This document shows, in pieces, positions 1 to 64,000 of a stretch of 64,000 bases of DNA. The stretch's first letter is position 1; every line of letters starts with the position of its first letter. The position numbers and the translations under genes were made by a program. Source of the DNA: Shewanella livingstonensis (GTDB lineage Bacteria; Pseudomonadota; Gammaproteobacteria; Enterobacterales; Shewanellaceae); contig NZ_CP034015.1 of NCBI RefSeq assembly GCF_003855395.1, positions 2,862,001 through 2,926,000 of the forward strand, written 5' to 3'. The notes under the pieces were generated by a model. The model worked only from the letters and a program-made list of their open reading frames with translations. It had not been told where the DNA came from and made no database searches.

Positions 1-175
1 CGTTTTTAATAACTTATATCTAACTGACGTTATCGATTTTTGGTACACACTTTGGCGTTGTTTGGTTGATGGCTTTGAGTCGCAATTAAATGTCTACTCA
101 ATGCTTGGTGACTATACTCAGCGTCTATCTGCTATGGGAATGGGGATAAACGCTGATTATAGGTATCGCTTTTAA
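1..175 (+). CDS. C-terminal end of a probable outer-membrane beta-barrel protein (partial)
   Basis: An open frame enters from the left edge and gives 57 residues before TAA at 173-175. The last residues alternate polar and aromatic and finish in Tyr-Arg-Tyr-Arg-Phe. A terminal Phe preceded by alternating aromatic residues is the usual BAM recognition signal of outer-membrane beta-barrels, so a porin or other barrel protein is inferred. Most of the gene is outside the window, so the family cannot be named. A strong hairpin terminator follows. Confidence 0.5.
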   Translation, partial: VFNNLYLTDVIDFWYTLWRCLVDGFESQLNVYSMLGDYTQRLSAMGMGINADYRYRF

Positions 176-190
176 TCTGTATAAGATTAT

Positions 191-221
191 AAGGCCTCTA
201 TTGATATAGAGGCCTTTTTTT
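191..221. terminator. Intrinsic terminator after the barrel gene
   Basis: Ten-base stem AAGGCCTCTA / TAGAGGCCTT with a six-base loop and a T run on the + strand. It lies between convergent genes, and the stem could also slow transcription arriving from the DUF3307 gene. Confidence 0.85.
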
Positions 222-229
222 ATGGTTTT

Positions 230-1048
230 TCACTTAAATTTTATACCTACACCCAATGAGACTAGTGCCCCAATTAAGGTTGTGATGACCACAGAGATCA
301 GTGAGCCAATCAGTACATACTCAGTCATGCTTCGGTTGGCTGATTGATTTAACTCACCAAATCTGAATATCGACTTAGCGGCTAATACAAAACCCACTGC
401 GGCATAGCTGCCCACCAACATAAACGTCAGTATTAATAATCGCTCTAGGTAACCAATCAACTCGCCACCCGCAACAAGGCCGCTCACATTTGCTGTCTTA
501 TCACTAACAGGAACGGCAACACCATCGGTGTCGGTAACGGCGTCTGTGTCAGTATCTATTGCTGAGTTAACGATGGGATACTTATTCAACACAGCGCCAA
601 TCACAATTGAAGTTGGCTTTAGAATGAGTACATAAGCAAACACCACCAACACGCCATCTGAGAAACGTTCATGCTGTAACACTGCATCAATCGATGCGCC
701 ATCGGCAACATGAAAAGCAATCGCAGCCAGTACCGAAACATGCAAAGCCTGATCAATCACAAAGTAAGCTAACTTATCTCCCTTTGGTGTAGTGACCTTC
801 CATAAATCGATAATAAAATGACTTACCGCGACAATAACGATTAAGCAAACCGTTGAACGCCAATCAATTCCTAGTGCCATCGCAGGCACTAATAATGCAA
901 CGCCCTGTAAAGTCGCGTGAAGGTACAACTCCGGTGAACGGTAAGTGCGAGCTTTTTTAGCTTCTACCCACCGATCGGTCTGAAGATAAAAGTCACAGAT
1001 GGTGTGAATTAATAAAAATGGAATGAGCACGCTGAAAAAATCAAACAT
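230..1048 (-). CDS. DUF3307 domain membrane protein
   Basis: A 272-residue integral membrane protein. The N-terminus (hydrophobic start, then His-x-x-x-Asp-Phe-x-Leu-Gln-Thr at about 15-24) is characteristic of DUF3307, in which a conserved His/Asp-rich first helix is followed by several transmembrane segments. Here hydrophobic stretches are visible near 5-20, 48-80, 100-115, 130-155, 205-230 and 245-270. An Asp/Thr-rich insert of low complexity lies near residues 165-178. Its ATG overlaps the stop of the upstream satD-like gene by 8 bp (ATGTTTGA), so the two are translationally coupled. The biochemical function of DUF3307 is unknown; a membrane effector or transporter controlled by its SatD partner is inference. 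Confidence 0.8.
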   Translation of the reverse strand: MFDFFSVLIPFLLIHTICDFYLQTDRWVEAKKARTYRSPELYLHATLQGVALLVPAMALGIDWRSTVCLIVIVAVSHFIIDLWKVTTPKGDKLAYFVIDQALHVSVLAAIAFHVADGASIDAVLQHERFSDGVLVVFAYVLILKPTSIVIGAVLNKYPIVNSAIDTDTDAVTDTDGVAVPVSDKTANVSGLVAGGELIGYLERLLILTFMLVGSYAAVGFVLAAKSIFRFGELNQSANRSMTEYVLIGSLISVVITTLIGALVSLGVGIKFK

Positions 1049-1691
1049 ACTTGAGCCCCACGACTTTATTTATAAACCGACAATTTAACTCATGGATCAA
1101 CGGCCAACCAGACGCTTTAAGTGACTTACTGACAGTGGCTGTAGCCACATGGAGCATGTCAGCTAACTCACTAATCGACAAATCCTCATTGGTTCGAAGC
1201 ATTGGCAACATCACTTCACATTGGCGCGCAGTTAAGTCGTTAAGTTGCTTATCAAGATACTTAATCAGTAAGTCAAAGTACTCAGTGAGAGCGATGCTAT
1301 CGGAGCTAAACAATAATCGGTCATTCTTAAGGCCACTGAGTCCGCGGCCAGACAGCACAAATGCTTGCCCCATCGACTCCGACACCGACTCACGTAAATC
1401 GGCATTTGCCGCAATTGCAAAACTAATCCGGCTATCAAATGCTTTACCAAGCGCCTTAATACCAATCCGGTATATAACGGTGTATCTCAACGCATTTTCA
1501 ATATCATGCACGACAGACTGAAACTCATCACCGCGCTCAATACTGTGCGCATTTTCGCTATGCCCCTCGCTAATCCATGTCTGGATAGATTTGATCCGTT
1601 TAAGTAGTTGCTCAAACTGCGCAGAAGTTAGCTTTGTTGAGTCAACAACATCGCCAACAATCACGGCTATAGGTTTATTGGTAGGCTCCAC
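1041..1691 (-). CDS. SatD family protein (cyclase-like N-terminus, C-terminal HTH)
   Basis: A 216-residue cytosolic protein starting at GTG (1689-1691) behind AGGAG with 7-base spacing. The ATG one base earlier is out of frame. Residues 10-19 read Val-Ile-Val-Gly-Asp-Val-Val-Asp-Ser-Thr and residues 53-57 Arg-Gly-Asp-Glu-Phe, the two signatures of SatD proteins. These resemble the metal-binding Asp motif (D-I-V-G-S-T) and the Gly-Asp turn of class III nucleotide cyclases; that comparison is mine. Residues ~150-205 form a helix-turn-helix resembling LuxR/Crp-type domains (Ile-Ser-Glu-Leu-Ala-Asp-Met-Leu...Thr-Val-Ser-Lys-Ser). The gene leads a two-gene operon with DUF3307 and lies behind four palindromic sites, so autoregulation is likely. 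The exact molecular role is unknown. Confidence 0.8.
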   Translation of the reverse strand: MEPTNKPIAVIVGDVVDSTKLTSAQFEQLLKRIKSIQTWISEGHSENAHSIERGDEFQSVVHDIENALRYTVIYRIGIKALGKAFDSRISFAIAANADLRESVSESMGQAFVLSGRGLSGLKNDRLLFSSDSIALTEYFDLLIKYLDKQLNDLTARQCEVMLPMLRTNEDLSISELADMLHVATATVSKSLKASGWPLIHELNCRFINKVVGLKYV

Positions 1692-1724
1692 ATAACGCTC
1701 CTTTGTTTGCAGATTTAGACCAAT

Positions 1725-1851
1725 TTAGCCAAAAATGGCTAATAATGCAAGCTTAGCCATTTTTGGCTAATAACGACTAAGAGCATTGATAGCACACAGG
1801 CTAATTTAGTCGTTTATGGCTAAAAATAAACATTTAGCCACTTTAGGCTAA
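1725..1851. promoter_or_regulatory. Four 18-bp palindromic operator-like sites upstream of satD-DUF3307
   Basis: Four copies of an 18-bp inverted repeat with outer arms TTAGCC/GGCTAA: 1725-1742 (TTAGCCAAAAATGGCTAA), 1753-1770 (TTAGCCATTTTTGGCTAA), 1806-1823 (TTAGTCGTTTATGGCTAA) and 1834-1851 (TTAGCCACTTTAGGCTAA). Centre spacings are 28, 53 and 28 bp. Extra half sites (GACTAA at 1775-1780, GGCTAA at 1799-1804) fill the middle gap. The array starts about 34 bp upstream of the satD GTG, where a promoter is expected. Binding by the SatD HTH domain is inference. Confidence 0.75.
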
Positions 1852-1952
1852 TGATAATTTACCAGCCTAATCGACAGATACGTTGAGATAACAATCCTGA
1901 CGCAGGTGGCATAAAGCATGACACCAATCAAAGCTGATAGATTATCTCAGCA

Positions 1953-3707
1953 CTACGACGAGCAGCTTAAATGCGAACATCCACCTACCCCAAAGAACTC
2001 AGATGCTTTAAGTCGATAGTATTTGTCCGTAACTTCTTCAGACTGCTCTGCGTAAGGCTGGATCATCACCTTCTGCAATTCTCGAACGAGTGCATAATTG
2101 CCAACACTGGCTTGCTGATAAGCAGGCACCAGCAACCACTCGCGTAAAGTATATTTAGGGTTAACGCGTTGCATCTGCGCCATAATATCATCACGGTTAC
2201 GTGGCTGTGCGTCTGCGTCTGCAATAAGCATAGTGCTATTGCCCTCGGTGCCTAATAGTGTTTGCCACTGTACTAACCAAGCAGACCAGCGTTGCTCCAA
2301 CCCTTTTGGCCCTTGCGATAAATCTAGATAGAAACTGTTAGTCAGTGAACCAATATCATCAGGCAACGACGAAAGCTCTCGGAAGAATATTGTGTAATCC
2401 ACAGGGATTTGCAGCATCAGCTTTTCAAGCTCATTAAATAACGCCGCATCAAAAGTGTTAAGCCCAAGCTTGGCCGCCCACATCTGCTCCATCTTTGTTT
2501 GCATCTCAGTGGCAAAACCATCGACCAACTGCTGGAGCTGTTCTAGATAATCTGGTGTAGACATCAATAATGGGCTTAATGCGGTGCAAAACATCAAGAA
2601 ATTACGTTCTGCTGCCACGCCTTGATTCAAAAATGCAAAATGTTGTCCGCCACCGGTCCAAGGTTGATATTGTGGATTGAACACATCACAAAATCCGAAC
2701 GGACCGTAATCGAGCGTAAAGCCACCAGCGGCACAGTTGTCGCTATTAAAGTTACCCTGACAGTAACCAACACGGATCCAGTTCGCTATCAATGAAGTTA
2801 AACGGCTACGGAATTCACGCGCCAGCACAAGCACTTTTTGTTCATTAGTGAGTTTTTGGTCGATAACATCAGCGTATTCACGATCAATTAAATGCGACAT
2901 CAGTTGTTCAAGCTCTGCCATCGCTTGCGGGTGTTCCTGCGTGCGGGCGCGGCGACCAAAAAGCTCAAGTTGGCCAACCCGAATAAACGAGGGTGCCACA
3001 CGTGTCGAGATAGCAACCGCCTCACTAATCATTTGGTCAGGATCTTGAGCGTTAGAACCCTCAGAATACCAAGGCCGCTGGACAGTCTCGGTTTTAGACA
3101 CATATAAACAGAGCGATCGAGACGTTGGTACGCCAAGCGCGTGCATGTGTTCTTGCGCGAGAAACTCACGCACACTGGATCGCAGCACTGCGCGACCATC
3201 CGCACCGCGGCAATATGGCGTGCGGCCACCACCTTTAAGCTGCATTTCCAAGCGTTTATCGTTAATCACAGCCTCAAGCACGGAAACCGCTCGACCATCG
3301 CCGTAGCCATTACCCGTTCTGAACGGACATTGTTGAATGTATTCGGTACCGAAGATGGACAGTGCATATCCACACGCCCACCCAACCTTACTTATTGGTT
3401 CAGGAACGTTCGACAGGTCACCGGAGAATATGCTCATAAAATCGGCAGACTGCGCCATGCTGTCGGCAAAACCCAATTCAGCGAACAAGCTGCTGCTGTG
3501 TGCTACATATTCTGGATTTTCAATCGGCGTCGGTTTAACAGGAACATAGTGCCCCGAGAATACTTGTCGCGGCGCATAGTCGTCGCCATTAGCTGTCGCG
3601 TCAGGATCGCTGTTGAGCGTGTCCATCAATGAGTAGTTGACCAATTTAGCGAGATCGTCGACTGTCTCGACAGTAAGGTGAGTTTGCTGGGACAATTGAT
3701 TAGTCAT
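1953..3707 (-). CDS. selO: Protein adenylyltransferase SelO (YdiU family)
   Basis: A 584-residue pseudokinase-fold enzyme of the SelO/YdiU family, which transfers AMP from ATP to Ser, Thr or Tyr side chains of target proteins and is linked to redox stress. Visible family blocks include the N-terminal His-Tyr-Val-Pro-Val segment (~53-57), the Lys-Gly-Gly-Gly-Arg-Thr-Pro-Tyr loop (~157-165), Asn-Phe-Asn-Ser-Asp-Asn (~318-323) and Asp-Tyr-Gly-Pro-Phe-Gly-Phe (~331-337). The C-terminus ends Cys-Ser-His-Leu-Ser-Cys-Ser-Ser, matching bacterial forms in which Cys replaces the eukaryotic selenocysteine. Length is normal. AAGG lies 7 bases before the ATG. It is monocistronic here. Confidence 0.95.
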
Positions 3708-4380
3708 AGGGATACCTTGTTGTTTGAGTCGAAGGGTTGTTCACAACTTGATGGTTCATCGTGTCGACGATGATTCCATTTGTTCGATTTCTGGAAGCGG
3801 ATCTTGTCAGCATATATGTCGAAGGCCTGCGCTGTGATATTAGAAAGAGCCTGAGAGAAATGGATGGAACCAACACCCATGGTAACGACTCGTTATACTA
3901 ATGGAAAGCTTAGCTTGCTGCATCAGCAAAATTGAGATCATGTCATATGATATCTATTCTAACTTATGGCCTGCGGCCACTAACGTCGTGGCGCTTCACC
4001 CACACCAGACCAAAAGGAAACCAACGGCTGTTCCCTCTTGGATCACCCAGCCGCCCCGCAACATTTTCAAACGGCGAAAAGGTCGCCATGGGGGTTAAAT
4101 TTAACTTTGAGCTGCATTTGCAGACTGCTTCGGCCTTATTCGAAAATGCTAACGCTTCCGATGGTACATCCTGTACCGCGAAAGCTAAGCTCACATCCAT
4201 GTGAGCTTCACGTCATTTTCTTCAACGTCCTCAAGTTCGGAGTTGAATTTAGGCATTTTTAAAGAAATGAAAATTCATTTCCAAAAACAAAAAAAACACC
4301 TATAAACTATTGTTTATTAATTACTTTCCCTTTATTCAACTAAATTCTGCTCGGGCCCAAAGGCCTGTTGCAACCCGCTC

Positions 4381-4417
4381 GTCGTCCCGGCAATGTTTTT
4401 GAGCCGGGATCCAGGTG
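4381..4417. repeat. REP-like palindrome GTCGTCCCGGC...GCCGGGATCCAG
   Basis: GTCGTCCCGGCAATG, a short T-rich loop, then GAGCCGGGATCCAG. The CCCGGC/GCCGGG arms pair. It is the same unit as at 4561-4597, 4701-4723 (half copy) and, inverted, the triple copy at 8951-9087. Confidence 0.75.
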
Positions 4418-4560
4418 TTTGTTTTGTACTTTTGTATTTATGCCCGCTCACGTATTCACTTGTAAAAAGTCTTCAACGGCCTCAAGTTCAGAGTTCAATT
4501 TAGGCATTTCAAGCTGAGGCATCTAACTCATTTTTGGATAGAAGCTTGTTAGCTACTTTC

Positions 4561-4597
4561 TCGTCGTCCCGGCAATGCTTTTTAGCCGGGACGACGA
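4561..4597. repeat. REP-like perfect hairpin
   Basis: Thirteen-base arms TCGTCGTCCCGGC / GCCGGGACGACGA pair exactly around an 11-base loop, making this the most symmetric member of the local REP-like family. Confidence 0.8.
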
Positions 4598-4700
4598 TGT
4601 TAGCTTTTGTTGTTTGGTCGTTTTGTACCTATAATCTGCGGCCACTGGCACCAGACCAGATTATGGTAGTAAGTTGTTAACTGACACAGGCTAATTTAAC

Positions 4701-4723
4701 CGTCGTCCCGGTAATAGTTTTTA
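4701..4723. repeat. Half copy of the REP-like unit
   Basis: CGTCGTCCCGGTAATAG matches the left arm of the 4561-4597 unit; the right arm is missing, replaced by a T/A-rich run. This is a decayed or truncated copy. Confidence 0.55.
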
Positions 4724-4939
4724 GTTTTTAGTTTTTTTAAGTTAAATCGGCTAATAAGCAAACTAAAGTAGTACGATAAATAATTTGTTTATTTTGTAAT
4801 ACAATGAAATAAATGAATTTTTATTTATTGTAGAGTCTTGGACCCACTTTTAATGCGCAAGCCCGCTTTTATTTGCCAGAGGAGCTAAATAAAACTGCTT
4901 TACAACAATAAGTTAGCAAATGTAGGATGTTATTAATCA

Positions 4940-4991
4940 ATAACTTGAACGGCCGACTTTAAATTTATTTGGCAGTTCAATAAGCTGTTAT
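4940..4991 (+). repeat. attC-like site upstream of the first cassette
   Basis: ATAAC at 4940-4944 and GTTAT at 4987-4991 are complementary end cores. Inside, CTTGAACGGCC (4944-4954) pairs imperfectly with GGCAGTTCAATAAG (4971-4984), leaving the unpaired bases typical of integron attC hairpins. The right core GTTATGAATGC (4987-4997) is repeated inverted after the next gene, as expected for a cassette junction. Confidence 0.6.
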
Positions 4992-5024
4992 GAATGCCTG
5001 AGATTTGGAGTGTGATTTTAACTT

Positions 5025-5588
5025 ATGGATAAAAGAGAAATAGCTGCAAACTTAATACTACGAGCTGTTAAGTCATACGTAAATGCACAAAATGATATGG
5101 ATTACATACAAGCTATTTTATTAGCTGGTTCTTCTGTTGGAATAACAGAACCATTATTGAAAGAGCAACAAACTAAAACGGCTACGGAAAAATCAACTGA
5201 TGTAATAATGAAGATGCGTGCATCTGATATTTTTTGGGAAGGTAATAAGTTAGTTATTAACCAAAAAACTAAAAATTTAAGTCGCAGGGAAAGAGAGGAT
5301 ATATCTAAAAGTACACGGATTTTTGATCGCGGTATCTATAATGCCCTCAAACATACTGGTATACCTCAACAAGACTTAAGCCCTTCTGATGATGTTATTA
5401 TTGAAGCAGACTTTCAAAGTGAGGCAGAGGAAATTATTTATGATGCAGTGCATGATTTTAATTCCTTAAAATTTGATGAAAATTTTCAATATCATCAACT
5501 TCCTGAAGATATAATTATTTTATTAAATTGTAGTGATCCTATGGGTATTATACCTGAGCCTGTTGCAAAACAGCGTACGCATTCATAA
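5025..5588 (+). CDS. Cassette gene 1: unknown alpha-helical protein, possibly HEPN-like
   Basis: A 187-residue acidic, AT-rich protein of unknown function. It sits alone between GTTATGAATGC (4987) and its inverse GCATTCATAA (5579-5588), the borders of an integron cassette. Residues 24-45 (Asp-Tyr-Ile-Gln-Ala-Ile-Leu-Leu-Ala-Gly-Ser-Ser) and 100-112 (Arg-x-x-x-Asn-Ala-Leu-Lys-His) resemble the helical pattern and the R/N-x-x-K-H region of some HEPN-type or HEPN-adjacent uncharacterised proteins; this is a weak visual match, not a family call. GGAG lies about 15 bases before the ATG, so the start is moderately supported. The stop codon abuts a group II intron remnant on the other strand. Confidence 0.7.
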   Translation: MDKREIAANLILRAVKSYVNAQNDMDYIQAILLAGSSVGITEPLLKEQQTKTATEKSTDVIMKMRASDIFWEGNKLVINQKTKNLSRREREDISKSTRIFDRGIYNALKHTGIPQQDLSPSDDVIIEADFQSEAEEIIYDAVHDFNSLKFDENFQYHQLPEDIIILLNCSDPMGIIPEPVAKQRTHS

Positions 5589-6374
5589 TCGATCTAGCCT
5601 CCAGACCAACCTACATGCGGCTCCGCACACGACTGAATGGATTCAGGAGGTAGAGCAACGCAGGAGCATATTGCCGAGGGCGGTTCATTTAGAACACCTA
5701 ACCTAAACGTTCTGGTTAGGATAATGAACTGCAATCCATCCATATCTTAGTGAATATAATCCTGCTTTCTTAACTTATTCGAGCTTGGCATTACTCAATA
5801 TTTTTCTGTTTCCCCAGTCATCACTGAAAACAAGAGTCGAGCTACGCCAAGGGCCTTTACTTGTGATACCCAAAACACTTCGTGAGGTAGGCCCTCCCAC
5901 CAGGGCAACCGCATGAGTGTGCATTTTTTGCTCATAATGAGTAATTTAAATACTGAATCACTTTCAATCATTCATGAAATGATGGCGTACTGAACAAATT
6001 AAGTTTTAAAAACGCACCTAACCTGTACGAAAAACATTCATATTCTTGCCCTGGCCCTCCCACAAGCAACAGCTGCTTAAAAATGTAGTGGCATGGTTTT
6101 TTGGTTTCGTCGTCTTGTACCCATGCTTTGCGAGGCAGCCCCTGCCAACTAATCCCTAGCCTATGCCTCATATGATGTTCTTGTTCATCGGCCAGCATTC
6201 TTTATCATAAGAAGGCTAGCGGCTTCCTCCGGACCAAACCTTGCGATTAAGCCCTTGCCATTCGCTAGTAGTTAACGTTTAATAACAGTATGTTATTCTC
6301 TAATTGATAAGAGTAACGGTGACCTTCCTACAGAGGACTTGCACCTCATTAGTTCATGCCCATGCTGGGCGTAC
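5588..6374 (-). mobile_element. Group IIC-type intron, RT-less remnant A, inserted in attC
   Basis: Read on the bottom strand, the 5' end begins GTACGCCCAGCATGGGC (6374 downward) followed by GAGGTGCAAGTCCTC (about 6347-6333), typical group II intron domain I sequence. The 3' end (about 5680-5588) carries a domain V/VI-like region ending CTAGATCGAT. The flanks read CTTGT | intron | TATGAATG, i.e. insertion at TTGT^TA of the attC bottom strand, the known target of group IIC-attC introns. At 787 bp it lacks a reverse transcriptase. Compared with copy C, 13 nt of domain VI, including the likely branch-point A, are missing. It is therefore probably dead. Confidence 0.7.
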
Positions 6375-6465
6375 ACAAGCGTATGTTGCATCAGCCACTG
6401 CATGGCTTGGACGGTTTTCCCGCTCGTGCCTTGCTACAAAACCGCCGCAAATACGGGCGTTATAT
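6375..6465 (+). repeat. attC site of cassette 1 (split by intron A)
   Basis: Runs from ACAAGCG just outside the intron to the core GTTATAT (6459-6465). Imperfect outer arms AGCGTATGTTGC / GCCGCAAATACGGGC and an exact inner stem CGGTTTT / AAAACCG give the long bulged hairpin of chromosomal-integron attC sites. Confidence 0.7.
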
Positions 6466-6478
6466 TTCTGGAGGGGTT

Positions 6479-7486
6479 ATGAAGAATAAAACGAAAAAAA
6501 ATCATTTTAGCCCTGTTTTCGCCAATCAATATTGGACGAGTGAGGTTAGTGGTTGGCACTATAAATATTATTACTATTGTCCATATCGCAAGTGTGTTGT
6601 CGATTCTCAAAAAGATAAAGGTAAGACTGCTTGGGGTTATGAATTTCATTTATATTCTCAGGAGTTAGAGGATCGGCTTGATTCTGAATTAGAAAATGAC
6701 TCGGCACCACTCTACGAAAAGCTTTTAAATAATGACACTTTAGATGCTGATGAAAGAATGAAATGGGGGCAGTTTATTGTTACCCAATCTATGAGAACTC
6801 CAAGTTTTTTCAAGTATCGTGACGAACTTGAAAAAGCACATGGCGGTGACGAATCCTATAAAGAAACTATCATCGGTTGCCAATGGTGCGAAGATAATAA
6901 ATATGTTGCTTGTCGAGATTGGATTATTCTTGAAGCTGCTGAAGATGATTTCTTTGTTCGGACGGATAATCCTGTTTATATGACAGGGTTTCTTCAAAAC
7001 CCAAGCACTACAATATTTTATCCTTTGAGTCCTAAAAAGTGTTTTGTTGCTTGTTCTTTTATTGAAATGCGGTTCACGCTAATAGGAGAAGAACTGCCTT
7101 TTCCAAAGCAAGAAGTATTGAAGCTAGAGAAAGGTGATGCATATAAAATTAATTTTGACCTTATTAAGTCAGCTTCTACTTCTCTAATTGTTGCAAAAAG
7201 CGACAACAATCGAGTAATCAGCAAAATGAATGTTGAACTTCTTGGCGCCTTCCCACAAATTCCATTTATGTTATCTTCAGCAGAAAATGATTATGCGGAA
7301 TCAATTGAAATTGAAAAGATAATTCAATTAATGTCATATTCCGATGGAATTGAATATCCAGAATACAGGGAGTATGAGCTTAAGCCATTTTATGGGGTTG
7401 AGTTTTCAATGGGGATTAATCCATTCTCTGTTTTTGGTGTAACCAATGAACGGTTAAAAGAGTTGCACCCCGAAATAGAAATATAA
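6479..7486 (+). CDS. Cassette gene 2: DUF4238-like protein
   Basis: The protein is 335 residues from the ATG at 6479. The frame is open back to 6356, but that part lies in the attC site, and GGAGGGG at 6470-6476 precedes this ATG. Residues ~8-14 (Asn-His-Phe-Ser-Pro-Val-Phe) correspond to the His-x-x-Pro start of DUF4238 proteins. Later blocks also fit: an Arg-Thr-Pro-containing helix near 108-115, Arg-Thr-Asp-Asn-Pro-Val near 160, and Phe-Tyr-Pro-Leu-Ser-Pro-Lys near 180. The function of DUF4238 is unknown. The gene lies between GTTATATTTC (6459) and its exact inverse GAAATATAAC (7478), so it is a mobile cassette. AT-rich, unlike flanking core genes. Confidence 0.75.
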   Translation: MKNKTKKNHFSPVFANQYWTSEVSGWHYKYYYYCPYRKCVVDSQKDKGKTAWGYEFHLYSQELEDRLDSELENDSAPLYEKLLNNDTLDADERMKWGQFIVTQSMRTPSFFKYRDELEKAHGGDESYKETIIGCQWCEDNKYVACRDWIILEAAEDDFFVRTDNPVYMTGFLQNPSTTIFYPLSPKKCFVACSFIEMRFTLIGEELPFPKQEVLKLEKGDAYKINFDLIKSASTSLIVAKSDNNRVISKMNVELLGAFPQIPFMLSSAENDYAESIEIEKIIQLMSYSDGIEYPEYREYELKPFYGVEFSMGINPFSVFGVTNERLKELHPEIEI

Positions 7487-7536
7487 CTAACAAGGATAGG
7501 CCGCGCGAAGCCGCGTCCTTATCCCAAGTGTTGAAC
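7481..7536 (+). repeat. Short intact attC site of cassette 2
   Basis: Begins ATATAAC (7481-7487) and ends GTTGAAC (7530-7536, a GTTRRRY core). Between them AAGGATAGG pairs with CCTTATCC with one unpaired base, and CCGCGCGAAGCCGCG forms the tip. About 56 bp is near the minimum attC length. No intron has entered this copy. Confidence 0.6.
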
Positions 7537-7624
7537 AAGCCCGAACAGCTGGAGCGACTCTTTATTATGTAATTAACAGCTCGACAAAAAGCGCTGTTTG
7601 ATGTGATGGTTATCTGGTAACTTT

Positions 7625-7767
7625 TCTGTAGCCTGCAAACTCATCTCTAGCCTACGCCTCATATGATGTCCTTGTTCATAAACTCGCATTCTTTATCACA
7701 AAAGAGTAACGGTGGCTTTCCTACATGGAACTTTCACCGCATTAGTTCATGCCCATGCAGGGCGTAC
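7625..7767 (-). mobile_element. Group IIC intron remnant B (5' end only)
   Basis: Bottom strand starts GTACGCCCTGCATGGGC at 7767 and matches the 5' part of remnant A through the AACTAATG, TAGGAAAG-CACCG and TCATATGAGGCGTAGG segments. It lacks a ~95-bp piece present in A. Similarity fades near 7625, so only the first ~140 nt survive. The junction CGCTTTGT | GTACG again fits attC TTGT^TA. Short fragment 7537-7624 to its left has no recognisable gene. Confidence 0.65.
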
Positions 7768-7866
7768 ACAAAGCGCTTTAAAACGGAACTAAAACGGTTG
7801 GCTCGGTTCCGCTTCGCTACACATTATAGCCAACCATTTTAGTCCGCTTAAGCGGAGCGTTATAGG
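7768..7866 (+). repeat. attC site next to intron remnant B
   Basis: ACAAAGCGCTTTAAAACGG to GCGTTATAGG. The long arm GGAACTAAAACGGTTGGCT pairs with AGCCAACCATTTTAGTCC with one extra-helical base, the classic attC fold, and the outer arms AGCGCTTTAAAACGG / CCGCTTAAGCGGAGCG are imperfect. It ends with core GTTATAG (7859-7865), immediately before the next cassette gene. Confidence 0.75.
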
Positions 7867-7873
7867 TGTTCTC

Positions 7874-8392
7874 ATGGTTTCGCGTAGAAAAATTAAAGAG
7901 GCACACGAAAATAGTGTCTTAGCTTCATTCGGTGAATATCTCAAAGGCAAAGGGCAATCACTAACCGTGAAAACTCAACCAGATCCACCAGATGCTTTTG
8001 TAGAAATTGATGGCACTGACACTTGGATAGAGATTACCGATGCATTTTACAGCCAAGATGTTGCTATTAGCATTACTTCTTATGGCGCAGATGACGTTCC
8101 ACATAGGCCTTCACAAGGTGGTTTAATTTCCGATCCTGATGAAATAACTAACAAGGTTGTGTCAGTTATTTCTGAAAAACTTAACAAGCAAACAATGACT
8201 TCTATAGCCAACTCAAATGGAAAAGGAATACTTTTAGTTGGGTTGTATGGCCCTTTTTTTGACTTAGATGAAGTTGTTAATAACTTACCCAAAACTTTAA
8301 TAAACGATTTAGCAAATCAACAAGTGTTCGGCTCGGTTTATTTATACGAAACCTGCAATACTAATGTACATAAGTATAAAAAGGTTCTGTAA
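7874..8392 (+). CDS. Cassette gene 3: unknown protein, possible PD-(D/E)XK-like nuclease
   Basis: The protein has 172 residues and no family I can name. Residues 36-55 read Pro-Asp-Pro-Pro-Asp-Ala-Phe then Trp-Ile-Glu-Ile-Thr. An Asp followed about 12 residues later by Glu-x-Thr after a hydrophobic strand recalls the core of PD-(D/E)XK nuclease folds, in which the final Lys is often replaced. This is a hint only. The gene starts 8 bases after the attC core GTTATAG (7859), and the inverse core CCTATA occurs at 8399-8404, so it is a cassette insert. No good ribosome site is visible before the ATG, which is common for cassette genes. Confidence 0.65.
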   Translation: MVSRRKIKEAHENSVLASFGEYLKGKGQSLTVKTQPDPPDAFVEIDGTDTWIEITDAFYSQDVAISITSYGADDVPHRPSQGGLISDPDEITNKVVSVISEKLNKQTMTSIANSNGKGILLVGLYGPFFDLDEVVNNLPKTLINDLANQQVFGSVYLYETCNTNVHKYKKVL

Positions 8393-8404
8393 TAAATACC
8401 TATA

Positions 8405-8530
8405 ATCGGGTAGCCGGAGGTATCTAGCCTCCAGCCCTCACACCACCCTGCATGCGGCTCCGCACACGACTGAATGGATTCAGGAGGTAGAGCAACGCAG
8501 GAGCATGTTGCCGAGGGCGGTTCATTTACT
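8405..8530 (-). mobile_element. Group IIC intron remnant C (3' end, domains V-VI)
   Basis: Bottom strand ends ...CCTCCGGCTACCCGAT at 8405 followed by 3' exon TATAGG, completing the TTGT^TA target. The terminal hairpin GGGCTGGAGG / CCTCCGG-CTA-CCC fits domain VI, with an unpaired A seven bases from the 3' end as branch-point candidate. About 108 bp (8422-8529) are nearly identical to 5592-5701 in remnant A. No matching 5' end lies to the right, so it is 5'-truncated. Confidence 0.65.
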
Positions 8531-8950
8531 CTCTTTAAAGAAATGACCTAACTCACTTTCTGGTTATGAATTTAGTAGGATAAAACAGTTCAATACTTGT
8601 CCTACAAGCTAATTTATGTCCAGAAATGCATTCGATCGTTCAATTACAAACAAGGTTAAATCGAAGATAACTATACGGCGGATGTCATCGCAGCTATGAC
8701 CTTCGAAAACAGGGATGTTTTCGCAGAGCGCCCAGGGATGGGTTTACCGCGTGTCATAGAAGTGATTACATTGAGTATCGTTACCTAGCACTATCGTTTA
8801 GTCTGCATTAAATTTTTTAACACTTTCCGTCCAAAAATGAGCTAGATAGCATCTAAATTAGTGACCAACTTTCATTGGCCACTCTTGTTATGGTGTGGGC
8901 GAAGCGACGTTAGCGGCCGCGGTCCATAAACGACAAAAGTACAACGTAAA
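8531..8950. other. Non-coding stretch with decayed repeats
   Basis: No gene supported. It contains a CAGGGATG...CCAGGGATGGGTTTACCGCGTG block near 8700-8750, which looks like a dispersed intergenic repeat. Near 8890-8920 is an inverted copy of the GCGGCCACTAACGTCG block of 3970-4008. Confidence 0.5.
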
Positions 8951-9087
8951 CACCTGGATCCCGGCTTAAAAGCATTGCCGGGACGACGATTAATGAAACA
9001 TCTGGATCCCGGCTCAAAAGCATTGCCGGGACGACGGTTAATGAAACACCCGGATCCCGGCTCAAAACCATTGCCGGGACGACGAGA
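8951..9087. repeat. Three tandem 48-bp REP-like units
   Basis: Units start at 8951, 8999 and 9047, exactly 48 bp apart. Each has CTGGATCCCGGCT, an A-rich loop, GCCGGGACGACG and a TTAATGAAACA spacer; the third has CCGGATCC and loses the spacer. They are inverted relative to the 4381-4723 copies. Because 48 is a multiple of three, an accidental frame encoding a 16-residue repeat runs across the units on the minus strand. Confidence 0.85.
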
Positions 9088-9232
9088 AAGTAGTTAACAA
9101 CCAATGTTAACTTCAGGCGACCGCTTATGCTAATCACACTGTTTACTGATGATGAATTGCGCTCATGTTGCAGGTGAAATAAACCCGTTTTTATTGATGT
9201 GCCAAACCACGTATAAATAACTCAACGCTTAG

Positions 9233-9340
9233 CAAGCAGGCTTATGTCGATTTGATAACTTAAGCCGTCAGTTTGAAAAAGTGCTGAGCTCTACTGACTT
9301 AACCATCAGCGCGATGAGTAACGCATTAACTCAGGTTTAA
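9233..9340 (+). pseudogene. Possible C-terminal remnant of a lost gene before mesX
   Basis: The frame from CAA at 9233 to TAA at 9338-9340 reads like a helical protein end (Phe-Asp-Asn-Leu-Ser-Arg-Gln-Phe-Glu-Lys-Val-Leu). It opens after a stop, and the sensible reading continues upstream only with a frameshift. I cannot assign a family. Confidence 0.3.
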
Positions 9341-9367
9341 AATCAGACAAATGGAAACCGGATCATC

Positions 9368-10342
9368 ATGAATAATAATTTTACATTTACAATTAACAGC
9401 ATTTGTCTTGATGAAAATTATCATCCCTCAGACAAGACGCGTATCACCACCAACTTTGCGAATTTAGCTAGAGGAAGCTATCGCCAAGCGAACTTACGCA
9501 ACGCGTTAAAGATGATTGATAATAGTTTTAATGCCTTAGCACATTGGGATAACCCAAAAGGTGATCGTTATACTGTCGAACTTGAAATCATTTCCGTTAA
9601 TATGGATATCGAAGGCAGTGGTCAAACCTTCCCTTCAATTGAAATCTTAAAAACCAATATTGTTGATAGTAAAACCAACAAGCGCATTGAAGGTATAGTC
9701 GGCAATAACTTTTCTTCTTATGTACGCGATTATGACTTTAGCGTATTGCTGCCGGATCATAATAAAGGCCAGTCCACATTTAGCATTCCAGATAATTTTG
9801 GTGAACTGCATGGAAAATTGTTCAAATTTTTTGTGAACTCAGATGTCTACCGACAAAACTTTGCTAAGCCACCGGTTATTTGCCTTAGTGTTTCCGATAA
9901 CAAAACCTACCATCGCACTGAAAATCAGCACCCAGTTTTGGGGGTTGAATACCAACCCAATGAGTCGTCTTTAACTGAACAATATTTCAAAAAAATGGGC
10001 TTACAGGTTCGTTACTTTATGCCGCCAAATAGCGTGGCGCCGTTGGCTTTTTACTTCTTTGGTGACTTACTCAATGATTACACTCATCTTGAGCTGATAA
10101 GCACTATCAGCACCATGGGCACCTTTCAAAAAATCTATCGACCGGAGATTTATAATGCCAATGCTGTAGCGGGTAAATGCTATCAACCCAATTTGAACAA
10201 CCTGGATCATTCACTCACTCAAATTATTTATGATCGCTCAGAACGCAGCCAATTGGCTAATGAGCAAGGCAAGTTTGCTGCGGAGCACTTTATCAAACCG
10301 TATCAAGCGGTACTTGAACAATGGTCAGCTAATTATGCGTAA
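9368..10342 (+). CDS. mesX: MesX (DUF1852), accessory protein of MesD methionine synthase
   Basis: A 324-residue DUF1852 protein. The N-terminal Phe-Thr-Phe-Thr-Ile-Asn-Ser-Ile-Cys-Leu-Asp-Glu-Asn-Tyr segment and Ser-x-Arg-Thr/Ile-Thr-Thr-Asn-Phe-Ala-Asn-Leu-Ala-Arg-Gly block (~21-36) identify the family. DUF1852 is almost always next to a short MetE-like synthase and is required with it for oxygen-dependent, folate-independent methionine synthesis (MesX with MesD, shown genetically by others). The synthase follows 59 bp downstream on the same strand, so the two form an operon. No cofactor motif is obvious. The ATG is preceded by a weak GGA-containing site. Confidence 0.9.
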   Translation: MNNNFTFTINSICLDENYHPSDKTRITTNFANLARGSYRQANLRNALKMIDNSFNALAHWDNPKGDRYTVELEIISVNMDIEGSGQTFPSIEILKTNIVDSKTNKRIEGIVGNNFSSYVRDYDFSVLLPDHNKGQSTFSIPDNFGELHGKLFKFFVNSDVYRQNFAKPPVICLSVSDNKTYHRTENQHPVLGVEYQPNESSLTEQYFKKMGLQVRYFMPPNSVAPLAFYFFGDLLNDYTHLELISTISTMGTFQKIYRPEIYNANAVAGKCYQPNLNNLDHSLTQIIYDRSERSQLANEQGKFAAEHFIKPYQAVLEQWSANYA

Positions 10343-10401
10343 TTCGCACGGTTTACTCGCTTAGCTCAATCGTTACATTAGTCCAAATTTACGGTATCAA
10401 T

Positions 10402-11490
10402 ATGAAAAAATCACATAACGAAACACATAAAAAAATACTTCACAAAACCAATAGCAAAACACTATTACCGACTTCAACAGCTGGCAGTTTACCTAAACCT
10501 TTATGGCTGGCCGAACCTGAAACACTATGGTCACCTTGGAAATTACAAGGTGAAGAATTAGTTGCTGGCAAACAAGACGCACTGCGTTTGTCGTTACAGG
10601 ATCAACTGCAAGCAGGCATCGATATTGTTAGTGATGGCGAGCAAACCCGCCAACACTTTGTCACCACCTTTATTGAGCACCTCAACGGTGTTGATTTTCA
10701 AAAACGTAAAACAGTTAAAATTCGTGACCGTTATGATGCCAGCGTTCCCACAGTTGTTGGCCCAGTAAGCCGACAAAAATCGGTGTTTGTTGAAGACGCC
10801 AAATTTTTACGTCAGCAAACCACGCAACCAATAAAATGGGCGCTGCCTGGCCCGATGACCATGATAGATACGCTTTATGATGATCATTATAAAAGTCGTG
10901 AAAAACTCGCCTGGGAATTTGCCATCATACTCAATCAAGAAGCCAAAGAATTAGAAGCCGCAGGTGTTGATATTATCCAATTTGATGAACCTGCATTTAA
11001 CGTATTTTTTGATGAGGTCAATGCTTGGGGCATTGCGTGTTTAGAAAGAGCCATAGAAGGCCTTAAATGCCAAACAGCGGTACATATTTGTTATGGTTAT
11101 GGCATTAAAGCCAATACCGACTGGAAAAAAACCTTGGGGTCAGAGTGGCGCCAATATGAAGAGGCATTTCCGAAACTACAGCAATCGAATATCGATATTA
11201 TTTCACTCGAATGTCATAACTCTCATGTGCCAATGGAGCTGCTAGAACTGATCCGCGGTAAAAAAGTTATGGTCGGCGCAATTGATGTCGCCAGCAATAC
11301 CATAGAAACACCAGAAGAAGTCGCAGACACCTTACGAAAAGCGCTTCAGTTTGTCGACGCCGACAAGCTCTATCCTTGCACCAATTGCGGCATGGCACCT
11401 TTAACGCATCAAGTTGCCAGAGCCAAACTCAATGCCTTAAATGCTGGCGCTGCGATCGTCAGACAAGAGCTTTTGGCTAAAAATAGTTAG
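10402..11490 (+). CDS. mesD: MesD core-domain methionine synthase
   Basis: A 362-residue MetE C-terminal-domain-like protein that lacks the MetE N-terminal half. It would methylate homocysteine to methionine using an unidentified, non-folate methyl donor, with MesX and oxygen. Zinc/thiol ligands of the MetE catalytic domain are visible: His228 and Cys230 (Val-His-Ile-Cys-Tyr-Gly), Glu270 (Ser-Leu-Glu-Cys-His) and Cys329 (Thr-Asn-Cys-Gly-Met-Ala-Pro). The N-terminal Thr-Ala-Gly-Ser-Leu-Pro-Lys-Pro and Gly-Glu-Gln-Thr-Arg motifs are also family features. The first ~20 residues are Lys/His-rich and poorly conserved, so a later start cannot be excluded. No MetJ box is evident upstream of the operon. 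Confidence 0.9.
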   Translation: MKKSHNETHKKILHKTNSKTLLPTSTAGSLPKPLWLAEPETLWSPWKLQGEELVAGKQDALRLSLQDQLQAGIDIVSDGEQTRQHFVTTFIEHLNGVDFQKRKTVKIRDRYDASVPTVVGPVSRQKSVFVEDAKFLRQQTTQPIKWALPGPMTMIDTLYDDHYKSREKLAWEFAIILNQEAKELEAAGVDIIQFDEPAFNVFFDEVNAWGIACLERAIEGLKCQTAVHICYGYGIKANTDWKKTLGSEWRQYEEAFPKLQQSNIDIISLECHNSHVPMELLELIRGKKVMVGAIDVASNTIETPEEVADTLRKALQFVDADKLYPCTNCGMAPLTHQVARAKLNALNAGAAIVRQELLAKNS

Positions 11491-11539
11491 GTTTTAGGGG
11501 CGGTGTTTTTCAAGGTAGCTGGCACTCTTTACTTAAATT

Positions 11540-12483
11540 TTAAGCTGCATTTCTTGTTTCTGTTTCAGACTGCTTATTTGGGTTCAGTGTGACTTCACCT
11601 ATAGCGTCACAATTCCTTATACCGTTTGGCCAGCGTTTAGGATTTCTTGACCTCGCTTCCTCTAGCACTATCTTACGCTTAGATAAAATAGTCCTGTCTT
11701 GCATCGCATGACACTCACTCGGTGACACAAAGTTGAGCTTGCTGTGTTTATGCTTAGTATTGTACCAAGTCACCAATACTTCGACCCATTCTCGTGCTTC
11801 GGTGATGCTTTTAAAGCCAGAGCGAGGCCATACTGGCCGATACTTTAATGTTCTAAACAGCGACTCGGAGTAAGGATTATCGTTACTGACACTCGGGCGG
11901 CTTAATGACGCGGTAACGCCTAACTCTTCAAGCTTGGCTTTCATTGTTAACGACTTCATCGGAGCACCATTATCTGAGTGCAATACCAGTGGCTTCTTAA
12001 AGCATTGCTCACGCAGCATATTGGGTTGCATTAACTCGGCCGCTAGCTCACCACATTCACGTTCATGGACTTCATAACCCACAACCTTACGGCTATAAAT
12101 ATCCTCAAACATATACAGATAATAAATGCGTCCTTTGATGACCGAAGCTAAATAAGTGATATCCCAAGACCACACTTTGTTCGGCCCATCTGCAACATAA
12201 GCATCTGGTTTACTTCTTTTTTTATGCTTTGGCTTCGTCCACGTCGATTTAATTGAGCATTGGCTTTTAACACTCGGTAAAAACTCGACTCTGAAGCGAT
12301 ATAAACCCCTTCATCAAGCAGCGTCGGCACGATTTGCGAGGGAGGTAGACTCGTAAACCTTGCCTCATTCGAGGTTGCCAGTATCAGCTTTTCCTCGTCA
12401 TCACTAAGCTTGTTGGCTGGCTCCTGTCTTACCGCCGTAGGTCTTAAATCAGCTTGTACTTTTCCTGCTCGATACCAGTACGG
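11540..12483 (-). pseudogene. IS3-family transposase (orfB) remnant, frameshifted and 5'-truncated
   Basis: Residues in the downstream frame (from 12175) carry the rve integrase core: Trp-Ser-Trp-Asp-Ile-Thr-Tyr-Leu, Leu-His-Ser-Asp-Asn-Gly-Ala-Pro-Met and the Asn-Asp-Asn-Pro-Tyr-Ser-Glu-Ser-Leu-Phe-Arg catalytic Glu region. The upstream part (Pro-Pro-Ser-Gln-Ile-Val-Pro-Thr-Leu, Tyr-Ile-Ala-Ser-Glu-Ser-Ser-Phe-Tyr-Arg) is in a different frame; the shift lies near 12200-12220. OrfA is absent: upstream of about 12483 the sequence switches directly to a RAYT gene. This is a dead element. Confidence 0.85.
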
Positions 12484-12883
12484 GGCTATGCAATCATTAA
12501 CGGTTTGACGTTCAAATGCATTAAGGTCTTCACCTTTAACAAAATTCTGTGTCAGTAATATTCCTTTAAAGCCTTTGTGTAATTGAACTAACACGTCTTT
12601 ATCTGACCACTTTTTTGCTTTATCAGCATTCACTTTAACGACTACATGCAAATGATTACTCCCTGCTCATTATAAAGAGTGCATAAGCACAGATATCAAT
12701 GGCAAATATGGTGGCCAATTCAAGAATACGTGAATCAACCCACTCACGACGATGCTCGAAATTCTCACCTGTAGAGTTATCAATCCCACACAGGAAAGCT
12801 TGACCATAACAAACCACTCGAGAACAACAATGATAGTAAGGCGTATCTTCTAGGCTAACGATTGTCTGTCTAGGTCTGGCCAT
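12484..12883 (-). pseudogene. RAYT (REP-associated Y1 transposase), 5' part only
   Basis: Starts Met-Ala-Arg-Pro-Arg-Gln-Thr-Ile-Val with the Tyr-Tyr-His-Cys-Cys-Ser-Arg motif, nearly the same protein as the copy at 59977-60978. A small insertion near 12655-12680 breaks the frame just where the HUH motif (Asn-His-Leu-His-Val-Val) should be; the frame resumes at His-Val-Val-Val-Lys-Val-Asn-Ala-Asp-Lys and stops matching at Val-Asn-Asp-Cys-Ile-Ala, where IS3 sequence begins. The catalytic Tyr region and the C-terminus are missing. Non-functional. Confidence 0.85.
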
Positions 12884-12994
12884 GTTTTGCTAACGTTTAT
12901 GCGCTGCGCGGTTTTCAAGGCATAAATCGCATGTTGAACTTGGTAATTTCAAGCCATTTAACGATATTGAGAGATAAAGTCGTTAAGATACATG

Positions 12995-13819
12995 TTATTT
13001 TTTCTGCTTCTCAATAAACTTAATTATTGCCGCATGTGCTTCATCTGACGCTGCTATCTCGTCAAAGGCTTGCTGATCATGATGTAGCGCAGTACGGTAA
13101 GTTTCATCATAAGATTCTGACATACGTTTTTTAAATACGGCAAGTGCATGTTTGTCTAAGTTATCGTTTAAGTGTTGAGCTAGTGCGACCCCTTGAGCAA
13201 CAACATTAGTATCGGGAAAAATAGCACTGACTAATCCTATTGATAAAGCTTCATCAGCACTCACTATTCTCCCAGTTAGCATTATTTCCATGGCTCGACC
13301 TGAACCTACAATTCTTTGCAGCCTTTGCATGCCTCCAAAACCGGGAATGAGCCCTGCCTGTAATTCATGTTGACGAAACGTGGCACTTTCACCTGCAATT
13401 CGAATATCACAGGCCATTGCTAACTCATTTCCACCTCCAGCGCTAACGCCTTTAATAATTGCAATGATAGGTTTAGGAAATGCTTCAATACGTTGAAATA
13501 ATTTACGAGCGATATACGCATGGCTTAGTTGATTTTTTAGTCCTTTTTGCAAGCTCTCACCACCCGCCCCAGCTGAGAATACTTGATCGGTGCCGGTGAT
13601 AATAATAGATCCAATACTCTGTTGCTGTTCAGCTATATCTAATCCAGTGTTTATTTCACTTAGTGTCTGTATTGAAACGGCATTTCGTGGTGGCGTATTA
13701 ATACGCAGAATAAGCACCGATTGTTCGATGCTCACCTCTATGTTTTTTAAATCATAATGTGGCGCTATAAATGTGCTTTCCTTTGAATAAGCAAAACCAC
13801 CAAACAACATCATTAACAT
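12995..13819 (-). CDS. Enoyl-CoA hydratase/isomerase (crotonase) family protein with a signal-like N-terminus
   Basis: A 274-residue crotonase-fold protein. The oxyanion-hole segment Gly-Val-Ser-Ala-Gly-Gly-Gly-Asn-Glu-Leu-Ala-Met-Ala-Cys-Asp-Ile (~130-145) contains the first catalytic Glu. Gln-His-Glu-Leu-Gln-Ala-Gly-Leu-Ile-Pro-Gly-Phe-Gly-Gly (~157-170) carries the second. Unusually, the protein begins with a hydrophobic run (Met-Leu-Met-Met-Leu-Phe-Gly-Gly-Phe-Ala-Tyr-Ser-Lys), and in-frame codons upstream of the ATG add Lys and Asn, so an export signal is plausible although CoA thioesters are cytosolic. No good ribosome site precedes the ATG; the start is uncertain. It follows a secreted propeller gene by 71 bp and may share its transcript. 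Substrate unknown. Confidence 0.8.
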   Translation of the reverse strand: MLMMLFGGFAYSKESTFIAPHYDLKNIEVSIEQSVLILRINTPPRNAVSIQTLSEINTGLDIAEQQQSIGSIIITGTDQVFSAGAGGESLQKGLKNQLSHAYIARKLFQRIEAFPKPIIAIIKGVSAGGGNELAMACDIRIAGESATFRQHELQAGLIPGFGGMQRLQRIVGSGRAMEIMLTGRIVSADEALSIGLVSAIFPDTNVVAQGVALAQHLNDNLDKHALAVFKKRMSESYDETYRTALHHDQQAFDEIAASDEAHAAIIKFIEKQKK

Positions 13820-13890
13820 TACGAAGCTAACTTTATTACCTTTAATCTATTCACTTTATTTCCTTGAAGCTATTTATAACGAGCATCAGG

Positions 13891-15045
13891 TTAACGACCC
13901 ATTAATGGACTGGCTAATGGTTTGAAACGATAAATAATGTAAGGTGCTTTATTGATTTCTTTGCCTCCATTAAATACTGCAGACAATGAAACTTGAGCGG
14001 CAGAGGTATACAAATAACCCTCTGGGCCCATGTTAAGCGCATCCGGCCATACCATGGCATCATTGGTAGTAAAAACCTGATATTTACGGGTATCTGCTGG
14101 AATAACACCAATAGTACGTGTACCTATTTCACATAAATAAAGGTTATCTTTAGAATCAATAGTTAATCCACCGTTCATCGGTTTGTCAGCATATTTTTCA
14201 ACTTTAGCCGCAATGGCTTCATTGCTTTGAGAAAAGTCGGTTAATTCGGCAATATTAATTCTAAAAACTTCGGTATTATTAACCGGTGTAAAATATAACC
14301 ACTTTTGTTGTTTATCCAGGACGATACCATCTACACCAATAAATAAATCCACTGACTTTTCGTAAGGGGTTCCTTTATCCATAATCATCGGCATCGTCAT
14401 ATTAGGTAATACACTGTTTGTGCCTTGCAGTATCCGGCGACTTTGACCGGTCTCTGTATTGATAACAATAAGTGCAGCTTTGTCACCGACAGGACCTGTT
14501 GCTATGCCTTCGTCAGAAATAACAATCAAATGATGTTTATTTGATATGGCAAAATCATTATGTTGTGATTCTGGTAACGTGACACCATCTGGCAAATAGA
14601 TAATTTTTTTAAGTTTATTCTTTTTAATATCCCACGCGACAAGCTTTGGTGTCGTTCTTGGTTGAGCCTGACCAGAATCTAAAATCCAAAGAATCCCCTT
14701 GCCATCAGTTCGTGAACTTAATACCCAATTGAAATATTCACTAGGATTTTTTAGACTGCCATCCGCTTTATAAGGGTTTTGCATTTCTGCATTTGGATAT
14801 GGCACTATCTCACCATTCTCTAAACGTTCAGCAACTTTTACTTTAGGGTTATAAAATGGATGATAGGTTAAAAACAGTCGATTATCGGGAGTATAAGCGA
14901 TACTAGCTACGGCTTGATCAAAAGTAGCATACACCTCATTTTTGACTTGCTCCTCTGCCATGCTTTGGTTACTGACTAACGCAACACCTAAGGTCAAAAT
15001 AGCGATTAATTTATTGATTTTGTATATGAACATCATGCATCTCAT
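13891..15045 (-). CDS. Secreted royal-jelly/yellow-type beta-propeller protein
   Basis: A 384-residue protein with an N-terminal signal peptide (Lys-Ile-Asn-Lys then a hydrophobic core, cleavage likely after Ser-Met-Ala). The body matches the major royal jelly protein/yellow family and related six-bladed propellers: Tyr-Thr-Pro-Asp-Asn-Arg-Leu-Phe near 50, Gly-Ile-Leu-Trp-Ile-Leu-Asp-Ser-Gly near 117, Asn-Asp-Phe-Ala near 163, Gly-Ile-Val-Leu-Asp near 240, and Trp-Pro-Asp-Ala-Leu-Asn-Met near 335. Such bacterial proteins are periplasmic, with SMP-30/gluconolactonase-like architecture and usually unknown substrates. It is upstream of the crotonase-like gene on the same strand. No adjacent regulator suggests a pathway. 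Confidence 0.8.
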   Translation of the reverse strand: MRCMMFIYKINKLIAILTLGVALVSNQSMAEEQVKNEVYATFDQAVASIAYTPDNRLFLTYHPFYNPKVKVAERLENGEIVPYPNAEMQNPYKADGSLKNPSEYFNWVLSSRTDGKGILWILDSGQAQPRTTPKLVAWDIKKNKLKKIIYLPDGVTLPESQHNDFAISNKHHLIVISDEGIATGPVGDKAALIVINTETGQSRRILQGTNSVLPNMTMPMIMDKGTPYEKSVDLFIGVDGIVLDKQQKWLYFTPVNNTEVFRINIAELTDFSQSNEAIAAKVEKYADKPMNGGLTIDSKDNLYLCEIGTRTIGVIPADTRKYQVFTTNDAMVWPDALNMGPEGYLYTSAAQVSLSAVFNGGKEINKAPYIIYRFKPLASPLMGR

Positions 15046-15615
15046 TTTTTTAAGTTGTTTACCATTGAATTATGAATGATGATTAAAGCTGATGATATGG
15101 CAATATATTCCATTTATTATGGAATTACTTGTGCATAATAAATGGAATGTTTGAATAGCACTTAAATGAATATGCTTATCTACCAATATTTATTTCTCAT
15201 TAATGTTGTTTATAAATAAATCAATACCCATCAGATTTCTATCAAAAGAGTTAGCATTTTCACTCTTTATTAATAAGAAAGGGCCAAGCTGCAACCTATT
15301 CGTCATCGGCCATAAATACAAACTCACTATCAATTATCTACCGCCAGTTTTGTAAGTAGTTATGCAACAAGGTGAGCCTGTGGTCAATTCCATAGACACT
15401 GAGAGAATGACTACCTTAACAGTTGATTTGCAACAGCTTTAAATCTGGCTCGCATTAAGGATGTATTTTCGTTGAAAATTTTTTATATAGAAATGAATAA
15501 CGGGATTGAGGTGTAGAAACCAATCCCGTTGTTTGCTTTTGATACTTAAGTTTAGTGCTTAAGTTTATGCATAAGTTCCATGTTTAAACTGATGCTTAAT
15601 GCTGCAGCTTAGTAC
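15046..15615. other. 570-bp intergenic region with one hairpin
   Basis: AT-rich upstream region of the propeller gene. No open frame of note. A ten-base stem AACGGGATTG (15499-15508) / CAATCCCGTT (15521-15530) lies 86 bp beyond the amidase stop and may end its transcript, though a good T run is lacking. Confidence 0.5.
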
Positions 15616-17322
15616 TTATTCACCCAGCGCTGGCGCGCGTGGAGGGATCTCGCGCTTGTTGCCTGTCGATTCAAATGCACTGGCAAAACTTAACAAGTTG
15701 TTGTCATCATAAGCACGGCCAGCAAAAGTTAAACCTACAGGCATGCCAATATCAGCCATCACGCCCATTGGTACAGTCACAGTCGGAACACCTAAATGAC
15801 GAATAGCCAGATTGCCGTTAGCAACCCAAATACCGTTACTCCAGGCGATATCGGCCGAAGCAGGATTGACGTGCGCATCAGCTGGGCCAACATCAGCCAC
15901 GGTTGGGAACAACACGGCATCGAGTTTGAGCTCGTCCATCCAGTCTTCTAGATCCAACTTGCGGGTTTTTTCTAAGCCGCGCAAACCATCGGGAACGCTG
16001 TCGATTTGGTTGTACGACTTAAGCCCTCTTTTGGCCATGTTGACGTATTCATCCATGCCTGCGGCTAAATCACCTTCACGATTTGGCAAGGTGCCTAAAT
16101 CATGCGGGAAAATCAAATGACCATTTACATCAGCAAGCTTGTTTAGCTTAGGGTCATTATTGGCGCGCAAGAATTCATCTAAAGCCCAGCCAGAAAGCTC
16201 CCACAGCTCATCTTCCAAAAACTCTGGAGTCACTATGCCGCGGTTGTAAACGGTCGGCGCACCAGGGCGATCACCTTCGCAATTTGACACCAACGGAAAA
16301 TCAACTTCAATGACTTCAGCGCCAGCGGCTACCAATGCTTTACGAGCCGCTTCACATAGGTCGATTACCGATGCACGCGTATTGATGCGCTGACCAGTTG
16401 GGCCACCAAAACCGGGGATTTCGCTGGTGCCAGCCAACTCATCTTTATTGATAAACATGCGTGGCAATCCGAAACGCTTACCTTTAAGCGTGCCAGCTTG
16501 AGCGGCAAGATCCAAATAAGAATGTGGGCGTACGCTTGATGCTTTGGGAATTTCAACCCAAGGTTGCAAGCGCCATAAGTCACCGCGAGTTATTGGGTCG
16601 TCGGCAACAATCACGTCAAGCACTTCTAGCATGTCTGCCATGGTACGAGTGTAAGGCACTACCACATCCATCGTCGGTGTTAATGGCCAGTTACCGCGCA
16701 CAGAAATCACCCCGCGAGACGGAGTATAAGCACACAAACCGTTATTTGATGCAGGGCCACGGCCGCTCGACCATGTCTCTTCGGCTAAGCCAAAAGCAGA
16801 ATAACTTGCCGCAGTGCCAGTACCGGCACCATTGGACGAACCCGAAGCGAAAGGCGCGGTAAGATAGTTTGCGTTGTATGGACTTTCGGCACGGCCATAA
16901 TGACCGCGCTGCATACCACCATTAGCCATAGGCGGCATATTGGTTTTGCCGATACATATTGCACCACCTTTACGCAGCTGCTCAACGGCAAATGCATCAT
17001 ATTGAGCTACTAAATCTTTAAACGCAGGGCTGCCCGACGCGGCCGTTAACCCCTTAACCAAATAGCTGTCTTTTACAGTATAAGGAATGCCGTCAAGTGG
17101 GCTCAGTGTTTCGCCACGAGCCCTTCGCGCATCTGACGCCTCGGCTTCTTTTAGCGCATCTTGATTGCGCACTACCAATGCATTTAGCTTGGTTTGTGTC
17201 GCTGGGCCGTCATAAGCATCAACTCGCGCTAAATATGACTTAACCAGTTCAACCGCTGTAGTACGGCCTGATTCGAGCGCTGCACGCAACTCGGAAATAG
17301 AAATCTCAGTGACTTCGAACAT
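15616..17322 (-). CDS. Amidase signature family enzyme
   Basis: A 568-residue hydrolase of C-N amide bonds with the amidase signature. The catalytic Lys is in Tyr-Thr-Val-Lys-Asp-Ser (~88). The cis-Ser is in Ala-Ser-Gly-Ser-Ser-Asn-Gly-Ala (~166-173). The nucleophile aligns with Ser in Glu-Glu-Thr-Trp-Ser-Ser-Gly-Arg-Gly-Pro-Ala (~185), a variant of the usual Asp-Thr-Gly-Gly-Ser-x-Arg-x-Pro. There is no signal peptide, so it is cytosolic. It is transcribed after agmatine deiminase with a 138-bp gap containing little signal. A link to nitrogen scavenging from agmatine-type compounds is possible, but the substrate cannot be read from sequence. Confidence 0.9.
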   Translation of the reverse strand: MFEVTEISISELRAALESGRTTAVELVKSYLARVDAYDGPATQTKLNALVVRNQDALKEAEASDARRARGETLSPLDGIPYTVKDSYLVKGLTAASGSPAFKDLVAQYDAFAVEQLRKGGAICIGKTNMPPMANGGMQRGHYGRAESPYNANYLTAPFASGSSNGAGTGTAASYSAFGLAEETWSSGRGPASNNGLCAYTPSRGVISVRGNWPLTPTMDVVVPYTRTMADMLEVLDVIVADDPITRGDLWRLQPWVEIPKASSVRPHSYLDLAAQAGTLKGKRFGLPRMFINKDELAGTSEIPGFGGPTGQRINTRASVIDLCEAARKALVAAGAEVIEVDFPLVSNCEGDRPGAPTVYNRGIVTPEFLEDELWELSGWALDEFLRANNDPKLNKLADVNGHLIFPHDLGTLPNREGDLAAGMDEYVNMAKRGLKSYNQIDSVPDGLRGLEKTRKLDLEDWMDELKLDAVLFPTVADVGPADAHVNPASADIAWSNGIWVANGNLAIRHLGVPTVTVPMGVMADIGMPVGLTFAGRAYDDNNLLSFASAFESTGNKREIPPRAPALGE

Positions 17323-17460
17323 GTTAAAACCTCTTCTTGAAAGGCAATTGTGTGGCAGGTTAATTGCTCTTAAAGATAAATATCGTGAAAGACAGTGACT
17401 AAATATTCACTGTCTTTCTTTTGGTTTTTGTTTTTGTTTTGTCTTGTTTTAGGCTTTTAT

Positions 17461-18573
17461 TTATTGTCCAGAGGGGATCTGCTGGGTAATACAATGAATA
17501 TTACCGCCGCCTAATAAGATTTCACGCGCAGGTACACCGACAATCTCATACTCTGGGAAAATGTCCTGCAACTTTTGCGCAGCGATATCATCTGTTGCAG
17601 GGTCAAGCAGTGGGAACACAATGCGCTGATTGGTAATCAAAAAGTTCACGTAAGAACCCGCTAAGCGCTCACCCGCCGTGCGTGGTACACCCGTGCCCTC
17701 TTCTACGCCTTGGGCTTCTTCTTCGGTGCAGTACAACGGACCCGGTTGTGGCATTAAATGAATTTTTAACTTACGACCTTGTGCATCTACCGCATTTTGT
17801 AACACATCTAAAGCCGCTTTTGAGCGAAGATATTGCGGATCGGCTTCATCATCAGTCCAATGCAAAATAACTTCGCCTGGGCGAGCAAAACAGCACATAT
17901 TATCAATGTGTCCATCGGTCTCATCCATGTACACGCCATCTTCCAACCAGATAAACTGCTGCACATTTAAATACTCAGACAAATAAGCTTCTATCTGTTC
18001 ACGAGTCAAATCGGGGTTGCGATTGCTGTTCAATAAACACTCGGCACTGGTCATGCAGGTGCCTTCACCGTCGACATGAATCGAGCCACCTTCAAGAATA
18101 AGCGGCGCGCGATAAGCCTCAAAACCATGTTGTGCATTCATCTGCTGTGCAACTTGCTCGTCTTTATCCCACGGAGAGTATAAACCACCGTTATGGCCAC
18201 CCCAGGCATTAAAGCCCCAATCAATACCGCGGCATTCGCCCTTGGCATTAACGACGACTGTTGGGCCTGTATCACGAGCCCAGCAATCGTCACTATCGAT
18301 TTCAACCAAAGTAACGTGAGCAGGCATAACCGTTTTTGCCTGTGTTAAAAATGCTTTAGGAACGCCCATATATACCGGCGTGACAGCACCAATGGCATCG
18401 GCAACGTTTGCAAATGTTGCTTGAGCATAAGCCCCAGCAGAGCGCCAGTTGTCTGGACGATGTGGCCAAAGCATCCACACAGCTTGCTGCGCCGCCCATT
18501 CTGCTGGCATGTGAAAACCATCTTGTGATGGCTTTGTAGATAATGGTGTGGCATCCACAGTCACGTTTGTCAT
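17461..18573 (-). CDS. aguA: Agmatine deiminase
   Basis: The protein is 370 residues from the ATG at 18571-18573, which has GGAG nine bases upstream; the frame is open to 18660 but the extra N-terminus is not family-like. It converts agmatine to N-carbamoylputrescine and ammonia. Family features are visible: Met-Pro-Ala-Glu-Trp near the start, [10 protein letters not shown] (~95-104), [12 protein letters not shown] (~160-171), Asp-Gly-His-Ile-Asp-Asn (~222-227) and the catalytic Gly-Gly-Gly-Asn-Ile-His-Cys (~354-360). No N-carbamoylputrescine amidase (AguB, nitrilase fold) is adjacent; the neighbouring amidase is a different family. Confidence 0.95.
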
Positions 18574-18952
18574 GAGTCTTGTCTCCAGTAATGCTGAAAA
18601 ACTATAAAGATTGAGCGCCCTAAACAGAGGACGACAGAAAAGAAATAAACCTACTATCAATTAAATGAATAAATCGAATTACCGCATGTATCACGCGGAT
18701 AGTTAGGTCAAAATTGCCACGTCTTCACTAAGTGAGCTTTAGCTTGGTTGAAATATTACTGCATATCATATCATTTAAGACTGCTTGGGCTAAATAGTTG
18801 TATGCAGCTCATCGAGGAGAATCTTTAAGGTAAGGAAGTTGCAAATTTATTGCTCAATAGATAAGTGCAAGTGCAAGCACGGCATAGACCATAAATGATG
18901 TACATATCGGCTGGCAATGGGTCTCCTTTTGCCCAAACACCGAAAAATAGCG
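18574..18952. other. Intergenic region upstream of aguA
   Basis: 379 bp holding the aguA promoter region and the 3' side of the response regulator gene. I find no gene, clear terminator or repeat here. Confidence 0.5.
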
Positions 18953-19489
18953 CTATCGATTATCTGCAGTCGGCTTTTTGAGTAACTTACGCTGTAACGT
19001 TCTGCGGTGCATGCCAAGTTGGCGGGCGGTTTCTGATACGTTACCACTATTGTTGGCGAGCACTTGTTGAATATGTTCCCATTCTAAGCGTTTTGGGTTT
19101 AGCGGTTGCTCTACGATATCGTCGTGGCCTGAGGCTTTAGCTGTGACCATCAATGCCTTTAACAGCGTTTGAGTATCGACAGGTTTTGCCAAATAGTTGT
19201 CTGCGCCTAATCTAATGGCTTCTACTGCGGTGGCGATACTGGCAAAGCCGGTTAACAATACCATTTGCACTTGGGGTAAAAGCAGCCTCAATGGCTTAAT
19301 TAACGACAAGCCATTACTCTCTGCCAGCTTCATGTCTAGCACAATATGACTTGGGGCAAACTGCCTAGCCATGAGTAAACTGTCGCTGGCGTTATGACAA
19401 GCTTTGCACTCAAATCCATGACGAGTAAGACGGCGAGCTAAAATAGTCGCTAAGGAAACGTCATCTTCAATTATCAGTAATTTATTCAT
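18953..19489 (-). CDS. RegA/PrrA/ActR-like response regulator
   Basis: A 178-residue two-domain regulator. The receiver (1-120) has the acidic pair Glu8-Asp9-Asp10, phospho-acceptor Asp52 in Ile-Val-Leu-Asp-Met-Lys, Thr80 in Leu-Leu-Thr-Gly and Lys102 in Ala-Lys-Pro-Val. The C-terminal Fis-type helix-turn-helix contains the family string Trp-Glu-His-Ile-Gln near 137, then Asn-Val-Ser-Glu-Thr-Ala-Arg-Gln-Leu-Gly-Met-His-Arg-Arg-Thr-Leu-Gln-Arg, almost invariant in RegA homologues. These regulators respond to quinone/redox state and control respiration genes. The cognate kinase gene lies 55 bp upstream on the same strand. Confidence 0.92.
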   Translation of the reverse strand: MNKLLIIEDDVSLATILARRLTRHGFECKACHNASDSLLMARQFAPSHIVLDMKLAESNGLSLIKPLRLLLPQVQMVLLTGFASIATAVEAIRLGADNYLAKPVDTQTLLKALMVTAKASGHDDIVEQPLNPKRLEWEHIQQVLANNSGNVSETARQLGMHRRTLQRKLLKKPTADNR

Positions 19490-19544
19490 CTACGTCTCAA
19501 TTTAACCCAATATGCTACAACAAAGGCTTTTATTACGTTTAGGT

Positions 19545-20936
19545 TCATTCATCTTGGTTATCAATCTTGGTAGTCGACCTAGCACTGAGTGGCAAAGTTA
19601 CAATAGCTTCGGTACCGCCCTGTGGATGTGGTTTAAGGTATAATTTACCGCCTAAACGCTCAAAGCTGGTATGGCTTAATAATACCGCTATTCCCATGCC
19701 TTTGGGGCTTTTGACCATGTTATTACCTAATGTTTGTAATAAATGAGTTGCTATACCGATACCATAGTCACGAATAATGATACTTAACTCTTGTGATTGA
19801 GGTGACCACTGCGACAGACTAATATGGATATCAACTTTTGCAGACTGTTGGTTATCTTCGCTGGCCTGTGCGCCATTTTGAATAAGGGCCATTAATGCAG
19901 GCAGTAAACTCATGTCGGTATTCAATGTGGCTGACTCAACATGTGGTGCTAGGATGATGTGTAATTGCGTTTCTGGCATCAGTAAACTCACCTGCTCTGA
20001 CAACATCATCACGAGTTTATCAACCGATTGTTGTTGCCCTTTTTGTTGACGAATTGACTCTGTGGCCAAGCGTAAATCGCTTAAAGTGATTTCACAACGA
20101 TTCAGTGCTTGTTGCATCTCGTGGCTCAATTCGGTTTGCACTGCATCATGAGTTGAATCTAAAAGTTCATCGACTAATAAACGTAACGTGGCTAATGGCG
20201 TTGCGAGTTGGTGCGCCATTTGCGCTGATACAGTGCCTAATGCAAGGATTTTCTCTTGTCTTAATTGTGCCTCACGTAAATAGTGTAACTCAGCATTTTT
20301 ACGCCGAATTCGTTTAGCAATAAACCCCACAGTAACGGTTAGCACTAACGCAGAAATCACAAAATTAAACCACATACCTAAATAATGCGATCCCATGTCC
20401 ATACTGTGGCTTGCTGGCATAGCTTGAATGGCGGTCATAGCATGGTCCATTGGCATCTCGTTCATACTATGAGCCATATCATTACTCATATCATCAGCCA
20501 TCACAGACAGGCGCGTTTCTTCAGAGATATTAACAATCATCAAGCTATAAAATGCCGTTGATACTATGGTTAAGTACCATGGTGCCCAGCGTGGCAAGGT
20601 GATAGCCGATATCGCAATGGGTAAGAGTAACAGCGACACAAAGGCGTTGGTTGCTCCACCAGTGAAATATAACCAGGTTGCCCAAAATAAAGTGTCTAAT
20701 AATAAGGTTAAAAACAATACACCATGGTTGTTCAGGCTTAATCGATGGAAGCGATAGCTAAAGCCAACATAACAAGCTTCAAAAATTAACACGTATGACA
20801 AGGTAACTGGCGGCGCTGTTAATCCAAATAAGTCTGTGGCAAATAGAATAAGACCAATTTTAAGGCCCCAATTGACCAAGCGTAACAAGGCCAGTTGATG
20901 CTGATTTGCACTAAAAGGCACATTCAGGTTTACCAT
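19545..20936 (-). CDS. RegB/PrrB-like sensor histidine kinase with Met/His-rich segment
   Basis: The protein has 463 residues from the ATG at 20936 (AGGA upstream); the frame extends to a GTG at 21026 without a ribosome site. Six hydrophobic segments span ~15-210. Gly-Gly-Ala-Thr-Asn-Ala-Phe (93-99) is a variant of the RegB quinone-binding GGxxNPF box, with Ala for Pro. His242 in Ala-His-Gln-Leu-Ala-Thr-Pro-Leu-Ala-Thr is the phosphorylation site. A Cys downstream (Asn-Arg-Cys-Glu-Ile) may match the redox Cys of RegB. ATPase boxes follow (Gly-Ile-Gly-Ile, Lys-Gly-Met-Gly-Ile-Ala). Residues 146-188, between the last two membrane segments, hold about 12 Met and 5 His, which is not typical of RegB and suggests metal sensing. 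Confidence 0.9.
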   Translation of the reverse strand: MVNLNVPFSANQHQLALLRLVNWGLKIGLILFATDLFGLTAPPVTLSYVLIFEACYVGFSYRFHRLSLNNHGVLFLTLLLDTLFWATWLYFTGGATNAFVSLLLLPIAISAITLPRWAPWYLTIVSTAFYSLMIVNISEETRLSVMADDMSNDMAHSMNEMPMDHAMTAIQAMPASHSMDMGSHYLGMWFNFVISALVLTVTVGFIAKRIRRKNAELHYLREAQLRQEKILALGTVSAQMAHQLATPLATLRLLVDELLDSTHDAVQTELSHEMQQALNRCEITLSDLRLATESIRQQKGQQQSVDKLVMMLSEQVSLLMPETQLHIILAPHVESATLNTDMSLLPALMALIQNGAQASEDNQQSAKVDIHISLSQWSPQSQELSIIIRDYGIGIATHLLQTLGNNMVKSPKGMGIAVLLSHTSFERLGGKLYLKPHPQGGTEAIVTLPLSARSTTKIDNQDE

Positions 20937-21547
20937 ATTATTGTTAATCCTACCTTTGGTGATGTGTTGAGCAAAAGTGCAACTTGTACTAGCGTTGCTT
21001 AGCGACAACGGCAAGTTTTGGGTCACTTAATTACGGCTTACTGTGCAAATGTGATTATTAGACTGCCAATAATAACGATTTATTCATCGCGACACACTAA
21101 CGTTATGATCTACATCCTATAATACTGTTTCACCCTCACTCAGAGTAAAAAGTGAGGTAAGTAAACTACAATCATATTATTTAGCGATATACCTAACCAA
21201 CGTATAACCTGACGAATAATCAACCAGATAGAATGGTGTATTGCTACATCAACAAGCTTCTTACTGTAAGTGCGCTGAATACCGTTATCTACGCAAGCAA
21301 TTGTTTAATGATTATTTATTATCAAAAAACAACATTGTTAAGTGAACATTTTTTGTAAAACCTTATATTTATTTGTCATCACAAACGCCTCGTAAATAAA
21401 TATAAATCCATATATAGTGCATATCCATGCAAGCAAGCGTAGTGCTATGTGGCAATAAGCACCGGTAAAGCGAACATAAAAAGCTTAAGTGTTTATCTTT
21501 TTTATATTAAACCTAGAAAAACAATATCAATTCAAGGAAGTTGTTCA
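20937..21547. other. Divergent promoter region between the kinase and the symporter
   Basis: About 600 bp of AT-rich DNA. The left 90 bp could be read as a kinase N-terminal extension. The rest shows no gene or strong repeat; it must contain both promoters. Confidence 0.5.
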
Positions 21548-22954
21548 ATGATTAATGACATTATATCGCTCGTCAATAATGTGCTATGGGGCGAATACCA
21601 AGTACTCATTTATATTTTGGTGTTTGCTGGCGTGTGGTTTTCATTGAAGTTAAGGTTTATCCAACTGCGCCATTTTGGTTATATGTTTAAAGTGATGAAA
21701 GGCAGCACTCAAAGTGATAAATCAGGCATCAGCTCGTACCAAGCTTTGTGTACAGGCTTATCTGCTAGGGTTGGTACGGGTAACTTAGCGGGTGTCGCTA
21801 TGGCCATTTCACTGGGAGGAAGTGGCGCAGTCTTTTGGATGTGGGTAATTGCTCTACTGGGTATGGCCACTGGGTTTGCTGAAAGCATTTTAGGCCAGCT
21901 TTATAAAGTACGAGACGATCATAAAGAATACCGCGGTGGGCCCGCTTATTACATCACTGCTGGACTCAACAAACCTTGGTTAGCAGTATTATTTGCCGTG
22001 TGTTTATTCCTCGGTTACGGTATTAGCTTTAGTGCCATGCAAGCCAATACTATTTCAGATGCCCTCAATCATACCTTTGATATTTCATCCGTTTATTCAG
22101 GCGCAGTAATTACCTTTATTGCCGGTATTATTGTGATGGGCGGCCTGCGTAGTATTGCCCGCTTTGCTGAATTAATAGTGCCGTTTATGGGCCTAGCATT
22201 TATTTTAGCCGCAATGACAGTGACCTTAATTAATATTGACCAAGTACCAGGCGTGTTGATGGATATCTTTAACTCTGCATTTGGACTCACAGAAGCAGGA
22301 GCTGGCGCTCTTGGCGCTGCAATTAAAAACGGTATTCAGCGTGGCTTATATTCAAACGAAGCGGGTGCCGGTAGCGTACCTCATGCCGCTGCGGGTGCGA
22401 CGCCAGTTCCTAACCATCCTGTTGCACAAGGCTATGTGCAAATGCTTGGGGTATTTATCGACACTATGGTGTTGTGTAGCTGCACCGCGATTGTGATTCT
22501 ATTAGCCCAAGGTAATATTGGCTCTGAAATGGAAGGCATTCGTATCACCCAAAATGCGATGACATTTCATATGGGCATTAGCGGCGATATGTTTGTAGCT
22601 ATTATTATCACTCTGTTTTCTTTTACCTCTGTTGTGGCCAACTACGCCTACGCTGAAAGTAACTTGCATCTGTTTAAACTCGACAATATCTATGGCCGTA
22701 CCGTATACACCTTATTGTATTTAAGCATGGTGTATTGGGGAGCCAATGCCTCATTAAAAGAAGTGTGGAATATGGCAGATATGGCACTGGGGCTTATGAC
22801 GGTAGTTAATATCAGTGCGATTATGCTACTGACACCAACTATCGTAAATTTAACCCGTGATTATCAAGTTAAGTTAAAAACCACCAACAAACCTGAATTC
22901 AAATTAGCCGATGTAAAAATTCAAGGTAAAACCGAAGATGGCGTATGGTCTTAA
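21548..22954 (+). CDS. AGCS family sodium:alanine/glycine symporter
   Basis: The protein is 468 residues from the ATG at 21548, preceded by AAGGAAG; the frame is open to 21449 but that extension lacks a ribosome site and is not hydrophobic. It is an inner-membrane carrier with ~11 hydrophobic helices. AGCS signatures are visible: Thr-Gly-Leu-Ser-Ala-Arg-Val-Gly-Thr-Gly-Asn-Leu-Ala-Gly-Val-Ala (~70-85), Glu-Ser-Ile-Leu-Gly-Gln, Gly-Gly-Pro-Ala-Tyr-Tyr-Ile (~127-133), and Tyr-Ser-Asn-Glu-Ala-Gly-Ala-Gly-Ser (~268-276). It imports alanine or glycine with Na+. Here Ala-Arg replaces the more common Gly-Thr in the first motif. Monocistronic. Confidence 0.93.
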   Translation: MINDIISLVNNVLWGEYQVLIYILVFAGVWFSLKLRFIQLRHFGYMFKVMKGSTQSDKSGISSYQALCTGLSARVGTGNLAGVAMAISLGGSGAVFWMWVIALLGMATGFAESILGQLYKVRDDHKEYRGGPAYYITAGLNKPWLAVLFAVCLFLGYGISFSAMQANTISDALNHTFDISSVYSGAVITFIAGIIVMGGLRSIARFAELIVPFMGLAFILAAMTVTLINIDQVPGVLMDIFNSAFGLTEAGAGALGAAIKNGIQRGLYSNEAGAGSVPHAAAGATPVPNHPVAQGYVQMLGVFIDTMVLCSCTAIVILLAQGNIGSEMEGIRITQNAMTFHMGISGDMFVAIIITLFSFTSVVANYAYAESNLHLFKLDNIYGRTVYTLLYLSMVYWGANASLKEVWNMADMALGLMTVVNISAIMLLTPTIVNLTRDYQVKLKTTNKPEFKLADVKIQGKTEDGVWS

Positions 22955-23157
22955 CCACAATAAATTAACTGATAATGATTAACGCAAAATGGAATAAATA
23001 CCCGATTACGTTTTTGGGCAGCATTTTTAAACCATACAATTTTAAGTCTTACAACATACAAATAGTGGCTAAACTATTTATGATTAAAAATTAACATAAT
23101 AGACTGGCCTTACCTTGCAGCCTTATCGTAAAATAGGTGTTAACTAAAGAGGGGCTA

Positions 23158-23742
23158 ATGGCTAATATTTCTAAATTTGATCGCGAAGAAGTGCTTGAAA
23201 AAGCAAAAAACTTGTTTTGGCAGAAGGGTTTTTTGGCAACTTCAACACGAGAAATTCAAACTACTATGGATATGCGACCAGGTAGTATTTATGCCGCATT
23301 TGGTAGTAAAGCTGATTTATATCACCAGACATTGATTCATTATGCACAAACTTCTGCTCGTAATTTAAATGTTCAAATTGAGCAGAATGACCACGTCTGG
23401 GATGGGTTAAAGCAGTATTTACGTAACTTATTATTGCCTTGCAGTGCAGAAGTACCTAGCGAGTTATGTATGGTAATGCGCACGTTGGCTGAGCTGGATG
23501 AGTCACACCACGAAACTCTCATCATCGCCCGTGATCTGCTGACTCAAGTTGAGCATCGGTTTGCTAGTGTCATTGAGCAAGCTCAAAATCAAGGTGATTT
23601 ACCCGCTCAATTAGATAAATATCAAGTGGCGAAAAAACTCCAAGTCAATATTATCGGTTTACGCTCTTATCTAAAGGCCACCGGTGATACTGCAACTGTA
23701 AATCAACAGCTTGAAGAGTTTTTTATTCAACTACAAAGCTAA
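23158..23742 (+). CDS. TetR/AcrR family regulator
   Basis: The protein is 194 residues from the ATG at 23158, which follows GAGGGG; a GTG-like start at 23137 is less likely. The N-terminal helix-turn-helix (Phe-Trp-Gln-Lys-Gly-Phe-Leu-Ala-Thr-Ser-Thr-Arg-Glu-Ile-Gln, then Gly-Ser-Ile-Tyr-Ala-Ala-Phe-Gly-Ser-Lys) is typical of the AcuR/YxaF-like group in which tetracycline-repressor folds respond to small electrophiles. The ligand-binding part (~70-194) is helical with one conserved-looking Cys-Met pair. The target is not clear: the next gene is convergent, and the upstream symporter ends 200 bp away. A terminator follows directly. Confidence 0.9.
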   Translation: MANISKFDREEVLEKAKNLFWQKGFLATSTREIQTTMDMRPGSIYAAFGSKADLYHQTLIHYAQTSARNLNVQIEQNDHVWDGLKQYLRNLLLPCSAEVPSELCMVMRTLAELDESHHETLIIARDLLTQVEHRFASVIEQAQNQGDLPAQLDKYQVAKKLQVNIIGLRSYLKATGDTATVNQQLEEFFIQLQS

Positions 23743-23750
23743 AAACAATA

Positions 23751-23773
23751 AAGCGCTTAAGGCGCTTTTTTTA
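23751..23773 (+). terminator. Terminator of the TetR gene
   Basis: AAGCGC (23751-23756) pairs with GCGCTT (23762-23767), followed by seven T's. Confidence 0.85.
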
Positions 23774-23856
23774 TCTATGCAACATTACTCATCAGCCATC
23801 ATATCAACTGCATATTGCGATTACATAACAAAATATAAAGCTAGCCAGTAAACTTC

Positions 23857-24642
23857 TTATGCTAGTAAGTCGTAAAATTTCACATCAAATTGACCAATAC
23901 CTTTATATTCAATGCTAATGTCTGCCGCCATGGGTACTTTTACCACTCCGCAATAGGATCCGGTAATAATGGCTTGGCCAGCGCTGAGCTTAATGCCCAA
24001 TTGCGCTAAGTAATTAATTAACCAATACAACGGATTTTGCGGTAAGTCACACGGATGCACGCCAGCAAACTCCTGTTCGACTCGAGTTTGCTTAAGCTCA
24101 CGCACCACCACATCTATATGGCTGGCCTTATAGGCAACTGACTTGTCGATTTCTGGACCTATGTACAACCCTTGATTACTGAGACCATCAGCTAGTTTTT
24201 GATAAAAGCTTGACTGACTATCACCACTAAATCTATTTTGGATTAACTCTAATGCCATGTGTGTTGCGCTAATAGCTTGGTCAACCTCGCTAGGACTGTA
24301 GTGGCAATAAGGCGCAATATCTTGGCCTAAGATAAATGCAATTTCAGGCTCAATCAGCGCAGACACCTGCCCGTCCAGAAGGCTGGGGATAATGCCGCAA
24401 ACAGGGCTCTGATTTACCGCAGCGGATAATATAGGCGCGACAATTAAATGGCCATTAGCTTGGGGGACTAAACATTTCCAACCGGCAACAGCGCCATTAA
24501 CATTAATCATCAGTTGTTGTACCGCAATAGCATCTTCAATATTTTGAGGGATGACAGCATAATAATGAGAGTTAGGATGAGGCGTGTTTCGCTGGGAAAA
24601 TAAATGTGTAGCAAGTTCAGTAAGGGCTGCGTTATCAGTCAC
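23857..24642 (-). CDS. 2-keto-4-pentenoate hydratase-like protein (FAH/MhpD superfamily)
   Basis: A 261-residue cytosolic protein of the fumarylacetoacetase-like hydratase/decarboxylase group. The metal-site motif Ile-Glu-Pro-Glu-Ile-Ala-Phe-Ile-Leu-Gly (~96-105) and the C-terminal Ile-Ile-Thr-Gly-Ser-Tyr-Cys-Gly-Val-Val (~225-234) resemble MhpD/DmpE-type enzymes, which hydrate 2-oxo-pent-4-enoate during aromatic ring degradation or decarboxylate 4-oxalocrotonate. No catechol pathway genes are adjacent; the nearest ring-cleavage-like enzyme is near 37 kb. The actual substrate is therefore open. It is monocistronic, convergent to the TetR gene. Confidence 0.82.
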   Translation of the reverse strand: MTDNAALTELATHLFSQRNTPHPNSHYYAVIPQNIEDAIAVQQLMINVNGAVAGWKCLVPQANGHLIVAPILSAAVNQSPVCGIIPSLLDGQVSALIEPEIAFILGQDIAPYCHYSPSEVDQAISATHMALELIQNRFSGDSQSSFYQKLADGLSNQGLYIGPEIDKSVAYKASHIDVVVRELKQTRVEQEFAGVHPCDLPQNPLYWLINYLAQLGIKLSAGQAIITGSYCGVVKVPMAADISIEYKGIGQFDVKFYDLLA

Positions 24643-24729
24643 AATTGCATCATCAATAAATTCAAAATGCTAGATTATCTTTTTTGGCTGCTGGGATCGA
24701 TAAATTTCGTAGGCTAATAACAAAAACAA

Positions 24730-24758
24730 CAAACCGTTGCAGCAAAGGCAACGGTTTG
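24730..24758 (-). terminator. Terminator downstream of dps
   Basis: Perfect 11-base arms CAAACCGTTGC / GCAACGGTTTG with a 7-base loop; on the minus strand a T-rich tail follows. It ends dps transcription about 120 bp past its stop. Confidence 0.8.
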
Positions 24759-24878
24759 TAATTACAGCATCATATATTGGCAATACTAGCCAAATATAAT
24801 GCCCATAAAGCGGCTTACATGTGTTAGCTCACTTGCGAGGGCTTATTATCATGTAACACTTAACCTATGTTAACGACT

Positions 24879-25349
24879 TTACTTGCGTGTTGCTCTTAAC
24901 ATCCACGCGGTTTTTTCGTGTATGCGCATGCGATCTGACACCAACGCAGCTGTTGATTCATCATCAGCTGCTTGGGCTAATTTAAGTACTTGGCGCGATG
25001 TTTTCACCACTTGCTCGTGACCTTTAGTTAACAGATCAACCATGTCAGCAGAACTCGGTACACCTTCAACTTCTTTAATTGAGCTTAAACGAGCAAACTC
25101 TTTGTAAGTTCCCGGAGCGGCTACATCTAAAGTACGAATACGCTCAGCAATATCATCAACCGCTACAGCAAGTTCAGTATAATGCTCTTCAAACATTAAA
25201 TGTAATTCGCGGAAGTGTATTCCGGTAACATTCCAATGGAAGTTATGGGTTTGTAAATAAAGTGTATACGAATCGGCTAATAAACTTTTTAAGCCTTCAG
25301 CAATTTTTAGTCGATCGTCTTTTTTTATACCAATATCGATGTCAGTCAT
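24879..25349 (-). CDS. dps: Dps-family ferritin-like DNA-protection protein
   Basis: A 156-residue mini-ferritin. The ferroxidase residues are recognisable: His in [10 protein letters not shown] (~34-43) and Asp/Glu in Val-Asp-Asp-Ile-Ala-Glu-Arg-Ile-Arg (~62-70), which sit at subunit interfaces of the dodecamer. It oxidises Fe(II) with peroxide, stores the iron and shields DNA in stationary phase or oxidative stress. A Lys-containing N-terminal stretch (Lys9, Lys10, Lys15) could help DNA binding. A GAGG-like ribosome site lies upstream. Monocistronic, with a long AT-rich upstream region that may be bound by OxyR- or IHF-type factors, though no consensus was assigned. Confidence 0.93.
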
Positions 25350-25791
25350 TTTATTCCTCTCAAAGTAGAATTAATTAGTCATAACATTACAGCATTTGTA
25401 TAAATGGTGAATGCAAGTTAGTAATAGTATATTTAAAGTATACTCACCTATTAACATTTCACTCACATTACATCATCTATGAATAAATATGATTGTTTTA
25501 ACTTACAATTAAATGCTTGTTAAAACAAATAGTAAACGACATCATTACTATATCTAATTTAACGTTAAATACATACATTTCGTTTATAGAAGAATTAATT
25601 AAATATCTTAAACGATGCCTTTAAATAAACTATACATCTTATAATTACTGCAGATCAATAGCGTTTAAGCTAATTTATCGTTAATGTTAGTATATCTTTA
25701 TACTAACATCTCAACATAATGGATCAACCATATGCCATTAAACTCGATTAATATTTTATCTTAATCACTTAATTAAATATTGAAGAGGATC
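25350..25791. other. AT-rich region upstream of dps
   Basis: 440 bp of very AT-rich DNA without open frames. Besides the palindrome at 25684-25709 it contains a smaller GTATATTTAAAGTATAC-type dyad near 25427-25443, about 80 bp upstream of dps. Confidence 0.5.
25684..25709. promoter_or_regulatory. 11-bp-arm palindrome (operator or weak terminator)
   Basis: ATGTTAGTATA and TATACTAACAT pair exactly around a 4-base TCTT loop. It lies 83 bp past the DUF2127 stop and ~335 bp before dps; it has no clear T run, so either an operator or a terminator is possible. Confidence 0.45.
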
Positions 25792-26250
25792 TCATATTGA
25801 TCCTCGAACAGAAAATAATACCCGATACATATACACTACAACTGCAAGATTAATTGCCAGCACACTCACACTGAGTAAACTAAAGTGCCTCATCATCTCA
25901 TAAACCTCAAAAGGCAGGTATATTGCACCGCTTAACAAAGCAAACCATTGGGTCCAACGCATGTTATGCCATAAACCGTAGGCTTCAATAAATCGAATTA
26001 AGGTATATATTGCTGCTCCTAGGGCCATTAAGATTACGCTCGACTGTGATACCGACCCAATCGCTGAAATAAAAACACTGGGATAATGACTGGCTGGGTT
26101 AAGGTGTAAATGAGTCACTAACTGTGTAGCCAGCATAGATAAGTTTTGACCGGCATAAACATGTAACCCAATCGCAACCATTAAAGCTAATATTCCCTTG
26201 CTTGCTTCGAGTACCGCAACGGCACGTACGCCTTTGTCCGAATGCATCAT
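25792..26250 (-). CDS. DUF2127 family membrane protein
   Basis: A 152-residue inner-membrane protein with four hydrophobic segments (~10-30, 58-78, 95-112, 122-148). The start Gly-Val-Arg-Ala-Val-Ala-Val-Leu-Glu-Ala-Ser-Lys-Gly-Ile-Leu-Ala and the Glu-Ala-Tyr-Gly-Leu-Trp-x-x-Met-Arg-Trp-Thr-Gln-Trp-Phe-Ala (~88-103) and Pro-Phe-Glu-Val-Tyr-Glu segments define DUF2127. Function unknown. It is a single gene preceded by a terminator of the neighbouring operon. Confidence 0.85.
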   Translation of the reverse strand: MMHSDKGVRAVAVLEASKGILALMVAIGLHVYAGQNLSMLATQLVTHLHLNPASHYPSVFISAIGSVSQSSVILMALGAAIYTLIRFIEAYGLWHNMRWTQWFALLSGAIYLPFEVYEMMRHFSLLSVSVLAINLAVVVYMYRVLFSVRGSI

Positions 26251-26330
26251 TTTGTTCCGCGTTTCCAGTATAAACAGATTGACCTATCTTAACGGCTCAT
26301 AACAGCGGCACCTATGAATATTTTATCCAC

Positions 26331-26360
26331 AAAAAAGCACTTCAATTGAAGTGCTTTTTT
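26331..26360. terminator. Bidirectional terminator
   Basis: A perfect 30-bp palindrome: AAAAAAGCACTTC then AATT then GAAGTGCTTTTTT. With A and T runs on both sides it can end the desaturase operon (minus). Confidence 0.9.
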
Positions 26361-26377
26361 GGCGCATTTAATGTTGT

Positions 26378-27433
26378 TTATGGTAGCGAATAACGCAGTA
26401 TTCGTTTAACTACCTGGCTGTATTGACGTAAAAAAGGCCCGGTGTGATACGCAATGCCATGACGGGCAAATATCGCCTGCACTTGGGGTGCAACTTGCTG
26501 ATAGCGAGACGACGGCAAATCGGGGAACAAATGATGTTCAATTTGAAAACTCAAGTGACCGGTTAATATATGAAACAGCTTGCCACCAAGAATGTTTGAC
26601 GAGCCTAATGCCTGACGATAATACCATTGGCCTTGAGTTTCATTTTCACACTCAGCTTGGCTAAAGGTATGTACATCTGAGGTGAAATGACCACAAAAGA
26701 TGATGGTTGAGGTCCATAAGTTACGCAGTAAATTGGCGATTAAGTTACCACTTATTACCCACAAAAATAGTGGTCCTGCAAGCAGAGGAAACACCAGATA
26801 ATCTTTGAATAATTGCTTGCCCCCTTTGCTAAAAAAGCGTCGTTTGAGTTCACTCGCATTCACTTTAGATGCTCTACCTTGTTTCTTTTTACCCATAAAA
26901 ACCCGCTCAGCGGCAAGTTCGTGATAAGAAATACCCCATTGAAATAACACACTTAAATAAATATAAGTGATAAATTGCCACAGATTTTTAAGTCGCCACG
27001 AAAAGTCATTCGACAAACGCAGTAAGCCATAACCAAAATCTCGGTCTTTACCGATTACATTGGTATAAGTGTGATGTTCATAATTATGAATACGCTGCCA
27101 ACTTTTACCGTCGCAGGCAATATCCCAATCAAACTGACGCGAGTTAATATGAGGATCGTTCATCCAATCATATTGACCGTGTAACACGTTATGACCAATC
27201 TCCATATTGTCGAGAATTTTGGCGCTGGCTAAGCTTAATACACCGACAACCCACCATAATGGATGGATAAACCCGAGCATCAATAACGCACGACCGCCCC
27301 ACTCTAAGCCTCTTTGCCATACAATAACGTTACGAATATAGGCTGCATCTATGGCGCCTACATCCTTTAGGGTTTGACGTTTTAAGTCATCTAACTCATT
27401 AGCCAATAAGTCAAAGTTAATATTTTTATTCAT
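26378..27433 (-). CDS. Membrane fatty acid desaturase
   Basis: A 351-residue membrane di-iron desaturase. The three histidine boxes are present: His-Asn-Val-Leu-His (~80), His-Asn-Tyr-Glu-His-His (~116) and Gln-Ile-Glu-His-His-Leu-Phe-Pro (~298), with an extra Gly-His-Phe near 246. It introduces a cis double bond into acyl chains, probably of phospholipids, using electrons from the reductase encoded 4 bp upstream (27438-28592), as for DesB/DesC-type pairs. Hydrophobic hairpins lie near 45-70 and 210-235. The operon is controlled from a promoter with two palindromes near 28600-28640. Likely role: oxygen-dependent membrane fluidity control, which suits a cold-adapted marine bacterium. Confidence 0.93.
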   Translation of the reverse strand: MNKNINFDLLANELDDLKRQTLKDVGAIDAAYIRNVIVWQRGLEWGGRALLMLGFIHPLWWVVGVLSLASAKILDNMEIGHNVLHGQYDWMNDPHINSRQFDWDIACDGKSWQRIHNYEHHTYTNVIGKDRDFGYGLLRLSNDFSWRLKNLWQFITYIYLSVLFQWGISYHELAAERVFMGKKKQGRASKVNASELKRRFFSKGGKQLFKDYLVFPLLAGPLFLWVISGNLIANLLRNLWTSTIIFCGHFTSDVHTFSQAECENETQGQWYYRQALGSSNILGGKLFHILTGHLSFQIEHHLFPDLPSSRYQQVAPQVQAIFARHGIAYHTGPFLRQYSQVVKRILRYSLP

Positions 27434-27437
27434 CTAT

Positions 27438-28592
27438 TTATAATTCCAACTCAAGTGGCGTCACCGCCTGAGAAATACATAATTGAATTAATTGCTCACC
27501 TTGTTGCGATAACTCACCCGTGCGTAAGTTTCTGACTACGCCAGATTTTTTAACACACTGGCATTGGTGGCACACACCAATTCGACAACCAAAAGTAGCA
27601 CTAATCCCTTGTTGCTCTAGGCCATTTAATAAGGTGTCGTTAGTCGCTAACGTCAGCTGAGTTTGTTTGCCCCGCTGGGTTAACTGAATATGTTGTTCGC
27701 CATTATCTGTTTTAGGCAGTATCGGAGCTTGAAAATACTCAGCTTGACGATGTTGTGGCGGATGATTAATGGCATCTAATTGGTGATCAACATCTTGCTT
27801 AAACTGACCCGGCCCGCATATCAACACCTGACTTGACGCTAGGCAGCCTTGTAATGCAGTCGCTAAATTATCGCCATTTTTACGCACCAACAATTTGACC
27901 TTAAGTTGAGGCAACAGCTGGGCTAATACTGTTAATTCATCAACATATAAGTGCTCGCCAGCTTTAGCGAAATACACGACATAAATAGGGTTTGATGGCT
28001 TATGGGCTGGTGATTGAATAGCGTTAGCAAATAACGGCTTTAATCGATGCGTCGACAAGGCTAATTGATGCAACATCGCCATAAACGGAGTAATACCACT
28101 ACCGGCAGCAACCAACCATAATGGCGTTTCTGGCAGATTTAGCACACTGTCACTTAATAAAAACTCACCTTGTGGTGCACTTAAGTTAACAAAACCACCT
28201 ACTGAGATATGCTGGCTTAACGCAGAGGTAAAAGCGCCATCGGCAGTGTGTTTAATAGTTAAACGAATAACCCGTTTTTTAGGCTGCAAAGTTTGGCGTT
28301 GATCGGGCGCTGACGATATAGAGAATGGTCGCGTCATTAACCGTCCATTGATCTCCAGTGTTAATAACACATGCTGGCCAGCTTTGGCTTGCGGCCATGT
28401 TTTTTGCGGTGCTAACTCAAGCTGTAATACATCATCACGAAGCGGTTTTAACGACAATACTTGAGCACGAAACCAATGGGTTCGCCACGCAGGTTTAACT
28501 CGCTGAATAAGCGGTTCAAAATAACTGCCTAATGATTCAGTATGAAATAGGGTCTTAGCAGTGACTTGATTGAGTCGGGTCAATAAATTCAT
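27438..28592 (-). CDS. Ferredoxin-NAD(P)H reductase with C-terminal 2Fe-2S domain, partner of the desaturase
   Basis: A 384-residue flavoprotein. Arg-Pro-Phe-Ser-Ile-Ser-Ser-Ala (~87-94) binds FAD, Ala-Ala-Gly-Ser-Gly-Ile-Thr-Pro-Phe-Met-Ala (~163-173) binds NAD(P)H, and the C-terminal Cys-Arg-Ile-Gly-Val-Cys-His-Gln-Cys plus a later Cys (~337-374) hold a plant-type 2Fe-2S cluster. It delivers electrons to the following desaturase. The assigned ATG at 28590-28592 has no ribosome site, and a palindromic operator starts only 4 bp upstream, so translation may be leaderless or start elsewhere. No later Met gives an intact family N-terminus. Confidence 0.9.
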   Translation of the reverse strand: MNLLTRLNQVTAKTLFHTESLGSYFEPLIQRVKPAWRTHWFRAQVLSLKPLRDDVLQLELAPQKTWPQAKAGQHVLLTLEINGRLMTRPFSISSAPDQRQTLQPKKRVIRLTIKHTADGAFTSALSQHISVGGFVNLSAPQGEFLLSDSVLNLPETPLWLVAAGSGITPFMAMLHQLALSTHRLKPLFANAIQSPAHKPSNPIYVVYFAKAGEHLYVDELTVLAQLLPQLKVKLLVRKNGDNLATALQGCLASSQVLICGPGQFKQDVDHQLDAINHPPQHRQAEYFQAPILPKTDNGEQHIQLTQRGKQTQLTLATNDTLLNGLEQQGISATFGCRIGVCHQCQCVKKSGVVRNLRTGELSQQGEQLIQLCISQAVTPLELEL

Positions 28593-28596
28593 TTAT

Positions 28597-28614
28597 AGCG
28601 TACACGTGTTAGCT
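28597..28614. promoter_or_regulatory. FabR/DesT-like operator 1
   Basis: AGCGTACACGTGTTAGCT, a dyad with 7 of 9 positions symmetric, similar to the AGCGTACA-type half sites bound by the FabR/DesT lipid regulators. It ends 4 bp before the reductase start codon. Confidence 0.6.
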
Positions 28615-28617
28615 TAA

Positions 28618-28643
28618 TTTCAGCGCACAATTGTACGCTGAAA
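28618..28643. promoter_or_regulatory. FabR/DesT-like operator 2
   Basis: Core CAGCGCACAATTGTACGCTG is symmetric at 9 of 10 positions and is flanked by TTT and AAA, extending the dyad to 26 bp. Its centre is 25 bp from that of operator 1. A TetR-type unsaturated-fatty-acid sensor is the expected binder (inference); no such gene is adjacent. Confidence 0.65.
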
Positions 28644-29175
28644 TAACATTGTGGTGCAAGTAGCTGTTTATATCATTTAGTGTCTTATTAATAAGACTTT
28701 AAAGTAAGGATTAAATACTGACCATTGCTTGTCATAAAAATGATCAAGGTAAGCGATACAATACAGCAACATCGATGCGTTCGCTTATCGCTTAAATACT
28801 TAGTTGTTTAAATAGGAATAGATGCTCAGATAGTAATAGATGATTTTTTCATCCATTCGATGCAAAGGTGGGCAAAATCGGTAGTGGTTGACGGCATATG
28901 CTCAATGCACACAAACATGTGCTAAATACCATGTACAAGATTTATAGCATAAGATTTACTTTATTTACCGTAACAACTGATTGTTCTGCTAGTGATTTAA
29001 TCAGCCTTGATAGCGAATGATACAAGTCATCAAAAATAACGTTTCACCACAGCCTAAAGTGAAATAAGCCGCTGCTATTTGGTTAAATGATTACGCTAAC
29101 TTTTTATGCTGTCTCTGCATTAATAAGCTAGATTCGAGTAACACCTTCGCTACAGCAATGATGACCCCCTGCGAG
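28644..29175. other. 530-bp intergenic region with a 16-bp perfect palindrome
   Basis: No gene supported. GTCTTATTAATAAGAC at 28682-28697 is a perfect palindrome ~40 bp upstream of operator 2. The rest is AT rich; a short frame at 29091-29288 overlaps the next gene out of frame and is not credible. Confidence 0.45.
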
Positions 29176-29607
29176 TTAATGGCAAATAGCATATTTACCA
29201 AACCACTTTTTATAAGGTTGATAATTATCATAGAGCCAATTGAATACGCCGGTATAAACAAAGAAAAACACCAACACGCCCCCTTCAAGCATTAAGGTAT
29301 CAACAAGGTTTAAACTTAAATACCACGAAACCACTGGGAGGGTTACCACTAGCAAGCCGCCTTCGAAACACATCGCATGCACAATACGAGTGGATAAAGT
29401 ACGCGTCACTCTGTCACTGCCTAATAACTTATCGAACCAAATATTATAAATATAATTCCAGGTGACTGCGCATAACGATATGCCGATACTCACCACCAAC
29501 ATATCGATGGTGCTTTTCTCCATGAGCATGGCGCTCACAGGGACTATGATGGCTGCTGCCAATATCTCAAAAGACACCGCGTGGAATATTCTCTCTTTTG
29601 TTTGCAT
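29176..29607 (-). CDS. PACE family efflux transporter
   Basis: The protein is 143 residues from the Met at 29607 (Met-Gln-Thr-Lys-Glu-Arg-Ile-Phe-His-Ala-Val-Ser-Phe-Glu), which matches the PACE start; the frame is open to 29646. It is built from two tandem bacterial transmembrane pair domains, four helices, with the family motifs Arg-Ile-Phe-His-Ala...Phe-Glu (repeat 1) and Arg-x-x-His-Ala-x-x-Phe-Glu-Gly-Gly-Leu (repeat 2), and Trp-Asn-Tyr-Ile-Tyr-Asn / Phe-Asn-Trp-Leu-Tyr-Asp. The Glu in repeat 1 is needed for proton-coupled export in AceI. Typical substrates are chlorhexidine, acriflavine and polyamines. A LysR gene diverges from it, as in many PACE loci. Confidence 0.92.
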   Translation of the reverse strand: MQTKERIFHAVSFEILAAAIIVPVSAMLMEKSTIDMLVVSIGISLCAVTWNYIYNIWFDKLLGSDRVTRTLSTRIVHAMCFEGGLLVVTLPVVSWYLSLNLVDTLMLEGGVLVFFFVYTGVFNWLYDNYQPYKKWFGKYAICH

Positions 29608-29692
29608 AATAAACTCAATTATTGGTGACGTTTGGCTTATTCTCATCCAATATAAGGATACTTAATAGTTAGATACTATCTGGAAAAGCGAT

Positions 29693-30574
29693 ATGTATAG
29701 CATTGATCAACTCGAGGCGTTTGTTGCAACGGCTAAAACAGGCTCGTTTTCAGCGGCGGCTCGTTCACTCAATAAAGCGCAATCTGTGGTAAGCCAACAT
29801 GTCATCAACCTTGAGATAGACTGCAATGCTGCGCTATTTGACCGCAGCGGCCGTTACCCACAACTTACCCAGGCGGGACATACGTTGTTATCACATGCGC
29901 AAGTGTTATTAGCGCAGCATCAACGCTTACGTTCTTGCGCTCAACATCTTGATAAACCGTTTATTTCCGAGCTCACCATCGGCTTAGATGAAGGCATACC
30001 CTTCCAAAAACTCTCTAGTATGGTTAATCAGTTAGAAATTGATTTCCCCAATACCACACTGGAATTTTTTACCGCATCGAGCATTGATATTGTCGACTTG
30101 ATTGACACAGATAGAGCCGTCACCGGGATTATTTTTAGTGAGCTGTCGATCCCCTCTCACATTGACTGTGAATCCATTGGGGCAATTAAGTTTGATCTCT
30201 ACGTTGCGAGTACTCATCCATTAGCCCAACAAGAATCGAACAACTTAGCCAACTTAAAGCTGCATAGACAATTGCTAATGCGGTCACGCAATAACAAATC
30301 CAGTAACTTCCAACTCGCGCTGAGCCCAGAGATTTGGTATGCCGATAACTATTATGTGTTACTGGAACTGACATTGCAGGGTAATGGCTGGTGTTTATTA
30401 CCCAACCATATCGCCAATGAGTACGTTAACAGTGGCCGATTGGTGTTGTTACCCAGTGAGTTTAAAGATATGGGTTGGCATGCCAATGTTGATGTCATTC
30501 AGCATCATCGCTATAGCCTGGAGCCAATGTTTAAGCAGTTTAGGCATTCGTTAAGGCAATTACTGACGCCATAA
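29693..30574 (+). CDS. LysR family regulator divergent from the PACE gene
   Basis: A 293-residue LysR-type protein. The winged helix at the N-terminus has Phe-Val-Ala-Thr-Ala-Lys-Thr-Gly-Ser-Phe-Ser-Ala-Ala-Ala-Arg-Ser-Leu-Asn-Lys-Ala-Gln (residues ~10-30), followed by a substrate-binding domain from ~90. The 85-bp divergent gap to the PACE exporter is the usual arrangement for LysR proteins that activate PACE genes in response to their substrates (AceR type); the link here is inference from position. A strong terminator follows. Confidence 0.9.
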   Translation: MYSIDQLEAFVATAKTGSFSAAARSLNKAQSVVSQHVINLEIDCNAALFDRSGRYPQLTQAGHTLLSHAQVLLAQHQRLRSCAQHLDKPFISELTIGLDEGIPFQKLSSMVNQLEIDFPNTTLEFFTASSIDIVDLIDTDRAVTGIIFSELSIPSHIDCESIGAIKFDLYVASTHPLAQQESNNLANLKLHRQLLMRSRNNKSSNFQLALSPEIWYADNYYVLLELTLQGNGWCLLPNHIANEYVNSGRLVLLPSEFKDMGWHANVDVIQHHRYSLEPMFKQFRHSLRQLLTP

Positions 30575-30592
30575 AAAGTGGGCATACGTAAA

Positions 30593-30625
30593 AAAACACA
30601 GGCCGCGATAAGCGGCCTGTGTTTT
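30593..30625. terminator. Bidirectional terminator
   Basis: Fourteen-base perfect stem AAAACACAGGCCGC / GCGGCCTGTGTTTT with a GATAA loop, between convergent genes. Confidence 0.9.
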
Positions 30626-30654
30626 ATAAAATGTAGTACACAACTCATTGGCGA

Positions 30655-31575
30655 TTAAAAACCAAATTTACCATTACTGTTTTTCCAATCAGTTTGAGCC
30701 GGAATGGTTTCAATGGTGTCCCAATGTTCTACAATTTTACCTTCCTGCACACGGAACAAGTCATAAAATGCCACATGTTGCTGCATGAATATGCCTTCGC
30801 TAATCGACAACACAAAGTTACCTTGGCCCAATATTTTATGGTTAGTTTTTACCACCATTGGCATGTCCATTTTAGCGAGCTCACCTAAGGCTTTGCCTAG
30901 GCCACTTAAACCGTCGCCAATATTCGGGTTATGCTGAATATAATCAGTATCTTCACTACCAATAAATTGACCTATTTTGGCCATATCACCTTTGATCAAA
31001 ATGGTGTTTACAAAATCGGCCACTAAGGTTTTATTTTGCTCGGTTTTGTCTAAGTCGGTCACTGTAGTTGCACCGTCAAACTGGCTGTGACCACTTGGGT
31101 TTGCAGCGGCGATGGTTTGCAGGTTATCCCAATGTTCAACAATTTTACCGTCTTCAAATCGGAAAATATCAAAGCCGGCTTTAGGGCCAAAGAAGTTATA
31201 TTCCGTGTGCGTAACCACATAATTACCGTCTTGAAATGCACGTTTAACCTGAGCTTTTGCGCTGCCTTTAGGTAACTGCTGCATTACTGCACCAAAACCG
31301 GCTAAACCGTCAGCAACGGCTAAGTTATGTTGAATGTATTTGTTAGGGTTGATATAGCCAATTGGCGCTGGGTTGCCCGTTTCAATACTGCTCACTAACT
31401 CAACAACCTGTTGCTTGTAGCTGACTTGAGTTTGTGATTTTTCGGTTGCCGCAACGCTGTTGCCAGACATTAAGGCTCCACCCAATAGTGCACTCGTAAC
31501 AAGTGCACTGACGATTGATTTACGCGCTGCTGATGTGCTGTTAACTGCGATGATTTTGTTAGTAATGGTATTCAT
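30655..31575 (-). CDS. Exported tandem SnoaL/NTF2-like protein
   Basis: The protein is 306 residues from the ATG at 31575, which follows AGAGGACTTACCC; the frame extends to 31650 without such a site. An N-terminal signal peptide (Arg-Lys...hydrophobic core...Ser-Val-Ala-Ala) is visible. The mature part consists of two similar ~125-residue units, each with Tyr-Ile-Gln-His-Asn-(Leu/Pro), Asp-Gly-Leu-x-Gly, Asp-x-Phe-Arg-x-(Glu/Gln)-(Asp/Glu)-Gly-Lys-Ile-Val-Glu-His-Trp-Asp, the hallmark of SnoaL-like polyketide-cyclase-type domains. This internal duplication suggests a pseudodimer. Substrate unknown. The AraC gene directly upstream on the same strand may regulate it. Confidence 0.88.
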   Translation of the reverse strand: MNTITNKIIAVNSTSAARKSIVSALVTSALLGGALMSGNSVAATEKSQTQVSYKQQVVELVSSIETGNPAPIGYINPNKYIQHNLAVADGLAGFGAVMQQLPKGSAKAQVKRAFQDGNYVVTHTEYNFFGPKAGFDIFRFEDGKIVEHWDNLQTIAAANPSGHSQFDGATTVTDLDKTEQNKTLVADFVNTILIKGDMAKIGQFIGSEDTDYIQHNPNIGDGLSGLGKALGELAKMDMPMVVKTNHKILGQGNFVLSISEGIFMQQHVAFYDLFRVQEGKIVEHWDTIETIPAQTDWKNSNGKFGF

Positions 31576-31716
31576 GGGTAAGTCCTCTGGTTTCAATGAG
31601 GACATTGTATAGCGCAACAAAATAGCCCAGTAGAGTGTAAATGAGCACAAAAATGGTCAAAGTCGAACCGTATCGTTCACCACGACTTATGCAACTCTTT
31701 ATTAACGGTTAATCAA

Positions 31717-32586
31717 TTAATGTGTATTGAGTTTACTAAATTGGCTTGGGGTTAATTGTGTTTGGTTTTTAAAGTACTTCACAAAATTACTGGTATCGTC
31801 AAAACCAAAATCATTAGCCAACTGTTGCGTCGTTGCATTGCTCACCACCAAGCGCCGTTTAATCTCGATAATGGTATAAGCATCGATCATCTGTTTTGCG
31901 GTTAAGCCCGTTGCTAATTTACAAATGTTATTAAGGGTTTTATAGGTGGTGTGTATTTGCCCCGCAAACCAATTAGCATCTCGTACTTTATGAGCATGTT
32001 GTTCCATTGAACTAAAGAATTTCGATAACTTAAGGCTTTGGTCTGTTGACAAGTTATCGTGGCTTAACGCGGGACGTAAGCGGTGTAATAACAAGGCAAG
32101 CGCTGAAAATAAATACATGACAATTAACGGCTCAGACGGTTCTATTGTGCTTTCGGTGAGTATTTCGTTAATTAACGTTTCAGTGCGGGCGTGGTTAACA
32201 TTGTCGAGTTGCAACAGCGGATTATGTTGTTGATTTAAATGTGTTGGGGTGTAATTAGGTAGCCGCATATTGGCATGTACTTTGTCTAAAAAGGCTTGGG
32301 TAAACAGTAATACTTTACCTTGAGGCTGATGCGAAAAATCAAAACTATGCACCTGATCTGGCTGCACAAAGATTAATGAACCGGCCTTAAAGTCATAACC
32401 GGTAAAGTCCACATAATGCTTGCCCTCACCTTGTTTAATATAGATCAACATAAAAAATGACACGCGATGAGGTGCTTGAGGATCGTGTTCCATGTTAGGT
32501 CGACAATACAAATTAGACAGTTCAATAATCTCTAATTCAGCTTGCTTGGTTTTTTCATGGTTGAAGCCAATATTAGGGATAGTCAT
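31717..32586 (-). CDS. AraC family regulator
   Basis: A 289-residue protein with an N-terminal cupin-like sensing domain (Pro-His-Arg-Val-Ser-Phe-Phe-Met-Leu-Ile-Tyr-Ile then Gly-Ser-Leu-Ile-Phe-Val-Gln-Pro-Asp-Gln-Val-His, ~39-82) and two C-terminal helix-turn-helix units ending Gln-Leu-Ala-Asn-Asp-Phe-Gly-Phe-Asp-Asp-Thr-Ser-Asn-Phe-Val-Lys-Tyr-Phe-Lys. The cupin motif suggests a small-molecule effector. It is read toward the SnoaL-like gene and away from the zinc-less alcohol dehydrogenase gene; either may be its target. Confidence 0.9.
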   Translation of the reverse strand: MTIPNIGFNHEKTKQAELEIIELSNLYCRPNMEHDPQAPHRVSFFMLIYIKQGEGKHYVDFTGYDFKAGSLIFVQPDQVHSFDFSHQPQGKVLLFTQAFLDKVHANMRLPNYTPTHLNQQHNPLLQLDNVNHARTETLINEILTESTIEPSEPLIVMYLFSALALLLHRLRPALSHDNLSTDQSLKLSKFFSSMEQHAHKVRDANWFAGQIHTTYKTLNNICKLATGLTAKQMIDAYTIIEIKRRLVVSNATTQQLANDFGFDDTSNFVKYFKNQTQLTPSQFSKLNTH

Positions 32587-32661
32587 GTCATGCTCGAATG
32601 TTATTGAGTGATTGGGCGAGTAAATGTAACCAAAGTGATAATTAAATCATTATCAAGCAAT

Positions 32662-32761
32662 TAATACCAATCTGCATTAATAAGTGACCTCTCACTTATT
32701 AATGCGGAACACCATAACGGCCACTTATTATGGTCATATATATCCATAATGATTGGCTTTA
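32662..32761. mobile_element. 100-bp MITE-like element
   Basis: Ends are imperfect terminal inverted repeats TAATACCAATC (32662) and GATTGGCTTTA (32751-32761). Inside is an exact 14-base hairpin GCATTAATAAGTGA / TCACTTATTAATGC (32674-32705). No coding capacity. It lies in the AraC/dehydrogenase divergent promoter region and may affect both. Confidence 0.65.
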
Positions 32762-32888
32762 GTTGCTCTTTTTACCGCTAACTAAAAACGGCACAATGAC
32801 GCTATTAACTCATGGGCAACACATTTTACGTATACGTATTGCCACATGTATTCATTCATCATCACGATATTATTAAGAGGCTACTGCC

Positions 32889-33896
32889 ATGAAAGCCATT
32901 GGTTATCAGCAAAATCTACCGGTACACGATCCATTATCATTACAAGATATTCAGTTAGATATGCCTGTTGCGAAAGACCGTGACATTCTGGTTGAAGTCA
33001 AAGCGGTGTCTGTTAATCCTGCCGACTTTAAAATTCGTCAAGATATGCCGGCACCTGAAGGTGAATGGAAAATATTAGGTTTTGATGCTGCTGGTATCGT
33101 TAAATCCGTGGGTGAAAATGTCAGCTTGTTTAAGCCTGGCGACAAAGTATGGTATGCCGGTGATGTGACTCGTTCAGGTAGTAATGCACAATACCAACTG
33201 GTCGACGAACGTATCGTGGGCCATATGCCAAAAAACTTATCTTTTGACGAAGCCGCTGCTTTGCCATTGACCGCCATTACCGCATGGGAATTATTGTTCG
33301 ACCGCCTAAAAGTGGATAAAGACAACGCCAACAAACGTATTTTGGTTATCGGCGCAGCCGGTGGTGTGGGTTCAATTATGGTGCAATTACTAAAACAGCT
33401 CACCCAACTTGAAATTATTGCTACGGCATCACGAGCAGAAACCGTGTCATGGTTACAAGACTTAGGCGCTGACCATATTATTAATCATCGTTATAAATTG
33501 AGTGAACAGTTTGCCGAAAAACAGTTGCCATTAGTCGACTATGTTGTGAGTTTAAACAATACCTCTGAACACTTAATGGAAATAGAAAAGGTGATTAAGC
33601 CACAAGGTCAATTTGCGTTAATTGACGATCCACAAAGCTTAGACATTATGCCGTTTAAAATGAAGAGCATTTCAATTCACTGGGAGCTGATGTTCACTCG
33701 CTCTTTGTTTAAGACCGACGACATGCAAGCTCAACATCAACTGCTTAACGATGTCGCTAAACTAATCGACAGCGGCCAGATTAAAACCACTGTGGGTGAA
33801 CATTATGGTGTGATTAATGCGACGAACTTACGCCGAGCTCACGAGCGCTTAGAAACTCAGCAAGCTAAAGGCAAAATTGTTTTAGCGGGTTTTTAA
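32889..33896 (+). CDS. Zinc-type alcohol dehydrogenase-like MDR oxidoreductase
   Basis: A 335-residue medium-chain reductase of the quinone oxidoreductase-like group. The N-terminal GroES-like part has Val-Ser-Val-Asn-Pro-Ala-Asp-Phe-Lys and Gly-Phe-Asp-Ala-Ala-Gly-Ile-Val. The Rossmann motif Ile-Gly-Ala-Ala-Gly-Gly-Val-Gly-Ser (~154-162) binds NAD(P)H. Catalytic zinc ligands (the Cys/His/Cys set) are not present, so it is probably a zinc-free reductase of enones or quinones. GAGG precedes the ATG. It is the first gene of a + strand run with two small genes that follow (34036, 34676), though a 139-bp gap separates it from the next. Confidence 0.9.
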   Translation: MKAIGYQQNLPVHDPLSLQDIQLDMPVAKDRDILVEVKAVSVNPADFKIRQDMPAPEGEWKILGFDAAGIVKSVGENVSLFKPGDKVWYAGDVTRSGSNAQYQLVDERIVGHMPKNLSFDEAAALPLTAITAWELLFDRLKVDKDNANKRILVIGAAGGVGSIMVQLLKQLTQLEIIATASRAETVSWLQDLGADHIINHRYKLSEQFAEKQLPLVDYVVSLNNTSEHLMEIEKVIKPQGQFALIDDPQSLDIMPFKMKSISIHWELMFTRSLFKTDDMQAQHQLLNDVAKLIDSGQIKTTVGEHYGVINATNLRRAHERLETQQAKGKIVLAGF

Positions 33897-34035
33897 TGAT
33901 GACGAACGAGTTTATCTGAAAAAATAATTGGAGCCAGACTCCTTTGAAGCACTTTTTATCATCGTTACGATCTCTAAAGTGCTTATCGATATCAACACTT
34001 GATTCAGCAACTATATAATAAATTTGGAGCATGGC

Positions 34036-34662
34036 ATGTTCACGCAAATAATTAAATTTACCGTAAAGCCACAATATCAACAGAGCTTTAAAGATGCATT
34101 AATCACCAACAAGAATGGCACCCGTAAAGAAAAGGGTAATACAGATATGGCTATTTTTGTTGATAACACCAACCCGAATATATTCTTTGCTTACGAACGT
34201 TGGCAAGATGCGACCGCATTTGAGTTTCATAAAAACCAAGCTTATACCCAAGATTTTATTACGTTATTAGATGACACATTAGCCACTGCCCCACAAGTGT
34301 ACAAAGTAAATGATACCAAACCTTATCCAGTTGCGATGACACCTGCCAATCCCGAAGATGATATATTTTCAATTTTCTTTATTTTCCCAATTCATTCGGA
34401 ATTTCGTCAGCCTCTTTTGACACAGTTTGAAGACCATATTCAACACACTCGTCAAGAAAATGGTAATTTATTATTTGATCTTTACACCGTTCAAGATGAT
34501 GACAACACCTTAGTGGTTTATGAACATTGGCGTAAAGAGTCTGACGTATGGGATATCCATTTCAACCAACCTTATGCCAAAATCACAGGGGCAATAATGG
34601 AACAGGCGGTTGTGGGTGACATGCAACAATATATGCATTTTGTCAGTGAAATAAACGAATAA
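34036..34662 (+). CDS. Tandem ABM-domain protein (putative quinol monooxygenase)
   Basis: The protein is 208 residues from the ATG at 34036, six bases after GGAG; a TTG at 34024 is less likely. Two antibiotic-biosynthesis-monooxygenase (ABM) units of ~100 residues are visible, each with Ala/Val-Tyr-Glu-(Arg/His)-Trp followed by Phe/Ile-His-(Lys/Phe)-Asn-Gln-(Ala/Pro)-Tyr. Such ferredoxin-like proteins oxidise quinols or aromatics without cofactors (YgiN type); many have unknown substrates. Adjacent dehydrogenase and DUF1330 genes suggest shared control. Confidence 0.85.
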   Translation: MFTQIIKFTVKPQYQQSFKDALITNKNGTRKEKGNTDMAIFVDNTNPNIFFAYERWQDATAFEFHKNQAYTQDFITLLDDTLATAPQVYKVNDTKPYPVAMTPANPEDDIFSIFFIFPIHSEFRQPLLTQFEDHIQHTRQENGNLLFDLYTVQDDDNTLVVYEHWRKESDVWDIHFNQPYAKITGAIMEQAVVGDMQQYMHFVSEINE

Positions 34663-34675
34663 TAAGGAAAATTAA

Positions 34676-34981
34676 ATGAGCGCATTTTTTATCATTAATT
34701 ATGATGTTACCGATCCTGAAATGTATGCGAAATACAATCCAGGCTCAAATTCAATCACTGCCGGAACGGTTGCTAAACATGGCGGCACTATCCTCGCGGC
34801 TAGCGGCTCAGGTATCGATTTATTGGGTGAACAAGGCCAAATAAAAGTGATCATTGAGTTTCCAAACTCTCAAGCGGCAAAGGCGTGGTTAAACGACCCC
34901 GAATACGCCCCTGCTAAAGCGATTCGTTTAGCCGCAACTGACAATATTAACCAATATATTGTTGACGGTTTAGCACCTTAA
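34676..34981 (+). CDS. DUF1330 family protein
   Basis: A 101-residue protein with the ferredoxin-like dimeric barrel of DUF1330: Tyr-Asp-Val-Thr-Asp-Pro-Glu-Met-Tyr-Ala-Lys-Tyr near 10-20, a central His-Gly-Gly-Thr-Ile-Leu-Ala, and Val-Ile-Ile-Glu-Phe-Pro-Asn-Ser near 60. A clear AAGGAAA site lies before the ATG, and it starts 13 bp after the ABM gene, so both are co-transcribed. No enzymatic function is established for the family. Confidence 0.9.
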   Translation: MSAFFIINYDVTDPEMYAKYNPGSNSITAGTVAKHGGTILAASGSGIDLLGEQGQIKVIIEFPNSQAAKAWLNDPEYAPAKAIRLAATDNINQYIVDGLAP

Positions 34982-35062
34982 CGCTTGTGTTTTGATTCAC
35001 ATCAGTGCAGTTAAGTTAACGGCACTGAACTGACTAAATCTGCAAGTCTGTATTACAATCGT

Positions 35063-36025
35063 TTACGGTTTAGCTGAGCCATTATAGAGATGTTTATAAT
35101 TTGGCATGTGCGACAACCAAAAAGGCGGCGTGCCAATATAGTCTTGCACCGCCTTGATAAACTCACTCACTAGTAACGTTTGTTTACGATGTGGATACAC
35201 TGCATAAATGCCAGTATCCATAGTCGACAAACTATAATTCGTTAACAGCGGCACTAAATTAAATTCCGCAATCGGCTTTTCTAAGTTAAATAAATCAATC
35301 ATGGTATAGCCCAAACCATCTACCACTGCAGCAATCATCGAACTGACATCGCTCACTTTTAAATTACCCTGCATCTTATAATTTTTAAACTGCTCGCCCT
35401 GGGGATGTTGACTTAACCGCATCACATCTATGGATGATTCACCATTACTATAAATGACCGCGGGCAAGGTTATCAGTTGCTCTGGCGTCGTTGGCATACC
35501 GTAACGTTCAATAAAATTTTTGGAGGCCACTATCGCAAAATGGGTTTTGGCAATTTTCTTGGCAATCAAATTAGACTCTGCCAATCGCCCCACTCTAAAT
35601 GCCACGTCGAAGTGATCTGAAATAATATCAGCTTTACGGTCATCTAACGACACGGTTACTTTGACATTAGGATAACGTTTCATAAACTGGCTAATCACCG
35701 GCTGTAAATAGTGTTGGCCAAAGAAAATGGATGAGGTTATACGAATAATCCCTTTAGGCTCAGATTGATAGGAGTCTGCAATATTCTGAATATCACCTAA
35801 AGTGTTTATTAAAATATGGGCTTGCTCTAGAATTTCTTCACCTGCTGAGGTTAATGCAAATGAGCGAGTCGAGCGGTTAAGAAGCTGCACGCCTAATGTC
35901 GACTCTAACTTTTTAATTTGTTTAGAGAGTGACGAATTATCCATGTCATGTAACGCGGCCGCTTTGGCAAACGAGCCTTGTTGAACTACATCTAAAAATA
36001 ATCCCAGTTGAGTGGTCACGGACAT
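35063..36025 (-). CDS. LysR family regulator
   Basis: A 320-residue LysR-type protein of the CrgA/AaeR-like group. Helix-turn-helix: Gly-Ser-Phe-Ala-Lys-Ala-Ala-Ala-Leu-His-Asp-Met-Asp-Asn-Ser-Ser-Leu-Ser-Lys-Gln-Ile-Lys (~17-38); the effector domain begins near 90 (Gly-Ile-Ile-Arg-Ile-Thr-Ser-Ser). Convergent to the DUF1330 gene and in tandem with a second LysR gene 79 bp upstream. Probable target: the dehydrogenase/ABM/DUF1330 genes or the divergent dioxygenase; not resolved. Confidence 0.9.
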   Translation of the reverse strand: MSVTTQLGLFLDVVQQGSFAKAAALHDMDNSSLSKQIKKLESTLGVQLLNRSTRSFALTSAGEEILEQAHILINTLGDIQNIADSYQSEPKGIIRITSSIFFGQHYLQPVISQFMKRYPNVKVTVSLDDRKADIISDHFDVAFRVGRLAESNLIAKKIAKTHFAIVASKNFIERYGMPTTPEQLITLPAVIYSNGESSIDVMRLSQHPQGEQFKNYKMQGNLKVSDVSSMIAAVVDGLGYTMIDLFNLEKPIAEFNLVPLLTNYSLSTMDTGIYAVYPHRKQTLLVSEFIKAVQDYIGTPPFWLSHMPNYKHLYNGSAKP

Positions 36026-36104
36026 AATATTCCCAGCAATTAAGTTATAAGTTTAGTACTAAATATGATTGTTGATAAGTAACGGATGACGAAAAACAAT
36101 CATT

Positions 36105-37010
36105 TTACAGTACATCATCCCAGTAAGGCGTTTGACCATAATATTGGCTCACGAAATTAACAAAACACTGCACTTTCGCCGCTAAAAACTGTCTATTAGC
36201 ATACACCATATACAAACCCATTGGCTTAGGTTCAAAATTTCTGAGTATGCGTACAAGTTTACCTTCAGCTAACGCTTTACTGGCGATAAACGTGGGTTGA
36301 ATAACGATTCCACCCCCTAAAATAGCCGTATTCACTAACAGTTCACCATTATTGGCTATCAGATTTTCGTTAAACTTAAGCGACTGACTGGTTTGTTCAA
36401 AACCAGCAAATAACATAGCATCGTCTGAGTATGAATATTTAAGATAAGTATGATGTTGTAATTCTGCCGGTGTTTTCGGTATCCCCTGATGCACTAAATA
36501 ATCTGCCGAGGCCATAATAGCAATGTAAATGGGCGCAACCTTTTTACCAATATAAGATGAGTCAGCCAAATGACCAATGCGGATTGCTACATCAATCCCG
36601 TCCTCGACAATATCTACTTTTAAATCGGTTAGCTTAATATTCAGTTTAATCGCGGGATAAGCCTGCTGAAAATCCATTAATAACTGTGGTAAATGCAAAC
36701 TGCCAAAGGACATGGGCGCACTGACCGTTAAGGTGCCCGACACCACTTCGGCATGTTGTGTTAATTCATTTTCCATTTCATCGATATCGGCAATCACTTG
36801 CACACAACGTTGATAATACTCTGCGCCCGCTTGAGTCAAACTCAATCGACGAGTGGTGCGTTGCAATAACCGCGTGTGTAAACTTTGCTCTAAAGCCGAA
36901 ATATACTTGCTCACCAATTGTGGTGATAAATTCAATTTATCAGCCGCTTTAGTAAACGCCCCTTCTTGCACCACGGTCAAAAAGGTTCTCATGGTGTCGA
37001 GTTTATCCAT
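36105..37010 (-). CDS. LysR family regulator divergent from the dioxygenase-like gene
   Basis: A 301-residue LysR-type protein with N-terminal Met-Arg-Thr-Phe-Leu-Thr-Val-Val-Gln-Glu-Gly-Ala-Phe-Thr-Lys-Ala-Ala and helix-turn-helix Ser-Pro-Gln-Leu-Val-Ser-Lys-Tyr-Ile (~27-35), then an effector domain. It belongs to the same subgroup as the neighbouring LysR protein, and the two are probably paralogues. The 132-bp divergent gap to the dioxygenase-like gene at 37143 makes that gene its likely target (inference). Confidence 0.9.
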   Translation of the reverse strand: MDKLDTMRTFLTVVQEGAFTKAADKLNLSPQLVSKYISALEQSLHTRLLQRTTRRLSLTQAGAEYYQRCVQVIADIDEMENELTQHAEVVSGTLTVSAPMSFGSLHLPQLLMDFQQAYPAIKLNIKLTDLKVDIVEDGIDVAIRIGHLADSSYIGKKVAPIYIAIMASADYLVHQGIPKTPAELQHHTYLKYSYSDDAMLFAGFEQTSQSLKFNENLIANNGELLVNTAILGGGIVIQPTFIASKALAEGKLVRILRNFEPKPMGLYMVYANRQFLAAKVQCFVNFVSQYYGQTPYWDDVL

Positions 37011-37142
37011 ACATTAACAACGCTATGTTGATTGTTTATCCATTATAAGCATGTTTATCATCTATGTGACTAACAATATAATGTTGGCCAAAGCCGATTC
37101 AAAAACGCTAAATCAACCCATTGGCATTACACGAGGTAGAAT

Positions 37143-37928
37143 ATGAAGCAACTTCAACATCCGCTGTTTATATCGCATGGATCGCCTATGATGGCGGTTG
37201 AAAACAGCAACACATCGCGTTTTTTACAACGACTAGGCCAACAGCTTCCTACCCCAAAAGCCATTGTGGTATTTTCGGCCCATTTAGATGTCACCGAAGA
37301 TGTGGTAATTACCGCTGGAACGCAGCCCAAAACGGTACACGATTTTTATGGTTTCCCTAATGAACTGTATCAAATTCGCTACCCTGCACCTGGCGCACCT
37401 GTATTGGCAAAACAAATTGCCGACACGTTTATGAGTGCAGGTATTAAGGTCAATTTATCTCTAACACAAGGTTGGGATCATGGCGTGTGGATCCCACTGA
37501 AATTAATGTACCCGCACGCGAACATTCCCATTGTACAAATATCGATTAATACCCGTGTAAGTGCAGCAGAAAACTATCGATATGGACAGCTTATAGCATC
37601 GTTAAAACACCACAACATTCTTATCATTGGTTCTGGTGGAATAAGCCATAATTTAAGCGAGGTTTTTCGTCAGCCTAAAACACCCAATGGCGTTGATATG
37701 ATGAATCAATTCACAAAGTGGGTTGAAGAGAAATTAGTAAATAATGATACCGAATCGTTGTTGAGCTACATGCAGCTCGCGCCGTTTGCCCAGTTTAATC
37801 ATCCGACTCAGGAACATTTTTTACCGCTTATTGCTATTTTAGGTGCAAGTGAAGCAAGTGTTGCCCAAAAAATACACCAAGATGTTGAGTATGAATTGTT
37901 AGCACTCGATGCTTACTCGTTTATGTAA
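37143..37928 (+). CDS. DODA-type extradiol dioxygenase (YgiD-like)
   Basis: A 261-residue class III extradiol dioxygenase. Metal ligands fit the YgiD/DODA pattern: His in Ile-Ser-His-Gly-Ser-Pro (~11), Phe-Ser-Ala-His-Leu-Asp (~47), and Ile-Gly-Ser-Gly-Gly-Ile-Ser-His-Asn (~167); a further His lies in Trp-Asp-His-Gly-Val-Trp (~113). In YgiD the metal is Zn or Fe and the activity is ring opening of catechols such as L-DOPA; the physiological role in bacteria is uncertain. It is a single gene with a GAGG-like site before the ATG and a divergent LysR gene. Confidence 0.9.
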   Translation: MKQLQHPLFISHGSPMMAVENSNTSRFLQRLGQQLPTPKAIVVFSAHLDVTEDVVITAGTQPKTVHDFYGFPNELYQIRYPAPGAPVLAKQIADTFMSAGIKVNLSLTQGWDHGVWIPLKLMYPHANIPIVQISINTRVSAAENYRYGQLIASLKHHNILIIGSGGISHNLSEVFRQPKTPNGVDMMNQFTKWVEEKLVNNDTESLLSYMQLAPFAQFNHPTQEHFLPLIAILGASEASVAQKIHQDVEYELLALDAYSFM

Positions 37929-38268
37929 ACAGGATGTATTAGATAATACACATAGAGTAAAAATTTAAGCTTATATATTCGCAATACTAATAATAACTAT
38001 TGAATAACATAGCCGCTATCACATGACGGTAATTTAAACATATTGGACGTAGTAGGTAATTCGTCATAAACTGCAATGAAGTCTTATATTTCATTGTCGA
38101 TACATTTATAAACTCTTCCTAAGTGTTTTGGTAAAAGCTTGATCTTCATTGAGTTATTTCGCTTATATTACAGTGCTGAATACGCTATATTATTAAACAT
38201 ATCTTGCTATAACAATATCATGTCTAGCATGGCTCATACGTTGATAAGTAACCCCAAGGAAACGATTT
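37929..38268. other. Intergenic region before the HD-GYP gene
   Basis: 340 bp of AT-rich DNA with no gene or strong repeat. An AAGGA ribosome site for the next gene lies at its right end. Confidence 0.5.
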
Positions 38269-39486
38269 ATGCTGATTGAACATGACATTACTGACGTTTG
38301 TGTTGGAATGTATGTGGTCGAAATAACCGAACCCAAAGATACGTTTTCGCTCGCTAAACCTGGTGTGCTTAAAAGCGAACGAGTCATTGAAGCATTAAAG
38401 CGAAAATCGGTTACTAAACTGCTTATTGATACCAGTAAAACTGAAGTTATTGTCGAAAAAGCTGAGCAAAAAATCAGTGTGCCTAAGTCTCAACCGCCTC
38501 GTAAACTCACGCCTGCACGCACCGATGTTAAAGCAAATTTCTTTAATCAAGAAATAGTGAGAGCACGCCAAGTGTTTAATGAGTCAAAAGACATTCAAAA
38601 AAAGCTGTTTCATAATGCACAGCATGGTTTGCCTCTGGACATGGATCCGGTACAAAAAATTACCGCTGAATCCACAGATTTAATTTTTAATAATCCAAAT
38701 GCTTTGTCATGTGTGATTAATATTCGTAATAAAGATGAATATTTATTAGAACATTCTGTGTCTGTGTCCGTGCTGATGACCATGTTTGCCGTGTACAAAA
38801 AAATTGACAAAGACATTGTTAATCAATTAGCTATTGGTGCATTTTTACATGATGTTGGAAAAATCATGATCCCCGACCGCATTCTGAATAAACCCGATAG
38901 GCTAACTGAAGAAGAGTTTCATATTATGAAAACTCACGCCAGTTACTCAATTGAGATAATGAAAAATACCCCAGGCATTAGTGCACTGAGTTTAGAAGTA
39001 GCCAGTTTGCATCACGAAAAACTAAATGGACTAGGTTACCCATTTGGCGTACCAGCGGAAAAAATAACCCTTTACGGCCGCATGATCAGCATATGCGATA
39101 TTTTCGATGCACTGACTTCACACCGCTGTTATAAACAAGGTTATGCCCAGGTCAAAGCGTTCAGTATTTTACGCGCCTTAGCTGAAAACAATGAATTAGA
39201 TAAAGACTTAGTTGACCAGTTTATTCGCTGTATGGGCGTTTATCCTGTCGGCTCAGTAGTACAACTTGAGTCAAACAGATTGGCTATTGTTCAAGGCCAT
39301 AATTTACAAGATCCTATCCGGCCACTGGTTAAACCGTTTTATCATTTAAAACCAGACCATTTTGAAACTGGGCAAAAAATTGATTTAGCCACCGTCACTG
39401 ACGACATCATAGTTAAATGTGTTCGTGCTGATGACTTTAACCTGAACATGGAACAAATTATTGAGTTCTTAGCGAACGAAGGCTAA
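38269..39486 (+). CDS. HD-GYP domain cyclic-di-GMP phosphodiesterase with DUF3391
   Basis: A 405-residue cytosolic protein. The N-terminal ~130 residues are a DUF3391 domain (Ile-Thr-Asp-Val-Cys-Val-Gly-Met-Tyr-Val). The HD-GYP domain carries Phe-Leu-His-Asp-Val-Gly-Lys (194-198 region), Leu-His-His-Glu-Lys-Leu-Asn-Gly-Leu-Gly-Tyr-Pro (247-258) and the later Asp-Ile-Phe-Asp-Ala-Leu-Thr (~275), so all metal-binding and GYP residues are intact. It should hydrolyse c-di-GMP to pGpG or GMP and so favour motility over biofilm. No membrane segment or separate sensor domain is visible. AAGGAAA precedes the ATG. Monocistronic. Confidence 0.95.
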   Translation: MLIEHDITDVCVGMYVVEITEPKDTFSLAKPGVLKSERVIEALKRKSVTKLLIDTSKTEVIVEKAEQKISVPKSQPPRKLTPARTDVKANFFNQEIVRARQVFNESKDIQKKLFHNAQHGLPLDMDPVQKITAESTDLIFNNPNALSCVINIRNKDEYLLEHSVSVSVLMTMFAVYKKIDKDIVNQLAIGAFLHDVGKIMIPDRILNKPDRLTEEEFHIMKTHASYSIEIMKNTPGISALSLEVASLHHEKLNGLGYPFGVPAEKITLYGRMISICDIFDALTSHRCYKQGYAQVKAFSILRALAENNELDKDLVDQFIRCMGVYPVGSVVQLESNRLAIVQGHNLQDPIRPLVKPFYHLKPDHFETGQKIDLATVTDDIIVKCVRADDFNLNMEQIIEFLANEG

Positions 39487-39497
39487 CAAATAAAACC

Positions 39498-39533
39498 AGC
39501 TCAATTGGCCACTAATGGCTAATTGAGCTTTTT
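39498..39533 (+). terminator. Terminator of the HD-GYP gene
   Basis: AGCTCAATT-GGCC (39498-39510) pairs with GGCT-AATTGAGCT (39517-39529), then five T's. Confidence 0.85.
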
Positions 39534-39708
39534 ACTCTCTGACTTATTTAGCTTATGCTCACTCACAAGACTATTTTGATGATTTAAATAATTTAGGCAA
39601 TTAACGAGTGCCCAGCACTTCAAACACATTATGGTTAAACCCGCTTAACCATCAACCTGCCAATATTCACTATGCACTACTCTAAACATCTTATTCATGA
39701 TCTAACTA

Positions 39709-39951
39709 ATGGTTAACATATACCCAGCAGCCTTACCATTACCTATCAAAGTATGCTTGCAAGCTATTGAAGTCCCATTTATCCACATCTCTCAGTTTAT
39801 GACTTCGTTTGTTGAATTTATTCCCGGTGGCATCACTGCGAGCTTTTCTACCGCAATGCTACTAGCCAGTATTGTGGCTGTGGTATTGGTCGCCATACAG
39901 TTCAGCGACAATAAAAGTGTCAGCAAACCTACAACAGATAACAAACGTTAA
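39709..39951 (+). CDS. Small hypothetical membrane protein
   Basis: An 80-residue frame with one clear transmembrane segment (about 48-65: Met-Leu-Leu-Ala-Ser-Ile-Val-Ala-Val-Val-Leu-Val-Ala) and a polar Lys-rich C-terminus. The ATG lacks an obvious ribosome site, and I recognise no family. Being isolated between a terminator and a decayed gene, it is only weakly supported. Confidence 0.35.
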   Translation: MVNIYPAALPLPIKVCLQAIEVPFIHISQFMTSFVEFIPGGITASFSTAMLLASIVAVVLVAIQFSDNKSVSKPTTDNKR

Positions 39952-40028
39952 CCAACTCAATGATTGTCAGCCGTTATTTTGTCAGCATAGCGGCTAAATC
40001 AACCTTAAATCAGTGCCTTGATTCTCGC

Positions 40029-40440
40029 TTATTGCGAGTGAAAAAATAGGTTATGTTGATGCAATACAATATTGCTTTGTACGATATCCTGAGTCATCAA
40101 TCGACACGCTTCGTCGGCTTCAAAATGATATCCCAAAGATTTCCGGTTATCGGTAAATGAATCCACTAAGTTATCTGCATGATACAAACTGTATACAGAA
40201 GTCCTAAACGCATCAGGAATAATAATGTAACCTTTATCGCCAATCAGATTTGCTTAACCTGCATCGGAAAAACGTCATTAAACACACCATCACCTCAGCA
40301 CTTTCACCAAAAAATCACGTCATCATCTACGCCAGTTTGACAAATATGAGCATCAACATACAGATTATCGATATCAGCGTTAAGAAAGTAGTCCGCTATC
40401 GCTAACGGATAAATCTTGACCCAATAATGCTGCAATTCCT
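40029..40440 (-). pseudogene. Decayed gene of unknown family
   Basis: On the minus strand GGAGGAGG precedes a TTG-initiated frame (about 40435 downward) reading Tyr-Trp-Val-Lys-Ile-Tyr-Pro-Leu-Ala-Ile and Asp-Ile-Asp-Asn-Leu-Tyr-Val-Asp-Ala-His, which stops near 40305. After a ~80-bp scrambled part a second frame continues with Gly-Asp-Lys-Gly-Tyr-Ile-Ile-Ile-Pro-Asp-Ala-Phe-Arg to TAA at 40029. The codon use is gene-like in both halves, so this looks like one gene broken by indels. The product was not identified. Confidence 0.5.
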
Positions 40441-40678
40441 CCTCCACTAATAATGTCCTAGTTTAATCTAGTCATTCATTTTACTTCACGTTAACTCTAT
40501 AGTCAGACGGTGTAATCTATGCCATATTCACTACAATACGTCTAGGATTGATTAATGAATAGTTTCAACGAAATATCATCATATTTTTGCATTGACGGCC
40601 ATTAAGTATTGGCTGGGTGTGCTACTTTAATGGATAGATGTTTAATGGTAGATATTTAATATTATACGACAAGGGCCA

Positions 40679-41752
40679 ATGCAAACTCTAATCCATGACT
40701 ATATCAAAGCAATATTACCGCCTAGGCCAAACGATAGCCATAAAATGACTTTCGGCAACGTCCTTAATATTGCTGGTTCAATTAATTATCGCGGTGCGGC
40801 TTATCTGTCGAGTATATCGGCGTTGCGAGTGGGTGCAGGTTATGTGACTTTAGCCAGTAGCCCGATTGTGTGTGACAGTGTGAGTGCATTAACGCCCAAT
40901 GTTGTTACCCTGCCGCTGTTGATTAGTCCAACAGAAAAGGATCATATTCTCACCCAACCGACTGATTTATTGTTAAAACAGCTGCCATCGACCAATATGC
41001 AATCGATGGATGTACAAACAATCGATGCAAAAGCCGTGTTACAACTTCGCGATAAACTCACCCAAGCCAGCGTCATTTCTATAGGCAGTGGCTTAAGCCT
41101 TGGCCAAAGTACTGACCAACTCAGCGTTAACGCTATTCATAATTCTCTCGATAATAAAAACCATAGCAATAACCATTTAAATAGCTTAATCGTTCCTGAA
41201 GGTAATAGAGGTTTTTTTTATGCACTGCTCAGGGAAATTCAAACTAACACTAATCCAGTGATTTTCGATGCCGATGCGCTTAACTTTATCAGTGGTTTAT
41301 CTCACGCTAGCGGCACAATGCAAACACCAATAATCCTACCCAAAAACAGCATTATCACTCCTCATCCAAAGGAGTTATCTCGATTATTAAATGTTGATGT
41401 CAGCAAGATCCAAGCTCAACGAGTCTATTATGCCAATATTGCAGCCAAACAATATAAAACAGTGGTCGTACTTAAAGGTCAACACACCGTGATTAGTGAT
41501 GGCGAGCGAGTCTTCATCAACCCAACGGGTAATAGTGCGCTAGCCAAAGCAGGCACTGGCGATGTGTTAACGGGTATGATAGCTGGATTTTGTGCTCAGG
41601 GTGCTAGTCCAATTAATGCTGCGTGTTTAGGGGTATATTTGCACGGTTTAGCGGGCGACATTGCCGCAAAGGATTTAAGCCAATATAGCGTGTTAGCGAG
41701 TGATCTGCTTAACTATATTCCTCAAGCTATCTTAAAAGTATTAACGCTTTAA
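40679..41752 (+). CDS. nnrD: ADP/ATP-dependent NAD(P)H-hydrate dehydratase
   Basis: A 357-residue ribokinase-fold enzyme that repairs hydrated NAD(P)H in the cytosol. Visible are Gly-Asn-Val-Leu-Asn-Ile-Ala-Gly-Ser (~27-35), Arg-Gly-Ala-Ala-Tyr-Leu-Ser (~39-45), Arg-Val-Gly-Ala-Gly-Tyr-Val-Thr, Asp-Ala-Asp-Ala-Leu-Asn (~198-203), Thr-Pro-His-Pro-Lys-Glu (~225-230) and the catalytic Lys-Ala-Gly-Thr-Gly-Asp-Val-Leu-Thr-Gly (~299-308). Unlike E. coli YjeF it lacks the epimerase domain, and it carries a ~70-residue low-complexity insert (about 85-165) with Asn/His-rich patches. GGGCC precedes the ATG weakly. A second, bifunctional copy elsewhere is likely, and this one may be a paralogue. Confidence 0.85.
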   Translation: MQTLIHDYIKAILPPRPNDSHKMTFGNVLNIAGSINYRGAAYLSSISALRVGAGYVTLASSPIVCDSVSALTPNVVTLPLLISPTEKDHILTQPTDLLLKQLPSTNMQSMDVQTIDAKAVLQLRDKLTQASVISIGSGLSLGQSTDQLSVNAIHNSLDNKNHSNNHLNSLIVPEGNRGFFYALLREIQTNTNPVIFDADALNFISGLSHASGTMQTPIILPKNSIITPHPKELSRLLNVDVSKIQAQRVYYANIAAKQYKTVVVLKGQHTVISDGERVFINPTGNSALAKAGTGDVLTGMIAGFCAQGASPINAACLGVYLHGLAGDIAAKDLSQYSVLASDLLNYIPQAILKVLTL

Positions 41753-42302
41753 TCATAAATATTGTTGTTACTCAATAGACGTGAGATGAATAGCAATGCT
41801 TAACCTTTTTAGCCAATGCAAAGCGCCTTATAACAAGCGTCACTTTTGAGTCGACTTAACAATCACAATCCAACATACTCACTTAAGTTATCAATGCAAC
41901 ACAATGAAAGCGCTGGCCTAATAGTTTTTCTGAAAAATATCAGACCGATATAGCCCCTCCGATGTGTACCTGCGATCTGTAAATAGGTTACGTTTACTTG
42001 ACCTAACTATATTATTCATCCACTCTTACTTTAATCCGTTTCTTGTTGTTTTATCCATTATTAAACATCAGTAAATTAATGATTCCAGAGCTGGATGGGA
42101 GCAACTGGGATACTCTGGTACTCATCCAAACTGAACGTGGTTTGTGTTGTTATTCCTAGATATTAGCCGTAAAAACACAGTAGTAGACCCACAGCTAAAT
42201 ATTCAATAACAACGATAGATTCCCATGTTACGTCGTTTACTCGTATAATATCGACATAGCTATAAACAAAGCTCCAGTCATCACACATTAACAGGCCTAT
42301 TC
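41753..42302. other. 550-bp intergenic region
   Basis: No gene, RNA or repeat was recognised. It contains the promoter of the DUF294 gene. Confidence 0.5.
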
Positions 42303-44180
42303 ATGTCAGCCGAACTACTCGAAATTCAAAGCTTTATTGCTCAACATGCCCCCTTTGATCAACTTCCAGAACAAGCCATCATTGATATTGCTCAAAGTGT
42401 TGAGATCTCTTATTACCGTACCGATAGTATGATTGTTAACTTTAATGACAGGATTACCGAACTTTATATGATCCGCAGTGGCGTCGTAGAGTTATATCGC
42501 CGTAAAGGTGAGCTCTATAATCGTCTTGATCAAGGGCAATTATTTGGCCAAATGGGTTTACTGACTAATAATAAAGTGCGTTTTCCGGCCAAAGCAGTAA
42601 AAGATACTCTCGTGTACTGTATTCCAGAGTCAGTGTTCAATGACTTGTGCGAAAATTATGATGATTTTGCAGATTTTGTTGAGGCTGAGGATACCACTCG
42701 GTTAAAACAGGCGGTAAAAGGTAAAACCGTTGATGCCAATGCATTGACCACCTCTAAAGTGAAAACCTTACTGACTAGAGAGCCTGTTATTCTGCCTTGT
42801 AATAGCACGATACAAGCCGTTGCGAAAATAATGGCCGAAGAGAATATTTCAGCCGTATTAATCAATGATCCAGATTTAGACGATCAACAAGATAGTAGTT
42901 TCGTGGGTATTATTACTGAACATGATCTCTGCGCTAAGGTTATTGCTGCGGGAGTCAATGTAGATAGTCCTATTTCACAAGTCATGTCGACCGATTTAAT
43001 TTCACTGGATCATAACGCATATATATTTGAAGCGATGCTACTTATGCTCCGTAATAATATTGATCATCTGCCTATTCTTAAAAATAAAATACCCATAGGC
43101 TTAATTGAAGTTGCCGATATTATCCGTTATGAGTCGCAAAATAGTTTGTTATTTGTCAGTAGTATTTTCCAGCAGAAAAGTTGCGAGGATCTAGTGTTGC
43201 TTTCTTCACAGTTAAAAAGTTGTTTTGTGCGCATGGTTAATGAAGATGCCAATTCGCATATGGTCGGACGGGCAATGTCTGAAATCGGCCGTAACTTTAA
43301 GCAGCGTTTATTAGAACTTGCAGAAGAAAAATTCGGCCCGCCACCGGTTCCCTACTGCTTTTTAGCACTGGGTTCAATGGCACGTGATGAGCAACTGATG
43401 GTAACCGATCAAGACAATGCCATTATTCTGGATAATAGCTATAAAGTCGCGGTGCATGGTGAGTATTTTGCAAAGTTAGCTGATTTTGTGTGTGATGGGT
43501 TAGCCGCTTGCGGTTACAGTTATTGTACTGGAGATATTATGGCCAGTAATCCTGAGTACCGAAAAACTCGCTCAGAATGGGAAGAGTGTTTTGGTGACTG
43601 GATAGAAAACCCAAACCCGAAAGCTTTATTAAACTGCTCTATATTCTTCGATCTTACCGGGGTTTATGGTCGGGTTAAATGGGCTGAACAATTAAATGCA
43701 TTTATCTTGAGTAAAGCCAAGAAAAATAACCGCTTTTTAGCTTGTCTGGCGCACAACGCCCTCAACCGCAAACCACCACTGGGGTTTTTTAAAGATTTTG
43801 TAATGGAAAAAGACGGTCGTCACAATAACTCCATCAATTTAAAACGTCGTGGTACTGCGCCATTAGCAGACTTGATCCGAGTACATGCGCTAGCCATCGG
43901 CTCACAATCGCAAAACTCATTCGAACGTTTAGAGGATATTATCGACGCGGGTATTCTGCCCACCTCAAAGGGTGAAGACTTACAACATGCCATGGAACTT
44001 ATCTCTTTGGTGCGCCTACGGCACCAATCATCCGATATTGAATCTGGAATTGAACCTGATAATAATATTGAACCAGAAAGTATGTCTGATTTTGAACGCC
44101 GTAATCTTAAAGATGCTTTTTTAGTGTTAAGTAATGCGCAGAACTTTTTGAAATATCGCTACAGTTCCAACAAACTTTAA
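42303..44180 (+). CDS. DUF294 nucleotidyltransferase-like protein with cNMP and CBS domains
   Basis: A 625-residue cytosolic multidomain protein. Residues ~10-125 form a cNMP-binding-like domain (Gly-Gln-Leu-Phe-Gly-Gln-Met-Gly-Leu). Residues ~150-285 are two CBS motifs (Ala-Lys-Ile-Met-Ala-Glu-Glu-Asn-Ile-Ser-Ala-Val...Asp-His-Leu-Pro-Ile). Residues ~310-450 are a DUF294 nucleotidyltransferase-like domain with Leu-Gly-Ser-Met-Ala-Arg-Asp-Glu-Gln-x-Met-Val-Thr-Asp-Gln-Asp-Asn. A helical DUF294_C domain follows. These proteins probably sense adenine nucleotides; the catalytic activity is not established. A DEDDh exonuclease gene starts 10 bp downstream, a conserved pairing in gammaproteobacteria, often next to acs or transport genes. 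Confidence 0.93.
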   Translation: MSAELLEIQSFIAQHAPFDQLPEQAIIDIAQSVEISYYRTDSMIVNFNDRITELYMIRSGVVELYRRKGELYNRLDQGQLFGQMGLLTNNKVRFPAKAVKDTLVYCIPESVFNDLCENYDDFADFVEAEDTTRLKQAVKGKTVDANALTTSKVKTLLTREPVILPCNSTIQAVAKIMAEENISAVLINDPDLDDQQDSSFVGIITEHDLCAKVIAAGVNVDSPISQVMSTDLISLDHNAYIFEAMLLMLRNNIDHLPILKNKIPIGLIEVADIIRYESQNSLLFVSSIFQQKSCEDLVLLSSQLKSCFVRMVNEDANSHMVGRAMSEIGRNFKQRLLELAEEKFGPPPVPYCFLALGSMARDEQLMVTDQDNAIILDNSYKVAVHGEYFAKLADFVCDGLAACGYSYCTGDIMASNPEYRKTRSEWEECFGDWIENPNPKALLNCSIFFDLTGVYGRVKWAEQLNAFILSKAKKNNRFLACLAHNALNRKPPLGFFKDFVMEKDGRHNNSINLKRRGTAPLADLIRVHALAIGSQSQNSFERLEDIIDAGILPTSKGEDLQHAMELISLVRLRHQSSDIESGIEPDNNIEPESMSDFERRNLKDAFLVLSNAQNFLKYRYSSNKL

Positions 44181-44190
44181 AGGCTAACTC

Positions 44191-44907
44191 ATGACTAATT
44201 TCAGTAAACAGGAGATTTTAAACTGGCAAGCCTTTCTAGAATTAAAAGTGCAAAACAGTAAAGATCGACGCTTGCATGATTTTTACCATGCGGGAACTTA
44301 TCACAATGAAACGCCATTAAGTGATATTGATTTTGTTGCACTGGACTTTGAAACAACAGGCTTAGACTCAGAGCAAAATAGCATCATTAGCATTGGTTTA
44401 GTGCCCTTTACGTTACAGCGTATTTTTTGCCGTAAAGCAAAGCAATGGTATCTCAACCCACAAGATAAACTCCAAGAAAACTCCATTATTATTCACGGTA
44501 TAACCCACTCAGATTTACAAGGGGCGCCTGATCTATTATTGATTTTGGAACAGCTTTTAGATCAATTAGCCGGTAAAGTGGTAGTGGTGCATTATCGACA
44601 TATTGAACGTGATTTTCTTAATCACACGCTACGCTTGTTAATTAATGAAGGAATTGTTTTTCCGGTAATAGACACCATGCAAATTGAAGCGAATTTGCAC
44701 CGGGCGGAATCTCAGAGTTTATTTAATTTCTTTAAGCGAAAGCGTCCACATTCAATTCGGCTTGCTAATAGTCGTGAACGTTATAACTTACCAGCATATG
44801 CTCCTCATGATGCATTAACCGACGCTATTGCCACTGCGGAATTACTGCAGGCACAAATTAAATATCACTTTAGTCCAGACACTGCGATTAAAAATTTATG
44901 GTTATAA
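44191..44907 (+). CDS. DnaQ-like 3'-5' exonuclease (DEDDh)
   Basis: A 238-residue protein with the DEDDh exonuclease fold. ExoI motif Ala-Leu-Asp-Phe-Glu-Thr-Thr-Gly-Leu-Asp supplies Asp52 and Glu54; ExoII Val-Val-His-Tyr-Arg-His-Ile-Glu-Arg-Asp-Phe-Leu supplies Asp (~152); ExoIII Pro-His-Asp-Ala-Leu-Thr-Asp-Ala supplies His and Asp (~212-217). It resembles the proofreading subunit of DNA polymerase III but lacks the C-terminal polymerase-binding tail, and an ~45-residue N-terminal extension precedes the fold. Co-transcribed with the DUF294 gene; a shared role in nucleotide or nucleic-acid turnover is inferred from conserved linkage. Confidence 0.93.
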   Translation: MTNFSKQEILNWQAFLELKVQNSKDRRLHDFYHAGTYHNETPLSDIDFVALDFETTGLDSEQNSIISIGLVPFTLQRIFCRKAKQWYLNPQDKLQENSIIIHGITHSDLQGAPDLLLILEQLLDQLAGKVVVVHYRHIERDFLNHTLRLLINEGIVFPVIDTMQIEANLHRAESQSLFNFFKRKRPHSIRLANSRERYNLPAYAPHDALTDAIATAELLQAQIKYHFSPDTAIKNLWL

Positions 44908-44934
44908 CACCTCTAACCTAAATTAAAAATGCAT

Positions 44935-44968
44935 AAAAAAAGCCGATGAATTAATCATCGGCTTTTTT
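44935..44968. terminator. Bidirectional terminator
   Basis: AAAAAAAGCCGATGA / TCATCGGCTTTTTT with a five-base loop, between the convergent exonuclease and BCCT genes. Confidence 0.9.
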
Positions 44969-44983
44969 ATTGCAAGTTAAAAA

Positions 44984-46564
44984 CTAGCTTTTGTTATGCT
45001 TTTCGGTACGCATACCCATCAATAAACTAACACACATTATTAATAGAATAATGGTGAACGGTAATCCAGTCGATATAGCACCCGCTTGCAATGCTTCAAT
45101 CGCCTGAGTACCACCAACCCAAAGTAATACAGCTGCAATTGCACCTTCTATTACGGCCCAAAAAATACGTTGTGGGATAGGAGCATCAATTTTACCACCG
45201 GCAGTAATACTGTCGATGACTAACGATCCTGAATCTGAAGAGGTAATAAAGAAAACCAATACCAATAGCACGGCTAACATTGATAACAGATTACCTAATG
45301 GCAACGAATCAAACATTTGGAACATAGCAAGCGGCACGTCAGTTAACCCCTCACTACCTAATGTGCCTACATTATTGATAACTTGATCAATGGCGATACC
45401 ACCAAACACAGACATCCATAAGATAGTCACTACCGTTGGCACTATTAATACTGTGGCAAGGAATTCACGTACTGTACGACCTCGAGAGATACGCGCAATA
45501 AACATACCTACAAATGGTGACCATGAAATCCACCAAGCCCAATAGAACACAGTCCAACCATGCATCCAAGCTTCATCTTCACGACCGATAGGATTACTCA
45601 ATGGAATAATATTCTTAATATAACCCATTACCGTTGTTGGAATCGTTCCCATAGAAACGGCGAAAGTAACAAGTGCAACAAAGATGAGCAAAGCAACAGC
45701 AAGTAACATATTGATATTACTTATTACTTTAACTCCACCTTCAAGGCCTCGGACTACCGAAATAACAGCCAGCATCGTTACTACAACAATAATAGTAATT
45801 TGTAAGGTGAGGTCAGCTTCAATGCCAAACACATGTTGGAAACCAGCAGCAGCTTGCTGAGCACCTAAACCTAATGACGTTGCAAGACCGAATAATGTGG
45901 CTAATACGGCTAAAACATCAATGATATGTCCAGGCCAACCCCAGGTGCGGTCTCCTAAGATAGGATAAAAAGCTGAACGAATAGACAGTGGTAAACCTTT
46001 GTTATAGGCAAAGAAAGCCATAGACAAAGCAACAACACCATAAATTGACCAAGGGTGTAATCCCCAATGGAACATCGTTGCGCCAAGAGCAAGTTCCGCG
46101 GCTTCTGGAGTATTGGCTACCACATTCAATGGTGTTTCAAACCAACCAGTATAATAGGCCAAAGGTTCAGCAACACCCCAAAACATCAACCCAATCCCCA
46201 TGCCAGCAGCAAAAAGCATCGCAATCCAAGAAAGTCTTGAATAATCAGCTTTTGCGTCATCTCCACCTAAGCGAATTTTACCGTATGGTGAGATAATTAA
46301 TCCCAGGCAGAAGATCACAAAAATATTGGCGGACCACATAAAGAGGCTATCAAATGTGCCGATTATCTGCCATTTTAAACCATCTAAAAACTCTTTTGAT
46401 GTTGCAGGATCGATGATGAGTATTGCGATTAAAAAAGCAGTGATTAAACCTGCACTAATCCCAAAAACGGCGTTATGTATATCAAAACCCCATTTTTGAA
46501 TGTTATCTTGCCCAACAGTATAATCGGTATTATCTATACTGTACTTATCCTTATTCATCTTCAT
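44984..46564 (-). CDS. BCCT family transporter (first copy)
   Basis: The protein is 526 residues from the Met at 46564 (AGAGG four bases upstream). The next Met, two codons later, is equally possible, while the frame to 46597 is unlike the paralogue at 53434-55017. It is an inner-membrane betaine/choline/carnitine-type carrier with 12 helices. Signatures: Gly-Met-Gly-Ile-Gly-Leu-Met-Phe-Trp-Gly-Val-Ala-Glu-Pro (~110-123) and Thr-Val-Phe-Tyr-Trp-Ala-Trp-Trp-Ile-Ser-Trp-Ser-Pro-Phe-Val-Gly-Met-Phe-Ile-Ala-Arg-Ile-Ser-Arg-Gly-Arg-Thr-Val-Arg-Glu-Phe (~330-360), with the Trp box for quaternary ammonium binding. A long osmosensing C-terminal tail is absent, so uptake for nutrition or constitutive osmoprotection is possible. 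Confidence 0.93.
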   Translation of the reverse strand: MKMNKDKYSIDNTDYTVGQDNIQKWGFDIHNAVFGISAGLITAFLIAILIIDPATSKEFLDGLKWQIIGTFDSLFMWSANIFVIFCLGLIISPYGKIRLGGDDAKADYSRLSWIAMLFAAGMGIGLMFWGVAEPLAYYTGWFETPLNVVANTPEAAELALGATMFHWGLHPWSIYGVVALSMAFFAYNKGLPLSIRSAFYPILGDRTWGWPGHIIDVLAVLATLFGLATSLGLGAQQAAAGFQHVFGIEADLTLQITIIVVVTMLAVISVVRGLEGGVKVISNINMLLAVALLIFVALVTFAVSMGTIPTTVMGYIKNIIPLSNPIGREDEAWMHGWTVFYWAWWISWSPFVGMFIARISRGRTVREFLATVLIVPTVVTILWMSVFGGIAIDQVINNVGTLGSEGLTDVPLAMFQMFDSLPLGNLLSMLAVLLVLVFFITSSDSGSLVIDSITAGGKIDAPIPQRIFWAVIEGAIAAVLLWVGGTQAIEALQAGAISTGLPFTIILLIMCVSLLMGMRTEKHNKS

Positions 46565-46820
46565 AAAACCTCTGTTAGAGCGACCCGACACTCTCAAAAT
46601 GACGGCCGATATAATTTCTTAGACGGATTTTAGCAAATATAGCTGATAATTTCAGGCTTATTTAAGATTCTGAGTTATTTAAAAATCTGATTTATTTAAA
46701 ATAAAAGTCACTATTCATTATTATAATTCCGCACGAGATCACACATTGCGGAATTAATGTCCTATTCTCTTTGACAGTATTTGTTATTATTCATCAACAG
46801 ATGAATTAACGGAATTTGAA

Positions 46821-47471
46821 ATGGCAGATAAACCGGGAAGACCCAAAGGAGAGACACAAACTCGCGCCGCACTCATCGACGCCGCAAAAGGCTGTTTTCT
46901 TCACAATAGCTATGATCGGGTATCTATTCGCGAACTGGCTCGACGTGCTGGTGTTGATGCTGCAATGATCCGTTACTACTTTGATTCTAAGGCTGGTTTG
47001 TTTGAAACCATGGTAAGAGAAACCATAGCCCCCGTAGCCAGTGTATTCCGACACGATTTAAACAACCAAAAAGACACTCCTGAAGCCTTAATGCGGGCTT
47101 ATTATCGAATAATGGAAAGAGCCCCTGCACTGCCAAGGCTCATTTTCCAATCATTGAATCAACAAGATAGTGATCAAGCATTCACCATTGTATCCAATGT
47201 CATTCATGAAATGATTGGTTATGCCGGCGACTGGATTAAAGAATTATCCAACCAACAAAAAATTAATCCGCAGCTCGATCCCAAATGGGTCCGCTTAAGT
47301 TTTCTGAGCTTAATGGTTTTCCCACTGATTGCGCCTAAAGTGTTACTGAAAGAATTAGACTTACCTCTTAGCGAATCCATGCTGGACCAGTTGCTCGCCC
47401 ATAATATGCTGGTGATGAATCAAGGCTTATTCCAAGAGCCATCAACACTATCTTCAGGATCAGGAGTTTAA
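46821..47471 (+). CDS. TetR/AcrR family regulator (CecR-like) of the adjacent exporter
   Basis: A 216-residue TetR-type repressor. Its helix-turn-helix is Tyr-Asp-Arg-Val-Ser-Ile-Arg-Glu-Leu-Ala-Arg-Arg-Ala-Gly-Val-Asp-Ala-Ala-Met-Ile-Arg-Tyr-Tyr-Phe (~33-56), as in CecR. Its last base overlaps the ATG of the membrane-fusion protein gene. The gene heads an operon with a HlyD-like lipoprotein, an ABC ATPase and an ABC permease, the same order as E. coli cecR-ybhGFSR. Autorepression relieved by an exported toxic compound is the likely control (inference). Confidence 0.92.
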   Translation: MADKPGRPKGETQTRAALIDAAKGCFLHNSYDRVSIRELARRAGVDAAMIRYYFDSKAGLFETMVRETIAPVASVFRHDLNNQKDTPEALMRAYYRIMERAPALPRLIFQSLNQQDSDQAFTIVSNVIHEMIGYAGDWIKELSNQQKINPQLDPKWVRLSFLSLMVFPLIAPKVLLKELDLPLSESMLDQLLAHNMLVMNQGLFQEPSTLSSGSGV

Positions 47472-48415
47472 TGATGATACCTCATCTATTTTGTTTAGTG
47501 ATTATTTTACTCCTTACAGGTTGTACTGGGGAGGAAGGCGACCGTGCAATGGGATTAATTGAACGAGACCGAATGATGCTTTCTGCCCCTGTTGCCGAGC
47601 AGATAAGCTCGATTGTGGTTACAGAAGGACAAAAAGTGAGTACTGGAGACCTGCTTCTTCAACTTGATCCGCGCCACGCACAATCGCTAATTAATCAGCG
47701 ACAAGCGAGTCTGGCTCAAGCACAAGCAAAACTTAATCAATTGCAAACGGGGACTCGTTTAGAGCAACTCGCTGCCGCCGACGCTGCAATGCTTGCTGTA
47801 CAAGCCCAGGCGCAAGAAGCAGCCAGAAGCTATTTGCGCATGAAAGATCTGTGGTCTAACAAAATTGTCGCAAAAGCTGATTTTGATTCAGCCAAAGCAG
47901 CAAGGGATCAAACCGCAGCGCAATTAACTCAAGCAAAACAACAATGGTTAGAGCTTAAAAATGGTACTCGCAGTGAAGAAGTACTCCAAGCACAAGCTCA
48001 AACCGACATGGCGCAAGCATCGCTAGCCGATGCACACCACTCTTTAGCCGAGTTAAGCATTCGAGCACCTAAAGCGGGAGTGGTAGATGTTTTACCTTGG
48101 AAGCTTGGCGATAGAGTCGCAGCCAATGTTCAATTAGTCACACTGTTGGCCAGTGACCGACTTTATGCGCGAGTATATTTGCCCGCCACAGCTCTGGGGA
48201 AATTAAATAAAGGTGACCTAGTGCCAGTATGGATTGATGGCCATAATCAACCCGTAACAGGAACCGTACGCAATATAAGAAGTACTCCGGCCTTTACACC
48301 TTATTTTGCCCTCAATGAACGAGATAGAGCCCGGTTAATGTATTTAACTGAAATAGACTTACCCATTAATGAAAACTTGCCGATCGGTTTGGGTGTTGAG
48401 GTTCGATTACCATGA
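47471..48415 (+). CDS. HlyD-like membrane-fusion lipoprotein (YbhG type)
   Basis: A 314-residue periplasmic adaptor. A lipobox Leu-Leu-Thr-Gly-Cys (~15-19) suggests attachment to the inner membrane by lipidation. A lipoyl/barrel-sandwich part (Val-Ala-Glu-Gln-Ile-Ser-Ser-Ile-Val-Val-Thr-Glu-Gly-Gln-Lys-Val) is split by a long Gln/Ala-rich coiled-coil hairpin (~70-180), and a beta-barrel domain follows. It would link the ABC exporter to an outer-membrane channel such as TolC. It overlaps the TetR gene by 1 bp and the ATPase gene by 4 bp. Confidence 0.92.
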   Translation: MMIPHLFCLVIILLLTGCTGEEGDRAMGLIERDRMMLSAPVAEQISSIVVTEGQKVSTGDLLLQLDPRHAQSLINQRQASLAQAQAKLNQLQTGTRLEQLAAADAAMLAVQAQAQEAARSYLRMKDLWSNKIVAKADFDSAKAARDQTAAQLTQAKQQWLELKNGTRSEEVLQAQAQTDMAQASLADAHHSLAELSIRAPKAGVVDVLPWKLGDRVAANVQLVTLLASDRLYARVYLPATALGKLNKGDLVPVWIDGHNQPVTGTVRNIRSTPAFTPYFALNERDRARLMYLTEIDLPINENLPIGLGVEVRLP

Positions 48416-49329
48416 AACAAGCCGCTTATGCCATCGAAACAAAAGGATTAACCCGTCGATTTGGTGATTTAGTCGCCGTAAACCAACTCAACTTACAAGT
48501 GCCTAAAGGCAGTATTTATGGCTTTCTCGGTCCCAATGGCTGTGGTAAATCAACCTTAATTAGAATGTTAACAGGGTTACTAAAGCCCAGTGCTGGCGAG
48601 GCGACTATTTTAGGCTTACCGCTGCAAGGTAACGAAGAGTCGCTTAAAAGCAGAATAGGCTATATGACGCAGAAATTTTCCTTGTATGACAATTTAACAG
48701 TGTTGGAAAATTTGCGCTTTGTTGCGGCCATCTACAGTGTTAAAGATAAAAACCGTATTACCAGCTTACTGGAACAATATGGCCTTGAGCAGCAACAAAA
48801 GCAATTAGCTGGCACCATGAGTGGAGGTCAAAAACAACGCTTAGCGTTAGCCTGCGCTACGATGCATCGCCCTGAACTGTTGTTTCTTGATGAGCCCACT
48901 TCAGCCGTGGACCCACAAAACCGTCGGGACTTTTGGGAGCATCTGTTTGATCTCAGTGACAGTGGCACAACTATTTTAGTGTCGACACACTATATGGATG
49001 AGGCAGAACGCTGCCATCAATTAGCCATTTTAGAAAATGGTATCAAACGAGCTAATGGAACCCCGCGTGAGTTAATGCAATCAATGGGGGCCACGGTTAT
49101 CGAAGTCAGCGGCGATAATATCAGGGAATTAAAACAGAAACTGACTGCTGTTGACGCCGTTATTTCAGCATCTCAATCGGGTACCCGCTTAAGGGTACTC
49201 GTCAATGAGTCTATAACAGAGCCGTTGCAGTTTCTGAGTTCAGTGTGCGATCAGCACCAACTTGAAATCGTTCGCCCGAGTCTTGAAGACGTATTTGTCA
49301 CTAGCACCGGAGGTCGACATGTGGGGTAG
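48412..49329 (+). CDS. ABC exporter ATP-binding protein (YbhF type)
   Basis: A 305-residue ATPase. Walker A Gly-Pro-Asn-Gly-Cys-Gly-Lys-Ser-Thr (~42-50), Q-loop Thr-Gln-Lys-Phe, signature Met-Ser-Gly-Gly-Gln-Lys-Gln-Arg (~139-146) and Walker B Leu-Leu-Phe-Leu-Asp-Glu-Pro-Thr (~159-166), with His in Val-Ser-Thr-His-Tyr. Unlike E. coli YbhF, which has two ATPase units in one chain, this is a single-domain form with a C-terminal ~80-residue extension. It starts within the adaptor gene (ATGA overlap). Confidence 0.93.
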   Translation: MKQAAYAIETKGLTRRFGDLVAVNQLNLQVPKGSIYGFLGPNGCGKSTLIRMLTGLLKPSAGEATILGLPLQGNEESLKSRIGYMTQKFSLYDNLTVLENLRFVAAIYSVKDKNRITSLLEQYGLEQQQKQLAGTMSGGQKQRLALACATMHRPELLFLDEPTSAVDPQNRRDFWEHLFDLSDSGTTILVSTHYMDEAERCHQLAILENGIKRANGTPRELMQSMGATVIEVSGDNIRELKQKLTAVDAVISASQSGTRLRVLVNESITEPLQFLSSVCDQHQLEIVRPSLEDVFVTSTGGRHVG

Positions 49330-50446
49330 ATTAATTGCCATTGTCTTCAAAGAAATGAAACAGCTCTCTCGAGATCGAATGACATTTGGCATGATTGTAA
49401 TGATCCCATTATTGCAATTAATGTTATTTGGTTATGCCATTAATACTGATATTCGCCATGTGCCCGCAGGCATTATCGACATGAGCCAAACCACCTATAG
49501 CCGAGCGATTACCCAGACCATAGTGGCTACGCAAGCCGTTGACTTTAAACATCAATATGACTCTATCGAACAAGCAGAAAAAGCCATCACCAACGGTGAA
49601 GTAAAAGCCGTACTTTATTTACCGCTTGATTTACCCCAACGCTTGTTAATCCATCCCGCATTTGATTCAAAACAAAGGCCGTCGCAAATTACCCGGCCAG
49701 TAGGACAATGGTTATTAGACGGCTCCGATACTATGGTTGCCGCCACGATCAGAGCGCTGAGAAATTTACCACTGGACGAAGTGGCTAACCGTTCAGCCAC
49801 AATGAATGTACCAACATTTGAAGTGGTCGAATACTTTAATCCAGAGCAGCGATCAGTGGTTAATATTGTGCCCGGCTTACTGGCGGTTATCCTAACAATG
49901 ACGATGATTATGTTTACATCTGCGGCAATTGTACGTGAGCAAGAGCTGGGGAATATGGAGTTTTTAATTGTAACACCAGTGCGACCATTGGAACTGATGT
50001 TGGGTAAAATCATTCCGTATATTTTGGTTGGGCTCATCCAAGTAGCAATTATTCTCAGTGCTGGTCATTGGATATTCTCAGTTCCGGTGCGCGGTGGCTT
50101 AGATTCGTTATTCCTGGCGTCTTTCTTGTTTATTTGCGCCAGTTTGGCATTAGGCCTGGTCATTAGCACCATAGCTAAAACTCAGCTTCAAGCGATGCAG
50201 TTAACCATTTTTGTGCTGATGCCATCTATTTTGTTGTCTGGATTTATGTTCCCTTATGAAGCAATGCCGATTGGGGCACAATGGGTAGCCGAAGCGCTGC
50301 CTGCAACTCATTTTATTCGTATGGTGCGAGGCATTGTGCTCAGAGAAGCACAAGTGATGTCATTAGGCAAAGATGCACTGTGGTTACTCGGCTTTACCTG
50401 TATTGGAGTCTTATTAGCGGCGAAACGCTTTAATAAACATTTATAA
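49319..50446 (+). CDS. ABC-2 type exporter permease (YbhS/YbhR type)
   Basis: The protein is 375 residues from the ATG at 49319, directly after GGAGGTCGAC; the frame is open to 49262 but lies inside the ATPase gene. An N-terminal transmembrane helix (~20-42), a ~130-residue periplasmic loop, and five C-terminal helices (~175-370) match ABC-2 permeases. The Leu-Gln-Ala-Met-Gln-Leu-Thr segment and Leu-Leu-Ser-Gly-Phe-Met-Phe-Pro (~295-302) are typical. E. coli has two permeases at this locus; here only one follows, so it may function as a homodimer. Overlaps the ATPase gene by 11 bp. Confidence 0.92.
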   Translation: MWGRLIAIVFKEMKQLSRDRMTFGMIVMIPLLQLMLFGYAINTDIRHVPAGIIDMSQTTYSRAITQTIVATQAVDFKHQYDSIEQAEKAITNGEVKAVLYLPLDLPQRLLIHPAFDSKQRPSQITRPVGQWLLDGSDTMVAATIRALRNLPLDEVANRSATMNVPTFEVVEYFNPEQRSVVNIVPGLLAVILTMTMIMFTSAAIVREQELGNMEFLIVTPVRPLELMLGKIIPYILVGLIQVAIILSAGHWIFSVPVRGGLDSLFLASFLFICASLALGLVISTIAKTQLQAMQLTIFVLMPSILLSGFMFPYEAMPIGAQWVAEALPATHFIRMVRGIVLREAQVMSLGKDALWLLGFTCIGVLLAAKRFNKHL

Positions 50447-50696
50447 ACGACCACTAGATCTACGATCAACGACCTTAAACGGCTCGATTATAGAACCGAC
50501 GTTGTCCGGCTAGAATCAAGCCATTACTACATATTGCTTCAACGCGATAACAAGCAAATGTAGCCCTCACGGATAGAGCAGTCTGCTTGTTGTCATTTCT
50601 TAATATCGATCGATATCACTTGCCATATCAGAGAGACAGCAAGCCACCTCTTATATTTACTACTGTATAATGGCTTACTGTAACCATTTGGATAAT

Positions 50697-51014
50697 CTAT
50701 GTTTTAAATCGACTTAATTGTTGTTTTAGCATATGCACTTCATGCTCCAGTCGGTCTCTTTCATCGAGTAATTGTAAAATTAAACCAATACCACTCCAGT
50801 CGAGGGCCAAATCACGTTGAATGCGCGTGGCTTTTTTAACTTGATGTAAATTCTCAACACTAAATTGCCATTGCTCTATCACCTCGCCCTGCAGCGGAAT
50901 CGCAATACTGTGCTCTACAAGCTCAAGTAATAATGCCGAGCTAATTTCGCTGCATTCACACAGTTCATCACTGCTCAACCAACAATCTTGTTCGCTTATA
51001 TTAATCTGCAGCAT
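50697..51014 (-). CDS. cbpM: Chaperone modulator CbpM
   Basis: A 105-residue MerR-like coiled protein that binds the J-domain of CbpA and inhibits both its co-chaperone and DNA-binding activity. It has a winged-helix-like N-terminal part (Leu-Cys-Glu-Cys-Ser-Glu-Ile-Ser) and a C-terminal leucine-rich helix (Ile-Gly-Leu-Ile-Leu-Gln-Leu-Leu-Asp-Glu-Arg-Asp) containing Leu-Asp-Trp-Ser-Gly-Ile near 70. Placed 2 bp after cbpA, as in E. coli. Confidence 0.92.
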   Translation of the reverse strand: MLQINISEQDCWLSSDELCECSEISSALLLELVEHSIAIPLQGEVIEQWQFSVENLHQVKKATRIQRDLALDWSGIGLILQLLDERDRLEHEVHMLKQQLSRFKT

Positions 51015-51016
51015 CG

Positions 51017-51985
51017 TTATTTACTCCAACTGGCACGAGGGTCGAATGTATTTTTTTCAGCTAATTCAGTCCACAAGGGTTTGCTTGTATCGTCTGATAA
51101 CGTTGGCACCACTATTTTAAGTACTGCAAATAAATCGCCCTGCTCTTTTTTACTCAATAGCCCTTTACCTTTTATACGTAACCGCTGCCCTGATTGACTA
51201 TTAGCTGGGATACTTAATTGAATATGCCCCGTTAAGGTAGGCAGTTTAACCTTAGTACCCAACACCGCTTCCCAAGGTGCCACAGGCACAACAATAGTCA
51301 AATTTCGACCATCAACGTCGAATAAAGGATGAGGCGCAAAACGAATTTTCAAATACAAATCGCCGTTATCGGCTTTGGTTTGCCCTGGTCCGCCTTGGCC
51401 TTTTAGACGAATACGTTCGCCATTATTCACCCCGGCGGGAATGTTCACTTTTAAGGATTTAGGATGATCAACCACATGACCATGAGCATCGCGTTGTTGC
51501 AGGGTAAATGAAACAGGCTTAAGGGTGTCGGCCAATGTTTCTTCTAGAAACATCGGGAACTCCATTTCGATATCTTGACCTTTAGCGTGCTGAGTTTGAC
51601 GAGCTTGATGTGGTCCGTTTGGGTCAAAGCCTGAATGCCTTGCACCAAAAATTGAATTAAAGAAATCAGAAAATTCTTGATCGTTTTGAGGATCGCCTTG
51701 CTGTTGCCCCCAATCTTGCCCACCAGCGGCGCCAGCTTGATCAGCGTAGTGATGTTGTGACCTGTTTAGATGATGATGACGAACTTCATCATATTCAGCA
51801 CGCTTTTTAGCATTATGCAATATCGCATAAGCTTCACCAATTTCTTTAAATTTTGCTTCTGCATCAGCATGTTTACTGACATCGGGATGATATTTCACCG
51901 CCAGTTTTTTATAAGCGACTTTTACCGCTTTATCATCCGCTTGCGGATCAATGCCCAATACCGTGTAATAGTCTTTAAAATTCAT
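51017..51985 (-). CDS. cbpA: Curved DNA-binding protein CbpA (DnaJ class)
   Basis: The protein is 322 residues from the ATG at 51985, preceded by AGGGG; the frame to 52078 adds a spurious N-terminus. The J-domain (1-70) contains the His-Pro-Asp motif (Tyr-His-Pro-Asp-Val-Ser) that stimulates DnaK. A Gly/Phe/Gln-poor linker with several His and Gln (~75-125) follows, then two C-terminal substrate-binding domains (Val-Asn-Ile-Pro-Ala-Gly-Val-Asn-Asn-Gly-Glu-Arg-Ile-Arg-Leu near 185-200). There is no zinc finger, which separates CbpA from DnaJ. It binds curved DNA in stationary phase in E. coli. Confidence 0.95.
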   Translation of the reverse strand: MNFKDYYTVLGIDPQADDKAVKVAYKKLAVKYHPDVSKHADAEAKFKEIGEAYAILHNAKKRAEYDEVRHHHLNRSQHHYADQAGAAGGQDWGQQQGDPQNDQEFSDFFNSIFGARHSGFDPNGPHQARQTQHAKGQDIEMEFPMFLEETLADTLKPVSFTLQQRDAHGHVVDHPKSLKVNIPAGVNNGERIRLKGQGGPGQTKADNGDLYLKIRFAPHPLFDVDGRNLTIVVPVAPWEAVLGTKVKLPTLTGHIQLSIPANSQSGQRLRIKGKGLLSKKEQGDLFAVLKIVVPTLSDDTSKPLWTELAEKNTFDPRASWSK

Positions 51986-52195
51986 TTTATCCCCTAACAA
52001 AAACAAGTTTGCAACGGAGCGCCAGACTGCTTTGAACACATTAACACTAATGAGTTTAGACCCACAGAGAAACAACACGCTTGATCAACTCTACTACAGT
52101 ACTCCTCGTTTAATTAATAAGCATTAATTAATAAAAAATAACCGCTTACAGAGATAAAATCTTGAATATAGGCTCATCATTGTCACTATAGATGC

Positions 52196-53284
52196 TTATT
52201 GAGCCTCACCAGGCTTTGGTACATCATGCTTATTCACATTTTGTTCCGCAGATATGTCTTTGGCCCACTCATGCTCAGATCCACCCCCGTCAATACCTTG
52301 CTGTTGGGTACTTTGGGACGGAGTAAACGACAGTCTAGTCAGTAAAGGAAAATGATCCGAACCAATCGAAGGTAAACGCTGAATGTGTTGCAAAGTAAAA
52401 TGTTGGCTATGAAATAAGTGATCTAATGGCCAGCGCATAAATGAGTAATCTGCATGGAAAGTGTTAAATGCCCCACGGCCAACACGTGGATCAAGCAAAC
52501 CACTAATTTTACGAAATAGTCGAGTCGTGGCAGACCAGGCTACATCATTAAGATCGCCGGTCACGATCACGGGCTGGTCACTGTCTGCGACACTTCGAGC
52601 CACTATGACTAATTCAGCATCTCGCTGTGCCGATTCAATATTTTCTGTTGGGCTTGGTGGTGCTGGATGGAGAAAGTGCATCCGAATATGGTCTGTGGTG
52701 CGTAAGGTTAATGTTGCATGTATCGATGGCACATCCTTCTCAACCAAATAACATACTTGTTGTTCGCCTAAAGGTAAACGAGAATAAACGTGCATCCCAT
52801 AGAGGTTATCAAGAGGACATTTAATGCTGTAAGGCATCTCTGCTTCTAATACCTTAAGCTTGTCTTGCCACCATTGGTCAGATTCAAGTGTGACCAGTAC
52901 ATCCGGCTTATGTTCATTTACCAATTGGATCAATGCTTCGGCATTACGATTAGGCGTGAGCACATTAGAGGTGATAATACTGAGTTGATTGTCGACATTA
53001 AACTCAGTGGACGTTTTAACCTCTTTGGGAAATAAAAAAGTATAAGGCAATATCCAGCTAAGCTGCCAAATTAAGCACAACGTGGTGATCACCGCTAATA
53101 GCAGCGTACTGAGCATGTGAATGTCGAAAAAAACCATATCAGCAATCAATAGCATTGTGGCTAATATCGACAATTGTAATCGGGGAAAATCCATACTCCT
53201 GACAATCCAATGCGGATGCCGCGAAAGAGGCAGTAAAGTCGCCAGTAACATTAACACAGTAAAAAATGTCAGTATCGTAAACAT
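52196..53284 (-). CDS. Membrane-anchored endonuclease/exonuclease/phosphatase family protein
   Basis: A 362-residue protein with three N-terminal hydrophobic segments (~3-20, 35-55, 58-82) and a soluble EEP domain from ~100. Catalytic features: Thr-Ser-Asn-Val-Leu (~107), Val-Thr-Leu-Glu-Ser-Asp-Gln (~135, metal-binding Glu), Val-Thr-Gly-Asp-Leu-Asn-Asp (~238) and Gly-Ser-Asp-His-Phe-Pro-Leu (~313). It is likely a periplasm-facing phosphodiesterase acting on nucleic acid or phospholipid. The C-terminal tail is Gln/Ser-rich and low in complexity. Substrate not determined. Confidence 0.9.
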   Translation of the reverse strand: MFTILTFFTVLMLLATLLPLSRHPHWIVRSMDFPRLQLSILATMLLIADMVFFDIHMLSTLLLAVITTLCLIWQLSWILPYTFLFPKEVKTSTEFNVDNQLSIITSNVLTPNRNAEALIQLVNEHKPDVLVTLESDQWWQDKLKVLEAEMPYSIKCPLDNLYGMHVYSRLPLGEQQVCYLVEKDVPSIHATLTLRTTDHIRMHFLHPAPPSPTENIESAQRDAELVIVARSVADSDQPVIVTGDLNDVAWSATTRLFRKISGLLDPRVGRGAFNTFHADYSFMRWPLDHLFHSQHFTLQHIQRLPSIGSDHFPLLTRLSFTPSQSTQQQGIDGGGSEHEWAKDISAEQNVNKHDVPKPGEAQ

Positions 53285-53371
53285 AGAAAGCCTAGTTTTG
53301 TATGGTTAATCTTAATCTCACACTCTTTGCCAGATTATTGAAATAGCGGCCTACATTCAAGACTAAAAAAA

Positions 53372-53402
53372 GGGTTTATCAATAATGTATCTTGATAAAC
53401 CC
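53372..53402 (-). terminator. Terminator of the second BCCT gene
   Basis: Eleven-base stem GGGTTTATCAA / TTGATAAACCC; on the minus strand seven T's follow. Confidence 0.85.
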
Positions 53403-53433
53403 CTTCACAGTCGTTAAGCAAATTATTTGCGAC

Positions 53434-55017
53434 TTAACTGCGGCGTTTTACCTCAGTAAGCATGCCGAGAACTAAACTAATACAAGCAAGTATTAAAATA
53501 ATAGCAAATGGAAGTGCTGCGATAATGGTAACCGACTGAAGTGCTTGAATCGAATCAGTACCGCCAATCCACAACATCACCATCGCGATTACCGCAGAGA
53601 TAACCGCCCACACTATTTTTTGCTTCATCGGTAATTCCAACTTACCGCCTGCGGTCATACTATCGACCACAATAGAGCCGGAATCTAAGGTCGTCACAAA
53701 GAACACGATAATCAATACAACCGCAATAATGGACAACAAATCACCCATTGGATAAGCATCGAGCATGTAGAATAAACTCAAGGAAACATCGGTAATACCT
53801 TGCTCTGTTCCTAGCTGGCCAACCTTATCAATGATTTGTTGAATCGCGATGCCACCAAAAAAAGACATCCAAGCAGTGGTCACTAAAGTAGGGATAATCA
53901 ACACACATGCCAGAAACTCACGTACGGTGCGGCCACGCGAAATTCGCGCAACAAACATACCAAAGAAAGGCGCATACGCTATCCACCAGGCCCAGTAGAA
54001 TACCGTCCAACCGTGTAACCAGCTGGTGTCTTCACGGCCTGAGTTCTGGCTCAGTGGTATGATGTTTTTAACATAACCAACAACGCCTGTTACCAATGAA
54101 TCAAGCACAGTCGTGAAATTAAGAATGCTGATAAAGCCCAGAAATATAAAGGCAATAATCATGTTGATGTTACTCAACAGTTTAACCCCGCCATCCATGC
54201 CACGCACCACAGAGAGAATAGCCAGCCCCATAATGAGCAGAATAATCGTCAGTTGTAGATAAATACTATTTTCAAAACCAAACACATGGCTTATACCGCT
54301 GGCCGCTTGAGAACCACCTAAACCCAGTGACGTTGCAAGACCAAACAAAATAACCAGTACCGCCATAATGTCGATCACATCACCGATTTTACCCCAAACT
54401 TTATCACCTAGTATGGGATAGAAAACCGAGCGCATAGAAAGCGGTAAGCCCTTATTATAAACAAAATAGGCCAATGAGAGTGCAGTCATGCCGTAAATAG
54501 CCCAAGCATGAAAACCCCAATGAAATACCGCGGCGCCGAGCGCTAATTCACGGGCTTCTGGTGTAAATGGTTCCACGCCGAGGGGGGTGCCAAACCAATT
54601 AGTATAAAACGCTGTTGGCTCTGCCACGCCCCAGAAAATAAGGCCAATGCCCATACCTGCAGCAAATAGCATGGATATCCAAGAAATAGTTGAGTAGTCA
54701 GTGGTGGCGCTGTCACCGCCCAAGCGAATTTTGCCTAATGGGGAAAAGGCTATCGCAAGGGCAAAAATGAGCATAATGTTAGCAGTCCACATGAACACGA
54801 AGTCAAAGTGAGATAGAGCGGCTGCCTTCACTGAATCAATGGCAGCTTTGGCATCAGCGGGTGGAAAAACCAGTAGAGCCACAATAAACAAAATGGATAA
54901 CCCGACAGAAACGGTGAACACGGTGTTATGAACATCCATGCCCCACTTTAAAATATTATCTTGACCGACTTGATAATCAGTTGAGTCGATACTGTATTTT
55001 TTTGATTTAAATTTCAT
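53434..55017 (-). CDS. BCCT family transporter (second copy)
   Basis: A 527-residue carrier, a close paralogue of the protein at 44984-46564 (the N-terminal Lys-Tyr-Ser-Ile-Asp-x-Thr-Asp-Tyr-x-Val-Gly-Gln-Asp-Asn-Ile is shared). Gly-Met-Gly-Ile-Gly-Leu-Ile-Phe-Trp-Gly-Val-Ala-Glu-Pro and Val-Phe-Tyr-Trp-Ala-Trp-Trp-Ile-Ala-Tyr-Ala-Pro-Phe-Phe-Gly-Met are present. In the second motif Ser-Trp-Ser-Pro of the first copy is Ala-Tyr-Ala-Pro, a change in the Trp box that may shift substrate choice. Single gene with a terminator. Confidence 0.94.
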   Translation of the reverse strand: MKFKSKKYSIDSTDYQVGQDNILKWGMDVHNTVFTVSVGLSILFIVALLVFPPADAKAAIDSVKAAALSHFDFVFMWTANIMLIFALAIAFSPLGKIRLGGDSATTDYSTISWISMLFAAGMGIGLIFWGVAEPTAFYTNWFGTPLGVEPFTPEARELALGAAVFHWGFHAWAIYGMTALSLAYFVYNKGLPLSMRSVFYPILGDKVWGKIGDVIDIMAVLVILFGLATSLGLGGSQAASGISHVFGFENSIYLQLTIILLIMGLAILSVVRGMDGGVKLLSNINMIIAFIFLGFISILNFTTVLDSLVTGVVGYVKNIIPLSQNSGREDTSWLHGWTVFYWAWWIAYAPFFGMFVARISRGRTVREFLACVLIIPTLVTTAWMSFFGGIAIQQIIDKVGQLGTEQGITDVSLSLFYMLDAYPMGDLLSIIAVVLIIVFFVTTLDSGSIVVDSMTAGGKLELPMKQKIVWAVISAVIAMVMLWIGGTDSIQALQSVTIIAALPFAIILILACISLVLGMLTEVKRRS

Positions 55018-55320
55018 AATTAAAAGGTTTGCCTATTAGACATAACGAATATGGAGACCAACTCCATTTTGAGTTGTATTGATTATATTGTTAATAAATA
55101 CAAGGGAGTTTGTATATCATCATTTACGCAGCGGTTTTATTTACATCAATGGGGGAACCCTTATCGCGTAAATATTTGGCTAAACAGATACGTGTAAAGT
55201 ATACGTTATCAAGGTGCCCTACTGATATAAAAAACAGATAAATTGTCTGAGTCAATCTTTGTGGAGAGATCCTCAAACTCTAGAAAAAAAGCCTATTATA
55301 ATCAACGGATTTTTGTATTT

Positions 55321-55338
55321 AATGTGGCGAAGGGATAG
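55321..55338 (-). repeat. tRNA-Ser-like 3' end, copy 1
   Basis: AATGTGGCGAAGGGATAG (top strand) repeats, with one mismatch, the tRNA-Ser 3'-end block at 55447-55464. Read on the minus strand it ends CCCTTCGCCA. Confidence 0.5.
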
Positions 55339-55375
55339 CCTGCTCTGCTCTTTTTAATAAAAAGACAAGAGGAAC

Positions 55376-55404
55376 CCGTGGGTTCAAAGTCCTATCTTTC
55401 GCCA
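55376..55404 (+). repeat. tRNA-Ser-like 3' end, copy 2 (inverted)
   Basis: GTGGGTTCAAAGTCCTATC then TTTCGCCA resembles a T-arm and acceptor 3' strand with encoded CCA, and matches the minus-strand fragment at 55451-55480 at most positions but in the opposite orientation. The T stem does not pair, so it is not a functional tRNA. Confidence 0.45.
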
Positions 55405-55410
55405 AAACAA

Positions 55411-55440
55411 AAAAGCCTCATCATTTCTGATGAGGCTTTT
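55411..55440. terminator. Bidirectional terminator between tRNA-like ends
   Basis: Thirteen-base stem AAAAGCCTCATCA / TGATGAGGCTTTT, loop TTTC, with A and T runs on both flanks; the kind of terminator that follows a tRNA gene. Confidence 0.9.
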
Positions 55441-55446
55441 TCGATA

Positions 55447-55480
55447 AATGTGGCGGAGGGATAGGGATTTGAACCCAGAC
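55447..55480 (-). pseudogene. tRNA-Ser 3'-end remnant, copy 3 (probable attachment site)
   Basis: On the minus strand: GGGTTCAAATCCCTATCCCTCCGCCA, i.e. T-loop, acceptor strand and encoded CCA like tRNA-Ser (acceptor partner GGAGGGA). The 5' part of the tRNA is absent; the sequence beyond 55485 is unrelated AT-rich DNA. Such 3' fragments are left as att sites by integrases that target tRNA genes. Confidence 0.6.
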
Positions 55481-55897
55481 TCTCGAATTAAATATTTAAA
55501 ATAGTCGTTTAAATTCATTTAGTTGCAGATTTTTACACCATCAAACTCTGCAATTGTTAACTAAGATTGACTTTATTCCTGAAGTTGAAATAAGTCAATA
55601 ATTATGGACCTTTAAAAGCGCTAATTTGTGCATCTAAAAATTTAATCATAATGAAGTATAAGTCGAACGGGACTGATTAAACTCAACTAGCCCACAAGCG
55701 CCTGCTCGCTTTGGCACCAACCCAAAGGAAGCGAAGTGCAAACCCCAAACGCCAGAAAAAAGAAAAACAGCTCCCGCTGGTTTTCGTTAGTGTTTGCTTT
55801 GCTCCCAAAGAAGCCAAACCTTCGGGCAACTAGTACCGTTGAAGAAAGCTTCTTTGGGTTTAGTTATTTGAAATCAAAATTTAAGGGTTTTATTATG
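55481..55897. other. Non-coding region between the tRNA scar and the rhs locus
   Basis: 400 bp. The part near 55720-55850 has a GC-richer block with short inverted repeats (CCCAAAGAAGC...GCTTCTTTGGG, 55805-55861). No credible gene. Confidence 0.5.
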
Positions 55898-56236
55898 CTA
55901 TTTCCCGCACCTTATATAAATTGTTTCACCACCGCCTTCATACAGGTTTCTTGATTCATCAATAATTTCCATATGCTCTAAACACTCTTTCGGTTTATTT
56001 TTAAAAAGACTAATTAGTTTTTTCAACCTTCTCAAACTTGGTTTTTTTTCACCTGTTTCTGAGAAATCAACAGCTTCAAAAATAAAATATACTCCTTCAC
56101 CATTAGATTCCTCAATTGTTTTTAACCAATCAGCATAATAGTGGTTTTCATTTATATCTAAAAACCTGTTGTCGATACTAGTGCAACCTAACAACATAGT
56201 ATTTAAAGCAAGAAATAAGGGAAATAGTTTATTCAT
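55898..56236 (-). CDS. Small lipoprotein overlapping the rhs tip; candidate immunity protein
   Basis: The protein is 112 residues from the ATG at 56234-56236 (AGAG eight bases upstream). The N-terminus Met-Asn-Lys-Leu-Phe-Pro...Leu-Leu-Gly-Cys-Thr-Ser is a lipoprotein signal. The mature part is charged and ends with Gly-Gly-Gly-Glu-Thr-Ile-Tyr-Ile-Arg-Cys. Its start overlaps the rhs stop by 8 bp (ATGAATAA), so it is translated with the rhs C-terminal gene. In Rhs systems the gene directly after the toxin tip usually encodes immunity; a periplasmic lipoprotein would fit a toxin acting on the envelope. This is position-based inference, with no family match. Confidence 0.75.
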   Translation of the reverse strand: MNKLFPLFLALNTMLLGCTSIDNRFLDINENHYYADWLKTIEESNGEGVYFIFEAVDFSETGEKKPSLRRLKKLISLFKNKPKECLEHMEIIDESRNLYEGGGETIYIRCGK

Positions 56237-58079
56237 AATATTCTCTTCTGTGCCAATCATAAATGTAAGGAACATTGGCTGTCATTGCGATACCTGTATA
56301 AGCCGCTGTTGGAACCATCCCAGCTAAGCTCCAAGCTTGGAAAGCTGTATTATAAGTTTCAGTCCCTGAAAGTACCATGCCAGTCATAGAGTCATAACCT
56401 TGAAAACCAACTAATTTCGAAATATCAGAATTCCAAAAGTCATGACCTTTAGAAATAGCATTCATGCTTCTTGCCCATGTTGAACTTTTATTTTCAAATA
56501 TGGTTCCTTCCATACCTGAATCTTTTGTCAAATTTGTAAACCAGTTACCATCTCCAGCATCTGTACCTACAATCTGCGACATATCTCTATTTGAGTAGGT
56601 CATCAGTTCACCATGCTTGTTATATACAGGAGGTCTATTACCTTCAATTTTTGTTGCTCTAAGTTTCAACATATTTGTTCGTTCCTTGATATGTTCCCAT
56701 CCTAACCTAGTCATAGAAAGAGCAAATGAAAGCTTAAAGCCTTCCCGGAAGCTCCCCCCTGTAGCTTCACCTGAAATACCACCTGCAACGCTATTAGACA
56801 TCACCCGAGAAAAGTTCCATGTATTACCATAATGAGCAGCAATTCCACCAAATATTGCACCACTAAATGCCCCTTTCAAAGCTCCTGTTAGAGAACCTTT
56901 TAGACTTCCAGTCATCAGTGCTCCACTAACAAAGCCACCGGCTCCGCCAGCTATTCCCCCAGTTACAATTCCACCTGCCGTAGTTAATGTTGCTGCCGAA
57001 GTTGCTGTTGCAGCAGTTCCCCATGTAGCTCCCCATCCCGCAACCCAATTAGTGGCAGCACCATAAGTAGCAACAACGGCAACTACAGCTAAAATAGGTT
57101 TCCACCAGTTTTTAACAAATTTTTTCAGCCCACTGAAAAAATAACCACTCGGATCGGTATAGCTCATCGGATTATTCAACACATAGGAATAACGATTGTA
57201 ATTCTGGCTATTCAACGGTGCCTGAATAAAGGGATCTGCTTGCAAGAATCTACCCAAGGTTGAATCGTAAATACGCCCACCCATATGAATAATATCTAAG
57301 TCTTTTATGTGCTTATGGCCTGTATATCCTCTGTCTGTCGGTTCGCTGGTCGTAAAACTAGCCAACGAACTATGAAGATACACAGCGGTACGTTTACCCC
57401 ATGGGTCATAAATCGCTTGCGAGACGACTGCGCCACTGCCATTGGTTGTGGCGATGACCGAGCCTTGATGGTCTTTGTGTAGATAAAAAGTATCAGTTGA
57501 ACCATTGCTTCGTTGGGTATAGACAATATCGCCGACATAAAACTTATGCTCGGTTAATGTACCTGCGCCACCCGTACGATATACCTTTTCATAATTACCT
57601 AAATAGGTTGTCTGATAAGTCACATTTTTGCCATTTTCGACATACGTATCAGATTTATAAATAAGCTCACGCTCAGGCCCATATTTCATGGTAGAACTAC
57701 TGCCAGCTTTCGTGATTAATGTTGGCTTGTCGTAACTACCATAAGTAAAGGTGCGGGTGCCATCAGTTTTACTATTGCCGTTGGCATCGTAAAAAAACTT
57801 ATATAATTGCGCTCCAGAGGCTGATTTGACCTCATTAAGCTGGTGCGGTTTAGTTGCATAGTAGGTGTAATTGCCCACACCCGTTTTAAATTTAATATTA
57901 CCCCAGTCATCATAATTGAAATCTTGATACGTTTTACTACCATTCGCAATACTAATTGTCCTGTCTTCTAAACGGTCTGTCAGGTAGTCATAGCCATACG
58001 TTTCTGTAAAGTCGGTAATGCTTCCAGGGATTGAACCAAATTTAGTCCAGCGGCTGGTTACGAAATAATTGTGGGTGTC
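56229..58079 (-). pseudogene. Rhs-family C-terminal tip, 5'-truncated, with variable domain
   Basis: An open frame of 616 codons begins after a stop at 58080-58082, with no proper start. The first ~300 residues are YD-repeat/Rhs core (Asn-Tyr-Asp-Asp-Trp-Gly-Asn; His-Lys-Asp-His-Gln-Gly-Ser-Val; Gly-Arg-Ile-Tyr-Asp-Ser-Thr-Leu-Gly-Arg-Phe-Leu-Gln-Ala-Asp-Pro; Pro-Met-Ser-Tyr-Thr-Asp-Pro-Ser-Gly). After Asp-Pro-Ser-Gly comes a variable tip: a Gly/Ala-rich hydrophobic glycine-zipper stretch of ~110 residues, then a ~150-residue tail with Gly-His-Asp-Phe-Trp-Asn near its middle and a hydrophobic end. This tip is probably the toxin or delivery domain; its activity is unknown. A full-length rhs gene is expected elsewhere or has been lost. 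Confidence 0.85.
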
Positions 58080-58299
58080 TTAATTATTGTAATTACGCAT
58101 GATTGGTTCAGATTTCACTATTAAGCCCCGTCTTTATAAACATCAGGGCAGTATAGCCGCTTCTAGCAGTAAATAAGTCGCATCAAAAGCAATGATAAGA
58201 CTGAGAATGTTGTACAGAAAACTAATGCCAAAAAGCCTTCGGTGAGCAGAGTATGATCTTGACTCACCGGAGGGGTACATACGGCCATGTTAAAGTACT

Positions 58300-58707
58300 T
58301 TATTTAATGCGATACTTTCCTACGACCTCGGTTAATATGACCTTCAGTTTTTCAAATTGGGCAACTCCCATGTCAGTCATTTTAAAATCTCCTACCTCAG
58401 AATAAGTTAACTTTGATTGCTGTTCATCTTCCCTGAACATAACTTCAACATATTGCCCTATCAATCCATTACTTACACGCTTCAGATCAATGTAATAACT
58501 GCCCACCATCCAACATTTATTAGCACTTTCGTCTTCTTGTTCATAATTATCACTAACAAAGCCCAATGCTTTAAGATTAGTGCATAGGGCCATATATTGC
58601 TGTTCAATATTTAACTTGTCAGTATTGAAGCTTATTTCAACATCGGTCGTTGGCAGACATCCACTTAATGCCATTAAGATAGTTGAAAACATCAAAATCC
58701 TTAACAT
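58300..58707 (-). CDS. Hypothetical lipoprotein
   Basis: A 135-residue protein with N-terminal Met-Leu-Arg-Ile-Leu...Ala-Leu-Ser-Gly-Cys (lipobox, Cys17). The mature part has one later pair of Cys residues (~42, ~65) and a helical C-terminus. No family recognised. A GAGGA-type ribosome site (TGAGGATAAGTGG) lies upstream. Located between the truncated rhs gene and RAYT debris, so it may be another orphan immunity-type cargo gene, but that is only positional. Confidence 0.7.
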   Translation of the reverse strand: MLRILMFSTILMALSGCLPTTDVEISFNTDKLNIEQQYMALCTNLKALGFVSDNYEQEDESANKCWMVGSYYIDLKRVSNGLIGQYVEVMFREDEQQSKLTYSEVGDFKMTDMGVAQFEKLKVILTEVVGKYRIK

Positions 58708-58771
58708 CCACTTATCCTCAAATCACTATAAGTTGTGGTGATATAAAAAAACGGAGCCATTTTTTAACAAA

Positions 58772-59150
58772 TAACATAACTCGTTTTCATGGCTTTGGCG
58801 AGAGGTATAGTCGATATACTCAACTCACCTCTTTCTATCAATATGACTAATACATTAGATTTAAATTAGTAGTTTACTAACTATTTTCGAAGTTAGGAGC
58901 AGCAGAAAATCTTGATATCAATCAAGTATAAGGAAGATGGTGGTTTTTCAAGAATTAATGCTTAAGCGCACAGCTAGCGCTGACAATTTTTGGTGCCTTG
59001 TCGTCGCTTCGGTCTATATGCTCACAATGTTCACTTAATGCAGGTAATACCCCTACTGCAACGTCGTATAGTGAGCTAAATTCGGTAGTGATTTTTAACC
59101 CGTTTTCGGCAGGAATATTAAATCTGTTTAGAATGTATTGGCTATGAGAA
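58772..59150. repeat. 379-bp direct duplication, left copy (RAYT 3' region)
   Basis: From TAACATAACTCGTTTTCATGGC to the Asn-Arg-Phe-Asn coding part, similar along its length to 59740-60118. It carries a RAYT C-terminal coding stretch and the non-coding DNA that normally follows a RAYT gene. Confidence 0.75.
58996..59145 (-). pseudogene. RAYT C-terminal fragment
   Basis: Minus-strand frame reading Asn-Arg-Phe-Asn-Ile-Pro-Ala-Glu-Asn-Gly-Leu-Lys-Ile-Thr-Thr-Glu-Phe and Leu-Pro-Ala-Leu-Ser-Glu-His-Cys-Glu-His, equivalent to the last 45-50 residues of the RAYT at 59977-60978. The normal stop is mutated and nothing of the catalytic part remains. Confidence 0.8.
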
Positions 59151-59373
59151 AGTTAATTATGTTGAGTGAGAATCCGAACCTTTTTTAAACATTGTAAGTA
59201 TGTTTTACAACTGATTTTATTCAGTAATTTATCACTTCATGGTTCGTTGGAAGTAATCCAGTATTGTAATCATTCATTGTGAGCAAAAAATACTCATGCG
59301 GTTGCCTCACCCAACTGAATGTGTTTTACAGAGATTTTTTGTTGTATCTGCATTTTCCAAGGCATGGTTTAAA

Positions 59374-59547
59374 TCAGTCATGGTTGCTATCGCGCTTCTT
59401 TAACCCCTCCTCATTCATTGAAAATTCAACTAAGCAATGCTGACATTTAATCACTTTACCATCAATCAAATCTTTTACCGTGTACTGTATCTTATGGCCA
59501 CAATTTGACGTTGGACAAGGAATTCCAGGTTCAATATTTTCAATCAT
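59374..59547 (-). CDS. Small zinc-ribbon-like protein
   Basis: A 57-residue frame (ATG at 59545-59547, AGGA nine bases upstream; TGA at 59374-59376). Two Cys pairs, Cys-Pro-Thr-Ser-Asn-Cys and Cys-Gln-His-Cys, separated by ~18 residues (Lys-Ile-Gln-Tyr-Thr-Val-Lys-Asp-Leu-Ile) form a classical zinc ribbon. It follows a truncated frame on the same strand by 6 bp, suggesting a former operon. Function unknown. Confidence 0.55.
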   Translation of the reverse strand: MIENIEPGIPCPTSNCGHKIQYTVKDLIDGKVIKCQHCLVEFSMNEEGLKKRDSNHD

Positions 59548-59553
59548 TGTTAT

Positions 59554-59740
59554 TTATCCTATAGTAATTTTAATGTGTTTTATCAATGGATTCGAGACTG
59601 TAATAGTTCCCTTCCCTTTCGTTAATTGTGCAAGAGTTGGATATTTGATTATTCTCGTAACTGCATTAAGTAGCATGTCGTCTCTTCTAACGTTCAATAA
59701 ACCCTCGTCAAAAACGATGCCTCCTATTATTTGAGCAAGT
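59554..59740 (-). pseudogene. 5'-truncated gene end upstream of the zinc-ribbon ORF
   Basis: A frame of about 60 residues (Gly-Gly-Ile-Val-Phe-Asp-Glu-Gly-Leu-Leu-Asn-Val-Arg-Arg; Ile-Thr-Val-Ser-Asn-Pro) that starts only within the border of the 379-bp repeat (59740). The native N-terminus was probably removed when the repeat unit entered. Family not recognised. Confidence 0.4.
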
Positions 59741-60118
59741 AACATAACTCGTTTTCATGGCTTTGGCGAGGGTTACGGTAGATGTGATCAACGCATCAAT
59801 TTTTATCGATATGGCTAAAATATTATCGTTAAATTAGTGATTTATGGTCATCTAAGAAATTCAACAAAGCAGAAAATCTTGATATCAATCAAGTAGAAGG
59901 AAGATGGTGGTTTTCAAAAAATTAATGCTTAAGCGCACAGCCAGCGCTGACAATTTGCCACGCCTTGTCGTCGTTTTCACTCTAAATGCTCACAATATTC
60001 GGTTAATGCAGGTAAGGCACCGACAGCACCTTTAAATAATGCACCAAACTCTGTGGTGATTTTAAGCCAATTCTCTGCAGGGATGTTGAGTCTATTCAGA
60101 ATATTCTGACTGCTTGAG
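59740..60118. repeat. 379-bp direct duplication, right copy
   Basis: Same unit as 58772-59150; here it is the 3' end and trailer of the longer RAYT copy. The TGA of that gene is at 59977-59979. Confidence 0.75.
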
Positions 60119-60978
60119 CTAATGGCGCCACGCTTATCTTCTCGAATAATCCGACCGATATCTTCAACCAATATTATGTAGTCTTTTACGCTGAATATGA
60201 GTCCATTAGGCCTATTGAGTCGCTCATTACCCACAAACGGTAATAGCTCAGATGGTTGCTCGCCTTTCATTGCTGAATTGATACGGCGCTGAATACTGGT
60301 GTAATCTGAGGTTTCAGGAGTTGCAGCCATTTTGGCTCTGACAGGGTTTAAATCGACATAAGCCATACAGGCTAGTACTGCGGCTTCATCAAGCAAAGCC
60401 TGAGATTTAAACCTGCCTTCCCACAAATTTATTGGGAATAAATTTGAACAGCTTTAGCTGGCCCGACGGGTGAGTGCCATGGATGGCAGCGAATAGAATC
60501 GGCCTGTGCACTTATCTTCTTTGTTGGTCATTCTGGCGATGGGCTCACTGAGTGAGCGCATAAACCAACTGATATCAATTAAGCGTTTACGGTATTCGGT
60601 AATGCATTCATTAACCGTTTGAAGCTCAAACTGGTTAAGGTCTTCCTCTTTTAGGTATTTATGCATAAGTAACGTACCTTTGAAGCCCTTGTGCTATTGA
60701 ATGAGCACTTCTTTATCTGACCACAGTTTTGCTTTATCAGCATGAACTTTTAACACCACATGCAGATGGTTACTCATCACGGCGTAGGCACAAATATCAA
60801 TAGCAAAAATGGTCGCTAACTCAAGAATACGAGCATCAACCCGCTCACGCCGATGCTCAAAATTTTCACCAGTGGCATTATCAATTCCACATAGAAATGC
60901 CTTACGTACCACACGAGAACAGCAGTGATAGTAAGGCGTATCTTCAAAGCTAACGATAGTTTGTCTTGGTCTGGCCAT
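59977..60978 (-). pseudogene. RAYT (REP-associated Y1 transposase), broken
   Basis: Nearly full-length gene. The Met-Ala-Arg-Pro-Arg-Gln-Thr start, Tyr-Tyr-His-Cys-Cys-Ser-Arg-Val-Val-Arg, and the HUH motif Met-Ser-Asn-His-Leu-His-Val-Val are intact, as is Cys-Met-Ala-Tyr-Val-Asp-Leu-Asn-Pro-Val-Arg-Ala with the expected C-terminal region. Two lesions stop it: a TAG at about 60694-60696 (Ile-Gln-stop-His-Lys-Gly where the other copy has Leu) and a 72-bp insert at 60424-60495 that adds a TAA. Such single-copy transposases move or maintain REP palindromes. Confidence 0.9.
60424..60495. mobile_element. 72-bp palindromic insert inside the RAYT gene
   Basis: Removing 60424-60495 rejoins Thr-Gly-Arg-Phe with Trp-Glu-Gly-Arg, the uninterrupted RAYT reading. 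The insert contains a perfect 10-base hairpin (CAAATTTATT-GGG-AATAAATTTG, 60424-60446), CAGCTTTAGCTG (60449-60460), CCCGACGGG (60462-60470) and TGCCATGGATGGCA (60476-60489). It resembles a REP/BIME unit. Confidence 0.65.
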
Positions 60979-61047
60979 CTTTAATTACCATATCGATAGA
61001 CTACCCGTTCCGCGGAGCCCTTAACTTGCTCTTTCAAAAGGTCTGTT

Positions 61048-63370
61048 TCATCGCAAGCGGCTTAGCTTGGTCATATTTATTCGTATTTTATAATTGATAT
61101 AATTTACCAACATTTTTTGTCTTGATAGTAAAGCGAGAATGATTAATAAAATTTCAATGAACAGTGTACCGCCTGATGAACCGCCTTTTTCAGAGTTATC
61201 AGGTGTTGGTGTGTCTGTTTCATCATCCTCATCGTTTCCACCAGTATCTGTATTACCTTCTTCATCATCAGTTTTGATATTAATTGAAAATGGCACGCTA
61301 GATGTTGTTTCTGTGCCATCTGAAACAGTGATAATGATATTGTCTATATTTGTATTGAAATCTGCTGGGATTTGACCATGAATTTCACCATTTTCAGAGT
61401 TAAACTTCACCCAGCTAGGTGTTTGGTTAATGGAGTAGGTTAGCTTATCCATGTCTTCATCCCATGCTCTGGTTGGAACATAAAGATACTGATTAGCTTC
61501 CAATGTCGGGCTATCAATATCTAGCATGATGGGAGGCCTGTTTTCATATGGTGTTTTACATTGCTCACCGTGAACCACTTGAGAAACTAAGCAGCTTTGG
61601 TTTACAGTAAACATTTCGTAGCCATTTAGGTATGATTCATATCGGAAATAATAATGACCGTCAAAATATAAATTTTTCGAATCAAAAGTTGTTTCGTTGT
61701 AAACATTTGGAATTTTTATAGTGTGCCAACGGTCATACTCAGGCATATATACTGCTAATTGAAGCAGTCCATCTAAAAGTGTAACGGGTAGAAATATCCA
61801 GCTCTTTGGGTCATTATCAAACGTGAATGGTGAAATAGACATAAACATATTAGAGATATTTAAACTACTCAGTTCAGTATTGGTATTATTTGAGAGCAAA
61901 GAAAATCTAAATTTCCCATTCTCTAATCTAAAATGGTACGCGCCCTTATTCGTATAAAACATAGATTCTGAATTAAACTGAGAATAGTCATCATGTAAAA
62001 TCGTTAAGTTGTTTGTGTTAAGATCTAAAGACTGCAACTTCGAAGTGTAACCATTAGCTCCATATAAATAGCTTGAGAATATTATTTTATTATCAAGATA
62101 CTGTATGTTTTGAGTGCTTTCATCTTCTTCAAGCGAATATAACTTTTCAGATTTTTCAGTTTGGCAATCGAAAGAGTAAATGGAAAGTGTTTGTTTAGGA
62201 ACATAATCTTGATTATATGTTGCTTTAAGGTAATAAAATTTACCATTTTTATTATCTAAGTGATATACATCATAACTGCTGGATAGGAGATCTATTGATT
62301 GTATGAGAGTATATTGACTGCCATTCCATTTGTTAAAGTTCATTTTTGTTTCAGTATCATATGAAAAATTCGGAGATACAACAAGTTGCCCACACTGATA
62401 CACCGAATCAGCCTCTAAACCTAAATCACTAGTTGAGAAAGATTTATTTGACTGTGTATCAATAATTCTTAATTCATTAGCGCTAGCTTCTACAAATAAT
62501 CTATTTTCATCTGTGAATAACAAATTATTTATCCAGCCTCCTGGGATATCTCTTTCATAATTAAATACTTCGCTAGTGGATTGAGCTAAATTATCATATT
62601 TGTTTACTTTTCCATTTAACAAATAAAAGACATCGTTTTCCATATTTTTTATAGCGTTATTTCCGTATTTAGGGTAATCGGTAGGTAAGGTTTGGTTAAT
62701 TACTTCCACCCCGTCTTCAACCGACATTTTAAAAAATACATGGCTTCCATTTCTTTCATTAAAACCTAAGTTTTCTAAAGATTTTATTTTATCGTCTAAC
62801 CAACCATAAGCAAAAATATGTGAATTATTTATACTAGAAAAATTAATGTCACTTGAAACTGTTCGCATGCCTTTCTCTACGCTTGAAATATAGTCAAATG
62901 TTTTAGTGGTATTGTTGAATGTATGTAACCCATTTCCATAACTATTTTCTTTTAAGATTTTATCAACAAATAATTTGTCATCATGGATAAATGATTGAGA
63001 TATATAATTAATTTGACTGAAAGATGTATCTAAAAATGTCATTGTTTCTGGTGAGTAAGTCTTTATGTGTTCACCATTATTAGCACAGTAAAAATAAACC
63101 TCGTCATCTGTTTGATTTATGTAACTTACTCGATTTTCATTAGCTGTTAATTTTATTTTTGTTAACGTGTTATCACTACTTAATGAAAAAATATCGTCTG
63201 GGTCATTACTGTGAGGACTGCTATTTCCTTTTATTAATAGTTGGTCTTTTATATAGTATATTGATAAATCTCCCCAATAATTTTCCACTTTATCCCTATA
63301 GATAAAATCTGATTTTTTAGTTTTATTGTTATATTTAAATAGATTATAAGTGAGTACGGATTCATTTCTT
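61048..63370 (-). CDS. 5'-truncated surface protein with Ig-like domain and GlyGly-CTERM-like tail
   Basis: A frame of 746 residues from a GTG at 63288, but the same frame stays open and protein-like to about 63370, where IS DNA begins, so the true N-terminus and signal peptide are lost. Most of the protein looks like beta-propeller-type repeats (Ser-Tyr-Ile-Asn-Gln; Lys-Asn-Gly-Lys-Phe-Tyr). Residues ~585-670 (Pro-Pro-Ile-Met-Leu-Asp-Ile...Tyr-Ser-Ile-Asn-Gln-Thr-Pro-Ser-Trp-Val...Gly-Glu-Ile-His-Gly) are a putative Ig domain. An Asp/Glu/Thr linker leads to Gly-Gly-Ser-Ser-Gly-Gly-Thr, a hydrophobic helix and Arg-Gln-Lys, a GlyGly-CTERM-like sorting tail, followed by 17 extra residues that suggest a lost stop codon. 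AT-rich. Confidence 0.7.
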
Positions 63371-64000
63371 GAGCAGGGCGAGATCGTGAACGTTTTTCAA
63401 TCAATTTAACATAAGGTTTGACGTTAACATCTCGCTATGATCTTATACTCCCTTTTTTTGGGAGCACACCATGCATATTGACCACTTCAAAGAGAATTTC
63501 CAAACAATAACAGACCAGCGTCAAGGGGCTAAAGTGACCTATTGCCTTTTTGAGGTACTGTTTGGTTCGCTATGTGCCGTTATCGCAGGCGCTAAAGGCT
63601 GGTTTGATATTCGCGAATACATTCTTGGGCATCATGATTGGTTTAAAAACAACAAACTATTCGTGAACGGCATTCCCGCTGATGACACGATTGCTCGTAT
63701 CATATCAACCATTGAACCTGAGCAGTTTCACCAATGTTTTATCAATTGGATGTCTTCGATACACACCCTTACTGAAGGCCAAGTTATTGCTATTGATGGA
63801 AAAACGCTTCGAGGGTCATACAATCGTGAAGATAGAGCCAGTACCATACACATGATTAGTGCCTACGCTTCCTCAAACAAATTAGTGCTTGGTCAGCTTA
63901 AAACAGAACAAAAAAGCAATGAGATAACCGCCATTCCTGAGTTGATAAAGATGTTAGATATCAAAGGGGCGTTAGTGACTATCGATGCGATGGCTTGTCA
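63371..64000 (+). mobile_element. ISAs1-family insertion sequence, left part
   Basis: Starts near GAGCAGGGCGAGATCGTGAA (63371), a likely terminal repeat, and contains the transposase gene from 63471; the right end is outside the window. It truncates the surface-protein gene on its left. A small hairpin CTCCC-T7-GGGAG (63449-63465) precedes the gene. Confidence 0.75.
63471..64000 (+). CDS. ISAs1-family transposase (3' end outside window)
   Basis: ATG at 63471; the frame is open to the window edge (176 residues seen; full proteins have ~370). ISAs1 hallmarks: an N-terminal Asp-Gln-Arg-Gln, Cys-Ala-Val-Ile-Ala-Gly-Ala-Lys-Gly-Trp-x-Asp-Ile-Arg, Gly-Ile-Pro-Ala-Asp-Asp-Thr-Ile-Ala-Arg, the first catalytic Asp in Ile-Ala-Ile-Asp-Gly-Lys-Thr-Leu-Arg-Gly-Ser, and Lys-Ser-Asn-Glu-Ile-Thr-Ala-Ile-Pro-Glu-Leu followed by Val-Thr-Ile-Asp-Ala-Met-Ala-Cys-Gln with the second Asp. 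Nothing in the visible part is broken. Confidence 0.93.
   Translation, partial: MHIDHFKENFQTITDQRQGAKVTYCLFEVLFGSLCAVIAGAKGWFDIREYILGHHDWFKNNKLFVNGIPADDTIARIISTIEPEQFHQCFINWMSSIHTLTEGQVIAIDGKTLRGSYNREDRASTIHMISAYASSNKLVLGQLKTEQKSNEITAIPELIKMLDIKGALVTIDAMAC

Follow-up and report, generated by a model that had tools for sequence, protein, structure and literature searches.

The window examined here is the whole analyzed stretch of 64,000 nt from Shewanella livingstonensis (NZ_CP034015.1, positions 2,862,001 to 2,926,000 of the forward strand). Judged from its sequence, the locus described below is an integron cassette array that begins at an attI site, lacks the integrase gene intI and holds three cassettes, with the following features:

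4731..4992, + strand: intI-attI intergenic segment without intI (attI platform), by homology to other Shewanella integrons
4899..4928, + strand: putative cassette promoter TTTACA-N18-TAGGAT, from a promoter scan and conservation
4918..4990, + strand: attI core ending AATAAGCT|GTTA, crossover at G4987; beyond GTTA the copies are no longer homologous
5025..5588, + strand: gene of cassette 1 (187 aa, no family found)
5579..5588, + strand: inverse core (R'') GCATTCATAA of cassette 1, cut by an intron
5589..6376, - strand: decayed group IIC-attC intron without an RT gene (5' end at about 6376, 3' end at about 5589, uncertain by 1-2 nt)
6375..6465, + strand: attC remainder of cassette 1, up to the core GTTATATTTC; the intron-free junction gives a hairpin (z -2.3)
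6479..7486, + strand: gene of cassette 2 (335 aa, DUF4238, PF14022, 59.6 bits, cut-off 27)
7478..7487, + strand: inverse core GAAATATAAC of cassette 2
7483..7638, no strand assigned: terminal piece of an IS91-like element, which includes the hairpin 7481-7536
7632..7769, - strand: second group IIC-attC intron, two pieces of the 5' part (90% to intron positions 1-68, 90% to 177-239)
7768..7866, + strand: attC remainder of cassette 2, up to the core GTTATAGGTG; the intron-free junction gives a hairpin (z -4.9)
7874..8392, + strand: gene of cassette 3 (172 aa, no family found)
8398..8405, + strand: inverse core ACCTATAA of cassette 3, cut by the 3' end of an intron
8404..8528, - strand: third group IIC-attC intron, truncated 3' end (98% over intron positions 2032-2094)

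The cores and their inverses sit where a preliminary description of this DNA had placed them, with the three genes between IntI-type core sites and the inverses of these. Counted from the TT of the core, the match to the inverse core near the stop codon is 10, 10 and 8 nt for cassettes 1, 2 and 3, respectively. In a control that paired these three stop regions with GTT sites elsewhere in 4700-8700, 3 of 252 pairings came to at least 8 nt. Inverse matches of 8 nt do therefore arise here by chance; however, all three genes have a match of 8-10 nt, and the cognate inverse cores and crossover divergence seen in relatives (below) add to it, so that chance inverted repeats can be dismissed for practical purposes as the origin of the borders. 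The pairs of core and cognate inverse core support the proposed excision and insertion by IntI-type recombination. In a strict cognate test the window copy scored low (5 nt), a result of the intron cut at TA|AC. PADLOC gave no match for the window cassettes that would indicate a role in defence. The junction that preceded insertion is unreadable from the neighbors SelO and MesX, since these two genes are not adjacent in the relatives compared.

As stated earlier, intI is absent nearby: tblastn with the genome's own IntI found none in the window (best E 2.6). Among the parts of a complete integron, the array has attI at the head and cassettes with cores and inverse cores, and no adjoining intI. 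The segment 4731-4992 matches the stretch that separates intI from the first cassette in other Shewanella integrons, and this sequence identity marks it as attI. Its best copies in relatives share 82-92% over most of the length; it is 76% identical to the attI beside the genome's own intI (query 115-260), and it is found at whole length (83%) in relative G115, where an intI match lies about 75 bp away. The locus had been taken for a cluster of attC sites lacking integron integrases (CALIN) or the end of a longer array; since it starts at attI, it can be called neither a bare cluster of attC sites nor an array tail. Of 128 attI copies, 83 have the TTTACA of the putative promoter exactly and 127 have its TAGGAT, a count to which the search pattern itself contributed; the promoter scan alone was at chance level (2 found, 2.1 expected).

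An ordinary CALIN, with cassettes at a secondary site (attG) or left from a broken array and the hairpin at 4940-4991 being merely an attC, would fit the lack of a nearby intI, the inverted repeat contained in attI and the frequency of CALINs and single cassettes in Shewanella, as given in PMC9229058. Nevertheless, homology of the segment to the intI-attI region extends over as much as 262 bp, the core adjoins intI in 15 of 103 distinct attI copies (those with at least 1400 bp upstream), and the inverse of the R box, expected upstream if the segment were the attC of a preceding cassette, is present in 1 of 72 copies against 1.3% in the control. This account is largely contradicted, and we consider it very improbable. 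The attI hairpin of the window folds barely better than shuffled sequences (z -1.9); across copies, a six-pair stem is 90.0% paired against a mean of 84.8% and a maximum of 87.9% in shuffles, an excess that relatedness alone can cause.

Among the four attC-like hairpins previously reported, those at 6375-6465 and 7768-7866 are attC sites that lack the R'' end, while 4940-4991 belongs to attI and 7481-7536 to the end of the IS91-like element. The absence of attC model matches at any of the four sites had been named beforehand as the first half of a refutation, and this is what we found: an attC covariance model built from other loci recognized none in the window. Its best candidate, at 4521-4553 on the opposite strand, had E 0.2, and nothing convincing appeared with filters off. 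We ascribe this to R'' boxes split by group IIC-attC introns and the IS91-like end, an explanation weakened by the one split attC that the model did find (L078, 24.1 bits), itself a member of the training set. As it stands the window has no recognized attC, where a CALIN has at least two; two attC-like hairpins appear once the intron ends are removed in a script, whereas an intron 3' end has taken the place of the third attC, the rest of which, like that of the array, is missing.

The intron copies lie in the R'' of attC and in the orientation opposite to the cassettes, as in group IIC-attC introns. The first matches the intron at L078 at 93% over one stretch of 278 nt and at 74% over another of 194 nt (86% in the last 37 matching nt) and contains a dispersed repeat at about 5901-6053, while 8430-8528 repeats 5593-5691 at 93%. 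No RT gene is present in the window copies, and Rfam gave no match at gathering scores in the window. Of the 61 distinct intron 5' flanks, 45 carry GCGTTR at 40-150 nt, as do 6.3% of random windows. The IS91-like end is 90-93% identical over 156-160 nt to three places in the genome and 89% over 153 nt to a fourth, and the same DNA adjoins an IS91 family transposase at L077 (PF04986, NF033538); the window holds the terminal piece only, without an IS91 Y2 transposase. The array is probably frozen, with cassette excision no longer possible, because all three attC sites appear to have had their R'' boxes invaded by introns and the IS91-like element, which then decayed. The window copy would thereby exemplify introns able to lock cassettes in place.

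The window copy is one of about ten attI copies in this genome, and one of these has intI. The attI core pattern has 11 matches in this genome with up to 3 mismatches (9 with no more than 1) and 2-12 in each of 14 relatives searched, while the reversed pattern, used as a control, gave none. The genome carries one intI above the TIGR02249 cut-off (352.8 bits), about 1.77 Mb from the window. In 2 of the 15 genomes searched no intact intI was found, namely G102 (9 copies; best 110 bits in a 279-aa frame) and G041 (7 copies; a fragment of 138 bits).

The attI copies diverge sharply at the G|TT crossover. Mean pairwise identity in 86 intI-less copies falls from 0.74 in the 12 nt before the crossover to 0.31 at nt 4-16 after it, and in 15 intI-linked copies from 0.76 to 0.31 over the same positions. 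On the left, the boundaries of attI copies vary between families and show no clear element end. A cognate inverse core of at least 9 nt lies downstream of 32 of 64 intI-less copies (2.8% of non-cognate pairings), and one of at least 10 nt downstream of 22 (0.84% of controls). Moreover, six genomes have one intI-less attI locus in common: their upstream DNA matches over 1.6-3.3 kb, the homology ends 3-37 nt past the crossover, and the first cassettes are six unlike ones; genes at other intI-less attI sites also differ between genomes. Independent attC model matches (E<0.01, outside the training set) were obtained at 12 of 37 intI-less loci, and 20 of 21 of these matches lie downstream in array orientation.

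From these patterns we conclude with good confidence that the window holds an integrase-less integron platform with three IntI-inserted cassettes, that a single IntI likely serves the scattered attI sites in trans, and that the introns and the IS91-like end came later. Counting against this reading, the other half of the 64 intI-less copies have no cognate inverse core of at least 9 nt within 2.4 kb, 25 of the 37 intI-less loci gave no independent attC match, G102 and G041 have several copies each but no intact intI, and the window copy has no attC that the model accepts, belongs to no shared-locus group and lacks a LexA-like box.

Decay in place would mean that all the loci began as complete integrons, that each lost intI by a deletion of its own, and that the attI sites and cassettes are fossils of them; this is possible, though we hold it with little conviction. 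A perfect CTGTN8ACAG box lies upstream of 38 of 106 intI-less and 14 of 17 intI-linked copies (other spacings, 0-1 of 106), the start of intI is retained in several intI-less copies, as judged by eye, and intI fragments occur in several genomes. Nonetheless, the same non-intI sequence follows just past the intI start at different loci of one genome (by eye; L268 and L270 here, and L290, L295 and L298 in G115), which points to a single loss followed by spread, and cassettes vary at one locus without intI in all six genomes compared. In some intI-less copies the intI start is followed by a tail, KPVTDEV, that has no counterpart among the listed IntI C-termini, a list to which 7 of the 37 intI loci contributed no sequence.

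Alternatively, attI and its cassettes could travel on a mobile element of another kind (phage-like or repeat-borne), the diversity then coming from transfer of whole islands and not from IntI in trans. A tyrosine recombinase gene lies 0.7-0.9 kb before eight intI-less copies, two of them in one genome (Phage_integrase in the two genes tested); at two such loci, L313 and L269, a stretch of 339 nt about 0.6 kb downstream is 85% identical, and a platform of this kind is borne by a prophage, M16-3. Some copies may indeed have moved with other elements, cassettes included. At the neighborhood shared by six genomes, however, no recombinase was seen and the sequences still differ from the crossover onward. 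As a general account we regard such carriage as unlikely.

In the reading that we prefer, the attI segment 4731-4992 and its putative promoter would have received three cassettes by IntI-type recombination, and most likely a single chromosomal IntI, now or formerly, would put circular cassettes into scattered attI sites in trans, each site forming a small independent array. An integron is usually understood as a single integrase with an adjoining single attI. We lean, with some reserve, toward a distributed integron in a group of Shewanella, where intI-free attI sites have become numerous and serve for docking, and about ten small arrays across the chromosome may be filled and emptied in trans by a single integrase. 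If so, a sizable share of the Shewanella CALINs and single cassettes on record would be arrays with their own attI at the head. Scattered attI sites would account for part of the integrase-less cassettes in this genus, would extend cassette capture, and perhaps promoter-driven expression, to many chromosomal places, and would offer natural tests of IntI in trans.

In the open-access literature we found no description of many intI-less attI copies per genome, subscription journals being mostly outside the search, and one precedent for an intI-less array headed by attI, in PMC9892861. This is a CALIN in the Shewanella prophage M16-3, which also holds a complete integron; it resembles the window in being an intI-less array with attI at the start, but it is a single prophage case with an attI of the S. 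oneidensis type, whereas here another attI sequence occurs in many copies and many species. The Delta-attI cassettes of class 1 and 2 integrons likewise have attI sequence outside its usual place; however, in PMC12901181 they are mostly short attI fragments that replace attC downstream of a gene, whereas here whole attI regions head arrays. Group IIC-attC introns of the S.ma.I2 type share the orientation opposite to the cassettes and the insertion in the R'' box, placed at TTGT/T on the bottom strand in PMC7923331, although the window copies are degenerate and lack the RT gene. The array in the window, like other intI-less cassette arrays, is without intI, but it begins with attI and its attC sites are all broken. 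Finally, it shares with the Shewanella chromosomal integron (e.g., C1:1089873 in this genome) the attI core, the GTTA crossover, cassettes with core and inverse core and a putative promoter, and differs from it in having neither intI nor a LexA-like box, and in an attI that is present in many copies per genome.

Each of the three plus-strand genes of the array is flanked by a core site and the inverse of that site (4987/5579, 6459/7478 and 7859/8398), as the preliminary description had reported. Counted from the core TT, the core and the inverse core beside the stop codon (R'') match over 10, 10 and 8 nt for genes 1, 2 and 3, respectively, and of 252 control pairings, in which these stop regions were set against other GTT sites of 4700-8700, 3 reached 8 nt. 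Insertion of a circular cassette by an integron integrase leaves such a core with a matching inverse. The array's first hairpin, previously described as attC-like, is an attI site. The whole genome is a single contig of 4.84 Mb, of which the window covers C1:2862001-2926000. One gene of the genome (C1:1089873-1090805, 352.8 bits) exceeds the integron-integrase cut-off; window 4780-5000 aligns with the DNA that separates this intI from its first cassette, and both end in AATAAGCTGTTA. The initial observation was real, and understated; the array is a decayed example of a kind widespread in these genomes.

An attC covariance model was built from 24 of the sites flanking intron 5' ends, with 16 pairs. 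It detects attC sites, with E from 4e-9 to 1e-3, both in the integron of this genome and in other arrays, and finds none anywhere in the window. The split attC of L078, a comparison locus carrying an intron, was recovered at 24.1 bits (E 0.0012), this site being a training sequence; therefore, an attC does not necessarily escape detection through a split R'' alone. The R'' of gene 1 leads into the following feature:

5589-6376, minus strand, decayed group II intron, matching the group II intron of L078, where a reverse transcriptase (RT) gene is present

Identity to the L078 intron is 93% in the first 278 nt and 74% in a 194-nt stretch close to the 3' end. In L078 the intron, whose RT frame stops early (343 aa), is inserted in the attC R'' between TA and ACAAG, and the window shows the same cut (GCATTCATA, intron, ACAAGCG). 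After the R'' of gene 2 comes an IS91-like end, 89-93% identical to four sites in the genome and fused to two pieces of an intron 5' region; the R'' of gene 3 leads into a truncated intron 3' end. When the intron ends were removed in a script, two attC-like hairpins were obtained (folding z -2.3 and -4.9). The attC sites of the array are broken by introns, and the array is probably frozen. Repeats were also present: a 150-bp dispersed repeat lies inside the decayed intron (5901-6053; 12 other genome places), and copies of a repeat around CGTCGTCCCGGCAATG occur in opposite orientation on both sides of the array (4378-4607 and 8933-9100), with similar DNA to the left of other attI copies.

The intron 5' end was present in 47 of 117 genomes. 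From 60 stretches around such ends, out of more matches listed, plus L078, 40 copies with both ends were recovered; 17 are shorter than 1 kb and hence lack the RT gene, and several share one stretch with another copy. Among 61 distinct 5' flanks, 45 have GCGTTR at a distance of 40-150 nt; in random windows drawn from these loci the frequency is 6.3%. A second group II intron type, on the plus strand with a 429-aa RT, was found at L077 12204-14057, beginning immediately 3' of an attC GCGTTA, and at about L078 4175-6028. IS91-like elements that also encode an additional tyrosine recombinase occur at L077 9723-11683, where the element separates an R'' box from the remainder of an attC, and at L078 6930-8752.

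Window 4731-4992 used as query matched 33 of 129 genus genomes, often in several copies (up to six candidates scored per genome), and in G115, a relative, all 262 bp match at a place about 75 bp away from an intI match. The exact attI core pattern retrieved 79 stretches among 84,980 species genomes, a collection possibly lacking the window's own genome, and all 79 were from Shewanella. With up to three mismatches, the pattern occurs 11 times in this genome, two of these with three mismatches and apparently degenerate, and each of 14 others, picked among genomes matching 4731-4992, has 2-12 occurrences; the reversed pattern gave no match in the 15 genomes. A degenerate copy (L274, C1:1652905-1658433) lies downstream of smpB (PF01668, 107 bits), a common neighbourhood of inserted elements. 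Few copies accompany an integrase: intI was directly upstream in 3 of 40 copies taken in five genomes from a longer listing. Over all loci retrieved there were 128 distinct copies; where upstream DNA reached at least 1400 bp, intI at 45% identity or more was found in 15 of 103 copies, and where it reached at least 500 bp, in 17 of 123.

The crossover motif was recognised in 106 of the 128 copies; copies lacking it were excluded, so GTT itself is selected. Mean pairwise identity among 86 intI-less copies was 0.74 in the 12 nt preceding the crossover, 0.31 at nt 4-16 after it and 0.28 beyond, and 15 intI-linked copies gave 0.76, 0.31 and 0.28. Within 2.4 kb downstream, 32 of 64 intI-less copies have a cognate inverse core of 9 nt or longer, versus 2.8% of non-cognate pairings, and 22 of 64 have one of 10 nt or longer, versus 0.84%; an initial test with 34 copies, three being intI-linked, had given 12 and 9. 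By sequence, the intI-less copies look like working attI sites. In 73 distinct copies, the two arms of the six-pair inverted repeat of attI change together (AACGGC/GCCGTT, AAGGGC/GCCCTT), as though pairing were structurally required in this attI. Matches to the attC model (E <0.01) occurred in 13 of 37 intI-less loci of L265-L304, 12 of them independent, since L303 is a training sequence. In those 12 loci, 20 of 21 matches are downstream in array orientation; the remaining one (L288) lies within the array of the neighbouring attI of L285. A clear case is L270, from this genome, with attI, a cassette whose gene resembles PADLOC PDC-S51 (363 bits), attC and a second cassette.

When 102 copies were clustered on their upstream flanks, 16 groups formed, one being the intI group (11 members) and the other 15 intI-less except for one member; the window copy falls in none of the shared loci. 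A six-member group (G060, KJ10-1, S. saliphila, S. inventionis, S. metallivivens and S. ulleungensis), with no intI at the locus, has common upstream DNA (1.6 to 3.3 kb, 84-91% to the reference L333) including a gene for a 525-aa protein matching no Pfam family; some members carry insertions between this DNA and attI. Pairwise homology stops 3 to 37 nt beyond the crossover, with no DNA similarity over the first 600 nt past it, and some members have repeat or transposase-like DNA in common farther downstream. At the L305/L306/L307 locus, tandem attI copies are accompanied by partly different cassettes. For eight copies, including L308, L313, L299, L303 and L269, a tyrosine recombinase gene (PF00589 in both tested) precedes attI by 0.7-0.9 kb; these copies share little downstream, except L313 and L269 (339 nt at 85%), and the recombinase is a possible carrier of attI.

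Encoded by the single intI gene, the integrase would serve every attI of the cell in trans. G102 (S. frigidimarina KCTC 23109), with nine copies, and G041, with seven, had no intI above the cut-off, and therefore some of the sites may now be idle. A putative promoter, TTTACA-N18-TAGGAT, may be present at each attI; it is not above chance in a single-sequence scan, and 83 of 128 copies have TTTACA without a mismatch. Upstream of 38 of 106 intI-less and 14 of 17 intI-linked copies there is a perfect LexA-like box (CTGTN8ACAG), against 0-1 of 106 for other spacings; none was found at the window copy. By eye, several intI-less copies retain the intI start, and several loci of one genome carry identical non-intI sequence beyond it, which suggests that intI was lost first and attI spread later.

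Searches of open-access papers revealed no description of genomes with many intI-less attI copies. CALINs and single cassettes are common in Shewanella according to section 3.4 of PMC9229058, which also describes group IIC-attC introns and IS91-like elements in Shewanella integrons. In Xanthomonas, CALINs are reported at conserved positions (PMC12444791), and the array with an S. oneidensis-type attI in section 3.3 of PMC9892861 is the precedent for an attI-headed array without intI.
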